Of a stretch of 64,000 nt of DNA, positions 1 through 64,000 are shown in pieces. The position numbers were made by a program, and so were the translations under genes. The DNA is from Nanobdellota archaeon (lineage in GTDB: Archaea; Nanobdellota; Nanobdellia; Pacearchaeales; GW2011-AR1). The stretch covers positions 62,001-126,000 of the forward strand of contig JAJZAH010000003.1 of assembly GCA_021799535.1 (NCBI GenBank), given 5' to 3'. Below the pieces are notes generated by a model that did not search any database, was not told where the DNA came from, and was given only the letters and a program-made list of their open reading frames with translations. Position 1 is the first letter of the stretch. Every line of letters begins with the position of its first letter.

Positions 1-2
1 AC

Positions 3-44
3 GAATTAGAAAAAAAAGGTTATGAATGGATAGAGGAAGATTGA
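3..44 (+). CDS. 3' end of an unknown protein-coding gene
   Basis: An open frame enters from the left edge and ends at a TGA; its last residues read ELEKKGYEWIEED. It is too short for the ORF track. The acidic, lysine-rich composition looks like a real protein C-terminus, and a TATA-like element for the next gene follows directly. The protein family cannot be judged from 13 residues. Confidence 0.5.
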   Translation, partial: ELEKKGYEWIEED

Positions 45-55
45 TTCTTGGAAAA

Positions 56-67
56 TTATTTAAAATA
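56..67 (+). promoter_or_regulatory. TATA box of the HTH_10 gene
   Basis: The AT-rich element TTATTTAAAATA is centred about 25 nt before the ATG at 86. This is the spacing expected for an archaeal leaderless transcript, and it supports the internal start at 86 over the longer ORF-track start at 26. Confidence 0.5.
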
Positions 68-85
68 CAAAGCATACATGTTCGC

Positions 86-736
86 ATGTGGGTTGCAAAA
101 CTTAAATGCCGACATGATTGCCTCATAGGAAACAGATGCAAAAAATATGGCATAGAGGCAAGTGCATATGAACTTGGAAAAACTAAACAGGGGAATGTTC
201 TTATCTCTAATTCCGTTCACCAACTTTTCGGAGAAGAAAAACAGATAAAGAAGTTCGTTGAAGACCTGAAAAAAGACAAAGATGTCATACATACAGAAAT
301 GAAAGGAGATATGTTATTCTTAGTTGAAAAGAAGAAAGGAACCCCTGTCAAGGAATATTCAAGAAACATATTTTTCGCATCTCCGGTCACAGTCGACAAA
401 AGAGGATATGAGTATTGGGAAATCGGGTCATTCGACAGGAATGAGTTAAATAAATTCATAAATAAGTTAAACAAGATTTGTTATGAACTTGATGTAATCT
501 TTATCAAAGAGACACAAGCCCAGAATATATTCTTCCCGAAGATACTTCCAAATCTAACTGGTCTCCAAAAGAAGGCAATTGATTTGGCAATAAAGGAAGG
601 ATATTATCATGTCCCAAAGAAGATTTCTTTAAGACAACTCGCAAAACACATGGGGATTGCTCTTTCGACTTATCAGAGGCATCTTCAAGTAGCCGAAGCA
701 AAACTCATCCCAAATCTTTCTTTTGACCTGAGATAG
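86..736 (+). CDS. HTH_10 (bacterioopsin-activator-like) DNA-binding regulator
   Basis: About 216 residues. The N-terminal two thirds (MWVAKLKCRHDC... start) match the small ligand-binding-like domain that precedes HTH_10 modules in archaeal Bat-type regulators. The C-terminal 50 residues, beginning LTGLQKKAIDLAIKEGYY and continuing through SLRQLAKHMGIALSTYQRHL, are a typical HTH_10 tri-helix. I chose the ATG at 86, not the tracked 26, because family members start MW and because the TATA spacing fits leaderless initiation. An N-terminal CRHDCLIGNRC cluster holds three cysteines that could bind a metal or sense thiols; this is inference. It lies directly upstream of, and may control, the methyltransferase/radical SAM pair. 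Confidence 0.8.
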   Translation: MWVAKLKCRHDCLIGNRCKKYGIEASAYELGKTKQGNVLISNSVHQLFGEEKQIKKFVEDLKKDKDVIHTEMKGDMLFLVEKKKGTPVKEYSRNIFFASPVTVDKRGYEYWEIGSFDRNELNKFINKLNKICYELDVIFIKETQAQNIFFPKILPNLTGLQKKAIDLAIKEGYYHVPKKISLRQLAKHMGIALSTYQRHLQVAEAKLIPNLSFDLR

Positions 737-774
737 TCCCCTTCTTTGGTGCGGGACATGTTCGCTAGAAGGAA

Positions 775-801
775 TAAGTAGTTATTAAGTAGTCACTACT
801 T
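775..801 (+). repeat. Tandem and inverted repeat before the methyltransferase gene
   Basis: TAAGTAGT occurs twice, 11 bp apart (775-782 and 786-793), and the second copy forms a perfect odd-centred palindrome AAGTAGTCACTACTT (787-801) ending one base before the ATG. One helical turn of spacing suggests a regulator binding to one face of the DNA. No strong TATA box is visible here, so the site may overlap the core promoter. The HTH_10 protein next door is the obvious candidate binder, by inference. Confidence 0.45.
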
Positions 802-802
802 C

Positions 803-1720
803 ATGACAAATAGACTTCCGAAAATTATAAGGATTGGGAAAGACCCCACAACCGCAGAACTGAAAAATTCATTGAGAAAAAATGAGATTCCATTAAAATT
901 CTGCTATATGGGACAAGGGGCGAAATGCTGGAACAATCTGAGAGAAAGCAAAGAGTATAAATTAGGGGACAAATGGGTTTACATCCTAGAAAAGACGTTA
1001 CCTCAGGTTAGGAAGAGATTAAACGGAGAAGATTACAATTTGATTCATGTTGGTCCCGGGAACGGTATTGAGATCCCCTCATTTCTTGGAAGCATTGGAT
1101 TAAATGGTAAAGCGAGATACTGCGGAATTGATGTAAGCAGAGACATGCTTGAACTGGCAATAGAGTCCAACAGGGACACCTTAAATCAGAAGAATTCAGT
1201 TTGGTACCAGTCCGATGTTGAATCAAAAGGAAATCTTGAAAGGATAGCTAAGGGCATTAGAAGAAAGTACTCGGAGAGGAGTCTTATTCTATTAACAGAT
1301 GAAGGAACTCTCCTATCAAATAAGAGTATCTTCAAGGAACTCTACAGAGCCCTCGGTAAAGGGGATTATGCCTTAATCACGATTGAAGGGGACAACCCGG
1401 AAAAAAGAGGGGAAATTTTGCAAACTTATTCTCTTCCTCAAACATTAAAGATACTATCAGTAGGCCTTAGGAAGGCAGGATATGATTATAATCGTGGAAG
1501 CTTTTCCTTTTCTTTCAATGAAAGAAGATCACGAGTGGAAGTTTATTTCAATACCCATGTGGGGAATAAGCTTCTTTGCCTAGCCTCATATAAACCAAAA
1601 AAGGAGGAATTTTTCAATGAATTGAAATCCTTTGGATTTGATATCCCTTATTTCAAATTCCATGAGGAAGCCTGGGCTTTCTCAGTTCTCTTGGAGAAAA
1701 GAGACAAAAATGTTCAGTGA
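803..1720 (+). CDS. EgtD-like SAM-dependent methyltransferase (Methyltransf_33 family)
   Basis: 305 residues. The class I methyltransferase signature HVGPGNGIE (about residues 82-90) is followed by an acidic second-strand motif, YCGIDVSRDML, and a late LLTDEGTLLSN segment in the place of the EgtD 'GSTIGN' strand. The layout is like the histidine-specific methyltransferase domain of ergothioneine synthesis (EgtD), but the N-terminal substrate region differs, so histidine as substrate is not established. Its last 11 bp overlap the start of the radical SAM gene, so the two are translationally coupled and probably act on one substrate. No other ergothioneine gene (EgtB/EgtE type) is in the window. 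Confidence 0.65.
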   Translation: MTNRLPKIIRIGKDPTTAELKNSLRKNEIPLKFCYMGQGAKCWNNLRESKEYKLGDKWVYILEKTLPQVRKRLNGEDYNLIHVGPGNGIEIPSFLGSIGLNGKARYCGIDVSRDMLELAIESNRDTLNQKNSVWYQSDVESKGNLERIAKGIRRKYSERSLILLTDEGTLLSNKSIFKELYRALGKGDYALITIEGDNPEKRGEILQTYSLPQTLKILSVGLRKAGYDYNRGSFSFSFNERRSRVEVYFNTHVGNKLLCLASYKPKKEEFFNELKSFGFDIPYFKFHEEAWAFSVLLEKRDKNVQ

Positions 1721-2855
1721 ATTTTATCCATCTGCTGACAAGGAAGTTAGAAGTATCTTAAAAAATGTGAAATCTCCATCGGAAGAAAAAGTTAAAGACA
1801 TTCTTGAGAAAAGCAAAACTGAAAGTTTGGATTTACCTGAAATCGCTGAACTGTTGGAAACTAGGGGCGATCAAAGTTTTGAGATGATGAGGGATTTTAC
1901 ACTTGAAAATTTCAGAGGTCCAGAAGGCAATGAACTGAGGAATATCTCTCCAATTTACCTCTCAAGTCATTGCATCGATAAATGTGGTTACTGTCAATTC
2001 TCAGCGAGCAGAACCGACACACAAAGAACAAGACTTTCATTAAACCAACTTGAAAGAGAGGTTTTATCTGTGATTGACGAGGGGAACAATGTGATAGAAT
2101 TCACTCTCGCAACAGATCCTGACTTTACCCCGGGAAAACTTGCAGAATATGTAAATAAAACCAAAAAGATCTTGGGCGACAGAAAAGGAAGTGGCGTTCT
2201 CCTTTGTTCAGATTACCTCACAGAAGAAGATTACAAAAATCTCAAAGAGGCGGGACTCTGGGGTATTATCCAATGGGACGAAACTCTTGACAGGTCAAAG
2301 TACGAAAAGTGGCACGGGCAGAGCCCCAGAAAAAAGAACTTCGAAGAAAGAATGGACAACCATGACCGCGCCGCCAAATCTGGGCTTGAATCGGCAACGG
2401 GAGTCTTGTTCGGACTTTCTGACTTCAGATACGACGTCTTGATGCAAATTGCAAAAGCAAGGCATCTGCATAATGAATATGGGAAAAGGCCATTTGTTTT
2501 CGGAACCCCAAGATTAAAACCGATAGGGGGAAAGGAAATGCACCCAATAGATGAAGTTGATGACAGAAAGTACGAAACCGCCCTCATGGTTTACAAAATC
2601 GCGGAGCCTGATGTCGCGAGATGGCTCCAGACAAGAGAAATGCCTGAGTTGAATTTCAGGAATATGCTCGACGGAGATGTTTACACTTACAGATGCGGGG
2701 AAGTCAAACCTGGAGGTTACCAAGTCAATAAATCGACAGTCAACTCACTAAAAGGCGGGCAGTTTGGAGTGAATGAGATGGAAAGAATAGATTTCGAAGA
2801 GAAACTGAAAAAGACAAATTTCTCAGTTAATTATTCCTGGATTGGAGGGGATTAA
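1710..2855 (+). CDS. ThiH/HydG-like radical SAM enzyme
   Basis: 381 residues from the ATG at 1710, inside the preceding gene's tail; the tracked start at 1632 would overlap that gene by 89 bp. The radical SAM cluster motif is CIDKCGYC (CX3CX2C), preceded by SPIYLSSH as in ThiH, HydG and the NosL-type tryptophan lyases. Later motifs [16 protein letters not shown] and [10 protein letters not shown] match the C-terminal half of the TIM barrel in that family. HydG's C-terminal second-cluster cysteines are absent, so this is not a HydG; ThiH (tyrosine lyase for thiazole) is possible, but no thiamine gene is nearby. Pairing with an EgtD-like methyltransferase is unusual. Its stop overlaps the convergent copA stop. 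Confidence 0.7.
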
Positions 2856-4813
2856 ATCCTCTTCCCCCTCAATAAATTTGCATTCGTGACAACAGTTATC
2901 GATGATAAAGCCATCGCAATCTCTGCAAATATTGGGTTTAAAACTCCCGCAACCGCAAGAGGGATCGCGATCGTATTGTAGATGAAGGCCCAGAATAAAT
3001 TCTGCTTTATTTTTGAAAAAGTAGCCTTCGAGAGTTCAATCGCCTTAGGAACCCCCATTAAAGATCCATTTGTTAAGATTATGTCACCCGCTTCTATAGC
3101 AATATCCGTCCCCGTACCCATGGCAATCCCAACATTCGCTTGTTTTAACGCTGGAGCATCATTAATCCCGTCACCTACAAAAGCAACAAGTCCATCCTTG
3201 CTTTCGGATTGGAGCTCGGAGACTTTTCTGGCTTTTTCCTCGGGCAGAACATTCGCAATTACTTTTTTTATACCGACGACTTTGGCTATCGCTTTTGCCG
3301 TTCTTTCATTGTCTCCCGTAATCATCACAGTACAATAATTTTTTTTATGCAGTTCATTTAAAGCCTCAGCGGAATCTTCCTTTACCGAATCGGAAAGCGC
3401 AAATACTCCATAAGCTTTTTTGTCCGTTTCACATGACAGGATTACCACCGTCTTTCCTTCATCTTCAAAGTGACTTATCTCCTTAGAAAATTTTTTAAGG
3501 TCTATCCCCGATTCAGTAATCAAACTTTTGTTTCCGATGAGGTATCTTTTTCCAGAAATGATGCCCTCCACCCCCTTACCTCGAAGGATTCTGAAATTAT
3601 TTACTGTCTTATAATTCTTCAATTTTGAATAATTTACAACTGTTTTAGATAAAGGATGCTCTGAAAGTTTTTCTAGACTTCCCGCAATTTCTAAAAATTC
3701 CTTCTTGGTCGTGTCACCGGAAATCTTGACATCGGTCACTTCAGGTTTTCCTTTTGTTATCGTACCCGTCTTGTCAAAAATTACAGTTCTGACTTCTTTC
3801 ATTGTTTGTATAGCTTCTCCTTTTCTTATTAAAATCCCTTTTTTTGCCCCCATACCTGATCCAACAGTAAGAGCAATCGGCGTCGCTAAGCCTAAAGCAC
3901 AGGGGCATGAGATGACAAGAACCGAGATAGCTGCCCCAAAAGCATAACTAAAACTCCCGAAAAAACTCCATGCTATGAAAGTTAAAACGGATATTCCCAG
4001 AACTAATGGGACAAATATCGCTGTGATTTTGTCTGCAAGTTTTTGTATCGGGACCTTGCTACTCTGCGTCTCTTCAACAAGTTCAATTATATGAGAAAGA
4101 AAAGTATCTGAACCCACCTTCAAGGCCTTGACATACAAAAATCCATCCTGATTTACTGTAGCTCCGATAGCGTTATCCCCTTTTCTTTTGTCAACGGGAA
4201 AGCTCTCGCCTGTAATCATGGACTCATCGATACTGCTTTCACCTTTTATTACAACCCCATCTGTCGGAATTTTCTCCCCGGGTTTGATTAGCATGATGTC
4301 TCCAACTCTCACCTTGGAAATAAGAATTTCAATTTCTTCCTTGCCTCTAAGTACCCTAGCATTCTTGGCACCCATCTCCAAAAGCTTCCTTATTTCCTGT
4401 CCGGCCTTCCCCCGGGCTTTTGATTCAATATATTTCCCTGTGACAAATATTGCCATAACCATCGCGGAAACTCCGGAATAATTTTGGATGCTAAGAAAGA
4501 AACTGAGTATACCGGTCAGATATGCAACAACTGTCCCAAGAGAAATGAGAGAGTCCATATTGAAATATAAGCTTAAAAGACCATGAAATCCGGATTTTAA
4601 TGTCTGAAGCCCTATTATGAATATGACAGGGAAAGATAAGACCAAAATTATCACAGACATCACACTTTCATCAAAAAGCATAAAGCCGAAAAGTTTCGTA
4701 ATATACATAAAAAAGATCACGGGAACCAAAATTATCCAGCTCCAAATAAGCTTTTTTTTCCACATCTTCGATTCCTCATCCTCTAATTTTCCGGTTTTAT
4801 TTTCTTTATCCAT
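2852..4813 (-). CDS. copA: Copper-translocating P-type ATPase (CopA-like, without N-terminal HMA)
   Basis: 653 residues. It shows the P1B-ATPase order: transmembrane helices, the A-domain TGES loop (MITGES), the metal motif [10 protein letters not shown] in TM6, the phosphorylation site DKTGTIT, the SEHPLSK motif of the nucleotide domain and the hinge [12 protein letters not shown]7 carries YN and TM8 MALSS, consistent with Cu(I) specificity. No cytosolic heavy-metal-associated domain is fused at the N-terminus; it is encoded separately just upstream. It exports copper across the cytoplasmic membrane. It is probably in one operon with the HMA protein, the cupredoxin and the Met-rich membrane protein. 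Confidence 0.92.
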
Positions 4814-4828
4814 GTTCTAATTTGGAAA

Positions 4829-5038
4829 TTATTCTATCGAAATAGCTTTATAACCTGCTTTGGACACAGCCTTTTTCAGATCTTCGTCACTTGTTTTGTC
4901 ATTGCATTCTACAATCGCCTTTTTAGTCATTATACTTACATTTGCGAAAGAAACACCAGAAACTTTTTTTAGGCTTCTTTCAATATTTGTAGCGCAGGAT
5001 GCACAATGCATGCCTTCAACCAATATCTTTTTTTTCAT
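4829..5038 (-). CDS. copZ: Stand-alone HMA domain, CopZ-like copper chaperone
   Basis: 69 residues, the size of one ferredoxin-like HMA domain. The copper motif is GMHCASC (MxCxxC) near the N-terminus. It sits 15 bp upstream of copA, which lacks its own N-terminal HMA, so it may deliver Cu(I) to the pump as a free chaperone or act as the pump's detached regulatory domain. Confidence 0.9.
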   Translation of the reverse strand: MKKKILVEGMHCASCATNIERSLKKVSGVSFANVSIMTKKAIVECNDKTSDEDLKKAVSKAGYKAISIE

Positions 5039-5094
5039 TTTGCTTACCCCCTTACATTTTCTCTTTTACAGTTTCATGTTTATTTATTTTTATC

Positions 5095-5475
5095 TTACTC
5101 TACGATCAAAGTCCCAGTTCCCATTCCCATTATGCACGCAAAACGGAAGGTTCCTTTTTTGGTCGGCGTGAACTCAATGTAATCATTTGGTGTTGGAAGT
5201 GTTCTTACAATCCCAAAATCCTTTATCGTAAACGTCCTGTAACAACCTGAAACCGTACTGTCCAGATAAATCCTGACAGGCTGTCCGACTTTCACCGTGA
5301 TTGTGTTTGGATAATAATTCCCGTTCTTTATCCCTATCGTGACTTTCTGCACATTGGTTGAAGCTGAATTTCCATTTGTGGAATTACCGCCTGATGTGCT
5401 CGAGTTTCCAATGAAAAACCATCCTAACCCGACTACCAAGATTATCAGCAAAAAAGTCACAGTTTTGTCTTTCAT
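5095..5475 (-). CDS. Membrane-anchored cupredoxin-like protein
   Basis: 126 residues: an N-terminal signal anchor (VTFLLIILVVGLGWFFIG), a Ser/Asn/Gly-rich linker, then a roughly 85-residue beta-rich domain. Potential metal ligands are Cys in SGCYRTF and the C-terminal CIMGMG with Met, the arrangement of the Cupredoxin_1 family found with copper exporters. It faces outside and could bind or pass on copper. Its ATG overlaps the stop of the membrane protein gene upstream (ATGA), so the two are translationally coupled. Confidence 0.8.
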   Translation of the reverse strand: MKDKTVTFLLIILVVGLGWFFIGNSSTSGGNSTNGNSASTNVQKVTIGIKNGNYYPNTITVKVGQPVRIYLDSTVSGCYRTFTIKDFGIVRTLPTPNDYIEFTPTKKGTFRFACIMGMGTGTLIVE

Positions 5476-6155
5476 GAAAATAAAACGCTCCTTGGCCCAA
5501 ACACGATGAGCCAGGTTGTTATCGCAGTAAGTATTATGCTGAATAAAATCGTAAGCATGTGATCTTCAACCAATTCCCTTTCATTTTCCTTCATCTCTTT
5601 GTAAATCATATAATCTAAGGAAAAGATTATCCATGATGAAATCAAGAAAATGGCGACAGAAGCTATTTTCAGATTATCGTTCAAAAGCATCACAGAAGTC
5701 ATAGCTCCCATAAGCCCCCCCATGAACCCTGCCATCAGTCCTTCCATAATCCCCATGATTCCGCAGCAGTTTCCGTTCCAAACTCCTATGAATATTCCAA
5801 ATGCCATTCCAAAAAACATCCCGTAAGAAAGCCCATTCGTCGCACCGATAAAATATCCAGGGAGGAACCCTGCAATCATCCCTGACGTCATTCCAATCAT
5901 CATTCCGGGCATGCATGAAAATTGCCTGTAAGCCCGAACCTGCCGCAGCGATGGCAAAATCATGCTGTAACTTAATATTGCAAAGAAGATAAAAAAACCG
6001 TATTTGGGCAGAAAACTATCAACATACCTTAATTTCAAAAAGTATAAAATAAAAAGAAGACCAAATGAAAAAATAAGCGAGTAAAGAATAGTCTTTAGAA
6101 GTTCTCCCTCCACTCTTTCGCCATAAAGTTCTTTCTTAAATTCTTTCAATGTCAT
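5472..6155 (-). CDS. Met/Gly-rich polytopic membrane protein of the copper operon
   Basis: 227 residues with about six hydrophobic segments. The middle is unusual: SCMPGMMIGMTSGM followed by GMFFGMAFGIFIG and NGNCCGIMGIMEG, a series of Met, Cys and GxxxG repeats inside the membrane. Similar proteins occur beside cupredoxin genes in bacteria and archaea; function unproven. It is the first gene of the operon, has a weak TATA (GTTAAATAG) upstream, and is divergent from the regulator gene. Copper uptake or transfer to the cupredoxin is inference from context and methionine content. Confidence 0.7.
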   Translation of the reverse strand: MTLKEFKKELYGERVEGELLKTILYSLIFSFGLLFILYFLKLRYVDSFLPKYGFFIFFAILSYSMILPSLRQVRAYRQFSCMPGMMIGMTSGMIAGFLPGYFIGATNGLSYGMFFGMAFGIFIGVWNGNCCGIMGIMEGLMAGFMGGLMGAMTSVMLLNDNLKIASVAIFLISSWIIFSLDYMIYKEMKENERELVEDHMLTILFSIILTAITTWLIVFGPRSVLFS

Positions 6156-6193
6156 AGCAAGCTTAGAAAAACATTCTATTTAACCACTTCGGG

Positions 6194-6205
6194 GAAACTA
6201 GTTTC
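6194..6205. promoter_or_regulatory. Palindrome between the divergent copper operon and regulator promoters
   Basis: GAAACTAGTTTC is a perfect 12-bp palindrome. It lies between the minus-strand TATA (about 6178-6186) and the plus-strand TATA (AGATATAAAAAC, about 6232-6243), so it is well placed as an operator for both directions. Confidence 0.45.
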
Positions 6206-6264
6206 ATATGCAAAAAAATTCAGATAACCTTAAGATATAAAAACTCATATTCCATTTTCTTATC

Positions 6265-6744
6265 ATGGAAAATAAAAAAGCCGGATGGCTGATAGTGGGA
6301 ATTGCCGTAGCTATGGGGGTGATAGTTTGGATTTTTAATTCCCTTACGCAAAAAGTAATCAATGAAAACTGCATCATGGAAACAAACTGCATAATGCATG
6401 AGACCTCTTCCATACAGCTTTGGCTCGGACTTTCAATAATTGCAATAATTTTAGCCATAGGGTTTTATATAATGTTCTCAAAACCCGACGAGAAAGTTGT
6501 GGTAAAAAAAGTGAAGGAAAAACAGAAGAAAAAGATGCTTGATCTTTCAGGTCTTGAGAGAGAGGAGAAAGAAGCAATAAAATTAATTGAATCTGAAGGA
6601 AAAGCTATGTTTCAGAAAGAATTAATGGAAAAACTAGGGGTTGGAAAAGTCAAAATGACCCGCCTTTTAGACAAACTCGAAGCAAAACAGTTCATAATAA
6701 GAAAAAGAAGAGGAATGAATAATATTGTGGTTTTGAAGGATTAG
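6265..6744 (+). CDS. Membrane-embedded winged-helix regulator, putative copper sensor
   Basis: 159 residues. TM1 is about residues 7-27 and TM2 about 51-71; the short extracytoplasmic loop between them reads ENCIMETNCIMHE and so has two Cys, two Met and one His. A lysine-rich stretch (72-90) follows TM2, and residues 92-159 form a winged helix with a MARR/HTH-like core (LIESEGKAMFQKELMEKLGV) and a basic wing (RKRRG). This two-TM plus wHTH layout is a known archaeal type. Divergence from the copper operon and the soft-metal ligands suggest it senses copper outside and acts on DNA inside without a kinase. Leaderless start: TATA at about -27. Confidence 0.7.
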   Translation: MENKKAGWLIVGIAVAMGVIVWIFNSLTQKVINENCIMETNCIMHETSSIQLWLGLSIIAIILAIGFYIMFSKPDEKVVVKKVKEKQKKKMLDLSGLEREEKEAIKLIESEGKAMFQKELMEKLGVGKVKMTRLLDKLEAKQFIIRKRRGMNNIVVLKD

Positions 6745-6793
6745 AAACCAATTTCACCAAACAGTTTATAATCCGGCAAAGATAGATGAGTTT

Positions 6794-6880
6794 ATGAAAT
6801 ATATTTTCAAATGTCCATTAACTTTAAATATGAAAAATATGTTAAAAATTAATAGAATTGAAAAGGAGGAAAAAAAATGA
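6794..6880 (+). CDS. Possible 28-codon leader ORF ahead of dsbA
   Basis: An ATG at 6794 lies 26 nt after the centre of TTTATAAT (6765-6772), the leaderless spacing used elsewhere here. The frame (MKYIFKCPLTLN... to EEKK) ends in a TGA that overlaps the dsbA ATG as ATGA, and the dsbA Shine-Dalgarno AAGGAGG lies inside it. It could be a translated leader that couples translation. A second TATA (TTTAAATA, about 6824) could instead give a short untranslated leader, so translation is unproven. Confidence 0.35.
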   Translation: MKYIFKCPLTLNMKNMLKINRIEKEEKK

Positions 6881-7653
6881 GTGAGACAATTCAAATAAAA
6901 AAAGACACCTTCTATAAAGGTGCCATAGTTGTCCTTGCAGTTCTTCTAATCATTTCAATCTTCACAGGAGGTTTTGGTTTCGGGGGGACAGGAGCAGCGA
7001 CTCGGAATAATAACGCTGCTGCCGCAGGAGCAGGAACCACTGCAGCCGCAACAACTTCTGCAGGAGATGTCACAGCAATAACTGGGAACCCTACATTGTT
7101 CCCTCAGCTCGGACCATCAAACGCGAAAGCGACAGTGATCGAATTAGCTGATTTCCAGTGTCCATACTGTGCCTTAGCCTCAGGTTTGCCAAACTGGACA
7201 AGCCAATACACTAGTCAGTACGGAAGCCTTATAGGATCGGCAGGAAATGCCGAGAAAGCCGCACAAAACGGTCAGATAAGATTCATCTTCGCGCCATTGA
7301 GTTTCCTTGGACAAGAATCGGTGAATGCCGCACAAGCAGCATTCTGCGCTGAGAATCAGGACAAATTCTGGCAGATGCATGACGCTATTTATCAGGCAAG
7401 CACAGGACCAACTGAAGATGATGGAAAATACAGCATCTCTAATTTAGAGAAGATTGCTGTAGGAATCTCCGGACTTGACACAGCTAAGTTCAACAGTTGC
7501 CTTGAAAGCAATGCAACACTCTCAGAAGTACAGCAGGTTATGAGCACTGTCCAGAATGCGGGATTCCAGATTTCGACACCTCAGTTCTGGGTGAACGGAC
7601 AACAGGTCCAGCCTTCATGGTCTTCCATACAGGCTGCAATCAACGCCGCGTAA
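6877..7653 (+). CDS. DsbA-like thiol oxidoreductase (thioredoxin_4 family), copy 1
   Basis: 258 residues. An N-terminal membrane anchor (IVVLAVLLIISIFTGG) and an Ala/Thr/Gly-rich linker are followed by a DsbA-type fold with ADFQCPYC as the redox CXXC, helical insertion residues (DKFWQMHDAIY) and a C-terminal cis-Pro region STPQFWVNG. It probably forms or isomerises disulfides in exported proteins. A strong Shine-Dalgarno (AAGGAGG) eight bases before the ATG shows a leadered message, unlike most genes here. Its closest relative in the window is the next gene. Confidence 0.88.
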   Translation: MSETIQIKKDTFYKGAIVVLAVLLIISIFTGGFGFGGTGAATRNNNAAAAGAGTTAAATTSAGDVTAITGNPTLFPQLGPSNAKATVIELADFQCPYCALASGLPNWTSQYTSQYGSLIGSAGNAEKAAQNGQIRFIFAPLSFLGQESVNAAQAAFCAENQDKFWQMHDAIYQASTGPTEDDGKYSISNLEKIAVGISGLDTAKFNSCLESNATLSEVQQVMSTVQNAGFQISTPQFWVNGQQVQPSWSSIQAAINAA

Positions 7654-7654
7654 A

Positions 7655-7687
7655 TTTATTTTTTATTTTTATTTTTATTTTAGTTTT
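7655..7687 (+). terminator. T-rich archaeal terminator after dsbA copy 1
   Basis: The run TTTATTTTTTATTTTTATTTTTATTTTAG begins directly after the stop codon. Repeated T5-T6 tracts without a hairpin are the usual archaeal termination signal. The next gene has its own TATA box (TTTATATATAAA). Confidence 0.55.
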
Positions 7688-7772
7688 GAAGGTAAAAAGA
7701 TGGAGTTATGAATTTAATTTCATATCAAGAAGCCCCGTTAATTTTATATATAAAAAATTCCAACTTAGCCTA

Positions 7773-8474
7773 ATGAAAGGGACTATAAAAATAAAAAAAA
7801 GGGTCTTTTATGTATCACTAATTGCCTTTGTCATTCTCGCCGCCATTATTGTTCTGATAGTTGTTTCTTCATTGCCCAAAACCCAAAAAAGCAATTTTTC
7901 AGTTTTTGATGACGGCAACATATATCCTTCACTAGGTCCGGCAAATGCAAACCATACTGTAATAGAGTTCGCAGATTTCCAATGCCCTTGGTGTGCAGTT
8001 GCCTCAGGGCTACCTGCATGGGCTCAAAGTGCAGCGAACTCCAATTCCAATGTGGCAAGTATGCTTGGATCTGCCGGGAAACTGGAAAGTATGGCAGAAG
8101 ATGGCCAGATAAAATTTATCTATGTTCCCATGGCTTTTTTGGGTGATGAGTCGGTCAACGCAGCAGAAGCCGCTCTATGCGCCAACAGGCAAGGTAAATT
8201 CTGGCAGATGCATGATGCACTGTTCACAGCAAATGATGGCAAAGAAAACGACGGTACTTTCACAAAAGACAATCTGGAGGCTCTTGCGCAAAGCGTACAG
8301 GGTTTAGATACTGCTAAATTCAACAGCTGTCTTGAAAGCTCAAGCACGATTTCTGACGTGATGGAAGCCACAAATGCAGCAGACCAATTCGTTCAAGGAA
8401 CCCCCACGTTCTTTGTTGACGGAAAACAGATTTCAGGGACCTGGGCAAGTTTACAGGCAGCGTTGGGACAATAG
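7773..8474 (+). CDS. DsbA-like thiol oxidoreductase, copy 2
   Basis: 233 residues from the ATG at 7773; the tracked start at 7617 lies inside the previous gene. A TATA (TTTATATATAAA) about 25 nt upstream supports a leaderless start. One N-terminal TM (VFYVSLIAFVILAAIIVLIV) is followed by a DsbA domain with ADFQCPWC and GTPTFFVDG (cis-Pro). It shares whole segments with copy 1, such as KFWQMHDA and LDTAKFNSCLES, so the pair arose by tandem duplication. The active-site dipeptide differs (PY against PW), which may tune redox potential. Confidence 0.87.
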   Translation: MKGTIKIKKRVFYVSLIAFVILAAIIVLIVVSSLPKTQKSNFSVFDDGNIYPSLGPANANHTVIEFADFQCPWCAVASGLPAWAQSAANSNSNVASMLGSAGKLESMAEDGQIKFIYVPMAFLGDESVNAAEAALCANRQGKFWQMHDALFTANDGKENDGTFTKDNLEALAQSVQGLDTAKFNSCLESSSTISDVMEATNAADQFVQGTPTFFVDGKQISGTWASLQAALGQ

Positions 8475-8480
8475 ACTAAA

Positions 8481-8993
8481 TTATTTCAACCGTTTATTTT
8501 CACAATGCATACTCCAAAGAGAACCATCTTCATCTGTAGTATAAGCATGAACATAAACACCTTCCCCTCCGCTAAGACCCCTTATCTTGTGCTTACAGGG
8601 ATTAAGAGCGGTATGGGGAATCAAACCAAGATTTATTTGAGAGTTATTAATTTTAGACAAATTATTGATGTCCAAAATTCCAAAAAGGTCTTTAGAATGA
8701 TAAAGTGTGAAAGTAGCGTCAAGTTCCCATCCCCCTAGACCCCCCAAATAGATGGAATCCGGATTTATCGGGCGTTGATTAAACTTTTTTAGCTCACTTT
8801 CGATACTTCTGTACTTTTCAGAAATTGCCAATCCATCATATTCATGATTGTATAATTGATGGGATATTTTATCTTTTAGTCTTCTCGAAGGGTAGTAAGA
8901 GAGTGTGTAAACCCTGAAAGTGCCAAACTCTCCAGACTTATCGGCACTCAATAAAAATTTTCTTATCTCTTCATCTTCAAGAGGTTTTTCCAC
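8481..8993 (-). CDS. Unrecognised 170-residue protein
   Basis: The start is GTG, with an AT-rich TATA-like element (ATTTAAATTAAA) about 27 nt upstream, so it is probably leaderless. There is no signal peptide or TM. It contains aromatic and glycine motifs (YLGGLGGWELDATF, GLSGGEGVYVHAYT) and ends in a Cys/His-containing tail. I do not recognise the family. It is convergent with the dsbA pair, with 6 bp between stops. Confidence 0.6.
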   Translation of the reverse strand: MEKPLEDEEIRKFLLSADKSGEFGTFRVYTLSYYPSRRLKDKISHQLYNHEYDGLAISEKYRSIESELKKFNQRPINPDSIYLGGLGGWELDATFTLYHSKDLFGILDINNLSKINNSQINLGLIPHTALNPCKHKIRGLSGGEGVYVHAYTTDEDGSLWSMHCENKRLK

Positions 8994-9046
8994 TCCAAAC
9001 TTTAAGGAATTTAATTTAAATAATTTTATATCTTAAGGGATATATT

Positions 9047-9856
9047 TCAGATATCAATTTCCCCGCAAATCTCTTTTATCTCATCAGTCAGTTTCAAAAT
9101 AGTCTCTTTATCCAGCCTTGTTCTTCTCGAAAGATCATCAGGGGATCCTCTAAGAAGATCGCGTGCTATAACAATTTTTGCAGAATAAAGTCTATTTAAT
9201 ATTTCATCGGAGACCGAACTTAGGATAGTTATAGGATAGAGTTTCTTCTCCATTATAAGGTTCTGGAGGCTTTCATCCTGCGGATAGTTCCAGCTTGTTA
9301 TTTTCAAATTTACCCCTCTTGCATACTCAACCGCATCATCGGAGCACTTCGTGTTTGTCACAAGCCAAGGGGCATCGAACCCATATTTTCCGAGGTCCAG
9401 GAATCTTGCATAGGTATACAACGCGGAGTGAAGATCTGTTATTGTTCCTGATTCATTATGGTACTTGCATTCAATCATCCACTTTTTCTTCCTGATCGCA
9501 ACGATATCAACTTCGTGTATTATCCTTTTTCCTTTTAGTTTGTTGTCTGTAGTAGTTTGATAACCATAATATTCAAGCACTCTAGCGAAAAATTGCTCGA
9601 ATGGGAATCCCGTCGGACCAAGAGACATTATAGCTTTCTTTATTCCGTACCTTTGCGATACACCAGGCTCATTTTTCAAGAACTCAAGGAGAAATTCAAA
9701 AATCTCCTTTGTTGGGATATCTTCCCTATACATTTTTCTGACTTCATTGACTGCAGCGCCCGCGAGTTTTTTCGAGCCCCCGGCATTTCTTACAGCGCGA
9801 TAGATCTTCTTATGATCGAATTTCTCAAAATCACCGGAAGACTTTATCACCTGCAT
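9047..9856 (-). CDS. ATP-cone domain fused to an Mrr-type endonuclease domain
   Basis: 269 residues. Residues 1-85 form an ATP-cone (VIKSSGDFEKFDHKKIYRAV), the nucleotide-sensing module best known from ribonucleotide reductases. Residues about 90-190 are a restriction-endonuclease fold with the metal-binding set HEVDIVAI...MIECKYH (D...ExK). The C-terminus (SRRTRLDKETILKLTDEI) looks like a helix-hairpin-helix. Fusions of this type are known in prokaryotes, but their role is unclear; nucleotide-controlled DNA cleavage or repair is inferred. No methyltransferase partner is adjacent, so a classical restriction system is unlikely. Confidence 0.8.
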   Translation of the reverse strand: MQVIKSSGDFEKFDHKKIYRAVRNAGGSKKLAGAAVNEVRKMYREDIPTKEIFEFLLEFLKNEPGVSQRYGIKKAIMSLGPTGFPFEQFFARVLEYYGYQTTTDNKLKGKRIIHEVDIVAIRKKKWMIECKYHNESGTITDLHSALYTYARFLDLGKYGFDAPWLVTNTKCSDDAVEYARGVNLKITSWNYPQDESLQNLIMEKKLYPITILSSVSDEILNRLYSAKIVIARDLLRGSPDDLSRRTRLDKETILKLTDEIKEICGEIDI

Positions 9857-9903
9857 TTTAAAACAAAATCAAAAGAAGTTATAAATTTAATGAATTGCCG
9901 GTT

Positions 9904-10539
9904 TTACAGCCTGACAATATACTTAAGCAGATCAAGAGATTCTATAACAATTGTAGGGTATAAATCTGCAAATTTGTGCTCCCCTCTATCAACAAATATA
10001 TCTATGACCCCCGCATTTCTCGAAGCGTAAACATCCTCATCAGAGTTACCAACAAAAAATGCATCTTTTTTTCCAACACCAAGTTTTTCCAAACACTCAT
10101 AAATACCCTGTGGAGAAGGCTTTGGTTGGAATCCATTATCGATATGCGCGACAATAATGCAGTCAAAAAGATCCTTTCCTATCATTTTGGACTCAAGTTC
10201 GGACATTTCTAAAGGGGCACTCGTGACTATTCCCGTTTTGTATCCCCGATTCCGAAGCCAAACAATGGAATTTGTATCATCGTATGGCCTTGTGTATTTC
10301 TTCCTCAGAGAGACAGTGTCAAAGTTTCTATATATATCCCAAAATTCCGATGGATTGACACCAAAAACATCTTTTATTATCTTGTCCCTGCCCCCCTCAA
10401 ACCAGAATTTATCGATGTCTTCGTGTGAAGCTGATTTTCCGAACCCGGCAAGGGTATTTCCGACAACAATCTCGCGATGACGATAATCTGTATGGACAAG
10501 CGTACCGTCAAGATCAAAGAGCATAGCTTTACCGCCCAT
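9904..10539 (-). CDS. HAD-family phosphatase (phosphoglycolate phosphatase-like)
   Basis: 211 residues. Motif I is FDLDGTLVHT, motif II is VTSAP, a lysine sits in QPKPSPQG, and motif IV is FFVGNSDEDVYASRNAG. An alpha-helical cap of the C1 type lies between motifs I and II. It is a cytosolic small-molecule phosphatase whose substrate cannot be told. The minus-strand TATA (ATATTTATAACC) about 28 nt before the ATG supports the full-length leaderless start; an alternative start is Met6. Confidence 0.85.
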   Translation of the reverse strand: MGGKAMLFDLDGTLVHTDYRHREIVVGNTLAGFGKSASHEDIDKFWFEGGRDKIIKDVFGVNPSEFWDIYRNFDTVSLRKKYTRPYDDTNSIVWLRNRGYKTGIVTSAPLEMSELESKMIGKDLFDCIIVAHIDNGFQPKPSPQGIYECLEKLGVGKKDAFFVGNSDEDVYASRNAGVIDIFVDRGEHKFADLYPTIVIESLDLLKYIVRL

Positions 10540-10645
10540 AGTAAAATATCCTAAAAGGGGGTTATAAATATTATTGTGTACAATCTTATACTTATGAGAT
10601 TTACAAGTCCATAATCTTTATAAATGAAAATTTTTTCATACGACT

Positions 10646-11128
10646 ATGCCAGATAAAAGAAAGAAAATACCAATTGTCTGGGAGGTTCTTGTTGCCGCCG
10701 TTGTTATTGTGATTGTTCTCATCTTAGTGTTCTCTGGTGGAAACAGCAGCAGTAAACCAAATCTGCCATCCGTACAACCTCCACAAACAGGAAATGGAAC
10801 TCAGTCTTCAGCAGGAACGTTATTTTCAGATTCTCCTTACGCAAGTTATGCATACCTTATCTCTACATCACCGTTAAGCTCCCAGGCAAAAGAAGCTACA
10901 ACCGGATTTGCCATAACCTCCGTGCAAAACTCAAACGGATCAGCCACATACAGGCTAGCCACGGCAAGGAGCAATTATGTGAACCAGACTTATACCCTTG
11001 AGCCTGGACAGAAACTCTACTTCATTGAAAGGTCTTTAGGTGATGACGACGCTTCATCAGACACTGATTACATGTTAGGAGATGACACCGCGATTATCGT
11101 GGACACCAATGGATATATTGTGCAATGA
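10646..11128 (+). CDS. Small secreted or membrane-anchored protein of unknown function
   Basis: 160 residues: a basic N-terminus, one TM (WEVLVAAVVIVIVLILVF), a Ser/Pro/Gln-rich linker, then a small extracytoplasmic domain ending with a conserved-looking YMLGDDTAIIVDTNGYIVQ. No family is recognised. TATA CTTTATAAATG lies about 27 nt upstream. The next gene follows after 3 bp, so the two are probably co-transcribed. Confidence 0.7.
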   Translation: MPDKRKKIPIVWEVLVAAVVIVIVLILVFSGGNSSSKPNLPSVQPPQTGNGTQSSAGTLFSDSPYASYAYLISTSPLSSQAKEATTGFAITSVQNSNGSATYRLATARSNYVNQTYTLEPGQKLYFIERSLGDDDASSDTDYMLGDDTAIIVDTNGYIVQ

Positions 11129-11131
11129 TTT

Positions 11132-11500
11132 ATGAGCAGGATTAATTTAAGCAGATATTTAGTGCATTATGCGGTTTCTGTGATTTTTGTCATTTTTGGT
11201 CTTTGGGAGATAATAGATTTCACATATTGGTCTTCTTTTATACCTGGATTTATCTCAGGTGTTATCAATGCTCAGACTGCTTTGCTGTTCCATGGAATAA
11301 TACTGATGATCCTCGGGGTATGGATATTTTCGGGATATAAAATAAAAATTCCCGCATTTATAGGGGTGTTAATAATGTTTAGCATTGTCATCGACCTTCT
11401 TGCATCTTCAGGTTTTACTCCTGCTTTTGTGAGAGATTTTGTGATAATGCTTGTCACAGCGTCAATAATTTTTGAAGATACTAAAAAAGATATATTGTGA
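11132..11500 (+). CDS. Four-TM small membrane protein (DoxX-like)
   Basis: 122 residues with about four hydrophobic helices, an N-terminal VSVIFVIFGLWEI and a middle GIILMILGVWIFSG. Size and helix pattern resemble DoxX-type membrane proteins, though no catalytic or binding residue stands out. It ends directly against the convergent MacB-like permease. Confidence 0.6.
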   Translation: MSRINLSRYLVHYAVSVIFVIFGLWEIIDFTYWSSFIPGFISGVINAQTALLFHGIILMILGVWIFSGYKIKIPAFIGVLIMFSIVIDLLASSGFTPAFVRDFVIMLVTASIIFEDTKKDIL

Positions 11501-12784
11501 TTATTCATATCTCAAGGCATCAACCGGTTTTAGTTTTGAAGCCCTATAAGCCGGAATCGCCCCGGCAATCATACCTATTATTACTGAGAATAACAGCGCC
11601 CCTATAAGGAGTGCCGGAGTGAGTGCCGTTGAACCAAAAACTCTCCCAAACCCCCTCCCTCCTGCTGCAGCGCCGGAAGCAAGAGATCCAATAACTCCTG
11701 AACCGATAGCTCCCAGGATTACCCCTCCAAGTCCTCCGACAAAACCTATCATGCCCGCGTTTATCAGGAAAATTACCATTATATCTTTATTCTTCGTACC
11801 TATCGCTTTCATTATTCCTATCTCCCTCGTTTTTTCAAGGACCGAAGTGAACATAGTGTTAGCAATCCCTATAGCTCCAACAATCAGTGAGATAGCCGCG
11901 ATTGCTCCAAGGAACAACGCAAGCATACCAGTTGTCTGCTCAATTGTCGACTGCAGCTGCGCCGGGTTCGAGACAGTGAAATCCTGCTGACTTGCCTGGA
12001 TCTCACCTCTTTCAAGCATAAGCATTTTGGTAATCTCATTTACAGTCGCATTAGCCTCACTCACATCAGATATTTTTACAGAGATAAACTGATAATCTTT
12101 CCCTCCGACGTCAAACATATTCCTTGCCTGATCTATTGGAATGTAAATCCCATTCCCATTGGAGAGTATTCCCACGACAGTAAAGGTTTTTCCGTCAATA
12201 GTTAGTTTAGAATTCAGAGGAATATCACTGAAAGTCAAGGTTGCAACATCCTGCCCTATTACAACGGCATTTGAATCTCCTACCGAAAGGAATCTTCCTG
12301 AAGAAATGGTGTCGGTAGTCACATATTTCCATGTTGAAGCATCAACGCCTGTTATGCCGAGAGTCGCAGATTTTGTGAGATAAGAAACTGTTTCTCTGTC
12401 AGAAATTTCACCCATCACATATTCAACATTCTGGATGCCTTTAATTGTATTTATGTCATTTATTGTAAGATTTTTCTGAGTTGCCGACGAAGAAGACTGC
12501 TCTAGAGAGTTACCCCGTCCCATCTGGACCACTTCTTTACCTCCGCTTCCGACAAAACCCGATGAAATAAAAAAAGCCCTTGAGAAACCAGGACTCACAG
12601 TCAGAATATCAGCTCCGATATTACCTAATTGATTTTGGACTTGTTGTTGGGCTCCCAAACTTATTGAGACGATTGACACCACAGAGGCAATACCTATTAC
12701 AATGCCAATTATAGTCAGCCAACTCCTAAGTTTTGAGTGTATGAGAATGTTCCATGCAAGGTGCGTCGATTTTTTGAGCTTCAT
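11501..12784 (-). CDS. MacB/FtsX-type ABC transporter permease
   Basis: 427 residues. TM1 (LTIIGIVIGIASVVSIVSI) is followed by a large periplasmic-core-domain-like extracytoplasmic region (about 45-270), then three C-terminal TMs with the FtsX signature (EKTREIGIMKAIGT). This is the MacB_PCD plus FtsX layout of mechanotransmission ABC systems. It is encoded with an ATPase (13850) and a surface protein (12781), overlapping the latter by ATGA. The system probably moves or extracts a lipid, lipoprotein or peptide. Confidence 0.9.
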   Translation of the reverse strand: MKLKKSTHLAWNILIHSKLRSWLTIIGIVIGIASVVSIVSISLGAQQQVQNQLGNIGADILTVSPGFSRAFFISSGFVGSGGKEVVQMGRGNSLEQSSSSATQKNLTINDINTIKGIQNVEYVMGEISDRETVSYLTKSATLGITGVDASTWKYVTTDTISSGRFLSVGDSNAVVIGQDVATLTFSDIPLNSKLTIDGKTFTVVGILSNGNGIYIPIDQARNMFDVGGKDYQFISVKISDVSEANATVNEITKMLMLERGEIQASQQDFTVSNPAQLQSTIEQTTGMLALFLGAIAAISLIVGAIGIANTMFTSVLEKTREIGIMKAIGTKNKDIMVIFLINAGMIGFVGGLGGVILGAIGSGVIGSLASGAAAGGRGFGRVFGSTALTPALLIGALLFSVIIGMIAGAIPAYRASKLKPVDALRYE

Positions 12785-13848
12785 TTTCCATTGGAAACAC
12801 CCCTGGACTTCTCCTTTTTAATCCAATCCGGAATTTCTGAATTTTCTTTTTGAGATTTTTTCCCTTTATTTCCCGTGAAAAACCTCCTGAACCCTTCTGG
12901 GCTTTTCTTGTAAACAAAAAATACCAATCCTATTATAACAACAGCAATTATAAGAGCTAACCAGTTCACACCAGAAGAACTTGAGCTTCTTAATCCGTTC
13001 CTGAAAGTTGCATAGTTTCCTGATCCTGAAGCCGTGAGGCTTGTCAGATTCATTGATGAAACTGGATTGAAAGTCACGTTCTCAAATACACTTCTTCTTA
13101 CTCCGATGTTATCAGTATAATCTATTTCAACAGTCAGGTTATTATCTCTCTGGACTTCATAAGCTCCCTGATCTGCATAGCCCGACATCAAAGGGATGAC
13201 ATTGAAATTAACAAGAGAATAATCTCCTGCATTAAGATTCCCGACCATCTGAGCATTTGTCCCCGAAACTCTAAAATTCTTCTGATTGGGTATTGTCACA
13301 ATCATGGAATTGGCAGTGTTTTCACCGATATTTGCAACTGCAAGAGAAATAGAAGTTCCTGATTCATCCTGCATAACAGTTGCGAAATTTGTCTGCGCAT
13401 CCATAACATAAATTCCAAGATTCTGCGTTGTATAAGCGCCAGAATCAGGATTTGTTATGACATCCAATTCAAGATTGTTCATTCCATGAACAGCATTCGG
13501 ACTTACCCTCACCTTGAAGTACATAACAATATCTCTAGACTGCATATTTGTGTAGACTTGATAAGCACTTGTGTTGCTATCAACACTAAATGGAAAATTT
13601 TGTGCAATCACAAACTTTGCATAATTAACAGAACTTCCTAAAGAAGCTTCAACCCAAAGATTCATATATTCTCCAGGATTTGCGGGATAAGGAGTATATT
13701 TTAGCGTCGTAATTTGGACGCCGTTGTAACTTGAGCTTACCGAATAGTTTGTGACATTCAGCGGTTGGGAAGATACCCCCGTTAAGGAAGAAACTGCTAA
13801 AAAGAGAATAGCTGCAAAAAGAAAAATGAAATTGCTCCTTTTTTTCAT
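12781..13848 (-). CDS. Surface protein with beta-sandwich domains and C-terminal TM (COG1361-like)
   Basis: 355 residues from the ATG at 13848, which follows the ATPase stop by one base; the tracked start at 13929 lies inside the ATPase gene. There is a signal peptide (FIFLFAAILFLAVSSLTG), extracytoplasmic beta-rich repeats, a C-terminal TM (WLALIIAVVIIGLVFFVY) and a basic cytosolic tail. Proteins of this S-layer-like COG1361 type often sit beside MacB permeases in archaea and may act as the external adaptor. Confidence 0.8.
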   Translation of the reverse strand: MKKRSNFIFLFAAILFLAVSSLTGVSSQPLNVTNYSVSSSYNGVQITTLKYTPYPANPGEYMNLWVEASLGSSVNYAKFVIAQNFPFSVDSNTSAYQVYTNMQSRDIVMYFKVRVSPNAVHGMNNLELDVITNPDSGAYTTQNLGIYVMDAQTNFATVMQDESGTSISLAVANIGENTANSMIVTIPNQKNFRVSGTNAQMVGNLNAGDYSLVNFNVIPLMSGYADQGAYEVQRDNNLTVEIDYTDNIGVRRSVFENVTFNPVSSMNLTSLTASGSGNYATFRNGLRSSSSSGVNWLALIIAVVIIGLVFFVYKKSPEGFRRFFTGNKGKKSQKENSEIPDWIKKEKSRGVSNGK

Positions 13849-13849
13849 T

Positions 13850-14539
13850 TTATTTTTTAACCCCCTTTTCAATTCTTCCATCTTTAATGTGGACGACTCT
13901 GCTAGCATATTTGACAAGGTCAAGATCATGCGTAATCAGTATGACTGTTTTACCTGATTTATTAAGTTTCCCAAGAAAATCCATGACAAATTTTCCTGTG
14001 TGAGAGTCTAAGTTTCCCGTGGGTTCATCAGCAAGTATTATCTCTGGATCATTCGCAAGAGCCCTTGCGATCGCGACTCTCTGCTGCTGACCTCCTGAAA
14101 GTTCTGTTGGTTTATGATGAAGCCTATCACCGAGTCCAAGCATAGTCAAAAGGTCAGCTGCCTTTTCCTTTGCCAATTTTTCCGAAACATCTAATATTTC
14201 CATTGGGAGCATCACATTCTGGAGAGCTGTTAATGTCGGGATTAAGTTAAACTGTTGGAAGATGAAACCAATTGTTTTTGCTCGAAAAAAAGCCAAAGCA
14301 GATTCTCTTAAGTCTGATATATTTCTGTTTTTAAGATAAACTCCGCCCCAAGAAGGCTTGTCAAGAGCACCGACAATGTTCACCATCGTTGACTTTCCGG
14401 ATCCGGATGGTCCTGTTATTGCGATGAAATCCCCTGTGTAAACTTTCAGGTTTATGTCCTTCAAAACAACAAGAGGATCAGCACTTCCCATGTCATATTT
14501 TTTCCAAACGTTGCCAATCTTTATCACTTCCTCTTTCAT
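13850..14539 (-). CDS. ABC transporter ATPase, LolD/MacB type
   Basis: 229 residues from the ATG at 14539, which follows the previous stop as TAAG-ATG with GAGGG just upstream; the tracked start at 14575 overlaps the previous gene. Walker A is GPSGSGKST, the Q-loop lies in FIFQQFNLIP, the signature is LSGGQQQRVAIARAL, Walker B is ILADEPTGNLDS, and the H-loop is ILITHD. It powers the MacB-type permease in the same operon. Confidence 0.93.
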   Translation of the reverse strand: MKEEVIKIGNVWKKYDMGSADPLVVLKDINLKVYTGDFIAITGPSGSGKSTMVNIVGALDKPSWGGVYLKNRNISDLRESALAFFRAKTIGFIFQQFNLIPTLTALQNVMLPMEILDVSEKLAKEKAADLLTMLGLGDRLHHKPTELSGGQQQRVAIARALANDPEIILADEPTGNLDSHTGKFVMDFLGKLNKSGKTVILITHDLDLVKYASRVVHIKDGRIEKGVKK

Positions 14540-14540
14540 C

Positions 14541-14873
14541 TTACCCTCTTCTGAAATATCCTCCTGATGAATCATTTATTAATGAAGAACAATATTGATT
14601 TTGAGGACTGACATTCCTGCAGTAATAAAAGCAATTGATCATATTCTGGGAGCAATATGAATTAACTTCGCTCTGGTTTTGCGCGTCAGTGAACGCGGAA
14701 ATCACTTCACTTTGCGCACTTGAATTTATCTGAAAACCCTGCCCTCTGTTAAAAGATTTGTAATTGGAATGTGACGGGAAAAGATAAGTCCCACCGAAGT
14801 AACCGGCGATAAGTCCGACTATCAAAAACACAACGGAGAAGAAGACTATTTTATTGGAATTTTTAATTTCCAT
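14541..14873 (-). CDS. Small one-TM protein with a Cys-rich exterior, first gene of the MacB operon
   Basis: 110 residues from the ATG at 14873; a TATTTAAAA box about 28 nt upstream favours this over the tracked 14924. One TM (VFFSVVFLIVGLIAGYFGG) is followed by an extracytoplasmic part with four cysteines in NSYCSQNMINCFYYCRN and NQYCSS. The cysteines could form two disulfides. No family is recognised; the position suggests an accessory factor or cargo of the exporter. Confidence 0.65.
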   Translation of the reverse strand: MEIKNSNKIVFFSVVFLIVGLIAGYFGGTYLFPSHSNYKSFNRGQGFQINSSAQSEVISAFTDAQNQSEVNSYCSQNMINCFYYCRNVSPQNQYCSSLINDSSGGYFRRG

Positions 14874-14962
14874 AAGGATTTTGTGGAAAAATATCCTTTT
14901 AAATAAGTTGGACTTTCTGTCCATTCCGATTAGTATTTAAATTTGTTTTCTCAAATTAATCT

Positions 14963-15706
14963 ATGACAATCATAGTAACGCAAGGGACAGTTGACCCAAA
15001 CATAACGGCAAAGGTGGTTGTTTATCACGGAACTTTTCGCGCGACCAACTTTGGGCTTCCAATCATAGCTCCCACGGTAGGAGCAGAGGTAATTTACTCA
15101 TTTGCGATAATATTCTGCAGCCTCATGATATATTTCGGAACAAGAGAACTTTACGAACTTTCAACTTACAAGGGACTTAAATATTTCAGATGTGCATTCC
15201 TTTTTCTTGCAATTGCATATATTTTCAGATTACCAACAATAAGCCTAGCTCCCGGCCCTGAAATAACCTCGCTCATATGGGTTTATATTTCACTTTTTGC
15301 ATTCATGTATTTCAGTTCTATGGCAATTTTTTACTTAATAGAGGGCGTTCTTTGGAAAAATTTAAAAGAAAGCTCCAAAATAAGTTACCTGTTCCACGGC
15401 ATTGCAATAATCATTTCACTTGCTACAATCATTTTTAACAATCCCTTTTTTTATCTGGGACTTAACGTTATCCTTTTCATCTCTGCAGGCATTGCTATAT
15501 ATCTGGCATCGCACAATCATAAGCTCAAATCTAAGAAGAACTATTTTCACAGACTTTACATACTTCTTTTAGTTTTCCTTGTGCTTAATATATTCAGCGC
15601 TCTCGTTCCGATATTTATGGATACACTCAAATTATTCTTATACTTAGTATCGCTCAGTGTATTTTTTGTAATTTTATACAGAGTTCTTAAAAAATCAGGT
15701 GATTAA
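14963..15706 (+). CDS. Polytopic membrane protein of unknown function (about seven TM)
   Basis: 247 residues with a short polar N-terminus and about seven hydrophobic helices, starting at VIYSFAIIFCSLMIYFG. A TATA box (TATTTAAATT) lies about 25 nt upstream. The stop touches the next start directly (TAAATG), coupling it to a winged-helix protein, so the membrane protein may be that regulator's partner; this is inference. Confidence 0.7.
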   Translation: MTIIVTQGTVDPNITAKVVVYHGTFRATNFGLPIIAPTVGAEVIYSFAIIFCSLMIYFGTRELYELSTYKGLKYFRCAFLFLAIAYIFRLPTISLAPGPEITSLIWVYISLFAFMYFSSMAIFYLIEGVLWKNLKESSKISYLFHGIAIIISLATIIFNNPFFYLGLNVILFISAGIAIYLASHNHKLKSKKNYFHRLYILLLVFLVLNIFSALVPIFMDTLKLFLYLVSLSVFFVILYRVLKKSGD

Positions 15707-15979
15707 ATGGCAAAGAGAGGAAGGCTTGAGATTATGGAGAACACACTTAAGATAATAAAAGAGAATAGAAATTTCATACGACCCACAGTCTTACTAAGAA
15801 AATCAAAGATGTCCTCAATAAACTTCAAAGATTATTATAATGATTTAATAAAAAATGGTTTCATAAAAGAGGTATTTGACGACAATGACAAAAAACACGT
15901 GTCGCTCACTGAAAAAGGTACGAAGTTTCTTGAGAGGTATAAAGTAATCATAGAGTTTATAGATGAATTTGAACTTTAA
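15707..15979 (+). CDS. Small winged-helix DNA-binding protein
   Basis: 90 residues. The pattern RLEIMENTLKIIKENRN, SSINFKDYYNDLIKNGFI and HVSLTEKGTKFLERY matches the archaeal HTH_45 winged-helix family. The DNA-recognition helix is around residues 38-52. There is no extra sensing domain; the adjacent membrane protein may supply the signal. Confidence 0.75.
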   Translation: MAKRGRLEIMENTLKIIKENRNFIRPTVLLRKSKMSSINFKDYYNDLIKNGFIKEVFDDNDKKHVSLTEKGTKFLERYKVIIEFIDEFEL

Positions 15980-16533
15980 TTTTTCTTCTTTAAATTGCAG
16001 AAATACATATTTTTCGAAATTTTGATTATCGCAAATACAAGTATGAATATTGAAATGAGTGTGAATTCAAAGCCATGATAAGGAAATATTGAAAGAAATC
16101 CTGCGCTTATCCCTAAGATAGAAACAAGTCCAACACCACAAGCTGCACATCCCGTAGCAAAAATCCCCGCAAAAGCTCCAAAAACCCCAGAGCCCATAAT
16201 CCCAAAAAGACCGGATTTCTTCTCCGACGAGTCTTTGAAAAAATTCACCTTATAAAAAACCAGACTAAATAAAAATCCGAAAAGAAGGCTTATAACAATT
16301 ACCCCGATGAAAGAATAGAGTTTCAAGATTATGGGCTTACTGAAAAGCATAAACAAAAAATCCAAAGCCCCTCCAAAAAATGTGGCACCCTGACCCTGGA
16401 GAGGGATAAAGTCCCAGTTAAGGATGAATATATTAAATGCGTAGAAGATAAATGATATAAAAAAAGCGATCAGAATATACTTCGGGCTCTTGTAAATATT
16501 GGCCCAGACTTTATACACTTCTTTTAAACCCAT
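15976..16533 (-). CDS. Membrane protein with an intramembrane GCAACG motif
   Basis: 185 residues with about five TMs. A glycine-rich helix carries FATGCAACGVGLVS, a pair of cysteines three residues apart in the membrane plane. Similar GC-x-x-CG motifs occur in thiol- or metal-linked membrane proteins, but I cannot assign a family. Its stop overlaps the convergent winged-helix gene by 4 bp. Confidence 0.65.
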   Translation of the reverse strand: MGLKEVYKVWANIYKSPKYILIAFFISFIFYAFNIFILNWDFIPLQGQGATFFGGALDFLFMLFSKPIILKLYSFIGVIVISLLFGFLFSLVFYKVNFFKDSSEKKSGLFGIMGSGVFGAFAGIFATGCAACGVGLVSILGISAGFLSIFPYHGFEFTLISIFILVFAIIKISKNMYFCNLKKKN

Positions 16534-16609
16534 GCAAAAACAATGCGCGCCGGACTTAAAAAGAATGTGGAGAAGAGAAATTAAAAAAATAAAAATAAAA
16601 ATTCTCTAT

Positions 16610-17359
16610 TTAGTTAAGCTTGTATATAGCAGTCACTGAGGCTGTTACGTCCTGCTCTGTTGGCTGAATGCTTTTTACAGCACTCATCACTTCTGAAGAA
16701 GCAACTGTGCCTGCAGAGTACGCAACCCAAGGCATATAGTTATAGCTGTCAACTGAGACAGAGACAAGGTCCCCGACATTTTTCCCGAATCCTTTGGCAA
16801 GAGCCTCCGCTTTTGTTTCTGCATCCTGAGATGCCAATTCTATTGCCTGCGCTTTATATTGGTTTTGCAAACCTTGGCTTAGCTCAAAATCAACCGAACT
16901 CACTCCTGCTCCGGCATTTATCCCGTTATCAACAACAGAAGAAAGCCTGTTTGTCTCATTAGCAGGGAATTCAACCTTGACCATGTGAGTCGCAGTGAAC
17001 CCTTCTGTTTTACTTCTTCCGCTCGAAGAGTCGTAAATTGTGTTTGGATAAACATTGAAGCTCTGTGTGCCTATCTGAGACTCATTGAAACCGTCTGAGA
17101 TTAGGGCTGCGTAGAGCCTGTTGTATATCACAGTGTTTGCATCGTTAGCCTCAGCCGTCGTTGTTCCGTTAGTCTGAACATTAAAATAGACTGAGACCCT
17201 ATCAGGAAGAACCCTCACAGTCGAAGTTCCCTGCACATTCATTGTGTTTTCATTTGATGGACCTTGATTCCCCAAAATGAGCAAAGCAGCCAAAGCTATC
17301 ACAAGTATGACCCCTGCAATGATAGAAGTCACAACAATAGGCGTATTTTCTTTTTTCAT
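16610..17359 (-). CDS. SIMPL-domain (DUF541) exported protein
   Basis: 249 residues: an N-terminal TM or signal anchor (VTSIIAGVILVIALAALLIL) and a SIMPL domain beginning NVQGTSTVRVLPDRVSVYF and including GFTATHMVKV. SIMPL proteins are linked to oxidative-stress defence and surface functions, with the mechanism unclear. A strong Shine-Dalgarno (GGAGGGG) precedes the ATG. It is 23 bp downstream of a membrane-anchored HTH protein, in the same direction. Confidence 0.85.
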   Translation of the reverse strand: MKKENTPIVVTSIIAGVILVIALAALLILGNQGPSNENTMNVQGTSTVRVLPDRVSVYFNVQTNGTTTAEANDANTVIYNRLYAALISDGFNESQIGTQSFNVYPNTIYDSSSGRSKTEGFTATHMVKVEFPANETNRLSSVVDNGINAGAGVSSVDFELSQGLQNQYKAQAIELASQDAETKAEALAKGFGKNVGDLVSVSVDSYNYMPWVAYSAGTVASSEVMSAVKSIQPTEQDVTASVTAIYKLN

Positions 17360-17382
17360 TTTGGCCCCTCCTTTTTATTTTT

Positions 17383-17964
17383 CTATAATCTTCTCCAGTT
17401 TAATATCGAAGAAATCCCCAAGACTAAAAGCCCACCCACAAGGAACCAAAGCCACAAAGGACTTGATTGCACAATTCCGACCGATCCACCGGCTGCTTTC
17501 GGCGCTGCGGTAAGGGCAAAATTCGTTGCCACTCCAGGTGTTCCTTGAATATAATTTTGGGTCTCATTGGCACTCAGTCTCTGATAGACCCAAAGCGCAA
17601 AAGTCCCGGCTGCCAGAGTAATAACTGCCGGGAAGAGGGATTTCACCTTATCTTTTGCCATGTTCTGAGGGGATATTATTATGGACTTATTTGTCAGCTC
17701 ATACATAACTATTTTTTTGCCTTTTTTGCTCCAAAAGAAATTTTTCCTCTTTTGCACAAACCCACTATAAAGAAGTTTCTTCATATTATATTCTATAGTG
17801 TTCATGGCTATTCCGAGTGAATCCGATAGATCTTTCTCACTTGCCTCCTTATTCTCTGCAAGGTGCTCGATAATTTTTTTGCAAGTTCTATTCCCAAGAA
17901 CATCAGAAAGGCTCTTTAGTCTTTCATCATCCATCGAGACAAGTACAAATTTCTCGTCTGCCAT
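17383..17964 (-). CDS. Winged-helix protein with two C-terminal TM helices
   Basis: 193 residues. Residues about 10-90 form an ArsR-like winged helix (LGNRTCKKIIEHLAENKEAS...SLGIAMNTIEYNMKKLL). TM1 is around 115-132 (FPAVITLAAGTFALWVY), then a roughly 35-residue exterior segment and TM2 (LWLWFLVGGLLVLGISSIL). This is the reverse layout of the regulator at 6265. It may be a membrane-tethered regulator of itself and the SIMPL gene. TATA ATTTATAAAT lies upstream. Confidence 0.75.
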   Translation of the reverse strand: MADEKFVLVSMDDERLKSLSDVLGNRTCKKIIEHLAENKEASEKDLSDSLGIAMNTIEYNMKKLLYSGFVQKRKNFFWSKKGKKIVMYELTNKSIIISPQNMAKDKVKSLFPAVITLAAGTFALWVYQRLSANETQNYIQGTPGVATNFALTAAPKAAGGSVGIVQSSPLWLWFLVGGLLVLGISSILNWRRL

Positions 17965-17983
17965 AACAGAGATAAGTTTTTGA

Positions 17984-18137
17984 AATTTATAAATAATTTG
18001 AAGAATTCAAACGGAATTGAAGTGATAAATCCTGATTTCGATTATTAAAGGAGAGGGAGTCGCCGCGCCCCGAAGAGAAGCATCTAACTACTAAGAAATA
18101 TTCATCATCCTCTTTTTATACAGAATCATATTCTCCC
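17984..18137. other. Intergenic stretch without a recognised gene
   Basis: Apart from the minus-strand TATA (ATTTATAAAT, about 17985) of the HTH gene, there is only a short GC-rich patch, GAGTCGCCGCGCCCCG, that stands out from the AT-rich surroundings. I see no gene. Confidence 0.4.
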
Positions 18138-18320
18138 TTAAAATACCCCCAGCGGTTTACCAGATTCATCAACCCATTCTTTCAGTTTTAACTCAGCATG
18201 CAGTAATTCTGAAACAGCCACATTTTGAGGGTTGCCCCAATCCATTTTGGACTCACCTCTTACAAGGCGATCTTTGTCAAGTGGAAACGACGCCTCAATA
18301 AATCTATCTTCAATTCTTAT
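18138..18320 (-). pseudogene. In-frame 60-codon open segment directly after the hisS stop
   Basis: After the hisS TAA the same frame stays open for 60 codons: IRIEDRFIEASFPLDKDRL..., then MDWGNPQNVAVSEL, ending ESGKPLGVF-TAA. There is no ATG until 18245, which has an AGGTGA-like Shine-Dalgarno 7 nt upstream and would give a 35-residue peptide. The protein-like composition suggests either a small gene with a non-ATG start (ATA or ATT) or the tail of a decayed gene. Family not recognised. Confidence 0.35.
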
Positions 18321-19472
18321 TTATAATTTATCTTTCTCCGGCTTTTCAATTGTTAAGGTTATTTCTTTTCCAGTAAGCATATTCTTCAGTTTTATCTTAT
18401 TTGTTTCCACTTCTTCCTTTCCGACAAAAATCACTTTCTTTATCCCATAAGAGTTCGCGTACTCGAGAGCTTTTGAGGGCTTCCCAAAATAAACACTTGC
18501 ATTCTTTCCAAGTTTTCTCAGATCCATAGAAAGCTTTATCGCTTTTTTGTCTTCATTCAGCGAGACCACTAAAATCTTGTCTATATCTATTATTGTATTT
18601 GACACTGCCATCATCCTCTCTATCGAAAATGAAATTCCAGCAGATTCAACTTCTCCAACAAGATAAGATCCTCCGCCGCAAATGGTCTCCTTTATGTCGG
18701 ATTTAATCTCATAAACATTCCCTGTATAATAAGATAGTCCCCTTGCAAGAGTGGGCGAGAAAACAACCCTCACCCCATAAAGTGAGGCGTATTTTTTTAG
18801 CTCATCTATTTCGGAGTATGAAGGATACTTCTTGAAAAATTCCTCAGGGTTCTTTACTATACAAATAAGCTTTTCAGCCTTTATTTTTTTCAGATTTTCA
18901 AAAACTTCTTTTTCAGGAAGTTTGTCAAGCTTATCCAATTCCCTCATTGCTTCCTCTTTATTTTTTATCCCGTTCTCTTCCATTATTTCATTTAAGAGTT
19001 TTCTATTATTCACAAAAATCGTATAGTTTATCTTGAGCGCGTTCATTATTTCGGCGAACGCAGCAAGCAATTCTGCCTGATCCTTCACTGTCGCACCAAT
19101 AGTGTCTATATCACACTGGGTGAACTGTCTGAGCCTGTTTCCTGTCACCGGTTCATCCCTGAATACGGGACCTATCTGGAACCTCTTAAAAGGGAGCTTT
19201 TGATTTTTCGCGACCCTCTTTAGCTGGAAGGTGAATTCATATCTTAATGCAAGATCCCTTTTCCCTTTATCCTTAAGTTTAAAGATATCTGAAACGGCTT
19301 CATCCTTCTTGTTGTCCCCTTTTACAAATTCCTCATATTCTATTATAGGGGTCTCTGCCTCCTGGAAGTTATATTTTTCAAAAGTCTGCCTTGCTACTTC
19401 ACGTATAAACGCCGCCTTCTCTGCATCCTTTCCGATTTTATCTTTGAATCCTTTTACAGGTTCTGTCGTCAT
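18321..19472 (-). CDS. hisS: Histidyl-tRNA synthetase
   Basis: 383 residues from the ATG at 19472, which overlaps the phosphatase stop as ATGA. Class II motifs: motif 2 (FQIGPVFRDEPVTGNRLRQF), the HisRS motif RGLSYYTGNVYEI, and motif 3 (AGISFSIERM). A short anticodon-binding domain follows (IDKILVVSL... to the end). Charges tRNA-His. Notably, the tRNA-His gene lies about 520 bp upstream on the same strand, so enzyme and substrate may share a transcript. Confidence 0.95.
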   Translation of the reverse strand: MTTEPVKGFKDKIGKDAEKAAFIREVARQTFEKYNFQEAETPIIEYEEFVKGDNKKDEAVSDIFKLKDKGKRDLALRYEFTFQLKRVAKNQKLPFKRFQIGPVFRDEPVTGNRLRQFTQCDIDTIGATVKDQAELLAAFAEIMNALKINYTIFVNNRKLLNEIMEENGIKNKEEAMRELDKLDKLPEKEVFENLKKIKAEKLICIVKNPEEFFKKYPSYSEIDELKKYASLYGVRVVFSPTLARGLSYYTGNVYEIKSDIKETICGGGSYLVGEVESAGISFSIERMMAVSNTIIDIDKILVVSLNEDKKAIKLSMDLRKLGKNASVYFGKPSKALEYANSYGIKKVIFVGKEEVETNKIKLKNMLTGKEITLTIEKPEKDKL

Positions 19473-19900
19473 TTCTTGCCCCCCAGCTGTTTGCTTAACC
19501 ATTCAACCCTCTCCATTATCCTCCTTAAGATATTTTCTATATCCCTCTCATTGCCTCCGTAATCATCTTTTATTTTCCATACGATTACATCATTCCTAAA
19601 CTTTCCGTAATTAAATATCTTTTTCGGGCTTGGAAGATCGTTTGTAATCAAAACTAGAAGGTCATTCCAATTGAGAAGATCCGTTGTAACTGGCTTCGGT
19701 CTGCCTTTAATCTCAACACCGAGCTTCCTCGCAACCTTGACCTCAGTCTTATCGAGAGGATATTCGCCTGGAAAGATTCCCGCGCTTTTCACAAGAATAT
19801 TTTTATTCCTGTTAATCTTTTTAAAGTAAGCTTCCGCAAACTTGCTCCTGAACCGGTTGTGCCTGCATACGAAAAGAATGTTGAATTTTTTGGTTTTCAT
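19469..19900 (-). CDS. Low-molecular-weight protein-tyrosine-phosphatase family protein
   Basis: 143 residues. The N-terminal P-loop is VCRHNRFRSKFAEAYF, matching C-x5-R-S of LMW-PTP and arsenate reductase (CRHNRFRS). The usual C-terminal DP pair is not evident, so activity may differ. A Shine-Dalgarno (AGGAGTGG) precedes the ATG. It overlaps hisS by ATGA, an odd but tight coupling. Confidence 0.82.
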   Translation of the reverse strand: MKTKKFNILFVCRHNRFRSKFAEAYFKKINRNKNILVKSAGIFPGEYPLDKTEVKVARKLGVEIKGRPKPVTTDLLNWNDLLVLITNDLPSPKKIFNYGKFRNDVIVWKIKDDYGGNERDIENILRRIMERVEWLSKQLGGKK

Positions 19901-19910
19901 TTTACCACTC

Positions 19911-19988
19911 CTATTTTGTTCTTGGTATAAGCGGGAAGAGCTTGCCCTTTTTTGGAACTGTCGGACCTTCCGCCAGCGTTTCTTTCAT
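19911..19988 (-). CDS. Possible 25-residue peptide between tRNA-His and the phosphatase
   Basis: The frame from ATG 19988 reads MKETLAEGPTVPKKGKLFPL and ends at a TAG within the next gene's Shine-Dalgarno region. The ATG lies one base after the tRNA discriminator base. If the tRNA and hisS share a transcript this could be a translated spacer. Evidence is only the frame and position. Confidence 0.25.
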   Translation of the reverse strand: MKETLAEGPTVPKKGKLFPLIPRTK

Positions 19989-19989
19989 A

Positions 19990-20115
19990 AGCGGGAGGAG
20001 GGAATCGAACCCTCGTTTTACGGATTTCGCGAGCCCGCTCGGAATTGCAAAGAGATTGCCCTTCGTAAACGTCGCTCACCACAACCGCACGTTCTGCCAC
20101 TGAACTACAGCCGCC
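19990..20115 (-). tRNA. tRNA-His(GTG) with about 54-nt intron; irregular acceptor stem
   Basis: The D-arm (GTTC/GAAC), anticodon stem (TGCGG/CCGTA), loop TTGTGG and T-arm (GAGGG TTCGATT CCCTC) are clear, giving anticodon GTG. An intron of about 54 nt fits the canonical site after position 37. A 5' G sits at -1, as in His tRNAs. The acceptor halves GCGGCTG and CTCCCGC pair at only five of seven positions (C5-C68 and U6-U67 mismatch), and base 73 is T where archaeal tRNA-His usually has C. TATA ATTATAAAGC lies upstream. Confidence 0.75.
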
Positions 20116-20174
20116 ATCACAATTTAATCCACGAAAAAATGCTTTATAATATTTTTTAAAAGAGATAAAGTTGG

Positions 20175-20197
20175 CACTAGAGTAATCCGTTCTAGTG
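20175..20197. repeat. Inverted repeat upstream of the PadR gene
   Basis: CACTAGA and TCTAGTG are perfect 7-bp arms around a 9-nt loop, flanked by GTTG...CAAC as an outer pair. It lies between the tRNA-His promoter and the PadR gene and could be an operator or an RNA hairpin. No gene is seen in the rest of 20116-20280. Confidence 0.35.
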
Positions 20198-20280
20198 ATG
20201 GGGACAACTCCGCGTATTTACCATACTTTTCACCAGATTGAGAACTTTTTAAGGCTTTTGCTAACAAAAGATCCACAAGG

Positions 20281-20314
20281 TTTAAATACTATATCGGATA
20301 TCAGATATCGGATA
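20281..20314 (+). promoter_or_regulatory. Promoter with repeated ATATCGGATA operator before padR
   Basis: TTTAAATA (20282-20289) is the TATA box. Directly downstream, over the expected transcription start, ATATCGGATA occurs twice separated by four bases (20293-20302 and 20307-20316). PadR proteins commonly repress their own promoter, so this is a likely autoregulatory operator. Confidence 0.5.
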
Positions 20315-20324
20315 AACGATAAAG

Positions 20325-20759
20325 ATGGAAAAAGACAGCATAAAAGACTGGAGCAGCTCGGCAAGATCTCATTGGAGGACGTCTTTTGGCAAAAAAGGGT
20401 GGCTAAGACCAATGGTTTTAGGAATCATCGAAAGAGAACCGATGAATGGTGTAGAACTCATAAATCGGATAAGTGAGATGAGCCATGGGTGGTGGAAACC
20501 TTCACCAGGATCGCTTTATCCTTTGCTCCAAGCGCTTTGCGAAGAGAAAATCCTTAAGAAAAGGGGTAATGGAAAATACGAGCTGACTGATAAATACAAA
20601 AAAGAGTTTGGGTCTAACGATGAGACTGAGAATATTCTCATAAATATTGAAAGTGAAATAACTTACCTTGAAGAGCTTTCACAGAGCGATAAAAAAGGAT
20701 TCGAAAGATACAAGAAAAAGATATCTGAACTTAAAGAGAAACTTTCTGGACTGAAATAA
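20325..20759 (+). CDS. PadR-family transcriptional regulator
   Basis: 144 residues. The winged helix has the PadR hallmarks: LRPMVLGIIEREPMNGVELI, WWKPSPGSLYPLLQALCEEKIL and GNGKYELTDKY. A C-terminal helical coiled-coil region (ITYLEELSQSDKKGFERYKK) is for dimerisation. It is followed after one base by an ABC exporter ATPase and permease, the classic arrangement for PadR control of a drug-type exporter. Confidence 0.92.
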   Translation: MEKDSIKDWSSSARSHWRTSFGKKGWLRPMVLGIIEREPMNGVELINRISEMSHGWWKPSPGSLYPLLQALCEEKILKKRGNGKYELTDKYKKEFGSNDETENILINIESEITYLEELSQSDKKGFERYKKKISELKEKLSGLK

Positions 20760-20760
20760 A

Positions 20761-21573
20761 ATGACACTTGAAAAAGAGAGAAATATAATAAAAGTAAAGA
20801 AACTCGTGAAAAAGTTCGGAGATTTCACGGCAGTCGACGGGGTATCTTTTGAAGTCAAAAAAGGGGAGATGTTCGCATTTCTTGGCCCAAACGGCGCAGG
20901 CAAGTCTACGACGATAAAGATGCTCACAACACTTCTTAACCCAACTTCCGGAGAGATAAGCATCGATGGGGTCAATCCCAGAAAGAACAAAAATAAAGCA
21001 AGGAAGACTTTTGGGATAGTCTTCCAGGATCCAAGCCTTGACGATGATCTGACTGCTTATGAAAATCTTGAATTTCACGCGGTTTTTTATGGGGTTCCTG
21101 AAAAAGAGAGAAAAGATAGGATTGAAAAGATGCTTAAATTTGTTGAATTGTGGGAAAGAAAAGATTCCCTCGTCAAAACTTTTTCTGGTGGGATGAAAAG
21201 AAGATTAGAAATCGCAAGAGGCCTCATACACCACCCAAAGATATTATTTCTTGATGAACCTACTGTCGGACTTGATCCTCAGACAAGGAATCACTTGTGG
21301 AAGTTCATAAAAGAGATGAATCGGGAAGAGAAGATGACGGTATTCCTGACAACGCATTATATGGAAGAGGCAGAGGATGTCGCTGATAGAATCGCCATAA
21401 TGGACCACGGAAAAATAATAGAAAGAGGAACAGCTGGGGAAATCAAAAAGAAAACAAAGTCAAAAAATCTGGAAGACGCCTTTTTGAAACTGACGGGACA
21501 TGCTATAAGAGATGAGAGTGCCTCAAGTCTTGATCATTTAAGGAGCCGTGCGAGAGCGTGGGGGAGAAGATGA
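20761..21573 (+). CDS. ABC exporter ATPase, DrrA-like
   Basis: 270 residues. Walker A GPNGAGKST, Q-loop VFQDPSLDDDLTAYENL, signature FSGGMKRRLEIARGL, Walker B ILFLDEPTVGLDP and H-loop FLTTHYMEEAE match the daunorubicin-resistance/ABC-2 ATPase group. The C-terminal tail ends ...SLDHLRSRARAWGRR. Starts one base after the padR stop and overlaps the permease by ATGA. Confidence 0.94.
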   Translation: MTLEKERNIIKVKKLVKKFGDFTAVDGVSFEVKKGEMFAFLGPNGAGKSTTIKMLTTLLNPTSGEISIDGVNPRKNKNKARKTFGIVFQDPSLDDDLTAYENLEFHAVFYGVPEKERKDRIEKMLKFVELWERKDSLVKTFSGGMKRRLEIARGLIHHPKILFLDEPTVGLDPQTRNHLWKFIKEMNREEKMTVFLTTHYMEEAEDVADRIAIMDHGKIIERGTAGEIKKKTKSKNLEDAFLKLTGHAIRDESASSLDHLRSRARAWGRR

Positions 21574-22316
21574 ACAGTCCTGTTTATACAATGTGGCTCA
21601 GGCAGGTTAAGAAATACCTGCGTTCAAAGTCAAGAATCATAGGATCCCTCGGTCAACCAATACTTTTTTTGGTGGCATTGGGATTCGGACTTGGTACACT
21701 TTATAAGTTAGCAAACGGCGGAAACTTCATGGACTTTCTTGCTCCTGGAATAATAGCAATGAGCATACTTTTCACTTCCATGTTCACCGGAATTGAGGTC
21801 ATATGGGACAGGCAATTCGGATTTTTAAAAGAGACATTAGTCGCGCCAGTAACCAGATTCAAAATAATGTTCGGAAGGACTTTGGGAGGCGCGACAACAG
21901 GAATTTTCCAGGGGATACTTGTTTTAATAATCGCGACAATAATCGGATTCAGACCTGAACTTGCATTGATACCCGTCGCTCTTGTATTTATGGTATTAAT
22001 CGGACTTTTTTTTACATCACTAGGGACCGCAATAGCATCAAAACTCGAAGATATGCAAGGATTTAATTTAATAATGAATTTCCTTGTGATGCCTTTGTTT
22101 TTCCTTTCAGGAGCGCTTTTCCCGCTCCAGGATGCGCCGGGGTTCCTTAAGGTAATTTCATACTTTGACCCCCTAACTTATGGTGTAGATGGTCTCAGGG
22201 CGACGCTTGCAGGAGCCAGCCAATTCGGGATAGGGATTGATCTAGCAGTCTGTACAGTACTCACGTTGATAGTGCTGTTCATAGGTGCTAAGATGTTTTC
22301 GGATGTACAGATTTAA
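21570..22316 (+). CDS. ABC-2 type permease, DrrB-like
   Basis: 248 residues from the ATG at 21570 (ATGA overlap); the tracked start is 12 nt earlier. Six TMs with the ABC-2 signature region EVIWDRQFGFLKETLVAPVTR and a late FLVMPLFFLSGALFPL segment. Works with the adjacent ATPase to export a hydrophobic compound or a lipid-linked molecule. The stop overlaps the convergent gene by 4 bp. Confidence 0.92.
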   Translation: MNSPVYTMWLRQVKKYLRSKSRIIGSLGQPILFLVALGFGLGTLYKLANGGNFMDFLAPGIIAMSILFTSMFTGIEVIWDRQFGFLKETLVAPVTRFKIMFGRTLGGATTGIFQGILVLIIATIIGFRPELALIPVALVFMVLIGLFFTSLGTAIASKLEDMQGFNLIMNFLVMPLFFLSGALFPLQDAPGFLKVISYFDPLTYGVDGLRATLAGASQFGIGIDLAVCTVLTLIVLFIGAKMFSDVQI

Positions 22317-23488
22317 GAGAACTTTTTCCTGGCTTTGGCCCCTTTTCGTACAAGTTCTTCCGCTTCCTCTTTGGAAAGATAGATTAAGTGGGACGTATCC
22401 CCATGAACAAAAGCATTTTCCTTATCTGCTATCATATCTAAAAGAGATGGTCCAACAGGAGGTATGTGACCATGTGATAAAAGTCCGGGATAATACGTGT
22501 TGAAAAACTCCTTTTCCAGTTCAGAATCAATATGACTTTTACCCGGATGCATGGTTAGAAGAAAAGAAAGGCCCGCAGTTACTATCCCGATTGCAGCTGC
22601 GCTAGATATCTTCTTAATTGGAGAGATAGGAACAGAGACGACATTATACTCCTTGGAGCCTTTTCCCGTATTAACGATGACAATATTAGAATCATCTTTT
22701 ATTCCACGCTCTTTTATTAATCTCTTGTTCACAATATAAAAAGCAGTCGAGCTTGATGGTTCTGTCTTGACATCATAGTGTTTGGACTCTCTCACTGCTT
22801 TGCGTTCCTCAGCAGGGGTCAGTTCATGGACTATATGACCTGAATTGATAGCTTCAAAAATTTCCTTTTTGAAATCTCCATATACATAAGGGGTGACAAG
22901 CTTGTCTGCAATGCTTTTTGAGGGCATCTTCCTAAAGAACAAATTTCCATCTTCTTCGTAAAGGCTATTTGTAAATACTCCGTTCGCGCCTTTTGGAACA
23001 AATCCTACAAGCTTTGTCGCCAAGCCTTTTTCTTTAATCTTTCTGTATATAGAAATGAAATTTTTACCGGATCCTATAGGTACAGAAACATAATCGGGAT
23101 TAGACTTAAGTATCTTCTCTGACTCCTCTCCGTAAGCTTTTGGAATAAAGTCAGTAACGTCAACAACTTTTCCATAATTCATCCCTGATTGCTTACCAAA
23201 CTTGGCAATATACTCTTCCCTTTCTCCTGCATCCCTTAGAATCCTACCATTTTCCATGGTAATTGCTCCTTGGGAACGCCTGCAAGATTCATTAATCAGA
23301 TTAATTAAATTGAGTTTCCTGCCGGATCTTTTTATGGCGTCTTTTAATTCCATAAGAAGATTTCCGGAACTTATCACTGCGATAGTATCTGCATTTTTGC
23401 TTAAAGCATAGCTAATATATTCATCGATCCCTGCTCTTTTATGGGTTGTGCCAAAGCGTTTGTTAAAATCATAAATTTTGACATCCAT
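22313..23488 (-). CDS. Membrane-anchored PLP fold-type II (threonine-synthase-like) protein
   Basis: 391 residues. Residues 1-50 resemble the substrate/PLP region of threonine synthase (GTTHKRAGIDEYISYA with Lys17 in the Schiff-base position, then AVISSGNLLMEL). VPIGSGKNFISIYRKIKEKG (about 140) matches the phosphate-binding glycine loop region, and VKTEPSSSTAFYI the late conserved segment. The usual N-terminal domain before the lysine is missing. A single TM (about 295-313) and a roughly 78-residue tail follow, which is very unusual for this fold. Catalysis is uncertain. TATA GATTTATAAAC gives a leaderless start. Confidence 0.65.
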   Translation of the reverse strand: MDVKIYDFNKRFGTTHKRAGIDEYISYALSKNADTIAVISSGNLLMELKDAIKRSGRKLNLINLINESCRRSQGAITMENGRILRDAGEREEYIAKFGKQSGMNYGKVVDVTDFIPKAYGEESEKILKSNPDYVSVPIGSGKNFISIYRKIKEKGLATKLVGFVPKGANGVFTNSLYEEDGNLFFRKMPSKSIADKLVTPYVYGDFKKEIFEAINSGHIVHELTPAEERKAVRESKHYDVKTEPSSSTAFYIVNKRLIKERGIKDDSNIVIVNTGKGSKEYNVVSVPISPIKKISSAAAIGIVTAGLSFLLTMHPGKSHIDSELEKEFFNTYYPGLLSHGHIPPVGPSLLDMIADKENAFVHGDTSHLIYLSKEEAEELVRKGAKARKKFS

Positions 23489-23545
23489 AAAATCAGACAG
23501 ACAAAGCAGTTTATAAATCTTATTATTGTTGTCCTTGTTTAGTAA

Positions 23546-24115
23546 CTAATTAATTTTCACAAAATTCTCAATTACTTCATGATTATAAACCTCAGGATGG
23601 AATAAGACCCCATAAATCCCTTTCGACCTGTGCTTTATCGCTTGTATACCTTTGTTGGATTTGGCATAAACTTCAAAATTTTTTCCGACCTTTCTAACTC
23701 CAAGTTGATGAAGAGAATAAACTTTGTGTTTCCCCTTACTTATACCCAAAAAATCTTTTTCGAAATTCACGGAATTAGCGCCTATCTCTACTTTATCTTT
23801 TACTTTTTTACCGTCCCCTTCAATCTTCCCTCCGAATTCATGCACAATAATCTCCATACCAGCGCATATCCCAAGAACGGGTTTTTCACAATCTTTCAGC
23901 CATGAAAATTTATCCATGTGATTGAAGTAATCGAAATCCATAAGAGATGTGCCGGATAATAGCACCTTGTCTGCCTTTTCTAGATCAGTTTTGGCTACTT
24001 CTATATAATTTTTCACAGAACATTTTTCCCCTAATGAAGAAACAACCTTCTCAATCGGTTTAACGAACTCAAGGTCGTGGAGTTTCTCTTTGCAAAGTGA
24101 AATTATAAGAATCAT
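23546..24115 (-). CDS. Class I glutamine amidotransferase-like protein
   Basis: 189 residues from the ATG at 24115 (ATGA overlap with xth); the tracked start at 24259 lies inside xth. The nucleophile elbow is LGICAGMEI; the histidine/glutamate pair is in GVLFHPEVYNH; HQLGV matches the GuaA-type oxyanion region. Resembles the amidotransferase subunit of archaeal GMP synthetase but is stand-alone with no synthetase domain nearby, so the acceptor is unknown. Confidence 0.82.
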   Translation of the reverse strand: MILIISLCKEKLHDLEFVKPIEKVVSSLGEKCSVKNYIEVAKTDLEKADKVLLSGTSLMDFDYFNHMDKFSWLKDCEKPVLGICAGMEIIVHEFGGKIEGDGKKVKDKVEIGANSVNFEKDFLGISKGKHKVYSLHQLGVRKVGKNFEVYAKSNKGIQAIKHRSKGIYGVLFHPEVYNHEVIENFVKIN

Positions 24116-24861
24116 TTTATCTCCAATCCAACAGGACAATGATCTGAACCCATCACCTTGTTCAGAATGAAGGAACTCTTCACCTTTTTTATGAAATTTC
24201 TCGATACAAGGAAATAATCTATCCTCCAGCCAATGTTCTTTAAACGCATATTTCTCCAAGGCTGCCAGTAAGTGTACCGGCCAGGGGATCTGTCAAACTC
24301 GCGAAATGCGTCGACAAAGCCGTTGTCAAAGTATTTTTGGATCCCATCTATTTCATACTGCATATAACCAGCTGTTTTATTGTAATTCAGCTTGGGGTTT
24401 GCCAGGTCTATATCTTTGTGTGCAACATTAAAATCACCACAAAGCACCACAGGTTTTTTCCTTTCAAGGGATTTGATGAACATTAAAAAGTTTTTGTCCC
24501 ATTTTTTCCTTATGCTAAGCCTGGGCAAGCCTCTGCCTGAATTCGGGACGTAAACATTTACTAGATAGAATAGCTCAAACTCTATTACAAGAACCCTCCC
24601 TTCATCATCTAAAAAGCCTGTTTTCCGGGCCATAGATAAAGGCTCCAACTTCGAGAAAATTGCCGTTCCAGAATAACCTTTTTTCCTCGCTGGATTCCAG
24701 TATTTGTAAGGGTAATCATCCATCCCTATATCAATCTGATCTGGACTTGCTCTCGCTTCCTGGATGCATATTATGTCTGGATTTTCAGATCTTATAAAAT
24801 CAAGAAATCCTTTTTTCACAATTGCTCTTATACCATTGACATTCCATGAAATAATTCTCAT
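24112..24861 (-). CDS. xth: Exodeoxyribonuclease III / AP endonuclease
   Basis: 249 residues, full family length. Motifs: ISWNVNGIRA, IICIQEARA (catalytic Glu), GDFNVAHKDIDLANP, RIDYFLVSR and GSDHCPVGLEI (catalytic His). Repairs abasic sites in base-excision repair. Middle gene of a three-gene unit with ATGA overlaps on both sides. Confidence 0.95.
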   Translation of the reverse strand: MRIISWNVNGIRAIVKKGFLDFIRSENPDIICIQEARASPDQIDIGMDDYPYKYWNPARKKGYSGTAIFSKLEPLSMARKTGFLDDEGRVLVIEFELFYLVNVYVPNSGRGLPRLSIRKKWDKNFLMFIKSLERKKPVVLCGDFNVAHKDIDLANPKLNYNKTAGYMQYEIDGIQKYFDNGFVDAFREFDRSPGRYTYWQPWRNMRLKNIGWRIDYFLVSRNFIKKVKSSFILNKVMGSDHCPVGLEIK

Positions 24862-25529
24862 TTTAGTTTGATCTCACCGCGAAAAGCATTCTCACCTTCC
24901 TTGATTATCTTTCCCCCACAAAATTTCAGGCTTCTTGAATACAGCGGGCAATTGATGACAAAAGTCTCAAATTCCCCGCCTTCCCCTGCAGGATGAATTT
25001 TATATTTTTTATTCAAAACATCCATTTCAGCAATGAATTTTTTGTCTATTTTCCTGAAAATCCACTTATTATCCAAAGGATAGGCAAAAACTCCCGTCAG
25101 GATCACTTCAAATTTGTTATCAAGAAGCTCAGCTAAGTACGCATTCCCATCTTTTTGCCAAAGGGGGTTGAAACATTCCAGCCCGGCTTCGTCACAAATT
25201 TTCTGAACTCTTGAAGCCTGGTAGACTGAACCTATCGCCCCTGTCACAATACCTCCTATTTTATACTTCTCCTTCGCAGATTTTATCGCAGTCTCAAGGT
25301 CTTTTAATTCATCTTCTTTCCTTCCTTCGGTCTCCCGGATAACTAAAGGTAAACCCATAACTTTGGCCTGGAATTTTGTTTTTCTTATTGAAGGTGTATG
25401 AAACATGAAACTTTCTTTATTTTTTGAATAAACTGAAATGAGGCATGAAAGCTCATAACCCATGGTTTTGGCAACGTAAGCTGAATAAACAGAATCTTTT
25501 CCGCCAGAAAAAAGGACTCCCAGTCTCAT
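24858..25529 (-). CDS. PP-loop ATPase, diphthine-ammonia ligase (Dph6) family
   Basis: 223 residues. The PP-loop is LFSGGKDSVYSAY; TGAIGSVYQASRVQKICDE and HPAGEGGEFETFVINCPL are typical of the Dph6/MJ0570 family, which makes the last step of diphthamide on elongation factor 2. First gene of the PP-loop/xth/GATase unit. Function is from family membership. Confidence 0.88.
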   Translation of the reverse strand: MRLGVLFSGGKDSVYSAYVAKTMGYELSCLISVYSKNKESFMFHTPSIRKTKFQAKVMGLPLVIRETEGRKEDELKDLETAIKSAKEKYKIGGIVTGAIGSVYQASRVQKICDEAGLECFNPLWQKDGNAYLAELLDNKFEVILTGVFAYPLDNKWIFRKIDKKFIAEMDVLNKKYKIHPAGEGGEFETFVINCPLYSRSLKFCGGKIIKEGENAFRGEIKLK

Positions 25530-25553
25530 GAATAATCAAAAACATGAAGGTTT

Positions 25554-25802
25554 TTATTTTTTTGGAAAATACTTTCCGTAAACATAAGTGGTTCCGTCAA
25601 GGTAAGAGGAATCGATGCTCATTGGGCTATCCTGAAAAGTATATTTCTCAAGCTTCCCCAATTTGGGCTCATGAGAAACATTCCGGTTTTTGTAATCATA
25701 AGTTCTCGCATCATAATTCGCACAGGTTCCCAAGGTCATAGCTGTAAGAGCAACGGCAAAAACAAGGTATTTGACAGCCCGATCTATTTTATCTTTTTTC
25801 AT
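25554..25802 (-). CDS. Small exported protein of unknown function
   Basis: 82 residues: a basic N-terminus, one hydrophobic segment (YLVFAVALTAMTLGTCANYD) that could be a signal peptide with a lipobox-like cysteine, then a short tyrosine-rich exterior region. Not recognised. 24 bp upstream of the PP-loop gene on the same strand. Confidence 0.55.
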   Translation of the reverse strand: MKKDKIDRAVKYLVFAVALTAMTLGTCANYDARTYDYKNRNVSHEPKLGKLEKYTFQDSPMSIDSSYLDGTTYVYGKYFPKK

Positions 25803-25845
25803 CCAATTACAAAAACCCCCATTTTTATAAAGATTCCTGAGCTCA

Positions 25846-26724
25846 CTAATTCTGGCTTTCCTCTGCGGCCACGTCTTCGGAGGGCTCGAACTCGTCAGTT
25901 AATAACTCTCCTTCTTCAAGGGTTTCCTCGCTCCAGTCACCGCTTTTCAGGTCTGCATAAGGGTCTGGGTTTTCTTTAAGAAATACTTTTTTAAGCCAAA
26001 TGTAGATTTCATCAAAATGTTTCTCCTGCTCAAGCCACACTTCTCCGTTGTTTTCAAGTTGGATCACCGGAAAAAATGAGAGTGCCCTCTCCTCCTTCTC
26101 TTTCCCCACTATCTCCGTATAAGGTACCTTTTTTTCCTCTTTGTTTGAGTCAAAATATCCCCTGATTTTCTCATGAATCCCTTTCATTTTGTTGATTATA
26201 CTGTATTTCCTCTTTGGAAGGCTTATTCCACTCTCCCGCAGCGCATTGTTATCCACAATCGCTTTTTTTATCCTCCTGTTTTCAGTTATTATCGCTTTGT
26301 TCAGAGATTCTATGAGTTCATTCAGAGTTACTTTTCTGAACCTTGGGACCGGGCTTCTAAGAACCAGTTCAGGAATCTCTTCTTCAAGTTCTATCCTCTC
26401 CATCTCTTTTGGTTTTTTCTCCTCTTTTTCACCAAAAAGGATGCTGTCTATGCTCTTCATGTAACGGCTAAGAAGGAGTTCGGATTTTATCCTAAGGAGA
26501 AGTGCAGCAGCCAAAAGCACTTTGCTTGAGATGAAAAAATCGGTCTCTTCATACTGCTGAATCCTCAGCAAAAAGCCTTCCGCAAGCCGCCCAATATCTA
26601 TATCCCACGGGTCAAGCTGCTCTGTATTGATCAGATCGTATATGATTTCTTTCCACCCTATCTCACGATTAAACAAAAGATCCTCAACCTCTTTCTGACT
26701 AACCGTCGACTTCACCCCGTCCAT
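25846..26724 (-). CDS. scpA: Segregation and condensation protein ScpA
   Basis: 292 residues. The N-terminal ScpA pattern (GWKEIIYDLINTEQLDPWDIDI, LLAAALLLRIKSELLL) is clear, followed by a charged linker and a C-terminal winged-helix region (SFFPVIQLENNGEVWLEQEKHFDEIYIWLKKVF). ScpA is the kleisin that bridges SMC dimers; neither Smc nor ScpB is in the window. The C-terminal tail is strongly acidic. TATA ATTTATAAAAC gives a leaderless start. Confidence 0.9.
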   Translation of the reverse strand: MDGVKSTVSQKEVEDLLFNREIGWKEIIYDLINTEQLDPWDIDIGRLAEGFLLRIQQYEETDFFISSKVLLAAALLLRIKSELLLSRYMKSIDSILFGEKEEKKPKEMERIELEEEIPELVLRSPVPRFRKVTLNELIESLNKAIITENRRIKKAIVDNNALRESGISLPKRKYSIINKMKGIHEKIRGYFDSNKEEKKVPYTEIVGKEKEERALSFFPVIQLENNGEVWLEQEKHFDEIYIWLKKVFLKENPDPYADLKSGDWSEETLEEGELLTDEFEPSEDVAAEESQN

Positions 26725-26811
26725 TTTTTGAAAAAGCTTCCAAGTTTTATAAATTTATTATATGAAAAGAGGAACGCCATGTCATTTTTAAAGAGTAACA
26801 TAATCGAAAGG

Positions 26812-26914
26812 TTTATATAGGGGAGTGACTACCAATTACTATCACCTCTTTTTACCCAGGAGAGGACGCAAGTCATACTATTTGATTTGGCTTGAAGAAT
26901 CTCCTAGGTTTTTA
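26812..26914 (+). ncRNA. Candidate structured small RNA with its own promoter
   Basis: A strong BRE/TATA (CGAAAGGTTTATATAGG, TATA about 26812-26819) drives a non-coding stretch. The expected start is about 26838. Two nested stems can form: CCCAGGAGA (26855-26863) with TCTCCTAGG (26900-26908), one mismatch, and inside it CAAGTC (26869-26874) with GGCTTG (26889-26894). A T5 run (26909-26913) follows the outer stem. A competing hairpin CCTCT/AGAGG (26845-26849/26861-26865) shares the left arm. No ORF of note lies downstream on this strand before 27475. Confidence 0.5.
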
Positions 26915-26934
26915 TACCAAGCCGGGGAGAACTC

Positions 26935-27408
26935 TCAGATTTTTCCTTTTACCAGTTTTTTGTAATCCCAGATTATGAAAGATATCACTATAAAATCGAT
27001 AATTGTAAGCAAGATGTAGAAAACTGAGTAAATTAACACCACAAGATAAATTTGATATATCAAAAAGGCTATCAGTATCCAAACTGCCAAAGGGTAAACC
27101 CAAACTTTTCTCTCGAGAAGCCCTGCAACTAAACCAAGCTTGATTATGCCATGCAATATGAGGAAGGCGGCCCAAAAATAATCTACCCCCTGAGGCATTG
27201 AAGAAAAAGTGTGTATAAGCGCATTCGCAAGCAGATCTTTGGGATCTTCAACAAGTTCATGCGAAAAAACTGCATTAAGGAGGCCAAGGATAGAACTAAG
27301 GGGAAAAAAGAGAAGGAACATTCCTGAAAACAGTTCAAAAAGACCATCAGCCCCTTTCAGAAAAAGGCTGTACTCATATGCAAGTCTGAATAGTTTCTTG
27401 AAATCCAT
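26935..27408 (-). CDS. DUF2127 membrane protein
   Basis: 157 residues with four TMs. The opening FRLAYEYSLFLKGADGLFEL and the middle AAFLILHGIIKLGLVAGLL match DUF2127, a small archaeal/bacterial membrane family of unknown function. Its promoter (CTTTTAAAATCG) is divergent from the next gene. Confidence 0.85.
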   Translation of the reverse strand: MDFKKLFRLAYEYSLFLKGADGLFELFSGMFLLFFPLSSILGLLNAVFSHELVEDPKDLLANALIHTFSSMPQGVDYFWAAFLILHGIIKLGLVAGLLERKVWVYPLAVWILIAFLIYQIYLVVLIYSVFYILLTIIDFIVISFIIWDYKKLVKGKI

Positions 27409-27474
27409 GCAACTAAAAGGAACCCACGATTTTAAAAGTTATGAAAAGTATTTATACTTAAAGGGCTTTTGAAA

Positions 27475-27762
27475 TGTGTGAAAAACGTCGAATTGCTGGT
27501 AATTGATATCAACGGACATTTCACTTTCCTTGAAAGATTCGATTTAATCGGACTTGATGTGAACCCTGTGATAAAATACTGCTTCTCAGGAGATCACGCA
27601 AAAAGTGAGGGCGAAATAAAAGATGAAATAGAAAAGATATTATTTGAAAAATACCTTAAGTGTGACAAAAGTTTCGACACGAACTTCATGTATAATCAGA
27701 TGACTGGAAATGTAGAAAAGGCAAAAGTGGAGTTTATTTATGATTCTCGGCGCTTCCGATGA
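27475..27762 (+). CDS. Small unrecognised protein
   Basis: About 95 residues from GTG 27475; the tracked TTG start is 27469. TATTTATAC centred near 27453 suits leaderless GTG initiation. It includes [24 protein letters not shown] and two acidic/lysine-rich helices. No known domain. Its 3' end overlaps the convergent S27ae gene by 29 bp, which is unusual in this window. Confidence 0.55.
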
Positions 27763-27955
27763 ACTCAGCGTAATGGCACTTTCCGCAGTAAAGTCGGTCC
27801 TTTGATTTCATAAGGAAAACACCAGGCCCGCATCTCGGACAAAACCTTTCCTTTTTCAGGGAGCTTCCCTCAACTTTGTATTTTGAATATTTCTTTGAAG
27901 TTGGCTTATTTTTGTGAGGTTTCTTTCCTTTCTTTACAATTTTCTTCTTTCCCAT
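27734..27955 (-). CDS. rps27ae: Ribosomal protein S27ae (eS31)
   Basis: 73 residues. A basic N-terminus is followed by the zinc ribbon [11 protein letters not shown]...[12 protein letters not shown] (CXXC...CXXC). Archaeal form without fused ubiquitin. Its ATG shares one base with the S24e stop (TAATG). Confidence 0.95.
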
Positions 27956-28275
27956 TATTGAGCACCCCCCTCAGAAATCTTCTTTGTTTCAGCTTCTTTC
28001 TTCTCTTTTTCCTTTTCTTTTTTTGTCTTTCTCACAACCCTGTCAAACTCCGCTTTGGAAGAATAAACATCAGCCAAGACCTCGAAAACCCGGTTTCCGA
28101 ATTTTCCCACAATTCTATTCGTCCTGACAAGCTCAGGTTTGATTGAAAAATTCTCAAAGAGCAGTTTTTTCACTTCATCATGACTTGGAACGATTTCTGA
28201 CTTTATCTCGAACTTCATCTCTTTCCTTGAAAAAAGAGGATTCTCATTTTCTGATATCAACTTTATCTCTGTCAT
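27955..28275 (-). CDS. rps24e: Ribosomal protein S24e
   Basis: 106 residues, family length about 100. The N-terminus ([16 protein letters not shown]) and the [20 protein letters not shown] core are diagnostic. It has a Lys/Glu-rich C-terminal extension. In the RpoE1-RpoE2-S24e-S27ae operon that is conserved in archaea. Confidence 0.95.
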
Positions 28276-28466
28276 CTTGTCTTTATCGCAAACTCGCCGT
28301 TTGAATTTAACCCTATATTCTTTGCAATCTCCGACTTTTCACTGTTGAGGACGAAAATTTTTCCCTTGTAAGAATCTGTAAACTCCTTGGACCCGCAGTT
28401 TGGGCATTTGTCGCCTTCATAAATTGTCTTGCAGATTTTACATGCCTTATCTTTCACTTTTGCCAT
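28272..28466 (-). CDS. rpoE2: RNA polymerase subunit RpoE2 / Spt4
   Basis: 64 residues. The zinc ribbon CKICKTIYEGDKCPNCGSKEF and following SYKGKIFVLNSEKSEIAKNIG are typical of archaeal Spt4, which pairs with Spt5 to assist elongation. ATGA and TAATG overlaps with its neighbours. Confidence 0.95.
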   Translation of the reverse strand: MAKVKDKACKICKTIYEGDKCPNCGSKEFTDSYKGKIFVLNSEKSEIAKNIGLNSNGEFAIKTR

Positions 28467-29077
28467 TATTTCTTCTTAGCTCCTTTTCCTTTTGACTCTT
28501 TCCCCGATTCTTTCCTGGCTACTTTTTTTTCTTCAGCTTCTTTTTTTGCTTTGTCTTCTTTCACCCATTCAATCTTTCCAAGACCCGGTTGCCTCATTGT
28601 AAGGCCGACTTTTGGCTCATCGCCTTTATGGGAGATAGCAACAATTCTCGCAATGCACAGATCTCCTTCTTTCAGAGCTCTTCCGCTTGATTTGCCAGAG
28701 AGACTTCCTGAATCACTGAAACTGACATAATCGTCCATAGTCTGGCTTATGTGAATCATTCCTTTCATGACCCCAAGGTCGATAAAGGCACCGAAATTTG
28801 TTATTTCCGCTATTCTCCCGTAAACCAATTCCTGCAGTTCAGGTTTCCAGACAAGAAGCTCAAAAGTGCATTTGTAATATGCAGCACCATCACCAGGGAT
28901 TATAACCCCCTTGCCCACATTTATCACTTTCACAACTGCAACGACTTTTCCAAGCTCTTTTTCATAGTAATCCTTGTAAGTCTCTTCAAGCTGCTGCTCG
29001 ATGGACTCCGAAGTAGGCAAGCCAAACAGCTTCGGGTCAACTCTTACATAATCTTCAACTTCAGACAAATAAAACAT
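28466..29077 (-). CDS. rpoE1: RNA polymerase subunit RpoE1 (Rpb7-like)
   Basis: 203 residues. N-terminal RNP-like domain (VEDYVRVDPKLFGLP... YKCTFELLVWKPE) and an S1 domain (VYGRIAEITNFGAFIDLGVMKGMIHISQT). A long Lys/Glu-rich C-terminal tail is extra. Forms the polymerase stalk with RpoF. First gene of the operon. Confidence 0.95.
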   Translation of the reverse strand: MFYLSEVEDYVRVDPKLFGLPTSESIEQQLEETYKDYYEKELGKVVAVVKVINVGKGVIIPGDGAAYYKCTFELLVWKPELQELVYGRIAEITNFGAFIDLGVMKGMIHISQTMDDYVSFSDSGSLSGKSSGRALKEGDLCIARIVAISHKGDEPKVGLTMRQPGLGKIEWVKEDKAKKEAEEKKVARKESGKESKGKGAKKK

Positions 29078-29125
29078 CTTTAATCGGAATTTAAAGCAAA
29101 AATTGGTTTTTAAAGATTGTGATTT

Positions 29126-29452
29126 CTATTTTAATTTCTTATTCATAATTAAGGAGGTTACATGAAAACCTAATTTCTCATAGAAGTTTCTTAACCTTTC
29201 TGGACAGTTAAATTTAATTTGACGAATTTTGCGTTTTTTGGCTTCTAGAATAGCCAATTCAATCAATTGCGTAGCTATCCTTTATTTCTAAATTCTTTTA
29301 AAATATAAACATCTTCCAAAATCAAGATTTTATCACAAATTCATAAACTCTCTCTTACTGAGGGAAATCCACCATTTAATCTCCTTGCGAGCTAGTTTGT
29401 CTAATTTAACCAAATCATCCAGATCTTTTTCAGTTGCTTTTTTTATTATCAT
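29126..29452 (-). pseudogene. Decayed GNAT acetyltransferase
   Basis: The minus strand opens with an intact N-terminus (MIIKKATEKDLDDLVKLDKLA) that runs into a TGA after 39 codons. About 10 codons later the conserved core resumes (LILEDVYILKEFRNKG), is cut by TAG, and continues in another frame as ATQLIELAILEAKKRKIRQI and NFYEKLGFHV to a TAG at 29126. The part of the fold between residues 40 and about 70 is missing. Stop, deletion and frameshift all fit one degraded GNAT gene. Confidence 0.8.
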
Positions 29453-29456
29453 ATTC

Positions 29457-29828
29457 TTATTGCAGTTCCAGTTTTTTCCTATTCCTTATGACTATTTTCC
29501 TGTTATTCACTGACTTTTTCAGCTCGTAATCCATTGTCGCAAGCACAAAATCTGGGTGCGAATCAAGGTAGTTTTTTATGCCAGCATCCGGATATTTGCC
29601 GGGACAGCTTACACTTTTGTAGTTACCTGATTTTATCATTTTAAGGGCAAGTTCAGATTCACTCTTTACTTTCAGCGATTTTGTGGAACTGCCAATCCGA
29701 TTAATCTCTGCCAAAACCTCCTCGGGAATGAAAACAGAATGCCCCATGTTCAAGAGCTCCTCAAAGAAGTCAAGTTTATTTCTTATAGAACTCAGGATAA
29801 AACTTGTATCCAATAGGACATTAGCCAT
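29457..29828 (-). CDS. PIN-domain protein (archaeal Fcf1/VapC9-like)
   Basis: 123 residues from the ATG at 29828; the first 169 residues of the tracked ORF are shadow of the divergent HD gene. Acidic residues in NVLLDTSFIL, EEVLAEI, YPDAGIKNYL and LATMDYELKK form the PIN nuclease site. Resembles COG1412/Fcf1-type PIN proteins linked to rRNA processing. No antitoxin is adjacent, so a toxin role is less likely. Confidence 0.82.
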   Translation of the reverse strand: MANVLLDTSFILSSIRNKLDFFEELLNMGHSVFIPEEVLAEINRIGSSTKSLKVKSESELALKMIKSGNYKSVSCPGKYPDAGIKNYLDSHPDFVLATMDYELKKSVNNRKIVIRNRKKLELQ

Positions 29829-29895
29829 TTTATTACAAAGCGGACAAGATATAAAAAACTTACATTTATAATCCAGTTTCACTATATGTCTATAC

Positions 29896-30426
29896 ATGAT
29901 AACAAAACTTGCAGAAGATTTTGCTAAAAGGAAACACCTTGGACAAAGTCGAAAACTCCAGAATGAGCCATATTTCAACCATGTTGAAAGGGTATCAAAA
30001 ATACTTAAGGAACATAAAAAGAGCCACGCAATAAATGAACTTGTCGCTGCGGCCCTGTTGCATGACACTCTCGAAAATACAGATACTAATGAAAAAGAAT
30101 TGAGAGAAAATTTTGGGGAACTTATAACGTCGCTCGTAAAAGAGCTCACGACAAATAAGTCTGAAAGCAGATCAATCGGGAAAAAAGAATACCTCGCTGA
30201 AAAGATGAGCAACCCCGCTAAAATGAGCAGTTGGAGCCTTGCGATAAAACTTGCAGACAGGCTGGATAATGTTTCCGATCTCCAAAACGCAACAAAAGAT
30301 TTCAGAAATAGATACATTGATGAGACAAACCACATACTGAAAAATCTCGAGGAAAAAAGGAAGCTGACAGAGACCCAAAAGAACCTTGTCCAGAAGATAA
30401 AAGAGAAAATAATGAAATTCGAATGA
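29896..30426 (+). CDS. HD-domain hydrolase, MESH1/SpoT-like
   Basis: 176 residues. Metal-binding motifs: YFNHVERV (His), ALLHDTLENTDTN (HD) and AIKLADRLDNVSDL (D). These match the hydrolase half of RelA/SpoT, as in stand-alone MESH1. Could hydrolyse (p)ppGpp or a related nucleotide; no synthetase is seen. Its stop adjoins the convergent SPOUT gene. Confidence 0.82.
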   Translation: MITKLAEDFAKRKHLGQSRKLQNEPYFNHVERVSKILKEHKKSHAINELVAAALLHDTLENTDTNEKELRENFGELITSLVKELTTNKSESRSIGKKEYLAEKMSNPAKMSSWSLAIKLADRLDNVSDLQNATKDFRNRYIDETNHILKNLEEKRKLTETQKNLVQKIKEKIMKFE

Positions 30427-30918
30427 CTATTTCTTTTTTATTTCGGGCAATGACTTCTGTTGTCTCATAAATTCATACAGTATTATTCCGTAAGCCACAG
30501 GGAGGCTGAATGGTTCATCGACGTTCACGATTGGTATGACTATTCTCTCTATCCCTTTCATATGGCTTATCTTTCTCGGTATACCCTCACGCTCGTTTCC
30601 AAAGATAATGAGCGGATCAGTTAAGAATTCGACATCAGGTTTATCATACCCCAACTTCCTGCTATTTTTGCTTATGACCGTCGCATATTTATTCTTATAC
30701 AGATTTATGAAATCAACAGGTTCGTCAACTTCGGTGATAATTATTCTGTTTTCTCTGCCATTCCTGCAAACGCCTCTTACCCTGTCTATGTTTTTTTTAT
30801 CCCGCAGGATGCCGAAAGAATCATAAATGTAAATTCTGTTCATGCTGAGAGCGAGGCTCGTCCTTATTATGCTGCCGAAGTTTGACGGATCTTCAGGATT
30901 GTAAAGCAAGACATCCAT
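30427..30918 (-). CDS. SpoU-family (SPOUT) RNA 2'-O-methyltransferase
   Basis: 163 residues, catalytic domain only. Motif 1 NPEDPSNFGSIIRT, motif 2 IIFGNEREGIP, motif 3 IPIVNVDEPFSLPVAYGI give the knotted SAM site. Target RNA unknown. Confidence 0.9.
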   Translation of the reverse strand: MDVLLYNPEDPSNFGSIIRTSLALSMNRIYIYDSFGILRDKKNIDRVRGVCRNGRENRIIITEVDEPVDFINLYKNKYATVISKNSRKLGYDKPDVEFLTDPLIIFGNEREGIPRKISHMKGIERIVIPIVNVDEPFSLPVAYGIILYEFMRQQKSLPEIKKK

Positions 30919-30954
30919 AAAAAGGTTTAATAAAATTTGTTTATATTAATTTCT

Positions 30955-31698
30955 ATGATTCAGGATAAGGAAAAACAGCAGCACTTTCTGAAAAACGCTG
31001 AAATACTTGGAAGGGAAATCAATGCTGCAAACATTACGGCAAAAGACAGTGTTATAGAGATAGGAGCAGGCGACGGAAGGCTGACAAGATTAATCTCAAA
31101 AAAAGCAGGCTCTGTAACTTCATATGAGACTGATGAAAGTTTCAAAAATAAACTTGAAGGATTGAAACTCAGCAATGTAAAATTTACATTTCACAATGCA
31201 CTTGAAGACTCATGGAAAGGGCATAATAAAATTGTCTCCAATATTCCATATTCACTTTCAGAACCGGTCGTGATGAAAGCCATAAGAGAGGGGATAGACG
31301 AGCTTATGTTAATTGTCGGGGAAAAATTCGCGAATTTGCTCAAGAAAAAGGAAACCAAGATCGGGATAATCACAGAGTTGTACTTTGATACTAAATTTAT
31401 CTGCAAGGTGAAAAAAGAAGAATTTGAGCCGTCGCCGAGAGTTAATTCTTATATGATCTGCATGAAAAGAAAAAAACCGGCTGCAACAGAGAGATTCCTT
31501 CAGTCTGTTCTTGAGAGAGACGGGAAAACGAAAAATGCCATTATGAAAGAACTTCAAAATCACGGGAAAACGAAAAATCAGGCGCGCTCCATCGTAAAAG
31601 AAATGGGATTGAACAAGGAGAGTCTGGAGAAACCGGCTTCGACATTGTCAGGGAAGTTTATCGAGAGGCTTAAAGAGAGTGTCGGAGGATTTCTGTAA
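30955..31698 (+). CDS. ksgA: rRNA adenine dimethyltransferase KsgA/Dim1
   Basis: 247 residues from ATG 30955 (TATA TTTATATTAA too close for the tracked 30937 start). SAM motif VIEIGAGDGRLT, acceptor motif NIPYSLSEP, and EFEPSPRVNSYM are diagnostic. Dimethylates two adjacent adenines at the 3' end of 16S rRNA. The C-terminus is a short helical domain. Overlaps the next gene by one base (TAATG). Confidence 0.92.
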   Translation: MIQDKEKQQHFLKNAEILGREINAANITAKDSVIEIGAGDGRLTRLISKKAGSVTSYETDESFKNKLEGLKLSNVKFTFHNALEDSWKGHNKIVSNIPYSLSEPVVMKAIREGIDELMLIVGEKFANLLKKKETKIGIITELYFDTKFICKVKKEEFEPSPRVNSYMICMKRKKPAATERFLQSVLERDGKTKNAIMKELQNHGKTKNQARSIVKEMGLNKESLEKPASTLSGKFIERLKESVGGFL

Positions 31699-32579
31699 TG
31701 GATTACAAAAAGTACAGAAAAGAAATGAAAGAGGTTCTGTCTATCACCAAAGATGAAAAGGTATATGATTATATTCTTGAAAATCTGAAATCAAGTTTAT
31801 CTTCCATAGGTTTCTCAAAAGATTTTGTGAGCTATCTTTCTAACAATTTTTTCAATCTTGATTTTGAAGAGTTCTACGATAAATTTAATCATGAACTTAC
31901 CGAAGTCTATAATGTCAAGTTTTTCCAGAAAATTGTTCCGGAATATTTCAAAAAGGAAGTTATACCCTCAATTCCTGTTTCAGACAAGATACTGGACATT
32001 GGATGCGGAACCGGGATCTTGATACATACAATCGCTTCAGATCCTAGGTTTAACAAATTAACTGGAATAGACCTCCATGAATATCCAGAATGGAAAGAGT
32101 TCAAAAATCCGAAAGTGCAATTCCTCATTGTCGAAAAGAAGGATTTTGAAAATTTCCTGAAGAAGCTACAACCAGATAACATTGTAGTAACGTGGACCCT
32201 CCACCACATGGATTATAAAGAGCAAGAAAGATATCTCAAAAAGATATTCAAGAGCATGAAAAATGGTTCGAGATTAATACTTCTCGAGGATTCATATTCG
32301 GAGAAATTACCTCCAAAGAAGGGGAAGAAAATTTACGATTCGTTCATAAAATTCGATGAAAATGGTAAGAGGAAGGTAATGTCAGTTTATGATTGGGTCG
32401 CAAATAAGATTCTTGCAAAAAGAGAAAATATTCCCATGCCTTTTGGTTACAGAACTTTGGAAGAGTGGGAAAGACTATGTACAGAGATAGGATATAAAAT
32501 CATAAATAAATCTTTCATAGGATTTCCTGAAAAAAGAGATATAAACACGCCACAAAGCTTCTTGGTTGCTGAAAAATAA
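31698..32579 (+). CDS. Class I SAM-dependent methyltransferase
   Basis: 293 residues. The first 90 are helical and unassigned; then ILDIGCGTGIL (SAM motif I), LTGIDLHEYPEW (motif II) and VVTWTLHHMDYKEQERYLKKIFKSMKNGSRLILLEDSYSE, typical of methyltransferase 11/25 families. Substrate unknown. Coupled to ksgA by TAATG, so it may be RNA- or ribosome-related; this is only context. Confidence 0.82.
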   Translation: MDYKKYRKEMKEVLSITKDEKVYDYILENLKSSLSSIGFSKDFVSYLSNNFFNLDFEEFYDKFNHELTEVYNVKFFQKIVPEYFKKEVIPSIPVSDKILDIGCGTGILIHTIASDPRFNKLTGIDLHEYPEWKEFKNPKVQFLIVEKKDFENFLKKLQPDNIVVTWTLHHMDYKEQERYLKKIFKSMKNGSRLILLEDSYSEKLPPKKGKKIYDSFIKFDENGKRKVMSVYDWVANKILAKRENIPMPFGYRTLEEWERLCTEIGYKIINKSFIGFPEKRDINTPQSFLVAEK

Positions 32580-32583
32580 AAAA

Positions 32584-32709
32584 TGGGCGCGGAGGGAATC
32601 GAACCCCCAATCTTTCGGTTACTCTCGAACTCGCTCACGATTACGGATTAATTTCCGCCCACGAACCCATTCACTGGAGCCGAACATTTTACCACTAAAC
32701 TACGCACCC
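32584..32709 (-). tRNA. tRNA-Trp(CCA) with about 54-nt intron
   Basis: Acceptor GGGTGCG/CGCGCCC (one G-U) with A73, D-stem GTTT/AAAT, anticodon stem TTCGG/CCGAA, loop CTCCAG, T-arm GGGGG TTCGATT CCCTC. Anticodon CCA. The intron follows position 37, as often in archaeal tRNA-Trp. Mature length about 72. Confidence 0.9.
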
Positions 32710-32753
32710 ATCAAAGATTAGGGTTATCAGAGGTTTTTAATAATTTTGATTTG

Positions 32754-33998
32754 TCAAACCCCGAAAAAATCTTTTCCTATCGCATAAACAAAATCCTGCG
32801 CTTTTACAGAATCATCCCTTGGATAAGTTACAAGAGCGGGAATAAGTTCTCTAAGACTCTTTGGTAGCTTGTCAGAAAAATAAGATGAATAAGCCCTTTC
32901 ATTTTTCAGTGCAAAATTTTTCAGCCTTTTCCTTGTTGAGAAACCGACTTTCAAAAAAGGGGTTCCAAAGATTAGATGGTGGATCATGAATGAGAAAGAT
33001 TCCAAATCCGAGGAAATGCTAGGGATTTCTTTAGTGAAACATTCTCTATAAGGCGATTCAAGATGACAGGGATAATTGAATTGTGGATCAAGTTTTTCAA
33101 CTGAAGTCAGAAAATCGATGTCGACTATCTTGGAATCCCCTTTTTCATCAATCAGTATAGAACTCAGCGAATTATCAATGTAAATATAGTTTTTAGCATG
33201 TATCTCTTTTAACATATTCGCATAGTTAAGAAGGACTTTTCCTACAATATCCCTGCTTAAAGTGTCTTTTTTATTTCCGGCTAAATCTCTGAGATTTCTC
33301 CCAGGAAGATAGTCCATCAAATAAGCCCATTCTGTTTCAAGTGAATCCCGCATTCTCCCTAGGCATTTCACGTCTGGAAAAAAATTTTTGAAGCTATCAT
33401 CACCCTTGGAAAACCTGAAAACATTCTCCTTTATTTTATCCATCGCAAACCTTCTGGGATTAAGTTCATAATCAGGATTGAAGAAGAAACTAGGGAAGAA
33501 TAATTTCAAAGCATATTTCACTTCCCCATTTTCACTTACAGGATAAATCTCCCCGAATCCGCCTCTCGAAACAGGTTTTGGATCAAATAAGAGATTTTCA
33601 AGATTTATTTCACGCCTGTTTACAATTAAAAAATTCCTCATGGAACCACTGAAATCTCCCCAGTGGGGGAAGAACTCGCTCAAGGAGATTTTCCTTAGCT
33701 CTCCTGAATCTAATCTTGAAAGTGCAAGAGAGTGCTCGGAATTTATCAAAAATTTTCCGTAATCTTCTGTCGCCTCTTCCGGAACCTCATCCCCAAACAA
33801 TCCCTTAATCTCCAAGAAATCTTCTTTTTCACCCTTGAGCCACTTCTCTATTTCATCCCTTGAATGCTGGTAAGGCCAGAATGGAGGATTATGTTCACCC
33901 TTAGGAATCCAGCCTGTCGTTCTGAAATTAGAATATATCTTTTTCTTTTCCTCAATTGAATTTGCCTCCGAGATATACTTTGCAACTACACTGCTCAT
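32754..33998 (-). CDS. Divergent protein-kinase-fold protein
   Basis: 414 residues. About 145 N-terminal residues are not recognised. A kinase-like domain follows: glycine loop SRGGFGEIYPV, lysine in YALKLFF, catalytic-loop region YIYIDNSLSSILID and metal loop IVDIDFL. The aspartate of HRD is kept but His, Lys and Asn are replaced (YID...S), and DFG is DID, so it is atypical or a pseudokinase. TATA CTTTTATACC upstream. Confidence 0.7.
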   Translation of the reverse strand: MSSVVAKYISEANSIEEKKKIYSNFRTTGWIPKGEHNPPFWPYQHSRDEIEKWLKGEKEDFLEIKGLFGDEVPEEATEDYGKFLINSEHSLALSRLDSGELRKISLSEFFPHWGDFSGSMRNFLIVNRREINLENLLFDPKPVSRGGFGEIYPVSENGEVKYALKLFFPSFFFNPDYELNPRRFAMDKIKENVFRFSKGDDSFKNFFPDVKCLGRMRDSLETEWAYLMDYLPGRNLRDLAGNKKDTLSRDIVGKVLLNYANMLKEIHAKNYIYIDNSLSSILIDEKGDSKIVDIDFLTSVEKLDPQFNYPCHLESPYRECFTKEIPSISSDLESFSFMIHHLIFGTPFLKVGFSTRKRLKNFALKNERAYSSYFSDKLPKSLRELIPALVTYPRDDSVKAQDFVYAIGKDFFGV

Positions 33999-34042
33999 AC
34001 AAAATCTCCGGAAGCCCGGTATAAAAGAATTATTACACTGAT

Positions 34043-36595
34043 TTATTCCCCTTTCTCAACATCTTTTCCATTCCCCACCTCATCGTCATGAACTTTGACG
34101 ACGTCGGTCACGCTGTCACCTGACTGGAGCTTTACGACACGCACGCCCTGCGCTGCGCGACCCATCACTCTTATCTGCTTAAGACTCACCCTTATGACCT
34201 GGCCCATAGCTGTCGTGATTATTATAGAATCATCATCGTTGACGGATATTGTATTGACTACGGGTCCGGTCTTGTCGTTAACCTTAAGGTTTATCACTCC
34301 CTTGCCGGCTCTTGCAGTCTTTCTGTAATCGACAACTGCTGTTCTCTTTCCGTAACCGTTCTTTGTTATTGTGAAAACAGCCTCAGTCTCAAGGACTTCC
34401 ATAGATACAACCATATCTCCTTCTGAAAGCTTTATCCCGGTGACACCGTAGCTTGAACGCCCCATCTGCCTTACCTCATTGGAACTGAATCTTATGGCTT
34501 TTCCATCTTTAGTCGCAAGGCTTATCTCCTGGCCATCTTTCACAACTTCCACTCCGATAAGAGTATCTGAGTTGTCCGGAGGCAGATTGATAGCCTTGAG
34601 CCCTGAAGCCCGAGGATTCGCGAAATAAGACAACGATGTCTTTTTGACAATGCCTTTTTTCGTCGCCATCATCAGATAATTCTCAAATTTCTCAACAGAT
34701 ATAACTTTCGTGACCGTCTCTTCTTTCAGCCCAAGCATATTGATCAGAGCCTTGCCCTTGCCGTACCTTTCAGCCTCGGGAATATCATAAGCCTTGAGCC
34801 ATAAGACTCTCCCGCGGGATGTGAAAAACATGAGATAATCATGAGTGGAACAGGTAAGAATCTGTTTTGTGAAATCCCCGGTCGTGAGGTTGCTTCCTAT
34901 GACACCCCTTCCTCCGCGCCTCTGCTCTTTGTAAGTTTCAACATCCATCCTTTTGACATATCCTTTGTCTGTGATGGAGATCACAACTTCTTTCTCCTTT
35001 ATCAGATCTTTCTCCGAAATCTCATTAAACCCTCTTTTGAATATCTGCGTCTTTCTTGAGTCGCCGTATTTTTCCTTGAGCTCGCCCACTTCCCTCTTTA
35101 TTATTTTCAAAATCTCTTTTATGTCACCCAAAATCTTTTCATATTCTTTTATCTTCTTTTCAAGCTCCTTGTGTTCATCCTTAAGCTTATCATTCTCAAG
35201 GGCCGTGAGCTGCCTCAGCCTGGTTTCAAGGACCGCTCTGACCTGGTTCTCAGTAAATTTGAACTTCGACATTAACTCCTCCTGCGGATTTTTCCCGAAG
35301 CGTATCACTTTTATGACCTGATCCACATTATCAAGAGCCTTCAAAAGACCTTCGACAATCTCCTGCCTCAGCTTTGACTTATTAAGTTCAAATTTGGTCC
35401 TGTTCGTTATTATCTTCTTCCTGTGCGAAACATAATTCTCAAGAACCTCTTTGAGCCCAAGAACCTTAGGCTTTCCTGCCACCAAGGCAAGAAAGTTCAC
35501 ATTGAAAGAATCCTGAAGCCGCGTATATTTGTAAAGCCCGTTTATCACATATTTTGGACTCGCGCCTTTCCTAAGCTCAAGTACAATTCTTATCTTCCCT
35601 TTGTTTGATTCATCCCTGAGGTCAGAAACGTCTTTTATTTTCTTATCCCTTACCAATTCAGCGATCTGGGTGATAAGATCCGACTTATTTATCATGTAAG
35701 GTATCTCGGTTATCACAAGGACTTCTTTATTCTTCTTCTCTTCAGTCTCAACCTTCCCCCTTACAATTATCTTGCCTTTTCCGGTTTCATAAACCTCCTT
35801 CATGTCTCCCTGGATGATTCCCCCGGTCGGGAAATCGGGGCCTGTCACAATCTTTAGGAGATCCTCCAGCTTGATTTCAGGATTGTCCACATAAGCGATA
35901 ATAGCATCAGAGACTTCTCTTAAATTATGGGGGGGGATATTAGTAGCCATTCCGACGGCAATACCTGTCGCGCCATTAAGTATGAGCGCCGGGAGTTTCC
36001 CCGGAAGAAGCGCCGGCTCTTTTGTAGAATTGTCAAAATTAGGGATCATCTCAACGGTTTCTTTATCTATATCTTCAAGTATCTCCATAGCAATTGGCGC
36101 AAGGCGCGCCTCGGTGTACCTGTATGCAGCAGCGGGATCTCCATCAATAGACCCGAAGTTTCCTTGGCCAAAAACAAGCGGATAACGCAAAGAGAAATCC
36201 TGAGCCATCCTTACAAGAGCGTCATAAACAGAAGCATCACCATGGGGGTGGAATGACTTTAAAACTTCACCAACAACAGCAACTGATTTTTTCGTCTGTT
36301 TGTTCGCCTGAAGTCCAAGTGAATTGTCCATTGCGTACAAGATCCTCCTTTGAACAGGCTTCATACCGTCTTCTACAGAAGGAATGGCACGCGAGACAAT
36401 GACACTCATAGCATAATCAAGATAAGCTTTTTTCATTTCACCTGAAACTTCAGAATTGAGGATGCCTTTTTCATCTTTCGGGGGGCTCATTTTCCTTTCA
36501 GGAGATTTATCTTCCTCGGACATTTCAGATTCGTCTTCTGAGGGAACCTCATCAGCCTCTTCAGTTTCTTCGTCGATATCTTCTTCTTTTGACAT
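34043..36595 (-). CDS. gyrA: DNA gyrase subunit A
   Basis: 850 residues. An acidic N-terminal extension of about 50 residues precedes [20 protein letters not shown]. The catalytic tyrosine lies in [10 protein letters not shown], and the GyrA-box QRRGGRG in the C-terminal beta-pinwheel shows a true gyrase, not topo IV. The [10 protein letters not shown] segment has Ala where E. coli has Ser83. Introduces negative supercoils with GyrB. Last gene of the gyrB-to-gyrA cluster. Confidence 0.96.
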
Positions 36596-36613
36596 TTTTT
36601 ATTTTATATTTTT

Positions 36614-37024
36614 TTAATTTATTTTTTTATTTATCCAATCTAGACGCTCCATATTTTTAGTTCTAATATACTTAAAAACCCAGTCTATAACATGTTGCGA
36701 ATCACTTCTCTTATCTGAGAGGCCTTTCATATAAGAAAAATAATTTCCATGAATAAGTTTAACTTTTTTTGGCATCTTTGATTGACTCCCAATTCTATAC
36801 TTTCCAAACCAAATTGAAATTAAACAAATTTTTTTGTTTACAAAGACAATTTCATAATAAGGTTTTAATTTTTTGTTTGTGTAAATTTCTAAATCAAAGT
36901 CACAAAAATCTTTAACGGGTTCATTAATCATAGAGCCCCTTAATAAAATTGTTCCTTCATTCAATATAAATTTCTTAATTAGATAAATAAAAACTTCCTT
37001 TTTATTTTTGAAACTTTTTATCAT
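36614..37024 (-). CDS. Small nucleotidyltransferase-fold protein
   Basis: 136 residues. LLRGSMINEPVKDFCDFDLEI fits the GS...DxD pattern of the DNA polymerase beta-like nucleotidyltransferase fold, with a later lysine-rich core (VFVNKKICLISIWFGKYRIG). The local DNA is markedly more AT-rich than the flanking gyr genes. ATGA overlap with the acidic protein gene. Function unknown. Confidence 0.6.
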   Translation of the reverse strand: MIKSFKNKKEVFIYLIKKFILNEGTILLRGSMINEPVKDFCDFDLEIYTNKKLKPYYEIVFVNKKICLISIWFGKYRIGSQSKMPKKVKLIHGNYFSYMKGLSDKRSDSQHVIDWVFKYIRTKNMERLDWINKKIN

Positions 37025-37371
37025 TCTCCAGCCTCCGCTTCGTCCCCATCTTCACTTTCATCCTCATTATCTTCATCTTCTTCATCATCAACCTCTTCAT
37101 ACTCAATAACAGCTCTTGATCTGGCTCCGCCATCCTCACCTGAATCTGAACCGCCATCATAGTTTATCAAAAGCTCATTTTCATCGTCCAAAGGCAAAGT
37201 GGCCTGCCCGGATTTGTTCTTCTTGAGCTCCCCAAGCTCCGAAATCCAATAGTCTATCTCATCTTCAGTCAAAGAAGCTTCAGTTATCTCAATCTCAACT
37301 TCTTCATCTTCATCGGAACTTTCAATATTTATCTCTTCATAGTCTTCGTTATCTTCATCTTTCCCAGTCAT
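37021..37371 (-). CDS. Strongly acidic protein of unknown function
   Basis: 116 residues, with long Asp/Glu runs at both ends and one likely folded helix in the middle (LTEDEIDYWISELGELKKN). Acidic tails of this kind occur in nucleic-acid-mimicking or chaperone-like proteins; no family assigned. ATGA overlaps on both sides place it firmly in the gyr cluster. Confidence 0.65.
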   Translation of the reverse strand: MTGKDEDNEDYEEINIESSDEDEEVEIEITEASLTEDEIDYWISELGELKKNKSGQATLPLDDENELLINYDGGSDSGEDGGARSRAVIEYEEVDDEEDEDNEDESEDGDEAEAGE

Positions 37372-37628
37372 TTGGCCTCCTCCTCTTTTTTATCTAAGTA
37401 CTCCATAAATTCGTCCTCACTAAGCTCCTGCTCCTTAGGATTCGCGCCTTTCCATTTGCAGCTCTTGCACTCCCAAAGCCCAATCTCGCCTATGACAACA
37501 GAGACTTTGTCTGAATTACATTTTGGGCAAAACCTTACTTTGAAAGTTTTACCTTTAGGTTTGCTTTTTGGAGATTCTTCACCTTTCAAAATCCAGTCAG
37601 GGGTTTTTATTTTTGATCGTTTCGCCAT
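37368..37628 (-). CDS. Small zinc-ribbon protein
   Basis: 86 residues. One ribbon: FCPKCNSDKVSVV...LWECKSCKWKG (CXXC...CXXC), resembling RPA12/TFIIS-type ribbons, then an acidic tail. Could contact nucleic acid or a polymerase; role unknown. Overlaps the upstream gene by 22 bp. Confidence 0.75.
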   Translation of the reverse strand: MAKRSKIKTPDWILKGEESPKSKPKGKTFKVRFCPKCNSDKVSVVIGEIGLWECKSCKWKGANPKEQELSEDEFMEYLDKKEEEAK

Positions 37629-37996
37629 TCCGGGACAACCTCCACTTGCATGAATCTTCTCACAATATCACCTTTTCTATAATGATTAATACCTATGTTC
37701 ATATCTGATTCGAGTCTTATCTTCTTATTAAATTTCCCAATGGACTTGTAAAAGAGACTTCCCGCCGGAATGCCGTTATGCTCCAATATATTCTTCATTA
37801 TCATAATCTGACGGGTCGGGTTATCAATATTAAAGACAGGACCAAAAACGTCATAGTTTCTCTTCTCTTTCATGTCAAAATAAGCCTTTGATTCTCCTAA
37901 GGAGTTATAGCCCAAAAAATGAAAAATCGGAGATAAAAAGGCTGGGGATCCCAATCCCGTAAAATCCAGGCCATCAAAATGGTCAAAAAGGCCCAT
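37607..37996 (-). CDS. Unrecognised 129-residue protein in the gyr cluster
   Basis: Starts at ATG 37996, one base after the gyrB stop; the tracked start at 38026 lies inside gyrB. Sequence GLFDHFDGLDFTGLGSPAFL then a mixed alpha/beta domain. No TM, no known motif. Coupling to gyrB by TAA-N-ATG suggests co-expression. Confidence 0.65.
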   Translation of the reverse strand: MGLFDHFDGLDFTGLGSPAFLSPIFHFLGYNSLGESKAYFDMKEKRNYDVFGPVFNIDNPTRQIMIMKNILEHNGIPAGSLFYKSIGKFNKKIRLESDMNIGINHYRKGDIVRRFMQVEVVPEWRNDQK

Positions 37997-37997
37997 T

Positions 37998-39881
37998 TTA
38001 GATATCCAAACTGGCTTCATGAGCATTCTCTGCTATAAAGTCCTTCCTCCCTTGCACATCATCTCCCATAAGCATAGAGAAGACCTGATCGGCCTCGACT
38101 GCATCTTCGATGAATATCCTCTTTATCTTCCTCGTCTTCGGATTCATAGTTGTATCCCAAAGCTGTTCAGAGCTCATCTCCCCAAGACCTTTAAAACGGG
38201 TGACATTTGCTGTGTCATTCCCCTTCGTCTCTCTTTTCAACTCTTCATCAGAATAAACGTAATAATCTTTTTTCTTCCTTATCCTGTAAAGAGGCGGCAT
38301 TGCGACGAAGACATGCCCGTCCTCGATAAGTTTAGGCATGAACCTGAAAAAGAAAGTCAAAAGAAGCGTCTTTATGTGCTCCCCGTCAACATCCGCATCA
38401 GTCATTATGACGATCTTATTGTACCTCAACTTTGATCCGTCAAAGTTCTCGCCGATTCCTGTGCCTATAGCGGTGATCATATTAGTAATTTCCTCTGAAG
38501 ACAGAGCCCTTGAAGGGTTTGCTTTTTCAACGTTCAGTATCTTACCTTTAAGCCCAAGAATAGCCTGTGTTTCCTTGTTTCTTGCACTCTTTGCCGAACC
38601 CCCTGCCGACTCCCCCTCAACCAGATAAAGTTCAGAGTCGTCCGATTTTTTCGATGAACAGTCGGCGAGTTTCCCGGGAAGGCCCCCGAGCGAAAAAGCA
38701 TTTTTTCTCCTGACAAGATCCTTTGCCTTCTTTGCGGCGAGTCTTGCTTTCGCAGAGTCAAGGGATTTTTGTATAATTACCTTTGCGACATTCGGATTTT
38801 CTTCGAAAAACTCTGAAAGGAGCAAGGTCACAGCAGAGTCTACATATCCCTTGACTTCTGAATTCCCGAGCTTCCCTTTTGTCTGCCCTTCGAATTGCGG
38901 ATCAGGGATTTTCACACTAACAACAGCCGTAAGGCCTTCTCTGACGTCTTCTCCCATAAGTGTATCACCGTTTTTAAGAAGATTCTTCTTTTTTACGTAA
39001 TCATTTATGACCCTCGTGAGAGCAGTCTTCAATCCGGACACATGGGTTCCGCCCTCAACTGTATTTATCGTATTCACAAAACCAAATATGTTCTCCTGAT
39101 ACCCAGAATTATATTGTATTCCTATCTCAATTGACACATTTTCAACCTCTTTTTTGAAATATATCGGTTTAGTGTGAAGAACCTCTTTTGATTTATTGAG
39201 CCATTTAACAAAATCCATAACTCCCCCTTCAGCGTGAAATTCTTCATCCTTATCCCTCACCTCATCATGCAAAGTTATCTTGAGGCCCGCATTAAGGAAA
39301 GAAACTTCCCTGAACCTATTCTGCAAAATTTTATAATCGAACTCAAGCGTAGAAAAAATCTGAGGATCGGGATAAAACCTGACCAAAGTTCCGGTTTCCT
39401 TTTCAGGGCACTTTCCGGTAACTTTCAGTTTTGTTGTCGGATAACCCCTGGAATATTCCTGTTCATAAACCTGCCCGTCTCTTTTTATAACCACAATAAG
39501 CTTCTCAGAAAGCGCATTAACGCAGCTCAAACCGACGCCGTGAAGGCCTCCGGAAACTTTATAGGAATTTTTATCAAACTTCCCCCCTGCATGAAGCTTT
39601 GTTAAAGCAACTTCAACCGCAGGGACTTTATAAACGGGATGAATATCAACCGGAATCCCTCTTCCGTTATCATCGACGGAGCACGACCCATCTTTATGGA
39701 TGGTTACCTTAATCTGCGTACAATATCCTGCAAGAGCTTCATCAACCGAATTATCAAGAAGTTCATAGACCAAATGATGAAGACCCTGCTTGTCAGTCCC
39801 GCCAATATACATTGCAGGCCTTTTCCTTACACCTTCAAGCCCTTCAAGGACCTTAATGTTTGATGCTCCGTATTCTGCCAT
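37998..39881 (-). CDS. gyrB: DNA gyrase subunit B
   Basis: 627 residues. GHKL ATPase motifs (LLDNSVDEALAGY, VDDNGRGIP, GGLHGVG) and a TOPRIM motif VEGESAGGSA, with Glu in place of the usual Asp in EGDSAGG, plus PLYRI and the QRYKGLGEM-like TRFKGLGEM. Full family length without the long insert of some proteobacteria. First gene of the cluster. Confidence 0.96.
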   Translation of the reverse strand: MAEYGASNIKVLEGLEGVRKRPAMYIGGTDKQGLHHLVYELLDNSVDEALAGYCTQIKVTIHKDGSCSVDDNGRGIPVDIHPVYKVPAVEVALTKLHAGGKFDKNSYKVSGGLHGVGLSCVNALSEKLIVVIKRDGQVYEQEYSRGYPTTKLKVTGKCPEKETGTLVRFYPDPQIFSTLEFDYKILQNRFREVSFLNAGLKITLHDEVRDKDEEFHAEGGVMDFVKWLNKSKEVLHTKPIYFKKEVENVSIEIGIQYNSGYQENIFGFVNTINTVEGGTHVSGLKTALTRVINDYVKKKNLLKNGDTLMGEDVREGLTAVVSVKIPDPQFEGQTKGKLGNSEVKGYVDSAVTLLLSEFFEENPNVAKVIIQKSLDSAKARLAAKKAKDLVRRKNAFSLGGLPGKLADCSSKKSDDSELYLVEGESAGGSAKSARNKETQAILGLKGKILNVEKANPSRALSSEEITNMITAIGTGIGENFDGSKLRYNKIVIMTDADVDGEHIKTLLLTFFFRFMPKLIEDGHVFVAMPPLYRIRKKKDYYVYSDEELKRETKGNDTANVTRFKGLGEMSSEQLWDTTMNPKTRKIKRIFIEDAVEADQVFSMLMGDDVQGRKDFIAENAHEASLDI

Positions 39882-40150
39882 TTTTCAATATCCAATTTTG
39901 CATTTAGAAAGGGGAGTCTTCCCTTTTTCCAAACAATAATTTACGACCTTTTTACATGTAAAAAAAGCCAATTCGGTTTATAAATCTTTATATCAAAAAA
40001 TGCCCTTTATCGACGGGACAAATAGTATAAATATTATTTAGATCGTAAATTGTTAAAAATATGAACAGCCATTGAATTTCATGGAAAAAAACGAAAAATT
40101 ACGTGGAATGCGATGGGCAAGGATTAGTCAGCATAAACGAATCAAGAAAA
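39882..40150. other. Repeat-rich intergenic region between gyrB and L24e
   Basis: It holds a 16-bp perfect palindrome TTTTTACATGTAAAAA (about 39945-39960), an AATTTACGA/TCGTAAATT inverted pair about 100 bp apart, the hairpin GGGGAGTCTTCCCT near gyrB, and two plus-strand TATA-like elements (GGTTTATAAATC and AGTATAAATATT). A 32-codon plus-strand ORF (40081-40179, MEKNEKLRGMRWARISQHKR...) follows the second and runs 29 bp antisense into L24e; coding status unproven. Confidence 0.4.
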
Positions 40151-40345
40151 TCAGTTTTTTGCTTTTATTTTATTCTTAGGGTTGAATTTGAGATGAGCCG
40201 GAAGCCACCTCACCTTTCTTCTCCCCATAAGCATGTTCTTCCTGCATTTTGAAGAGCAAAGATAGTTGACGGTACCATCTTTCATCACAAGCGTCAGACC
40301 TTTTGGAAAGCTGTAATTTTTTTCGCAATAAGCACACTTGGGCAT
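40151..40345 (-). CDS. rpl24e: Ribosomal protein L24e
   Basis: 64 residues. Zinc-binding CAYCEKNY...LCSSKCRKNMLM and following RRKVRWL are diagnostic of eL24. Downstream of S28e with a 2-bp gap. Confidence 0.95.
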   Translation of the reverse strand: MPKCAYCEKNYSFPKGLTLVMKDGTVNYLCSSKCRKNMLMGRRKVRWLPAHLKFNPKNKIKAKN

Positions 40346-40347
40346 TT

Positions 40348-40638
40348 TTAACTATAAGACCCCTTTGTAATATTTGATCTTATCCTTCTGGCTTCAATCT
40401 CGGTTTCCCTCAGAACAAGGACATCTCCCACCCTTACAGCCCCTCGGACATTTCTTCTCATGGTCCTTCCTTTATCTTTTCCGGCCTCAACCAAAACCTT
40501 AACTTGAGTAATCTCCCCTCTAAAACCAGTCCTTCCAAGCAGTTCCTTAACTGTTGCGGGAACAGCCTCTCCCAAAATCTTTTCGCTTCCTTTTGAAGCC
40601 TGCGACTTCTCCTGTTTTGCCTTTTGAGTTTTTGCCAT
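40348..40638 (-). CDS. rps28e: Ribosomal protein S28e
   Basis: 96 residues from ATG 40638. The core [19 protein letters not shown] and [22 protein letters not shown] is eS28. It has an N-terminal Lys/Gln-rich extension of about 28 residues beyond the usual length of about 70. Confidence 0.94.
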
Positions 40639-40664
40639 ATTCACGAAAATTTGATTTAGTTGAA

Positions 40665-41018
40665 CTATTTCTTAAGCGAAGCTATGTCTTTTTCAGCATC
40701 ACCGGCAATTATAATTGTGACAGAAGAAGCTGCTACTGGGAGTCCTATTGCAACACCGAGTTTTTGCTTGCTGTCTACTTCAAGGCAAGGTATGCTCTTC
40801 TCTTTGCACAGAAAAGGCAAGTGAGCGACGATCTCTTTTGGTTCCACATCCTTTGCATAAACAACAAGTTTTGCGGTTCCCCTTTCGATCGCTTTCGTCA
40901 CTTCATTCGTGCCCTTTTCAACTTTTCCGGTTCGTCTCGCTTTCTCAACAATCTGATATGCGTCCATTTTTAATTTGTCGTCGTGTTTAATTCCCGGAAG
41001 AACAATCTGACTCTTCAT
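40665..41018 (-). CDS. rpl7ae: Ribosomal protein L7Ae
   Basis: 117 residues. [26 protein letters not shown] and [16 protein letters not shown] are diagnostic of L7Ae, which binds kink-turns in 23S rRNA, box C/D and H/ACA RNAs. TATA CTTTATAAAC (41061-41070) lies about 45 nt upstream, leaving a short leader. First gene of the three-gene operon. Confidence 0.95.
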
Positions 41019-41415
41019 CTGAACACTTGTCCATCCGATAGGAATACTAGGCAGTTTTTGGTTTATAAAGTTTTCTTAAGCTGAGAGGGTTAGGAATTGG
41101 GAAGTTATCGTCTCATTTTCTTCTCATGTTAAGCTCGTGGCTTTTCATTAGTATCGATACTGATGTCAACAGCGTCAACATGTTGATGACAATTTAAAAA
41201 GAAGTTTCAGTTCTCTTTTTTAACATGTATGGGAAATAGTTTCACACATGGCTGTTTCTCGCACATCAACTAAATTGGAAAAAGAGACTATAGTGTTGCT
41301 GTGTTGCTTGCTTTAACTAGCCTGAACAACGCAAACATCTTCACCAAGAACTCCCTGTCTTACAACCAGTCCCGCGATTCATTAAGATTATAAATAAAAG
41401 ACTTTAATAAATAGC
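41019..41415. other. Intergenic region with a cluster of palindromes
   Basis: Beyond the L7Ae promoter (TTTATAAAG at 41061) and the start region of the next gene, I see no gene. Palindromes are CATTAGTATCGATACTGATG (41146-41165, one mismatch), TCAACATGTTGA (41175-41186) with GTCAACA repeated, and an AAAAAGAA/TTCTcTTTTT hairpin (about 41195-41221). A 20-codon minus-strand open stub (AGLVVRQGVLGEDVCVVQAS) near 41320-41380 looks protein-like but has no start. Confidence 0.4.
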
Positions 41416-41985
41416 ATGAAAAAGAGGACAAAAAATATTCTTGGGTTTTCCATCCTTATCCTGCTTATCATCTTTTGGGTAGTCCTCTTCAGGTACATTA
41501 ACCCTCAACTGCTCGTCGCAAAGATAGGAGCTACAAATGGTTATCTGATTCTGTTCCTTCTCGGGGCCCTTGGAGGGGTGTCAATTTTCACCGGTCCGTC
41601 ATATTTCATCGCACTGACAACGCTGGCAATAGGTGGCCTTAATCCGTTGCTTCTCGGGCTCGCCGGTGGATGCGGGGTCACCATAGGAGATTCGGTCATA
41701 TTCCTCCTGGGTGTAAGCGCGGGAAAAAAAGCTCCAGAGAAATTCCAAAAAAAACTTGAAGGGCTCGAAAAGAGGACAAAAAATAAACCCGACTGGCTTG
41801 TAAACCTTATATTATATTTATACATTGGATTTACACCTCTTCCAAATGAAATCGCAACAATAGCCCTTGGTCTTATAGGTTATAAGAAAAAGGTGATTAT
41901 ATTCTTTCTCCTCCTAGGCAACATAACAAGTGGAATCCTTACTGCAATGCTTATAAAATTCGGAATAAGCCTGTTCGGAGGGTAA
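41416..41985 (+). CDS. VTT-domain (SNARE-associated/DedA-like) membrane protein
   Basis: 189 residues, about five TMs. GATNGYLILFLLGALGGVS, GPSYFIALTTLAIGGLNP and the late FTPLPNEIATIALGLIGYKK fit the DedA/VTT superfamily of membrane proteins linked to lipid transport. Coupled to the next gene by TAA-A-ATG. Confidence 0.75.
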   Translation: MKKRTKNILGFSILILLIIFWVVLFRYINPQLLVAKIGATNGYLILFLLGALGGVSIFTGPSYFIALTTLAIGGLNPLLLGLAGGCGVTIGDSVIFLLGVSAGKKAPEKFQKKLEGLEKRTKNKPDWLVNLILYLYIGFTPLPNEIATIALGLIGYKKKVIIFFLLLGNITSGILTAMLIKFGISLFGG

Positions 41986-41986
41986 A

Positions 41987-42796
41987 ATGGAAACCGCTCT
42001 AATATTAATGGCTGCGGGAGCCTCGTCAAGATTCGGCGGAAAAGCGAAACAATTTGCCCCCGTCGGCCCAAATGATGAGACTTTAATTGAATACTCTGTG
42101 AATCAGGCAATAAAATCCGGGTTTGATAAGATGATACTCGTGACAAGCGATAAAACCCGGAAAGGGCTAAAAGATATATTTGGTTCATCATACAAGAGCA
42201 TACCTATATTTTATACCACCCAGCATTTCGATGAAAAGGAAAGAGACAGACCATGGGGGACAACAGACGCTTTATGCTCCGCAAAAAACCTCATTGACTG
42301 TCCTTTTGTCGTCTGCAACACCGATGATGTATACGGCGAGGAGGCGTTCAGAATATTAAAAAAGCATCTCGACAATTCAAAAGACGGGGCTACAATATCT
42401 TACAACTTATTAAAGACCCTCCCCCCGTCAGGGGAGGTGAACAGAGGAATTTTCAAATTAGATTCTGACGGAAATGTAGCATCAATAACTGAAAACTTTG
42501 GCGTTTCAAGTGAAAATTTCGAATCCAGAGGATTAAAGCCAGACTCTCGGACAAATGTCAACCTGTTTGCGCTTCACCCTGAGACAATAAAGCTCCTGTC
42601 CTGCATACTCGACAAATTTAAGGAAGAACATCAGGGAGACAGAAAAGTCGAGTGCCTCCTTCCGACGGATTTGTCTTCTCTGATAAACAGGGGTAGAATC
42701 AGAATAAAATGCTACAGAACAACCGAAATGTGGTCCGGGATCACTTATCCGGAAGATGAAAAAATTGTAAAAGGCCAATTAAAATCCCAAACATAA
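41987..42796 (+). CDS. Sugar-nucleotide-type nucleotidyltransferase
   Basis: 269 residues. N-terminal MAAGASSRFGGKAKQF is the NTP-binding G-x-G-x-R signature region, and FVVCNTDDVYGEEA holds the metal-binding aspartate. Similar to GlmU/RfbA-type pyrophosphorylases but without a C-terminal beta-helix. The sugar phosphate used is unknown. Confidence 0.85.
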   Translation: METALILMAAGASSRFGGKAKQFAPVGPNDETLIEYSVNQAIKSGFDKMILVTSDKTRKGLKDIFGSSYKSIPIFYTTQHFDEKERDRPWGTTDALCSAKNLIDCPFVVCNTDDVYGEEAFRILKKHLDNSKDGATISYNLLKTLPPSGEVNRGIFKLDSDGNVASITENFGVSSENFESRGLKPDSRTNVNLFALHPETIKLLSCILDKFKEEHQGDRKVECLLPTDLSSLINRGRIRIKCYRTTEMWSGITYPEDEKIVKGQLKSQT

Positions 42797-42827
42797 CCTA
42801 AAGACTGTTGTGAAAAATTGCTTAGAG

Positions 42828-43310
42828 TTATTTCCAGATATTTCTTAAGGGCAATAAGTTCTTATTAAATGATTTTAGCGTTTTATGCTCACTGATTCTC
42901 CCGCCATGGTACAACAAGAGATATACGACTCTTTTGTTATGATAGATTTTCTCTTTTCCCTCAATAAGACCATGGTTTTCATTATAACTATTTCTGTATA
43001 ACCATTTTCCCTCTTTGTATCCATTCTGTCCTCTATATTTTGACGAACCGGAAATGAGTACTCTTTTCAAAAATGCATATACTTTTTTTGTCTTAAGTTT
43101 ATTGTCTGTGACCATGCCATAATAATTCAATCCATAAACAGGTTTTTTGTTCAGATAATACACAGTTTCCCCTATAAAATTTTCATCGCCACTGTATCTG
43201 TCAATGATTTTATAATTACCTTTTTTATAATAAATGACTTTAAAAAATGGCAAAAGTGGAGAGAGATATTTCTTTGTGGCACCCCCATACCCCAATTTAT
43301 CTTCCTTCAT
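42828..43310 (-). CDS. DUF5680 protein
   Basis: 160 residues from ATG 43310. IDRYSGDENFIGETVYYLNKKPVYGLNYYG and the late ...GKEKIYHNKRVVYLLLYHGG fit DUF5680, a small uncharacterised family rich in aromatic beta-strands. Alone in its transcription unit. Confidence 0.7.
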   Translation of the reverse strand: MKEDKLGYGGATKKYLSPLLPFFKVIYYKKGNYKIIDRYSGDENFIGETVYYLNKKPVYGLNYYGMVTDNKLKTKKVYAFLKRVLISGSSKYRGQNGYKEGKWLYRNSYNENHGLIEGKEKIYHNKRVVYLLLYHGGRISEHKTLKSFNKNLLPLRNIWK

Positions 43311-43387
43311 AATTCCTCTTTTCATTCGTCAGAAAAGCCGAAAAACTATAAAAAATTAACCTTTTGCAAAAACAAATTTAAAGGAAA

Positions 43388-44377
43388 TTACTTCCATTTG
43401 ACTTCAACTTCATCTGTTCTTTCGCGCGGTTTTATATCAAGTTTTTGCGCGTCATCACCTGAGAATTTTATGCCTGAAGTGAACATAATCTCCCCAAGAT
43501 AAGCAATCATCGCCCCATTATCAACCAGCAAACTCCTCTCTGGACAGAAGGATTTCGCTCCCCTTTCCTCGCACATCTTTTCTGCCATCTCCTGAAGGCG
43601 CAAATTACATGCAACCCCTCCCCCCAATACCAGTTCATCCTTCCCAATATGGGCAAGGGCTCTTTCGGCCGTCTCGACTAGCATCGCAAAGACAGTCTCC
43701 TGTAAAGAAAAACTTAAATCTTCAATGGAATAATCCCCCTTTTCAAGTTTCTGCCTCAGATTTGTCAATATCCCTGAAAAAGAGACATCCATTCCTTTCA
43801 CAGCATAGGGCAATTCCACATAGCTCTTGCCTTTAAGTGCAAACTTCTCTATTTTAGGCCCACCCGGAAATCCGATACCAGCGTATCTAGCGAAAGTGTC
43901 TATGAAATTTCCTACACCTGTATCGAGAGTTTCTCCAAAGACTCGATATTTTCCTGAAGCATAGCTTATGACTTGCGTATTTGCACCCGAGCAGTAAAGC
44001 AAAACCGCATCCTTTGCCCCAGTGACGCCGCCTATTTCAAGATGTGCGACGCAATGGTTCACAGGTACAAGAGGTTTTCCAAGTCTTTTTGACAAAGACT
44101 TCGCAAATTTCAGACCTTCAAGAAGGCATGGGGGAAGTCCAGGCCCCTGACTAAAAGCAATTGCATCTATTTCGTCCTCATTGATACCTGCTTCAGATAC
44201 AGCTTCAGAATAAATTTTAGCGGAAAGCTCACGATGATGCTTTGCCGAATCCACAGGGATTATCCCTCCAGATTCTGTGGTATACATATCACGCTTATTG
44301 GCCATAATCTTCCCATCCTTTACAATACCCACACCAAAAGTATGAGCCGTAGATTCAACACCAATTATTAACGCCAT
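43388..44377 (-). CDS. kae1: Kae1/TsaD, tRNA N6-threonylcarbamoyladenosine transferase subunit
   Basis: 329 residues. GVESTAHTFGVGIV, the metal ligands in DSAKHHRELS and NHCVAHLEIG, GPGLPPCLLEG and LVLGGGVACNLRL are diagnostic. With Bud32, Cgi121 and Pcc1 it forms KEOPS and modifies A37 of ANN-decoding tRNAs. The Bud32 kinase is often fused in archaea but is not here. Confidence 0.95.
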   Translation of the reverse strand: MALIIGVESTAHTFGVGIVKDGKIMANKRDMYTTESGGIIPVDSAKHHRELSAKIYSEAVSEAGINEDEIDAIAFSQGPGLPPCLLEGLKFAKSLSKRLGKPLVPVNHCVAHLEIGGVTGAKDAVLLYCSGANTQVISYASGKYRVFGETLDTGVGNFIDTFARYAGIGFPGGPKIEKFALKGKSYVELPYAVKGMDVSFSGILTNLRQKLEKGDYSIEDLSFSLQETVFAMLVETAERALAHIGKDELVLGGGVACNLRLQEMAEKMCEERGAKSFCPERSLLVDNGAMIAYLGEIMFTSGIKFSGDDAQKLDIKPRERTDEVEVKWK

Positions 44378-44549
44378 GCAGAAGAAAAAAAGTTTTTATT
44401 ATTTAAAACTAACTGCACACACGACCTCCCGTCGCGCGCATGGGACAAATCAAAGAAAATAAATAACAGTAAGATAAAAATAAACCAGTCCGGGAAATTC
44501 CCTATATTCACCTCAATTTACCCGGAAATTAAAGAATATAAAGGGAAAC

Positions 44550-44693
44550 TTACTTTCTCCTCTTTGATCTCTTGGCAGCCTTCTTCTTGCCGCCTCTTGC
44601 CATCTTGGCCTCACAAACATTCCCCTTACCATCTACATAGTAAAGGTATCCTGGTTTTCTCTTAACAGCGTTCTTTACAATTACTGTTCCCAT
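44550..44693 (-). CDS. Small basic conserved protein (47 residues)
   Basis: Missed by the ORF track. It reads MGTVIVKNAVKRKPGYLYYV then DGKGNVCEAKMARGGKKKAAKRSKRRK, with a strong Shine-Dalgarno (GGAGGTGA) five bases before the ATG and a TATA-like TTTATACTTG upstream. The basic tail suggests nucleic-acid or ribosome binding. I recall similar short proteins in DPANN genomes but no function. The 44378-44549 stretch beyond it shows nothing I can name. Confidence 0.75.
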   Translation of the reverse strand: MGTVIVKNAVKRKPGYLYYVDGKGNVCEAKMARGGKKKAAKRSKRRK

Positions 44694-44722
44694 ATCTTCA
44701 CCTCCTTTTTATCAAGTATAAA

Positions 44723-44744
44723 TTCCCACAAAGAAGGGAATTGT
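44723..44744. repeat. Inverted repeat next to the small basic gene promoter
   Basis: AATTCCC and GGGAATT (about 44721-44742) are perfect arms around an 8-base loop. On the plus strand a T-run follows. It touches the minus-strand TATA of the 47-residue gene, so it may be an operator or a terminator for nothing obvious on the plus strand. Confidence 0.35.
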
Positions 44745-44771
44745 TTTTTCTAGTTAAATAAAACAAAACTC

Positions 44772-45128
44772 CTATTTAAATCTTTCTTTCGCCGTCGGGA
44801 ATTCAAAAAAATCATATCTCTCGTTTGATGGAATTTCCAGAAGCCTTGTAAATTTCTCCGACGGCGAAACGCCAAACTCAAAGGGTTTTACAACTTTCAC
44901 ATCGATAATCCTCCATTTCTCATCCATCCATATTGCAGTAAATGGGAAAAAAACAAAAAACGAGTGTATCGGCATCCTCACAGGATTCCTGAATCCAAAA
45001 AGTAATGCTTTCGCATTTTTCCGACGATGGAACATAAGCCCTATACCTTCATACCACTTCGGAACCATATAGGCTTCAATATCTATTCGTTTGCCGTTGT
45101 ACTTCAAACCAATCAATTTTCTTTTCAT
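44772..45128 (-). CDS. DUF192-family protein
   Basis: 118 residues from ATG 45128. The core GIGLMFHRRKNAKALLFGF and FPFTAIWMDEKWRIIDVKVVKPF match DUF192. The first strand (KRKLIGLKYNGKRIDIEAYMV) needs this start, which overlaps the metallopeptidase gene by 53 bp. Function of the family is unknown. Confidence 0.78.
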   Translation of the reverse strand: MKRKLIGLKYNGKRIDIEAYMVPKWYEGIGLMFHRRKNAKALLFGFRNPVRMPIHSFFVFFPFTAIWMDEKWRIIDVKVVKPFEFGVSPSEKFTRLLEIPSNERYDFFEFPTAKERFK

Positions 45129-45495
45129 TCTGAACGCAGTTTTTGTATGCATTATAACATTTTTCAACATTCTTCTCACAAACCACGTCGTGGTTCTTGA
45201 ATCCGCCACCAAAAGTTTCCGGGATATGCATAAGTTCGTGTATGACAACCTTTGTTTTTTCATCACTGTCAAGCTTGTCAAACTTCTCCCCTAAAAATTC
45301 CAGAGCGTAGAAAGCCTCAACTCCCATGGCTTTCTGGAGTAGTTTCCCTAAAGCATGGCACCTCGCAATTGTCCCCCTCGTCGATGACCCGTAACTTCTG
45401 AAACATTTTATTCTATCAATCTTTACATGAGGAAAGATCCTTTTAGATATGTCCTCGGCAAGAATCTGGAGACTCGGTGAAAATTCATATTTCAT
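45076..45495 (-). CDS. Putative phage-type metallopeptidase (PF18894-like)
   Basis: 139 residues. VVIHELMHIPETFGGGFKNHD contains the zincin HExxH (HELMH) and a downstream HD ligand. The N-terminus is helical with several cysteines. Similar archaeal proteins are annotated as putative metallopeptidases. ATGA overlap with the NUDIX gene upstream. Confidence 0.82.
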   Translation of the reverse strand: MKYEFSPSLQILAEDISKRIFPHVKIDRIKCFRSYGSSTRGTIARCHALGKLLQKAMGVEAFYALEFLGEKFDKLDSDEKTKVVIHELMHIPETFGGGFKNHDVVCEKNVEKCYNAYKNCVQNEKKIDWFEVQRQTNRY

Positions 45496-45986
45496 TTTAA
45501 TTTAAACTCCTTAATCCACTTCTCCATCCCTTCCAAAAAATTAGATGGGTTATTTTTAGTTAACACCAATAAGTCTTCCTCTTTGAACCACCTAATTTCC
45601 TCCACTTCTTCTTTTTGATATTGAAATTCTTTAACGTCGTTGAGAATTATATAAAACCATTGGGTAAAATGTTGATATTTATTTTTTACAAATTCTTTTC
45701 TTAATTTTAAAGGATTAACATTAATCAAACCCAGCTCTTCCCGAGATTCCTTTATGATGTTTAATTTATAGGTTTCCCCGTCGGCATTTGTCCCTGCAAC
45801 GGCAGGTCCCCATTTGCCAGAATTGTGTTTTTTGGTCAAAGACCTTCTTGCGAGAAGGATCTCTCCTTTTTTATTTTCTATCCACAATGCAGAGACGCGA
45901 TAAATATCTGTTCTGCAATTTGATTTATACCTGTCCTTGCACCCGATTACTTTGTCTTTATCATTAACAATTACTATTTTTTCCAT
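45492..45986 (-). CDS. NUDIX hydrolase (IDI/YfcD-like)
   Basis: 164 residues. The NUDIX box reads GETYKLNIIKESREELGL (GX5EX7REXXEE-like). The N-terminus ENKKGEILLARRSLTKKHNSGKWG is like isopentenyl-diphosphate isomerase type I and YfcD. The catalytic Cys of IDI is not obvious, so hydrolase is the safer call. Follows the ASCH stop by one base. Confidence 0.82.
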   Translation of the reverse strand: MEKIVIVNDKDKVIGCKDRYKSNCRTDIYRVSALWIENKKGEILLARRSLTKKHNSGKWGPAVAGTNADGETYKLNIIKESREELGLINVNPLKLRKEFVKNKYQHFTQWFYIILNDVKEFQYQKEEVEEIRWFKEEDLLVLTKNNPSNFLEGMEKWIKEFKLK

Positions 45987-45987
45987 T

Positions 45988-46356
45988 TTAATTCTTCTCC
46001 GAAAATTCCCAAAAATTTAATTTGCCTAGAACCTGCGGACCGTCAATCCTACGGGCATTTTTAAGGATGAATCCATATCTCCCCCATGATGAATCAGCCA
46101 GATGCTTCAATCTATCCGCAGCATGCTCTTTTTCATCTCTGTATGTTTTTATATCAACAAGCTCGGCCTCACCCACTATTTTTCCTACGGGCAAGGCAGA
46201 AAAACCAAATTTTTTCATTGATTTCAGATCTTGGATCTTCGATGCATGGACCAAAAAATTCCCCCTGAATTTTGTAGTCCAATTTCTCAGCTCTATCGTT
46301 TTCCTACCAGAAACGACAAGTTCCGCAAAAGGTTGCTTTAATGAAAGGGTTTTCAT
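45988..46356 (-). CDS. ASCH-domain RNA-binding protein
   Basis: 122 residues. TLSLKQPFAELVVSGRKTIELRNW and GNFLVHASK are the ASCH signature (PUA-like fold). ASCH proteins bind RNA or hydrolyse modified nucleosides; specific role unknown. Confidence 0.85.
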   Translation of the reverse strand: MKTLSLKQPFAELVVSGRKTIELRNWTTKFRGNFLVHASKIQDLKSMKKFGFSALPVGKIVGEAELVDIKTYRDEKEHAADRLKHLADSSWGRYGFILKNARRIDGPQVLGKLNFWEFSEKN

Positions 46357-46386
46357 GGTTTATGAAAATAAGTTTGATTAATAAAA

Positions 46387-46599
46387 TTAATCCTGAACTT
46401 GTACAAACTTTATTTTTGAACTGAAACCTGAAATGATTTTACATTTAGACCCAAAACATCTGCTCAGAGTCTTCTCAAGATGTTTATTTGCTTTTCCACC
46501 CACAGGCTTTTCTTTTATCCAAACCTCAAATTCGCCGTCGGAAATTTTTGCAACTCTCTCAATGGAAGAATTTACATGAACCTTGAGTTTTATCTTCAT
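46387..46599 (-). CDS. DUF167 (YggU-like) protein
   Basis: 70 residues. IKLKVHVNSS, FEVWIKEKPVGGKANKHLEKTL and IISGFSSKIKFVQV match DUF167. Uncharacterised but universally small. Overlaps the PolX-like stop by one base (TAATG). Confidence 0.88.
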   Translation of the reverse strand: MKIKLKVHVNSSIERVAKISDGEFEVWIKEKPVGGKANKHLEKTLSRCFGSKCKIISGFSSKIKFVQVQD

Positions 46600-47057
46600 T
46601 ATCTATTCTGGGGTCTCTTGTACCTCCTGCCAAGGGCTTTGTAAATTTCATGCTCAGTTCTCCCTGCAATTTCTTTCCCGTTTTTGAAAAGCCCATGCTG
46701 GGTCAACTTCATACCTTTCCTTTTAGCGACGAGACGCAGACCAATATTGGATCCCTTCTTACCGGAGTAAGCGATAAGTTCAGCCCCCCATTCGTCTTTT
46801 GTAGTATAATATAATTCCACTTTCACTCCATCAATCTTCCAGGTGGATTCATGTTCCCCGCCCCCTATGAACTCCCCTTTAGTTGCCATGAATCCTTCAA
46901 GGCTTAGTTTATCTTTAGGGATCAGGACCATGTCAATATCCCCTGGATCCTCAGAATGACGACGTATGCTTCCCGCAACCTCGACTCTCTTACAAAAAGG
47001 CTTCAGTTCCCCTTCAAGCTTCCTCGCGAGACTTAAAACTTTTTCACCCCTTTCCAC
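46599..47057 (-). CDS. PolX-type nucleotidyltransferase domain
   Basis: 152 residues, GTG start with TATA about 26 nt upstream. VEVAGSIRRHSEDPGDIDMVLI is the DNA polymerase X palm (GS...DxD), DGVKVELYY the third acidic residue, and the C-terminus resembles the thumb (GLRLVAKRKGMKLTQHGLF). The HhH and PHP domains are absent, so it is a minimal PolX. Confidence 0.85.
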   Translation of the reverse strand: MERGEKVLSLARKLEGELKPFCKRVEVAGSIRRHSEDPGDIDMVLIPKDKLSLEGFMATKGEFIGGGEHESTWKIDGVKVELYYTTKDEWGAELIAYSGKKGSNIGLRLVAKRKGMKLTQHGLFKNGKEIAGRTEHEIYKALGRRYKRPQNR

Positions 47058-47091
47058 ACCAAAGCAACGGAAAGTGAAAATATAAAATTAT

Positions 47092-47568
47092 CTAAATTAT
47101 AACAATTTTGTTCTTCAGACTGCTTATATACTTCCGGAAATCTTCACCGCTTAATTCAAGAGTCTCTGTATTGTCGTTCGGATGGAAGCCAACTTTATCA
47201 CCGTCCCAGATAGCCTTTTCTATGAGTACAATTACCTTTGAAGCGTTCTCATTCATAAGGGAAAAAGGTCCAACGGCTCCTGGATAAATATTCAAGATTC
47301 TTGCCAAATCCTCTTTGCTTGCAAAAGTAAGCTTCTCATGCAAGCCAGATTCAAGATATTTCAGGTCTAATCTCTTGTCTGCAAGCATTATTACCATGTA
47401 GAAGTTCCTAGATTTTTTCCCTTTTATGAAAAGGCTCTTACAATGCATAAAATCAAGATCCCCCTCGTACCTGCTGGCTTCCTCGACTGTATAAACTGCG
47501 GGATGCTTGTGTTCTATAAAGTCTATCCCGGATTTTTTGAGATAAAACTTAAGTTCGTCCTTGTCCAT
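47092..47568 (-). CDS. YbaK/ProX-type aminoacyl-tRNA deacylase
   Basis: 158 residues. EHKHPAVYTVEEA, HCKSLFIKGK, YMVIMLADKRLDLKYL and YPGAVGPFSLMNE fit the PrdX/ProXp family that removes wrong amino acids from tRNA-Pro. Follows the GTPase stop by one base. Confidence 0.88.
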   Translation of the reverse strand: MDKDELKFYLKKSGIDFIEHKHPAVYTVEEASRYEGDLDFMHCKSLFIKGKKSRNFYMVIMLADKRLDLKYLESGLHEKLTFASKEDLARILNIYPGAVGPFSLMNENASKVIVLIEKAIWDGDKVGFHPNDNTETLELSGEDFRKYISSLKNKIVII

Positions 47569-47569
47569 C

Positions 47570-48754
47570 TTATCTAGTCACAATCTCCAGAGCATCACGG
47601 GGTTTAAGTTTGTAATCTTTTCCAAGCGCCATCTTAGTCTTGGCATTAATAGCTTTTATGAAGTTCTTCCCGAAATCGGTGTGAAGGAAATAGGCAAAAT
47701 CAAGCGCTGTTGATCCCGGAGGGAGCAAAAAGCAATCAGGGAGTATATTCCCTTTGCTGTCACCCAATTTCGTTGCACCTGCAGGGAATATGGGAAGATA
47801 TCCGAGAAGGTCAAAAACGGCGGTGTTCAAAATCTTTTGAACTCCCGTCCCATCTGGAAATTTCTCCAGCACATTCGTTTTTATCCTGCTTAGAGCCTCA
47901 CTCTGTCTTTGGTTCAGTTCTTTCAGGATTTTGAAATACTTTTCTCCCGGGATGTAATCGATAAATCCGGCTTTTGCGGCTTGGCGGAGTGCGAGTTCTG
48001 AATCCGCTGAGCACGGAATGACTAGGAGGTGAGGAAACATAACTTTTATCCTTTCAAGATTTTCTTCGCCTTTTTCGAGGTCCATTTTATTAGCTGCAAG
48101 TATCATTGGTTTGGAAATTCTCCTGAGCTCCGATGCAAACCTCTTCAGATCATTGTCACTCCATTCACTTCCTTTTTCATTGAATTTATTTTTTAGCAAG
48201 ACTTCCTTGATCTGCTCTTCATCAACTTTCAGCCCCGAAAATTGCTTCGCAACGGCCTCTGCAAAATTTATATGTTCCATTTCGGTTTTCCTTGAAAAAG
48301 TCTTCCAGACTTTCATGAGGATATTGAAATACCAGAGATTAAGCTCTTCTTCAAGGAAGTTTATATCTTCAATAGGATCATGATTTTTTGAAGGCTTTCC
48401 TTCAATGTCGGTCTCGCCAGAAACGTCAACTATGTGTATAAAAGCATCTGCTTGTCGCAGATCGTCCAAGAATTTATTTCCGAGACCTTTGCCTTCAGAT
48501 GCCCCGGGAACAAGCCCTGCAACATCCATCAAATCTATTGGTACAAACCTATTTCCATTTATGCAAAATCCGTGATTCGGATTGCACTTCACCCCAAACT
48601 CCTTTTCTATACAATCCACCTTTACATAACCTACACCGTGGTTTGCTTTTATCGTCGTAAAGGGGTAAGAAGCTATCTCTACTTCCGCTAGTGTCGCCGC
48701 TTTGAAAAAAGTTGACTTCCCGACAGAAGGCTTTCCTACAAGTCCTATTAGCAT
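47570..48754 (-). CDS. YchF/OBG-type GTPase
   Basis: 394 residues from ATG 48754 (tracked start 48979 is far upstream). G1 GKPSVGKST, G3 DVAGLVPGA, G4 NKMD and the C-terminal TGS domain (LFDFAYFLHTDFGKNF-like). Archaeal YchF group, linked to ribosome function. TATA AAATATAAAC upstream. Confidence 0.93.
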   Translation of the reverse strand: MLIGLVGKPSVGKSTFFKAATLAEVEIASYPFTTIKANHGVGYVKVDCIEKEFGVKCNPNHGFCINGNRFVPIDLMDVAGLVPGASEGKGLGNKFLDDLRQADAFIHIVDVSGETDIEGKPSKNHDPIEDINFLEEELNLWYFNILMKVWKTFSRKTEMEHINFAEAVAKQFSGLKVDEEQIKEVLLKNKFNEKGSEWSDNDLKRFASELRRISKPMILAANKMDLEKGEENLERIKVMFPHLLVIPCSADSELALRQAAKAGFIDYIPGEKYFKILKELNQRQSEALSRIKTNVLEKFPDGTGVQKILNTAVFDLLGYLPIFPAGATKLGDSKGNILPDCFLLPPGSTALDFAYFLHTDFGKNFIKAINAKTKMALGKDYKLKPRDALEIVTR

Positions 48755-48845
48755 GGTAAAAAAATAACCGGCTAGTTTATATTTGTTTTTATAAAACCAT
48801 TGCTTCTTAAAGAAAATGTGAGATTTTAGAGTTTTAGCAAGTATA

Positions 48846-48879
48846 GATGAAAAACAAAACGGGGCCTTAACGGCCCCGT
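48846..48879 (-). terminator. Hairpin with T-run after tRNA-Tyr
   Basis: On the minus strand ACGGGGCC-GTTAA-GGCCCCGT (48859-48879) is a perfect 8-bp GC-rich stem, followed by TTTGTTTTTC. It begins seven bases after the tRNA 3' end. This resembles a bacterial intrinsic terminator, unusual for archaea. Confidence 0.65.
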
Positions 48880-48885
48880 AAATCA

Positions 48886-49028
48886 TCCGCCCACCCAGAC
48901 TCGAACTGGGGATCTCTCGGGCACTGCTTAAGATCATGGCTTTTAGGGCTTCATCCAGTTTCCTTAACGGAATGTCCACCTTAGTTCTAAACTACAGCCA
49001 AGCGCTCTAACCACTGAGCTATGGGCGG
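48886..49028 (-). tRNA. tRNA-Tyr(GTA) with about 70-nt intron
   Basis: Acceptor CCGCCCA/TGGGCGG (C1-G72 as in archaeal tRNA-Tyr) with A73, D-stem GCTC/GAGC, anticodon stem CTTGG/CCGAG, loop CTGTAG, T-arm CCCAG TTCGAGT CTGGG. The intron after position 37 is long and contains TGGACATTCCGTTAAGG-type segments. Confidence 0.93.
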
Positions 49029-49078
49029 TTATGAAAATTTTAGTCAAAATTTGTTTTTAAAAGTTTGGTTACAGAAAA

Positions 49079-50452
49079 TTATTCACTTTCATGTTCGCTA
49101 GCGAGGAAGAATGCCTCGTTTGAATAAACTTCCTTTGGTTTTCCTTCCTTCGTGAAAGTGGCATAAGTCGCAGGAAGCGCAAACCTTCCCAAGACCCCCA
49201 CCCTTGAATAAATTATATAAGAGAACGTTCTTCTTTCGCCTGCTTCAAGATTTCCGAGCTCCCACTCAAAAACCTTCTTTGTTTTATTGAACCTCTTTGG
49301 TATAACCCCGCCAAATTTCTCATAAATTTTTACAAGAGGGGGCAACCTATCAAAAACTTTCACATTTTCGACGAATTTTCTTGCCTCAACGTTTACCATT
49401 ATTTTCAGTGCGAATTCTCCGCCTTTTGCATTTATGAAAACCACCCTTTTCCTTAATATAAGGTCAGTCCTAGAATATTTACCTGCAAAGACAACCACAA
49501 GGACAGCTAGTATGATCACAGCAAGAGGGATGATCCAATTAGTTGTCACATCAACTTCATAGGACTCTCCGGGATTCAATTGTCTGTTCCATGTGTAAAA
49601 AATATTAAAGCCAGTCCTATTGACTAAATCGGGGGTCTGCGAAAAACTTGTAAAAAGTCTTGAGATTATATTTTTCTCAACAGTTATCTGGGCATTGCCC
49701 GCGACATTTCCATTGTTAGATTCTTTTATTAAAGTAGTCTGAATTATGAGACCATACTGATTCCTGCTTTCGTTTATTATGTTCTTTTCCGTAAAGTCAA
49801 TAGACTCACTTATATTAGCCAAAACCCCACCTACTCCGAGATTTGCGCTAATAGTATAAAATCCTGAGGTAAGCTTCGCAAAATCACTTTTCTGGAGAGT
49901 TATCGTGAAAGTTTTCTTCTCATAAGGCGCAAGATTGACTACCCTACTTGAAGTAAAGAAGGGGGAGGTAAAGTTTATGCTTAAATTCTGGAAGTTGAAA
50001 TTCACATTATTATCTAAGTATATCTGGACTGAATTTGAGTCAGGGTTTATTGAGTCAGAGCCCAATGAAAAAGCATCCCCCAAATCAATTATTTTCGTAG
50101 TCAGACTCTCTTCAACTTTTGACCTGTCCATGCCTTCTATATAATAATTAAATGTCACGTAACCCTTTATGCCGAGATCTGTCCTTGGTGAGATATACAA
50201 ATCAACTTCTTTGGATTCTCCGGAGTTTATTGCTATGGGCGTGGCGGGGGTTATTCCTGTCCCGAAAAAAGTGTAAAAGGAAAGGTTGTCCGAAGGACCT
50301 TTGTTTGTGACATTAAGTCTGAAGACAGCCGGCTCATTCAGCCCTGCAACCATTATTTCATTAGAACTTAATTTTTGCACGTTAAGACTCAGCGCAAGAA
50401 TGGGCTGAACCAGAAACAATCCAAGAATTATGAGCAAATACCACTTTTTCAT
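49079..50452 (-). CDS. Exported protein with an internal TM and cytosolic DUF11-like domain
   Basis: 457 residues from ATG 50452. Signal peptide (WYLLIILGLFLVQPILAL), about 285 residues of beta-sandwich repeats outside, a TM (IIPLAVIILAVLVVVFAG) around 311-330, then about 125 residues that read as another DUF11-like beta domain (FDRLPPLVKIYEKFG... FEWELGNLEAGERRTF), which by topology lies in the cytosol. No family assigned. Confidence 0.75.
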   Translation of the reverse strand: MKKWYLLIILGLFLVQPILALSLNVQKLSSNEIMVAGLNEPAVFRLNVTNKGPSDNLSFYTFFGTGITPATPIAINSGESKEVDLYISPRTDLGIKGYVTFNYYIEGMDRSKVEESLTTKIIDLGDAFSLGSDSINPDSNSVQIYLDNNVNFNFQNLSINFTSPFFTSSRVVNLAPYEKKTFTITLQKSDFAKLTSGFYTISANLGVGGVLANISESIDFTEKNIINESRNQYGLIIQTTLIKESNNGNVAGNAQITVEKNIISRLFTSFSQTPDLVNRTGFNIFYTWNRQLNPGESYEVDVTTNWIIPLAVIILAVLVVVFAGKYSRTDLILRKRVVFINAKGGEFALKIMVNVEARKFVENVKVFDRLPPLVKIYEKFGGVIPKRFNKTKKVFEWELGNLEAGERRTFSYIIYSRVGVLGRFALPATYATFTKEGKPKEVYSNEAFFLASEHESE

Positions 50453-50517
50453 ACAAGGAATCATCAGAATTTGTATATAAACATTTCTATACCAGTCTAA
50501 GAATCGGAATTTTCACC

Positions 50518-51024
50518 TTATTTATCAGCACTTTCCAAATCTAAAAAAGCTTTAGCCTGGCTAAGAAAGCCATCTGCGAGTCCGGAAAGCTTGTCTTCAA
50601 ACTCAGTGACCCTCTGAGAGATTATCCATTTTTCGTATATCCCTCTCCAAACTTTCATCTTGCTTGAAGTTTCAAACTTTCCTTCATAATCTCTGATTAA
50701 GTTGGCTGATGCTTTTATTGTCACGCTTCCCTGGTTCGTCTTGACCTTTGCCCCTCCCTGATTAATTTCAACTTCCGAAAGCTTCTTGACATCAAAGCTA
50801 GCCTTAACTTCAAACTCGAAATAATCAGTCACCTTCCTTGTTCCTTTCCAGCTAAACTTTATGTCTTTTGTCGGACCTGATATTTTTTCTGAGTATTCCC
50901 CCTCTTCCACGGACAATCCAGCTTCTTCCGAAAGCCAGTTATAGCAGAATTTATAAAGATCCTTAAAGCTGAACACTCCGTCGTAAGAAATCTTACTCGA
51001 ATACACCTCATCTGACTCTGACAT
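50518..51024 (-). CDS. Conserved archaeal protein of unknown function
   Basis: 168 residues from ATG 51024; a tracked start at 51066 adds 14 basic residues. YSSKISYDGVFSFKDLYKFCYNWL and VRDYEGKFETSSKMKVWRGIYEKW-like segments are distinctive; I recall similar DPANN proteins of unknown role. No TM. Divergent from the thermosome gene. Confidence 0.65.
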   Translation of the reverse strand: MSESDEVYSSKISYDGVFSFKDLYKFCYNWLSEEAGLSVEEGEYSEKISGPTKDIKFSWKGTRKVTDYFEFEVKASFDVKKLSEVEINQGGAKVKTNQGSVTIKASANLIRDYEGKFETSSKMKVWRGIYEKWIISQRVTEFEDKLSGLADGFLSQAKAFLDLESADK

Positions 51025-51100
51025 GTTTTTATAATGAATTTTTATTTTAAATACTTTCTGGCGCAATAATCTTTAAATAATTCATGGAAGTCAATTTTTT

Positions 51101-52717
51101 ATGGATAAAAAGGTCGATTTTATGCCTGAAAATACAGAAAGGTTCATGGGAAAAGACGCCCAAAGGAACAACATACTTGCTGCAAAGCTCGTTTCAGAAG
51201 TTGTAAAGACTACACTCGGACCACGCGGCATGGACAAAATGCTTGTTTCACCTACAAACGATATAATAGTTACAAATGACGGCGTGACAATACTTTCTGA
51301 GATGCAGATAGAACATCCGGCGGCAAAAATGATGGTTGAAATCGCCAAAACCCAGGAAAAAGAAGTCGGTGACGGGACGACTACCGCAGTTATGATTGCG
51401 GGAAAACTCCTTGAGAATGCAGAAAAACTCCTCGATAAGAAAATCCATCCCACAGTCATTGTGAAAGGTTATAGGATGGCACAGGAAAAAGCACAGGAAA
51501 TATTAAAAGAGATTTCACTTAAAATAGTCCCCTCAAACACAGAAGTCCTTAAAGAGATTGCTATGACTGCCATGACGGGGAAAGGCGCTGAAGATGAAAA
51601 AGAATTCTTTTCCGGCATGCTCGTGGATGCTGTAAAAGCCGCTGGAGTCACAAGAAATTCCGATATAAATGACATAAAGATAGAAAAAGTCGTCGGCGAA
51701 GGGATAAGAAACACCGAGCTCATCAAAGGGATAATGATTGACAAAGACAGAATATCAATTGACATGCCAAAAAAGGTCACCAATGCTAAGATACTCCTCA
51801 TTGATTTCCCGCTTGAGGTAAAAAGCCCTGAAATAGACACTAAAATTTCTATATCCAGCCATGATGAGCTGCAGAATTTTCTCGATGAAGAAGAGAAGTC
51901 AATAAAGGGAATGGTGCAAAAGATCCTTGCTACGGGAGCAAATGTTTTATTCTGCCAAAAAGGTGTTGACGACTTTGCAAGATACTTACTCTCGAAATCC
52001 GGAGTTTACACATGTAGAAGAGTGGCTAAATCCGACATGGATAGGATATCGAAAGCTACACTGACAAAAATAGTCTCAAATATAAATGAGATAATTTCTG
52101 TGACATTAGGGGCTTCAGAAGTGGTCGAAGAGATAAAGGAAAGCGGCGAAAACATGACTTATATAAGCGGATGCAAGAATTCCAAAGCAGCCACGATTCT
52201 TGTCCACGGAGGAACAATACATGTGGTTGACGAGGTCGAAAGAGCACTGCTTGACGGACTGGGGGATATAGCAAGTGCGCTTGAGACAGAACTTGTCGTC
52301 CCAGGGGGCGGAGCTATAGAGATGGAAGTCTCAAAAAGGTTAAAAGAGTACAGTCAGAAATTATCCGGCCGCGAAAGGCTCGCAGTTGAAGAATATGCTG
52401 ACGCGCTGGAGTTCATTCCAACAACCCTTGCTGAAAACGCTGGGATGGACCCGATTGATGTGCTGACGGAACTAAGGTCAAAGCACGACTCTGGGAATAT
52501 GAGCGCGGGACTCAATCTGTTCACTAATAAAGTCGAAAATATGATAAGCTCAAAGATCATAGAACCGGCGAAGATAAAAGTTCAGGCGATAAATTCCGCG
52601 ACAGATGTCGCAGCAATGATCCTGAGAATAGACGATATAATCCTCTCAAAATCTTCAAAAAAAGGAAAGATGAATGACCTTGGAAGCCTTCCCGGATATA
52701 TGGAGAGCCTAAGTTGA
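51101..52717 (+). CDS. thsA: Thermosome subunit (group II chaperonin)
   Basis: 538 residues. [16 protein letters not shown] motif [12 protein letters not shown], and the apical/equatorial features ([16 protein letters not shown]) are diagnostic. TATA TTTAAATA (51072-51079) gives a leaderless ATG at 51101; M8 is an alternative. Folds cytosolic proteins as a hetero- or homo-oligomer. Confidence 0.97.
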
Positions 52718-53163
52718 AAGCTGACTATGAGGTGAAAGAACTGACACCGGAGGATTTTATTCTTTACAATGAATCATTTTATCGGACACTTGAAAATCTA
52801 AGAGAAAGCCCTGTTCTCGGTATGAAAGAATCAAAATATTTACTCGAAAAAATAAATGCACAAGATAGTCATATATTTGTTGCAATAAAAGATAAAGAGG
52901 GCATAATAGGAACAGCAAAAATCATAATAGAACAGAAATTTTTCGACGGAGGAAAAAAAGCAAGTCACATTGAGGATGTCGTGACAAGAAAAGGGTTTGA
53001 TGGAATAGGTATTGCAGGGATTCTTGTCAATGAAGCAATCGAATTTTCAAAAAGAGAAAAATGTTATAAAGTAATACTTGACTGCGACGAAAAACTTCTT
53101 AATTTCTATGAAAAATTCGGCTTCGAGAAATCTGGTGAGTTCATGAGAATGTACCTGAAATAA
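52714..53163 (+). CDS. GNA1-like N-acetyltransferase
   Basis: 149 residues with a TTG start that overlaps the thermosome stop (TTGA). Acetyl-CoA motif KGFDGIGIAGILVNEAIEF and ILDCDEKLLNFYEKFGF match glucosamine-6-phosphate N-acetyltransferase (GNA1) in the GNAT family. Could supply GlcNAc-6-P. Coupling to the thermosome is unusual. Confidence 0.85.
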   Translation: MKADYEVKELTPEDFILYNESFYRTLENLRESPVLGMKESKYLLEKINAQDSHIFVAIKDKEGIIGTAKIIIEQKFFDGGKKASHIEDVVTRKGFDGIGIAGILVNEAIEFSKREKCYKVILDCDEKLLNFYEKFGFEKSGEFMRMYLK

Positions 53164-53167
53164 GCAT

Positions 53168-53452
53168 TCAACCTTTTGGGAGCCTTGTCTGCGCGGCAAA
53201 TGCCTCAAATCTCTCAAGGTCACGATTGCCCACGGATTCATTTTTAATTTTATCAAAAAGGATTTGCACTTCAAGGGAATATCCCCAGCCCGAATGGATA
53301 TTATCCACCAACTCGTATTTTAATGTATCAACATAGCACTTCATAGTATGAATGCCTGCAAGTGCAGATCCGTAGTCCCGGTTTAAAACCCCCGGTTTAA
53401 CCTCAGAGAAATATATTTCATTAAGACTCAAAACGAGTTTATGCAGGTCCAT
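53168..53452 (-). CDS. Unrecognised 94-residue protein
   Basis: Helical; MDLHKLVLSLNEIYFSEVKP, a Cys in TMKCYVDTLKYEL, ends AFAAQTRLPKG. Overlaps the preceding small ORF by 14 bp in a shared unit that diverges from the radical SAM gene. Could be partner, carrier or substrate. Confidence 0.5.
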   Translation of the reverse strand: MDLHKLVLSLNEIYFSEVKPGVLNRDYGSALAGIHTMKCYVDTLKYELVDNIHSGWGYSLEVQILFDKIKNESVGNRDLERFEAFAAQTRLPKG

Positions 53453-53681
53453 TTTTATTTATTTTTATTTCCTCAACGAAACCCTCAGGATAATTAATCG
53501 TCCTTCTTTCAACAACAACTTTTCCATTGCCTTGCTCTTTATAAAGAACAATTTCTCCAGGGGAATAGCTTTTTGTAATCCCAATTTCAAGATCTCTTCT
53601 TATCATACCAAGCTTAAGCCCTTTAACTCCTTTTCCCTCCAATTCTTTAAGCTCATTCAATTTTACGCTTATATCTATCAT
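53439..53681 (-). CDS. Unrecognised 80-residue protein
   Basis: Start at ATG 53681 (TATA CTTATAAG about 25 nt upstream); the tracked 53753 start overlaps the divergent gene. Basic N-half (LKELEGKGVKGLKLGMIRR) and beta-rich C-half (GKVVVERRTINYPEGFVEEI). No Cys-rich precursor features. Confidence 0.5.
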   Translation of the reverse strand: MIDISVKLNELKELEGKGVKGLKLGMIRRDLEIGITKSYSPGEIVLYKEQGNGKVVVERRTINYPEGFVEEIKINKNGPA

Positions 53682-53708
53682 AAACCCTCGATTTGCCGGA
53701 AGCTTATA

Positions 53709-53722
53709 AGGATTTATATAGT
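53709..53722. promoter_or_regulatory. Shared divergent promoter of the radical SAM locus
   Basis: GATTTATATAGTGAC on the plus strand gives TTTATATA centred about 26 nt before the radical SAM ATG. Read on the minus strand it is ACTATATAAATC, with CTTATAAG next to it for the small ORFs. The two directions share about 15 bp of core promoter. Confidence 0.5.
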
Positions 53723-53741
53723 GACATCGATTCCCAAAAAA

Positions 53742-54848
53742 ATGCATTATCACATCATACTCACCGAAACATGCAACTTAAAATGCAAGTACTGCTATGA
53801 AAAATCCATGCAGGAATTTGATAACGGCCTTGGAGAAAAGTGGGATTATGACGAAAGCACACCCTTTGATTCGACAATCCCTTTGGGAAAACTAAAATCT
53901 TTTTTGAAGCCGGACGACACGCTTATTTTCTACGGCGGGGAGCCTTTTGTTAAGTCTGACAGGATAAAAGAAATAATCGATAATGTAAACTGCAAATTCG
54001 CGATACAAACAAACGGCGTTCTTCTTAAAAGGCTTCCAATAAATTATATTAAGAAAATTGACAAAATGCTTATTTCAATAGATGGTGACAAGGCAAGGAC
54101 AGACTCAAACAGGGGAAATGGTGTTTATGATTTGGTCATCAAAAATTTAAGAGAACTCCGTTCATCAGGGTATACGGGAGAAATTGTTGCAAGGATGACT
54201 GTTTCAGCCCCAGACCTCTTTGAACAGGTAAGGTACCTGGCAGACCTTATAGACCAAGGAATTTTCAGTTCAATTCATTGGCAAATTGACGCTGGTTTTT
54301 ACAAGTTCGATTTCGACGAAGAAAAATTCAAGAAATTTGTGAGCATGTACAATAGTAGCATAGACAAACTTCTTAGGTGGTGGGTTGAAAAAATCCGCGA
54401 CGGAAAAGTATACAGGCTTTACCCGTTTATAGGCATCCTAAACAGACTGGCCGGAAGAGACTTTGAAACTGGGCTTCCATGCGGTTCAGGTTATAGAAAT
54501 TTCACTTTCAACACCTTAGGGAAGCTTTCAGCATGCCCTATAATGAATTCCGTCAAAAATTTTTATTGCGGCTCAATTGATGAAGGAATAAAAAAAGATA
54601 TCCATGTGACTGACGAGAAATGCACAAAATGTAATTACTTCAAAATATGCGGGGGGCGATGCCTTTACTGGCGCGACGCAAAACTCTGGCCTCCCGAAGG
54701 AGACGAAGCGATATGCACAACAATAAAATTTCTGATTGGTTCAATTTCACAGCATTCAAAAGAGATTGCCAAGCTTGAAGGAGAAGGAGTTGTAAGATGG
54801 GAAGATTTCGATTATGAAAAATATTTTGGCCCGGAAATCATTCCTTAA
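53742..54848 (+). CDS. Radical SAM/SPASM enzyme, putative peptide-modifying (AF0577-like)
   Basis: 368 residues from ATG 53742, leaderless; the tracked 53532 start adds an unrelated stretch. CNLKCKYCYEKSM is the radical SAM CX3CX2C. The C-terminal SPASM region has CGSGYRNF, LSACPIMN, FYCGSI, and EKCTKCNYFKICGGRC for auxiliary Fe-S clusters. It resembles the archaeal family named putative peptide-modifying rSAM AF0577. Its target is unknown; two small ORFs are divergent next to it. Overlaps the tatD 3' end by 11 bp. Confidence 0.82.
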   Translation: MHYHIILTETCNLKCKYCYEKSMQEFDNGLGEKWDYDESTPFDSTIPLGKLKSFLKPDDTLIFYGGEPFVKSDRIKEIIDNVNCKFAIQTNGVLLKRLPINYIKKIDKMLISIDGDKARTDSNRGNGVYDLVIKNLRELRSSGYTGEIVARMTVSAPDLFEQVRYLADLIDQGIFSSIHWQIDAGFYKFDFDEEKFKKFVSMYNSSIDKLLRWWVEKIRDGKVYRLYPFIGILNRLAGRDFETGLPCGSGYRNFTFNTLGKLSACPIMNSVKNFYCGSIDEGIKKDIHVTDEKCTKCNYFKICGGRCLYWRDAKLWPPEGDEAICTTIKFLIGSISQHSKEIAKLEGEGVVRWEDFDYEKYFGPEIIP

Positions 54849-55572
54849 GCAGACAATTAAAGTTTCTTTCTATCTGTTTTTCAACTTCATCTCCGCTAAC
54901 CTTCCAGATCTCGGAAATTTTTTTTATGGATTCGCTTATTAAGGCAGGTTCGTTCTCATGCCCGATGAAAGGGGAAAGGTAAGGAGAGTCCGTTTCAGTC
55001 AGAATTTTTTCATGAGGAATATCTTTCACCATCTTCTGAAAATGCTCGCTCCTTGTAATGTTAGCAGGGATTGAGAAGTAACAACCAATTTCTATTCCTC
55101 TTTTCACAAGTTTGAAATTTCCAGAAAAGCAGTGCAGAATAACTTTCAGATCCTTGAATCCATCAAGTATATCTAAAACTTCTTTCTCAGCTTTTCTTGT
55201 ATGAATTATCGCGAGGATTTTCATCTTCCGCGCAAGTTCGAGCTGTTTCCTGAAAATCACTTTCTGGATTTCGAAATTATCTTTTGTTTCATGCAAATCA
55301 AGACCTATCTCCCCGAGAGCTATAATTTCCTTTTTGTGCTCTTCAACGAATCTTCCAAAATCATCAAAATCAGATAATTTAAGATCTTTTTCAGGATACA
55401 AGCCTGCCGCTAATTTTATCTTAGAATATTTTTCGGCAATCTCAAGATTCTTTTCGCACGACCTTAAGTTCACAGAATTTGTCACAACGAACTTTACTTC
55501 CTTGTTTCTTTGAAGATTCTCTAGTTTGTTCTCTGAGAGGAAATCCGCATGCATATGAACATCAATAATCAT
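54838..55572 (-). CDS. tatD: TatD-family metal-dependent hydrolase
   Basis: 244 residues. DVHMHADFL (HxH), ALGEIGLD (Glu), HTRKAE and HCFSGN (His), TETDSPYLSP (Asp). TatD nucleases act in DNA turnover and repair. Convergent with the radical SAM gene. Confidence 0.92.
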   Translation of the reverse strand: MIIDVHMHADFLSENKLENLQRNKEVKFVVTNSVNLRSCEKNLEIAEKYSKIKLAAGLYPEKDLKLSDFDDFGRFVEEHKKEIIALGEIGLDLHETKDNFEIQKVIFRKQLELARKMKILAIIHTRKAEKEVLDILDGFKDLKVILHCFSGNFKLVKRGIEIGCYFSIPANITRSEHFQKMVKDIPHEKILTETDSPYLSPFIGHENEPALISESIKKISEIWKVSGDEVEKQIERNFNCLLKE

Positions 55573-55668
55573 AAGAACAAAACGACCTCTGGTTTATTAA
55601 ACTTAACCGATTGTGATTCGAAAATGAAATCAAAAATTTAAAAACAACAGAAAATCTTTACACCCAAA

Positions 55669-56220
55669 ATGGTTCCGCAAAAAATATTCTTGACAAAAGG
55701 GGTCGGAGTGAACAAGGACAAACTCGCAAGTTTTGAGCTTGCTTTAAGGGATGCAGGAATCGAAAAATGCAATCTTGTATGTGTCTCTTCGATTTTCCCC
55801 CCGAACTGCAAAATAATTCCAAAAGAGGATGGAGCAAAAATGCTGAATCCAGGGGAGATAACTTACTGCGTAATGGCGAGAAACGAGAGTAACGAACCCA
55901 ACCGGCTGATCTCCGCATCCATAGGGCTCGCCATACCAAAAGACAACAGCCACTATGGATATCTCTCGGAACATCATGCTTTCGGAGAGAAGGGAGAAAG
56001 ATCAGGGGACTATGCGGAAGATCTGGCAGCGACCATGCTTGCAACGACTTTAGGCATAGAGTTCAACCCAGACACTGCATGGGAAGAAAGAGAGCAGCTT
56101 TACAAATCCTCAGGCCACATCTTCAAAACAACGAATATAACCCAGTCGGCAGAAGGGAATAAGGAAGGCTTATGGACAACTGTGGTTGCAGTCGCTGTAT
56201 TCATCAATCCAGCTTCTTAA
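55669..56220 (+). CDS. pdaD: Pyruvoyl-dependent arginine decarboxylase
   Basis: 183 residues. The self-cleavage site [11 protein letters not shown] yields the pyruvoyl group at the second Ser. Later [19 protein letters not shown] and [13 protein letters not shown]-like segments fit PdaD. Makes agmatine for polyamine synthesis. TATA ATTTAAAAAC about 30 nt upstream. Confidence 0.93.
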
Positions 56221-56259
56221 AAAATAAGTTTTTAAACAGGCAAAACAAGATAATCTCAA

Positions 56260-56330
56260 GCGGAAGTAGTTTAATGGTAGAATGCAACCTTGCCAAGGTT
56301 GTGACCCGAGTCCGATTCTCGGTTTCCGCA
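56260..56330 (+). tRNA. tRNA-Gly(GCC)
   Basis: Acceptor GCGGAAG/TTTCCGC with A73, anticodon stem CAACC/GGTTG, loop TTGCCAA, T-arm CCGAG TCCGATT CTCGG. No intron. Promoter GTTTTTAAAC about 30 nt upstream. Confidence 0.95.
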
Positions 56331-56334
56331 CTTC

Positions 56335-57048
56335 TTATTTGATATTCACATTTTTTTCTCCATGGATATATTCATATATAGGAGCCCATGAGAGCCCAAA
56401 GCTCAATGCAAAAACTATCTCTTCAAGAGGAATTCCCAAGACAAAAAACCCACTCAGGTCTCTGATACTATAAAATTGGACCACAAAATGGGGAAAGATG
56501 ATGCCAAATATAGAGAAAAAAATAAAATAGAAAGAGGCATAAAGAATGCCTCCAATAATTGAATGTTTAATCAAATCTTTTCTTTCAAACCAGATCACGA
56601 TTGCGCTGCCCGCCCCAAAAGCGATTAATGCCCATATGAGATTCACACTTAGGAAAGAGATAACCAATGCAATAAGGCCTCCAATAATAATCGCTAAAAA
56701 ATGAAAATGATATTTCCTTTTGATAACTATTCTCTTTCTGAAGACATAATTGTACAAAAAAGTTACAATTCCCCCACTAAAAAACATATAAAGAAAATCC
56801 TCAATCGAATACCCTCCCGTTATCCTACCAAGATTAAAGAGAGTATCAGGATTCCAGTAGCCTGGAATTATTGAGATGTACTCGGGTCTTGAGATTGTGA
56901 TTAATCTTATAGTAATGAATCCGATTGAGAGTACGAGAACATAATAAAAGCCACTCCGGACCATTGGCTTTTGTAAATCTTTTCTCAGAAAAAACATAAT
57001 CAACCACAGGACCGCAATTATTCCGCATCCTATCAGATAATTGTACAT
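56335..57048 (-). CDS. Lycopene-cyclase-like membrane protein
   Basis: 237 residues, about seven TMs. Two related halves carry ITGGYSIEDFLYMFF and GIPLEEIVFALSFGLSWAP, the P-x-E-E/D-type motifs of the heterodimer-derived lycopene cyclase domain. A carotenoid role is possible, but no phytoene gene is near. Ends four bases after tRNA-Gly. Confidence 0.6.
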   Translation of the reverse strand: MYNYLIGCGIIAVLWLIMFFLRKDLQKPMVRSGFYYVLVLSIGFITIRLITISRPEYISIIPGYWNPDTLFNLGRITGGYSIEDFLYMFFSGGIVTFLYNYVFRKRIVIKRKYHFHFLAIIIGGLIALVISFLSVNLIWALIAFGAGSAIVIWFERKDLIKHSIIGGILYASFYFIFFSIFGIIFPHFVVQFYSIRDLSGFFVLGIPLEEIVFALSFGLSWAPIYEYIHGEKNVNIK

Positions 57049-57128
57049 ATTGTGGATATATTTCCCAATTCTTTTAAAATTATCTAACAGGAAACATTTT
57101 TAAAACTGCCAAACGGATTATCTTTGTC

Positions 57129-57199
57129 GGTCCATTAGTCTAATGGCAGAACATCTCGTTTACACCGAGAAAGCGGAGGTCCGATTCCTCCATGGACCA
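57129..57199 (+). tRNA. tRNA-Val(TAC)
   Basis: Acceptor GGTCCAT/ATGGACC with A73, anticodon stem TCTCG/CGAGA, loop TTTACAC, T-arm GGAGG TCCGATT CCTCC. No intron. Promoter TTTTTAAAAC about 30 nt upstream. The next gene's Shine-Dalgarno begins 4 nt after the tRNA. Confidence 0.95.
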
Positions 57200-57213
57200 C
57201 TTTGGGTGAGAAA

Positions 57214-57789
57214 ATGACAATTGAAGATGGTGAGGCACAACTTGGGAAGGTTTCTGACATTGAGCTCTGGATAGGAGATTACGACTATATCTTCTCCGAC
57301 TTTGACTCAAGACCATACTCCGAAAGGCTACTGTCTGAGGACCTCCTGTCAGAAATGAACCGCGTAAGCAAAGACAAGAAATCCGAGGAAGTGGAAGTCC
57401 AGTTCCTCATACCAAACGACAAAAGAGATCCGAAAAGAGAAGTTGTGATAAAAAAGAGATTAAAGGATCAGTTCAGGATAAATTTAAAGAACCTAAAGGA
57501 AACAAAAAAGAAAATGCTGCGCCAGGGGCTTTTATTTGTCCTGTTCGGAGTTGTTTTTATGTTCATCGCAACATTTTTTCTCACAAGAGGTGACGGAAAT
57601 TATCTTATCACATTCCTCTCTGTGATCTCAGAACCGGCAGGATGGTTTCTCTTCTGGGAAGGTCTCAATCTTTTGATATTTGATATCAAGAAAAAAGTGC
57701 CGGACTTGGATTTTTACGAGAAGATGTCAAAGGCAAAGATAAATTTTGCCGATACCAATCCGGTTAAACAGACGCAAAACGCCTTGTAA
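57214..57789 (+). CDS. Conserved two-TM membrane protein of unknown function
   Basis: 191 residues from ATG 57214, preceded by GGGTGAG; the tracked TTG at 57202 is less likely. A roughly 105-residue N-terminal cytosolic part (DIELWIGDYDYIFSDFD) precedes two TMs (LLFVLFGVVFMFIATFFL and FLSVISEPAGWFLFWEGL) and a soluble tail. It lacks its own TATA, so it is probably read through from tRNA-Val. Confidence 0.7.
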   Translation: MTIEDGEAQLGKVSDIELWIGDYDYIFSDFDSRPYSERLLSEDLLSEMNRVSKDKKSEEVEVQFLIPNDKRDPKREVVIKKRLKDQFRINLKNLKETKKKMLRQGLLFVLFGVVFMFIATFFLTRGDGNYLITFLSVISEPAGWFLFWEGLNLLIFDIKKKVPDLDFYEKMSKAKINFADTNPVKQTQNAL

Positions 57790-57840
57790 CCCCCGGCCGA
57801 CTCCCCAAACTTTTATAAATAACCCACTTGTTTTTAGGAT

Positions 57841-59613
57841 ATGACTGGGGAAAACACTGATTCTATACCTGGTATGAACCTTAATTATTCAAAGCCGCAG
57901 ATGCCCGCGACAAACCCGGAAGAAGAAAGAAAGAAATTTGAGAAGACCAAAAAAGAAATTGACAGACTCAAGACTTTTATCCTTAAAAAATTCAAATATA
58001 TCCTTGCATTTGGCATCCTGCCTCCGCAGTCCATCCCTAAATTCATAGAAGAGGAAGAGGCTCCTGAAAGCTCCAAAGACCACGTTCACATTGAGATAAT
58101 TGTTCCGGATGAAAAAGTAAAAGAAATCCCGAAGATAAAACAGGAACTGATAAAGGAAATTGAAAGTGCCAAAGAAAAGGTCTGGGCTCATATAATGACT
58201 CCTTCAGAGGTATGGGAGATATGCATGGACCAGAAGTTTGACCTTTCGGGAGCTATATCTATGAGCTACCCGGTTTATGACAAAGGCATACTAGGAGCGC
58301 TGAGAGTTGCTGAAATACACAAATCTTTAGTTCTTCAAAAATTCGAGAAATATGTTGTGAGTTATGTAATTGGCGGAAGCCTTATCAGAGGCGATGCCGC
58401 AAAAACAAGCGACGTCGATGTCTTTGTCGTCATCAATGACACTGACGTTAAGAGGATGCCCAGACGCGAGCTCCTTGAAAGATTAAGGGGAATCATATAC
58501 CAATATGTCGCTGAAGCAACACAAATTGCCGGCGTAAAGAACAGGCTTGAACCACAGATTTACCTTTTAACAGACTTCTGGGATGCAGTCAAAGATGCTC
58601 ACCCTGTGATGTTCACTTTTATCCGCGACGGAGTCCCCCTCTATGACAGAGGAACTTTCATGCCATGGAAAGCGCTCCTGAAGATGGGGAAGCTAAAACC
58701 CTCGCCCGAATCAATTGATATGTTCATGAGCATGGGTGACGGAGTAATCCAAAGAAGCAAAAGGACACTTCTCTCAGATATATTCACAAACATCTTCTGG
58801 GGTGTGACCTCTCCTGCTCAGGCAATGGTGATGCTAAATGGCGGCGCTCCTCCAAACGCTAAAAAAGAGCTCGTAAACGAATTCAAGAAAGAATTCTTGG
58901 ATAAAGGTATGCTTGAGAAAAAGTATGTTGACTTCCTGGAAAAAATTGTGCAGACATGGAGAGACTACGAGCACGAAAAGATAAAAGAAATCTCCGGGTC
59001 AGAGATTGATAAGCTGCTAAAGCAGACAGAGGAGTTCATTGACAGGCTCAAGAAGCTCAGGAAAGAGATTGAAGCAAAAGCGCAGGAGAAGACGGTGGAA
59101 CAGATTTACGGGGACGTTATCGACCTCCTCAAAGATATAATCGGGAAGAAAACCCCGGAAAAGCTGGCAGAGGAATTTGACAAAGAATATGTGAAGAAAG
59201 CCAAATTCACAAACCAGCATTTGAGGATCCTGAAAGACGTGATAAAAGCCAAAAAAGAGTTCAAAAAGGACAAGGCAGAGTTCCATAAGATCGACAGAGT
59301 GAGAAAAGACGCAGATATACTGATAAAAGACCTGACAGAGTATATCCAAAGGAAAGATTTAATCCCAATAAACAAAGGAAAAATGACTCTCAAGACAAAG
59401 GATAAAAGCATTGAGATAGTGAACGCGAACGGAAAAACTTTCCTTTTTGAAGGCAATTCCGTAAGGATTGTTTCAGATAAGATAGAGGAATCAAGCATTG
59501 AAGAATTCGAAAAGTCGATAGCAAAACAAAAAGAATCCCCAAGTGTTGAGATAGACTCTAAGGTCTTTGAAACCCTCAGGAAAAATTACGGAGAATTTGA
59601 AGTTGTTTTTTGA
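57841..59613 (+). CDS. Large nucleotidyltransferase-fold protein with helical C-terminus
   Basis: 590 residues. An N-terminal helical/alpha-beta region precedes VIGGSLIRGDAAKTSDVDVFVVI, the Pol-beta-like NTase motif GS...DxD (about residues 178-200). The rest is mostly helical, Lys/Glu-rich. A stretch around 320-400 (AMVMLNGGAPP... FLDKGMLEKKYVDF... GSEIDKLLKQTEEF) is homologous to the partial gene at 63705. This HEPN-like helical module follows the NTase as in MNT/HEPN pairs. TATA CTTTTATAAATAA upstream. Confidence 0.75.
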   Translation: MTGENTDSIPGMNLNYSKPQMPATNPEEERKKFEKTKKEIDRLKTFILKKFKYILAFGILPPQSIPKFIEEEEAPESSKDHVHIEIIVPDEKVKEIPKIKQELIKEIESAKEKVWAHIMTPSEVWEICMDQKFDLSGAISMSYPVYDKGILGALRVAEIHKSLVLQKFEKYVVSYVIGGSLIRGDAAKTSDVDVFVVINDTDVKRMPRRELLERLRGIIYQYVAEATQIAGVKNRLEPQIYLLTDFWDAVKDAHPVMFTFIRDGVPLYDRGTFMPWKALLKMGKLKPSPESIDMFMSMGDGVIQRSKRTLLSDIFTNIFWGVTSPAQAMVMLNGGAPPNAKKELVNEFKKEFLDKGMLEKKYVDFLEKIVQTWRDYEHEKIKEISGSEIDKLLKQTEEFIDRLKKLRKEIEAKAQEKTVEQIYGDVIDLLKDIIGKKTPEKLAEEFDKEYVKKAKFTNQHLRILKDVIKAKKEFKKDKAEFHKIDRVRKDADILIKDLTEYIQRKDLIPINKGKMTLKTKDKSIEIVNANGKTFLFEGNSVRIVSDKIEESSIEEFEKSIAKQKESPSVEIDSKVFETLRKNYGEFEVVF

Positions 59614-59658
59614 ATAATACAGGTCTTAATGTAATATTTTAAATAAAAAAATATTTGT

Positions 59659-60138
59659 TTATTTTCTCCTGCTGTGCGCAAACCTCTTCCTGAAAATCAA
59701 AAACGCAAGCCATGACAAAAACGCCCCGATAAGAGCGTATATTATCGGGTCAATCAGCAGATTAACATAAATCCCTATCTGAATAACTGTTTGGATAGTT
59801 CCGGCATCGACTCCTTTTTTAACTGCTGCCTGTATCACTTGGGCTATTTTCTCAGGATAAATATAATATGATACCACCCCTACAACAGCAGATGCAAGCC
59901 CCATCACCGCTCCGGAATAAGCCCCGGCCTTGGAGGGTTTAATTTCAACATTGTTTTTAGCGACACCATACCCCACAAGCCCAAAAACATAAAATGCCAC
60001 AAGGATTGAGATAACAGATGAGAAAGTCGCCCCGATCCAGCTTTCAACAGGCAATACCAAGACAAGCAAAGAATAAACCACAAAAAAAATAACTGGAGTC
60101 TCAATAATGCTCCATATAACACTTTTATTGTTTTTCAT
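59659..60138 (-). CDS. Four- to five-TM membrane protein of unknown function
   Basis: 159 residues from ATG 60138 (TATA TTATATTTATATA about 27 nt upstream); the tracked start is 60195. TMs begin VIWSIIETPVIFFVVYSLLVLVL. No motif recognised. Confidence 0.65.
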   Translation of the reverse strand: MKNNKSVIWSIIETPVIFFVVYSLLVLVLPVESWIGATFSSVISILVAFYVFGLVGYGVAKNNVEIKPSKAGAYSGAVMGLASAVVGVVSYYIYPEKIAQVIQAAVKKGVDAGTIQTVIQIGIYVNLLIDPIIYALIGAFLSWLAFLIFRKRFAHSRRK

Positions 60139-60209
60139 TTCGTAAAAAAGCATTCCGCTTATATAAATATAATGAAAACACCTAAAAACCCGCACGGGCT
60201 TCCATTCTT

Positions 60210-61319
60210 ATGAAGTATCTATTTATACTCGGCAGGAACATTGAACTTTCAAAAACTGAAGTTCTATCATATTTTGAGGGGTCCGGAAACAGGATTTCAA
60301 GATTTGAGATCATAGAAAATGGGTTATTAATCGAAACTGAACATCCGCTCAATAGAGGCATTGTGGATATTTTCGGGGGAGTAGTCTCAATAGGCAAAGT
60401 TACCGCTTCGGGTAAACCTGATGAAGTCTTGAAAAAACTCGACTCGGAGGAAATCTACACGGGAAAAAGCAACAAGATCAATTATTCCGTATGGAACTTC
60501 TCCGAAGAACGGGAAATTTTCCAGAATTACCTTAAGGGCAGATTTAGGGAAGAGAAATTAAAAGCGACGCTGAAACACATAGAGAACCGAATGGAAATGC
60601 AAGACGGTGAGAGATTCCAGATGGTTTCATCAAAGAGGCTTGACAAAGAGTTTTTTGTCTTCGGGAAGGATACCATCTATTTTGGGGAAATTTATGAAAC
60701 TTTCGACTCAAAAAGCCTCGAAGAGAGAGACATGAAAAAACCTGCTAGGCGCGAATCACTTGCAATATCCCCGCGACTCGCCAAGATTTTGATAAACCTT
60801 TCGGGTATAAAACCAGGAGAAACCTTGCTTGACCCTTTTTGTGGCATCGGGACTGTCCTTTCAGAAGCGCTCCTTCGCGGGGTTAAAGTCATAGGCATTG
60901 ACAAGGACAAGGACGCAATAGCCAGTGCGAAACAGAACATGAAATGGTTCGGATTCAATGAAAAAAATTACAAGCTGATTAATGGCGATTCTACAAAGGA
61001 GGGAAATATTTGTGCAGACGCAGTCGCAACAGAGCCTGACCTTGGAAAGATCTTAAAGGAGATTCCGGCAGCGGATGAAGCGAAAAAAACCCTTGAAGAT
61101 TTTGAAAACCTCATGATAAAATCCATAAACAACCTCAAATCCTGCCTGAAAGGTAGGATAGTTTTCACTTCCCCTTACATAAAAATAGGCAAAAAAAGGA
61201 TAGGGCCGAAAATCGAAGAGATAACCAGCGCAACAGGATATAACTTAACTTACAGCATCCCCGAATTCCGAGAAAGTCAGATTGTGGGAAGGATGATTTA
61301 TGTCCTGAATAAAAATTGA
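60210..61319 (+). CDS. Trm11-like tRNA guanosine methyltransferase (THUMP-type)
   Basis: 369 residues. The N-terminal half is THUMP-like (FILGRNIELSKTEVLSYFEG). The C-terminal class I MTase has DPFCGIGTVLSEALLRG, VIGIDKDKDAI and AVATEPDLG in place of the usual DPPYG catalytic motif. Fits the archaeal m2G10 methyltransferase family. Confidence 0.88.
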   Translation: MKYLFILGRNIELSKTEVLSYFEGSGNRISRFEIIENGLLIETEHPLNRGIVDIFGGVVSIGKVTASGKPDEVLKKLDSEEIYTGKSNKINYSVWNFSEEREIFQNYLKGRFREEKLKATLKHIENRMEMQDGERFQMVSSKRLDKEFFVFGKDTIYFGEIYETFDSKSLEERDMKKPARRESLAISPRLAKILINLSGIKPGETLLDPFCGIGTVLSEALLRGVKVIGIDKDKDAIASAKQNMKWFGFNEKNYKLINGDSTKEGNICADAVATEPDLGKILKEIPAADEAKKTLEDFENLMIKSINNLKSCLKGRIVFTSPYIKIGKKRIGPKIEEITSATGYNLTYSIPEFRESQIVGRMIYVLNKN

Positions 61320-61378
61320 TTTAATTTTTTAGTGGTTACAATAAAAAAATTTATAAATATCAAGTTACATAAATTTAA

Positions 61379-61723
61379 ATGAGAATCAAAAGTTTGTTAA
61401 ATAAACTCAAAGAAAAAGATGAGATTATCCCAATCGAAAAAGCCAAAGAAATTCTGTCCACTATTGGAATAAAGATTGATGCATTGGATTTGCCCAATTT
61501 GTTAAGTGTAGGATATACGAGATACTTCAGGAATTTAGAGTTAAAACCTTACATGGATTTTGATGAATTGAAAATAAGAGTCACTGGAGAATATGAAAGC
61601 TTCCCTGCTGATTTCCACCTTTACGTCGCCAAAAAGAGCTCCATATTTACCCCGGAAAAGAAGATTTTGGATCCACCAATAACAAGAATCAAAATAAATA
61701 CTTTTGGAAGGATTAAAAATTAA
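61379..61723 (+). CDS. Unrecognised 114-residue protein
   Basis: TATA ATTTATAAAT about 27 nt upstream (61350-61359). Helical N-half (LLNKLKEKDEIIPIEKAKEIL) and beta-rich C-half (LKIRVTGEYESFPADFHLYV). No known domain. Confidence 0.6.
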   Translation: MRIKSLLNKLKEKDEIIPIEKAKEILSTIGIKIDALDLPNLLSVGYTRYFRNLELKPYMDFDELKIRVTGEYESFPADFHLYVAKKSSIFTPEKKILDPPITRIKINTFGRIKN

Positions 61724-61790
61724 TTTCTGTTTTTTCTTGCGGGAAAAATTTATTATAAGCAATAATTAAAGCATAATCAAAGTTTACAAG

Positions 61791-61812
61791 AAACCTTCGC
61801 CGAAGGTTTTTT
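61791..61812 (+). terminator. Hairpin plus T-run before eL33
   Basis: AAACCTTCG-C-CGAAGGTTT forms a perfect 9-bp inverted repeat, followed by TTT. It could end the 61379 transcript, but the T-run is also part of the eL33 TATA box (TTTTTTAAAC), so it could instead be an operator. Confidence 0.5.
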
Positions 61813-61836
61813 AAACTAATTTTATTGATAATCATT

Positions 61837-62097
61837 ATGACAAAGGGCAAAGTAATACAGTTCAGAAGAGGAAGACACATAATCCATGAAAGGCACTTTT
61901 TAATCGAGGCTGAGGGTATAGACTCAAAGGAAAAAGCCGGAAAAATGATCGGGAAATCTGTGGAGTGGAAATCACCCGCAGGTAAGGCCATAAAAGGAAA
62001 AATTGCGGCAGCTCACGGTAACAAGGGAGTTCTAAGGGCAATTTTCGAGAAAGGTCTTCCAGGACAAGCCTTGACAACAGAGGTTAAAATAGAATAA
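61837..62097 (+). CDS. rpl35ae: Ribosomal protein L35Ae (eL33)
   Basis: 86 residues from ATG 61837 (TATA spacing); tracked M at 61825. VIQFRRGRHIIHERHFLIE and KSVEWKSPAGKAIKGKIAAAHG with GNKGVLRAIFEKGLPGQAL are eL33. Followed by uL16 after one base. Confidence 0.93.
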   Translation: MTKGKVIQFRRGRHIIHERHFLIEAEGIDSKEKAGKMIGKSVEWKSPAGKAIKGKIAAAHGNKGVLRAIFEKGLPGQALTTEVKIE

Positions 62098-62098
62098 G

Positions 62099-62650
62099 AT
62101 GGGAACATTAAGAAAAGCAAATGCATATTCAAAAAGAACGGTGGTTCCTTTCACAAGAGTTTCAAAAAAGAGGCAGAAATCGTACATTAAAGTTGTGCCG
62201 CCGCAGAAAATAGTCAAGTTCGAGATGGGAAAGCCGTCAATGTTCAATGACGGAAAATTGCCGCATATATTAAAAGTTGTCTCTACAGAAAAAGTCCAGG
62301 TAAGACATAATGCACTCGAGGCATGCAGGCAGTATATAAACAAGAGACTCGACGAAGATTTGGGAGGTCAGTATTTCTTCAAGGTCGTGCCGTTCCCGCA
62401 CCATATACAAAGGGAAAACAAAATGCTTACAGGCGCAGGAGCTGACCGTATGCAGACAGGTATGCAGCTCTCTTTTGGAAAATCCATCGGGAAAGCGGCC
62501 ATACTCAAGCCGGGAAAAGAACTGTTCATTTTCGCGCTACCAAATGAAAAGGCAGTACAAACAACGAGAGAGCTTATAAGGCAGATTGATTCCAAGCTTC
62601 CCGGCGGAATCAGGACAGATTACACAAACCTATCTGTGAAGAAGCAATAA
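62099..62650 (+). CDS. rpl10e: Ribosomal protein L10e (uL16)
   Basis: 183 residues. YSKRTVVPFTRVSKKRQKSY, CRQYINKRL and MLTGAGADRMQTGMQLSFGK are diagnostic of archaeal L10e. Lines the peptidyl-transferase/A-site region. Confidence 0.95.
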   Translation: MGTLRKANAYSKRTVVPFTRVSKKRQKSYIKVVPPQKIVKFEMGKPSMFNDGKLPHILKVVSTEKVQVRHNALEACRQYINKRLDEDLGGQYFFKVVPFPHHIQRENKMLTGAGADRMQTGMQLSFGKSIGKAAILKPGKELFIFALPNEKAVQTTRELIRQIDSKLPGGIRTDYTNLSVKKQ

Positions 62651-62715
62651 TTTGTTACTATTTATAAGATACGACATACCGAAAGATTTATATAGTCCGG
62701 GGGTATTAATTTAAT

Positions 62716-63036
62716 ATGAAAATGACTGAAAGTTACAAAGTAGATATAAAAGACCATAGCGGATTGTTTTCTAGGTGGAGGCCAAATGCATTTTTTGATT
62801 CAATAGAAAAACTTAATGAGTATATTACTCGAAGCACTGACACTAATAGGCTTGTATTACAAGGTAAAAAAGTGAAAGATAACGCAACAATACTAAAATT
62901 TTTGTACACCCCTTCGGTGGCTGAAGCTGAAGAACGAGGTATTAATTATCCCGGAATATTCATTTCATATAGAATTGTCCCAGTGTTGAAACTTGAAAAT
63001 ATAAAGAACGAAGGAGGAGCCGGAACTGGATATTAA
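62716..63036 (+). CDS. Unrecognised 106-residue protein
   Basis: Preceded by a strong BRE/TATA (CCGAAAGATTTATATAGTCC) about 25 nt before the ATG, so highly expressed and leaderless. No TM; YKVDIKDHSGLFSRWRPNAFF then a beta-rich C-half. Coupled to the next gene by TAA-T-ATG. Confidence 0.65.
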   Translation: MKMTESYKVDIKDHSGLFSRWRPNAFFDSIEKLNEYITRSTDTNRLVLQGKKVKDNATILKFLYTPSVAEAEERGINYPGIFISYRIVPVLKLENIKNEGGAGTGY

Positions 63037-63037
63037 T

Positions 63038-63700
63038 ATGGCAGAAGAAAAAAAAGAAATAAGCGCTGAGGAAAAAGCAAAAGCTGAAGCTATCGAGAAA
63101 CTAAGAAAAGACAGAATAGGAAATCTTGAAAGCCTTCTTGTATACAGCGGCGCAAGATATCTGAAGAGTTCTGAAAACCCTTTCGGGACAAAAGGCATGC
63201 AGGCGGGAAACTTCGCATTCAATGAATTCTTAACCGGAAAAAAAGCTAATGAAATAAGAGATGGCATCTATAAACAAAAAATTGCAGAGGCGCAGGAATA
63301 CGAGACAGTCTCACAGCCTGAATACACAACTAATTACGAACTTGAGAGAAATGCACTGGGCATGATCCAGGACGCACAGGCAGGTTTGAGCCTGAAAGAC
63401 TTAAGCGACGTAGTCAAGAAAGTCGCTCCCGAGATAAAAATAGAAGTTCCTCAGGGAATACAAAAAATGAATTATATGGAATTGGCCGAGAAAGCTTCCA
63501 AAGCAGGTAAAGATTATAAACCAACAAAAGATGAGGAAGCTCTCCAAACCTACTTCGGGGCCATGACTAAGGCATATGAAGAATTTGCGGGATACTCTCT
63601 TATCGGAAAGGCGATGTCTGAGGGTTATAATGCAGTGTTCAAAGGCATCTCAGAAAAGTTCGCGCCAAAAAAAGAAGAGCCTTCTGAGCCCAAGAAGTAA
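63038..63700 (+). CDS. Unrecognised helical protein, 220 residues
   Basis: Mostly helical, charged at both ends (EEKKEISAEEKAKAEAIEK at the start, EEPSEPKK at the end). Middle has LVYSGARYLKSSENPFGTKG and GMIQDAQAGLSLKDLSDV. No known motif. Likely abundant given its promoter. Confidence 0.65.
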   Translation: MAEEKKEISAEEKAKAEAIEKLRKDRIGNLESLLVYSGARYLKSSENPFGTKGMQAGNFAFNEFLTGKKANEIRDGIYKQKIAEAQEYETVSQPEYTTNYELERNALGMIQDAQAGLSLKDLSDVVKKVAPEIKIEVPQGIQKMNYMELAEKASKAGKDYKPTKDEEALQTYFGAMTKAYEEFAGYSLIGKAMSEGYNAVFKGISEKFAPKKEEPSEPKK

Positions 63701-63704
63701 TTTT

Positions 63705-64000
63705 TTATTTCTTCTTTTCAACACCTACAATTTTCTCAACTAAGGAAATCATCTCTTTCATAAATTCCTCAGCCCTTTGCTGCCATATATCTATCTCGGA
63801 CCCTTTTATGTCCTTTATTTCAAGGTGATCTATTTTCTTATGAAGATAATACATGTCCTTATACCACTCAACATATTTCATTTTCAAAAACCCTTTATCT
63901 ACAAAAGCTTCCTTAAGATCAACCATAACATGCTCCGGAGAAGGAGGAAAATATCCTGCCGAAATCAAAGCCCCATGAGCCGCATCAACCATAGACCAAT
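63705..64000 (-). CDS. Partial paralogue of the 57841 nucleotidyltransferase-type protein
   Basis: The gene runs off the right edge; 98 C-terminal residues are visible and the tracked Met is not its start. VDAAHGALISAGYFPPSPEHV, FVDKGFLKMKYVEW and IKGSEIDIWQQRAEEF align with AQAMVMLNGGAPP, FLDKGMLEKKYVDF and ISGSEIDKLLKQTEEF in the 57841 protein. It ends soon after this block, so it lacks the long C-terminal tail of its paralogue. Confidence 0.75.
   Translation of the reverse strand, partial: WSMVDAAHGALISAGYFPPSPEHVMVDLKEAFVDKGFLKMKYVEWYKDMYYLHKKIDHLEIKDIKGSEIDIWQQRAEEFMKEMISLVEKIVGVEKKK

Follow-up and report, generated by a model that had tools for sequence, protein, structure and literature searches.

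The window, that is, the whole stretch of 64,000 nucleotides that was analysed, was found to contain the gene of a small regulator, here called W, which lies divergent from a copper operon encoding P227, a cupredoxin, an HMA chaperone and a CopA-type ATPase. The features of the locus were as follows.

2852..4813, minus strand: copper-type P1B ATPase (CopA-like); TIGR01511, E 1.4e-170, scoring 568.7 bits where the cut-off is 397
4829..5038, minus strand: HMA copper chaperone (CopZ-like); PF00403, E 5.4e-16, the CopZ-type model giving the best score, yet under its cut-off
5095..5475, minus strand: cupredoxin-like protein; PF13473, E 7.5e-14
5472..6155, minus strand: P227, opening gene of the operon, encoding a Met-rich membrane protein of unknown family; its start codon lies 39 nt away from the edge of the operator
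6177..6183, minus strand: TTAAATA, predicted to be the TATA box of the copper operon and separated from the operator by 10 bp; from the column conservation of 83 promoters
about 6184-6189: BRE-like stretch between the operator and the TATA box
6194..6205, no strand: predicted operator, the perfect palindrome GAAACTAGTTTC; from its recurrence near W homologues and the genome distribution of a 14-mer
6265..6744, plus strand: regulator W, 159 aa; TM hairpin, flexible linker and DUF7343/MarR-type winged helix
6370..6399, plus strand: ligand tip CIMETNCIMH, residues 36-45, with conserved ligands, between two helices predicted by AlphaFold2
6877..7653, plus strand: DsbA-like thioredoxin-fold protein downstream of W; PF13462/PF01323
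7773..8474, plus strand: second DsbA-like protein; PF13462/PF01323

The first-pass annotation had placed a membrane-embedded winged-helix protein opposite a copper exporter operon, with a palindrome between the promoters, and each of these points was borne out. W contained two membrane segments by hydropathy (residues about 4-29 and 47-74), followed by the presence of a DNA-binding domain that matched PF24034 DUF7343 (30 bits, cut-off 27.6, E 4.6e-7) and also passed the cut-off of PF01047 MarR (24.9 bits, cut-off 24.6). Both the N-terminal MENKK and the residues following the second membrane segment (KVVVKKVKEKQKKK) were basic, so the loop was predicted to lie outside and the winged helix inside the cell. 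The AlphaFold2 model was built from 58 sequences (mean pLDDT 76, pTM 0.37) and contained helices at 3-35 and 43-71 and a winged helix at 99-157. The linker at 78-91 was modelled with low confidence, and the path by which a membrane signal would reach the winged helix is weakly modelled. The PDB profile and fold searches returned MarR-type and other winged-helix proteins, and no kinase or receiver domain was matched in Pfam and NCBIfam. The presence of a transmembrane anchor and a DNA-binding domain in one polypeptide, as seen by hydropathy and AlphaFold2, fits a membrane-bound one-component regulator, and the conserved operator suggests that W would bind DNA directly.

Homologues of W at E<=0.01 were found in 128 of the 180 genomes of a same-family survey, and, by profile search across the phylum, in 238 of 371 genomes. 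The named relatives belonged to MAGs of Candidatus Pacearchaeota, Woesearchaeota and Nanoarchaeota, the closest being 93% identical. Of 141 nonredundant loci from these three groups, 84 carried the exact palindrome GAAACTAGTTTC no further than 1 kb from W; the loci are related by descent and so do not count as independent events. The next palindromic 12-mer reached 6 loci only. The 84 sites fell in 275 kb near W, as against 8 sites in 1.02 Mb lying more than 2 kb away. A one-mismatch operator was found in 17 of the 52 remaining loci, where shuffled palindromes give an expected mean of 0.18, and about a quarter of the loci contained neither an exact nor a one-mismatch operator near W. The 14-mer TGAAACTAGTTTCA occurred in 50 of the 180 genomes, namely in 49 of the 96 with a strong W homologue and in 1 of the 84 without (Fisher 7e-16), and its reversed control had zero occurrences in the genome survey. 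Within the window alone, the palindrome pattern with 2 mismatches allowed was no more frequent than expected, and in its own genome of 0.75 Mb the 12-mer was found exactly just once. A chance palindrome was rejected on the recurrence near W, the genome distribution and the excess of one-mismatch sites. The operator sequence was absent from the papers in the literature searched.

The operator was found to follow its target genes. Three operator sites that were several kb distant from W, or located on a different contig, nevertheless preceded target genes, which were Dsb and an HMA-DsbD-cupredoxin fusion (L118), c3 (L132) and c3-DUF411 (L124). These positions support the reading of GAAACTAGTTTC as a conserved operator that would follow copper targets even away from the W gene. 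The commonest operator target, c3, was found to be a protein of about 225 aa with the motifs CEYCCGA and CGCAHSYA (for example L048:1409-2044, and at further loci), and the members tested gave no significant Pfam match. The small protein c25 (L035, L054, L066, L076 and other loci) looked secreted, contained many Cys and was among the direct targets of the operator in several loci; it is possibly a metallothionein-like trap.

In the 83 operator-target promoters, read towards the target, the site was followed by a BRE-like stretch and then by the TATA box, at a fixed spacing, with T at +23 in 98% and A at +24 in 92%. The operator edge was found 39-40 nt from the start codon in 11 of 13 P227 genes, 22 of 29 c3 genes, 7 of 8 DsbD-cupredoxin genes, 3 of 3 cupredoxin genes and 7 of 11 c24 genes. 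The distance on the W side was variable, being 39-40 nt in only 2 of 34. The fixed spacing before unrelated genes makes one inherited promoter hard to accept as the explanation. If the transcripts start near the ATG, the operator covers about -40 to -51. In the promoters of the distant class members L264, L268, L270 and L256, a second half-site, GTTTC, was observed after the TATA box, about 20 nt past the operator.

The first-pass annotation gave no sign of regulation, which has to be read from this geometry. MarR-fold proteins are mostly repressors, and the PDB profile and fold searches ranked MarR proteins among the best matches of W. The short distance between operator and BRE would also permit steric blocking, so that W might sit next to the BRE and block TFB until copper releases it. 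We consider such a copper-responsive repressor unlikely, as the operator lies outside the core promoter, where archaeal activators bind (PMC7830388, PMC6737238). In Pyrococcus furiosus, the semi-palindrome bound by CopR adjoins the BRE on its upstream side, and CopR activates copA and represses copR (PMC7830388), and the sites of TK0271 lie upstream of BRE/TATA (PMC6737238). The fixed TATA spacing across unrelated targets, with a variable spacing on the W side, fits a contact with TFB/TBP better than blocking. Activation is thus favoured by position only, and by analogy with these regulators W most likely activates rather than represses.

The loop of W, ENCIMETNCIMHE, contained C36, M38, C42, M44 and H45, that is, the five soft ligands within 10 residues on which the first-pass annotation had rested its copper sensor; their position outside the membrane is the predicted one. 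Among 58 aligned homologues C42 was invariant, and C36 and M44 were conserved in at least 90%. The common forms of the loop were C-x-H-G-P-x-C-x-M-Y and a longer C...HG...CPM, and divergent members contained CPxHK in place of CxM. In the main family, at least two Cys were found in 138 of 139 loops, Met or His no more than 3 residues from the second Cys in 125 of 139, and Met or His between the two Cys in 123 of 139. These ligands were near-universal across the main family, beyond the copper loci too. The idea that Met/His ligands would co-occur only with copper operons therefore proved too strict, as no recognised copper gene lay within 6 kb of W in 43 of 139 loci. The related expectation, that copper-linked homologues keep the loop ligands, had exceptions: L090 carried no Met/His between its cysteines or immediately past them, and L199 had lost the first Cys. 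The case of L090 marks the Cys pair as the more constant part of the tip.

This constancy would fit a thiol/disulfide redox sensor, in which the outside Cys pair opens and closes a disulfide and the response of the copper genes stems from the oxidation of thiols by copper. In the window W has DsbA-like genes beside it, such genes are directly targeted by the operator in L250, L282, L283 and L118, and a one-mismatch site was found 39 nt before the genome's only VKOR gene. The closest relative, however, yielded no such site before VKOR, the Met/His beside the Cys pair was conserved in 125 of 139 loops, and copper proteins dominated the recognised operator targets. The paralogue group that often adjoins DsbA-like genes is, moreover, the one without Met. 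This group, w2 (n=12), kept the Cys pair in all members, with Met in 0 of 12 and His in 2 of 12, and often adjoined DsbA-like genes. On this balance a redox sensor is given rather poor prospects, slightly poorer than those of the repressor, and copper sensing by W is preferred; the w2 proteins themselves may be thiol sensors. The w2 examples (L063:12712-13176, L102:12769-13227, L085:14725-15225 and others) were observed to have the same TM-TM-winged-helix layout as W, with a loop resembling LGCFNNxxCFAIERG, which contains two Cys and no Met.

The VKOR site lies outside the window at G000:C6:101442-101453 (L114:1501-1512), exactly 39 nt before the gene and followed by a TATA-like stretch at the usual spacing, and it was kept as tentative. 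The own-genome one-mismatch sites comprised this site and two others inside coding sequence. In L298, a congener, a variant of the operator with the usual TATA spacing was found ahead of the DsbA-like gene of the 6877..7653 type.

The gene neighbourhoods of W were grouped by clustering all neighbouring ORFs, which recovered the DUF411 and c3 sets that a search with the window homologues alone missed. The first recurrent setting was an island of CopA, HMA, cupredoxin and P227, and the second contained c3-DUF411-c14-c19-c16-c20. We take DUF411 to be the family of CopG, a copper protein of bacteria, and no paper joining both terms was found in the literature searched. The third setting was an ArsR-IscS-DUF1858-IscU-W operon, often followed by the presence of an HMA-DsbD-cupredoxin fusion, CopA, the membrane protein c24 or the small Cys-rich c25. 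In L035, L036, L037, L044, L054 and others, W was often observed after ArsR-IscS-DUF1858-IscU on the same strand, an arrangement that links Fe-S assembly genes with the copper response. A reading of W as an Fe-S regulator was set aside because the operator in these loci is usually found on the downstream side of W, in front of the next gene, which is copper-related or Cys-rich.

Across the 180 genomes, both W and CopA were found in 74, W only in 22, CopA only in 19 and neither in 65 (odds ratio 11.5, Fisher p 2e-13). CopA lay within 10 kb of W on 40 of the 76 CopA-bearing contigs of W genomes, and a recognised copper gene lay within 6 kb of W in 96 of 139 loci. In most of the 43 loci without such a gene, the operator or a target of unknown function (c3, c24, c25) was still present. 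The co-occurrence and co-localisation with copper genes, the operator tracking copper targets and the conserved ligands lend comparative support to the first-pass proposal of a kinase-free copper sensor acting directly on DNA. The gene linkage and the operator targets likewise point to a W that would bind Cu(I) and control copper homeostasis genes. Since Cys/Met/His tips can bind several soft metals, and some loci hold ArsR-type regulators and an ArsM-like methyltransferase, W might instead sense Ag, Hg or As with the copper genes as side targets, which is very improbable given that the recurrent recognised targets and neighbours were HMA, cupredoxin, P1B-type ATPase and DUF411 proteins and that none of the operator targets was recognised as a gene for arsenic or mercury efflux.

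We therefore regard W, with good though not full confidence, as a membrane-anchored one-component metal regulator of DPANN archaea, most likely for Cu(I), acting through GAAACTAGTTTC. The presence of W together with a near-invariant 12-base site at a fixed distance before copper-handling genes very probably represents a one-protein copper switch. In the proposed mechanism, the tip of the hairpin outside the cell (Cys36, Cys42, Met44/His45 and usually a further His or Met) would bind metal, and a flexible linker would connect the hairpin to the cytoplasmic MarR-like winged helix. A dimer of W would sit on GAAACTAGTTTC, immediately upstream of the BRE/TATA of the copper-handling operons. A soft metal at the tip, most likely Cu(I), would alter the pairing of the hairpins and hence of the winged helices on the palindrome, a dimerisation that the flexible linker makes likelier as the switch than a rigid push. 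With metal present, W would most likely aid the binding of TFB/TBP, so that the operon is activated, and W may also control its own divergent promoter. It is somewhat less assured, yet still favoured, that W defines a class-wide copper regulon of Pacearchaeota/Woesearchaeota/Nanoarchaeota through the metal-binding tip and a 12-bp operator in activator position, with the paralogues lacking Met redirected to the disulfide (DsbA) branch.

The CusRS/CopRS two-component systems sense copper on the outer side of the cytoplasmic membrane and switch on its export, for which they need a kinase and a response regulator, whereas W is a single polypeptide. The DNA-binding domain of W belongs to DUF7343 (PF24034), being above the Pfam cut-off, and this domain was present too in M. 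jannaschii, H. volcanii, S. acidocaldarius and M. acetivorans. The Pfam entry is one of unknown function, and its definition contains neither the metal-ligand hairpin nor the operator of W. No paper naming DUF7343 was found in the literature searched, and COG2512 gave no relevant match there. The likeness of W to the copper regulators CopR and CopT, in having a palindromic site upstream of the BRE, is a likeness of working and not of membership. The CopR semi-palindrome of P. furiosus stands immediately before the BRE of the copper-induced genes, copA among them, and copA and copR are divergent (PMC7830388), as are the copper operon and W. CopR belongs to the Lrp/AsnC family, its sensor parts are TRASH and a His stretch, and no membrane part is described for it (PMC7830388), whereas W is membrane-anchored and MarR-like, without TRASH and with a different operator sequence; no TRASH or Lrp/AsnC match to W was found at E<=0.1 in Pfam and NCBIfam. 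ArnR/ArnR1 of Sulfolobus are archaeal membrane-bound one-component activators which, like W, have two TM segments and an HTH (PMC6396743). They contain an N-terminal HTH, a putative HAMP, a separate sensor domain and a C-terminal TM pair, and act in the starvation response (PMC6396743). W has the reversed order, with an N-terminal TM hairpin, a short ligand tip and a C-terminal winged helix, and the profile search gave no match to HAMP. Membrane-bound one-component regulators such as ArnR and BRE-adjacent copper regulators such as CopR are each known; their combination in a W-type protein was, as far as we searched, undescribed in the literature.

To our knowledge, few regulons have been assigned in the DPANN archaea, which are mostly uncultured. 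Here the sensor, operator, promoter geometry and target list agree across many genomes, which makes the regulon predictable from sequence. W would show, in very short form, how a single small protein can couple sensing at the membrane to DNA; P227, c3, c24 and c25 are flagged as likely copper-handling factors. At 803-2855 of the window, beside the copper operon, a methyltransferase-like ORF was found to overlap a radical-SAM-like ORF, both named by eye.
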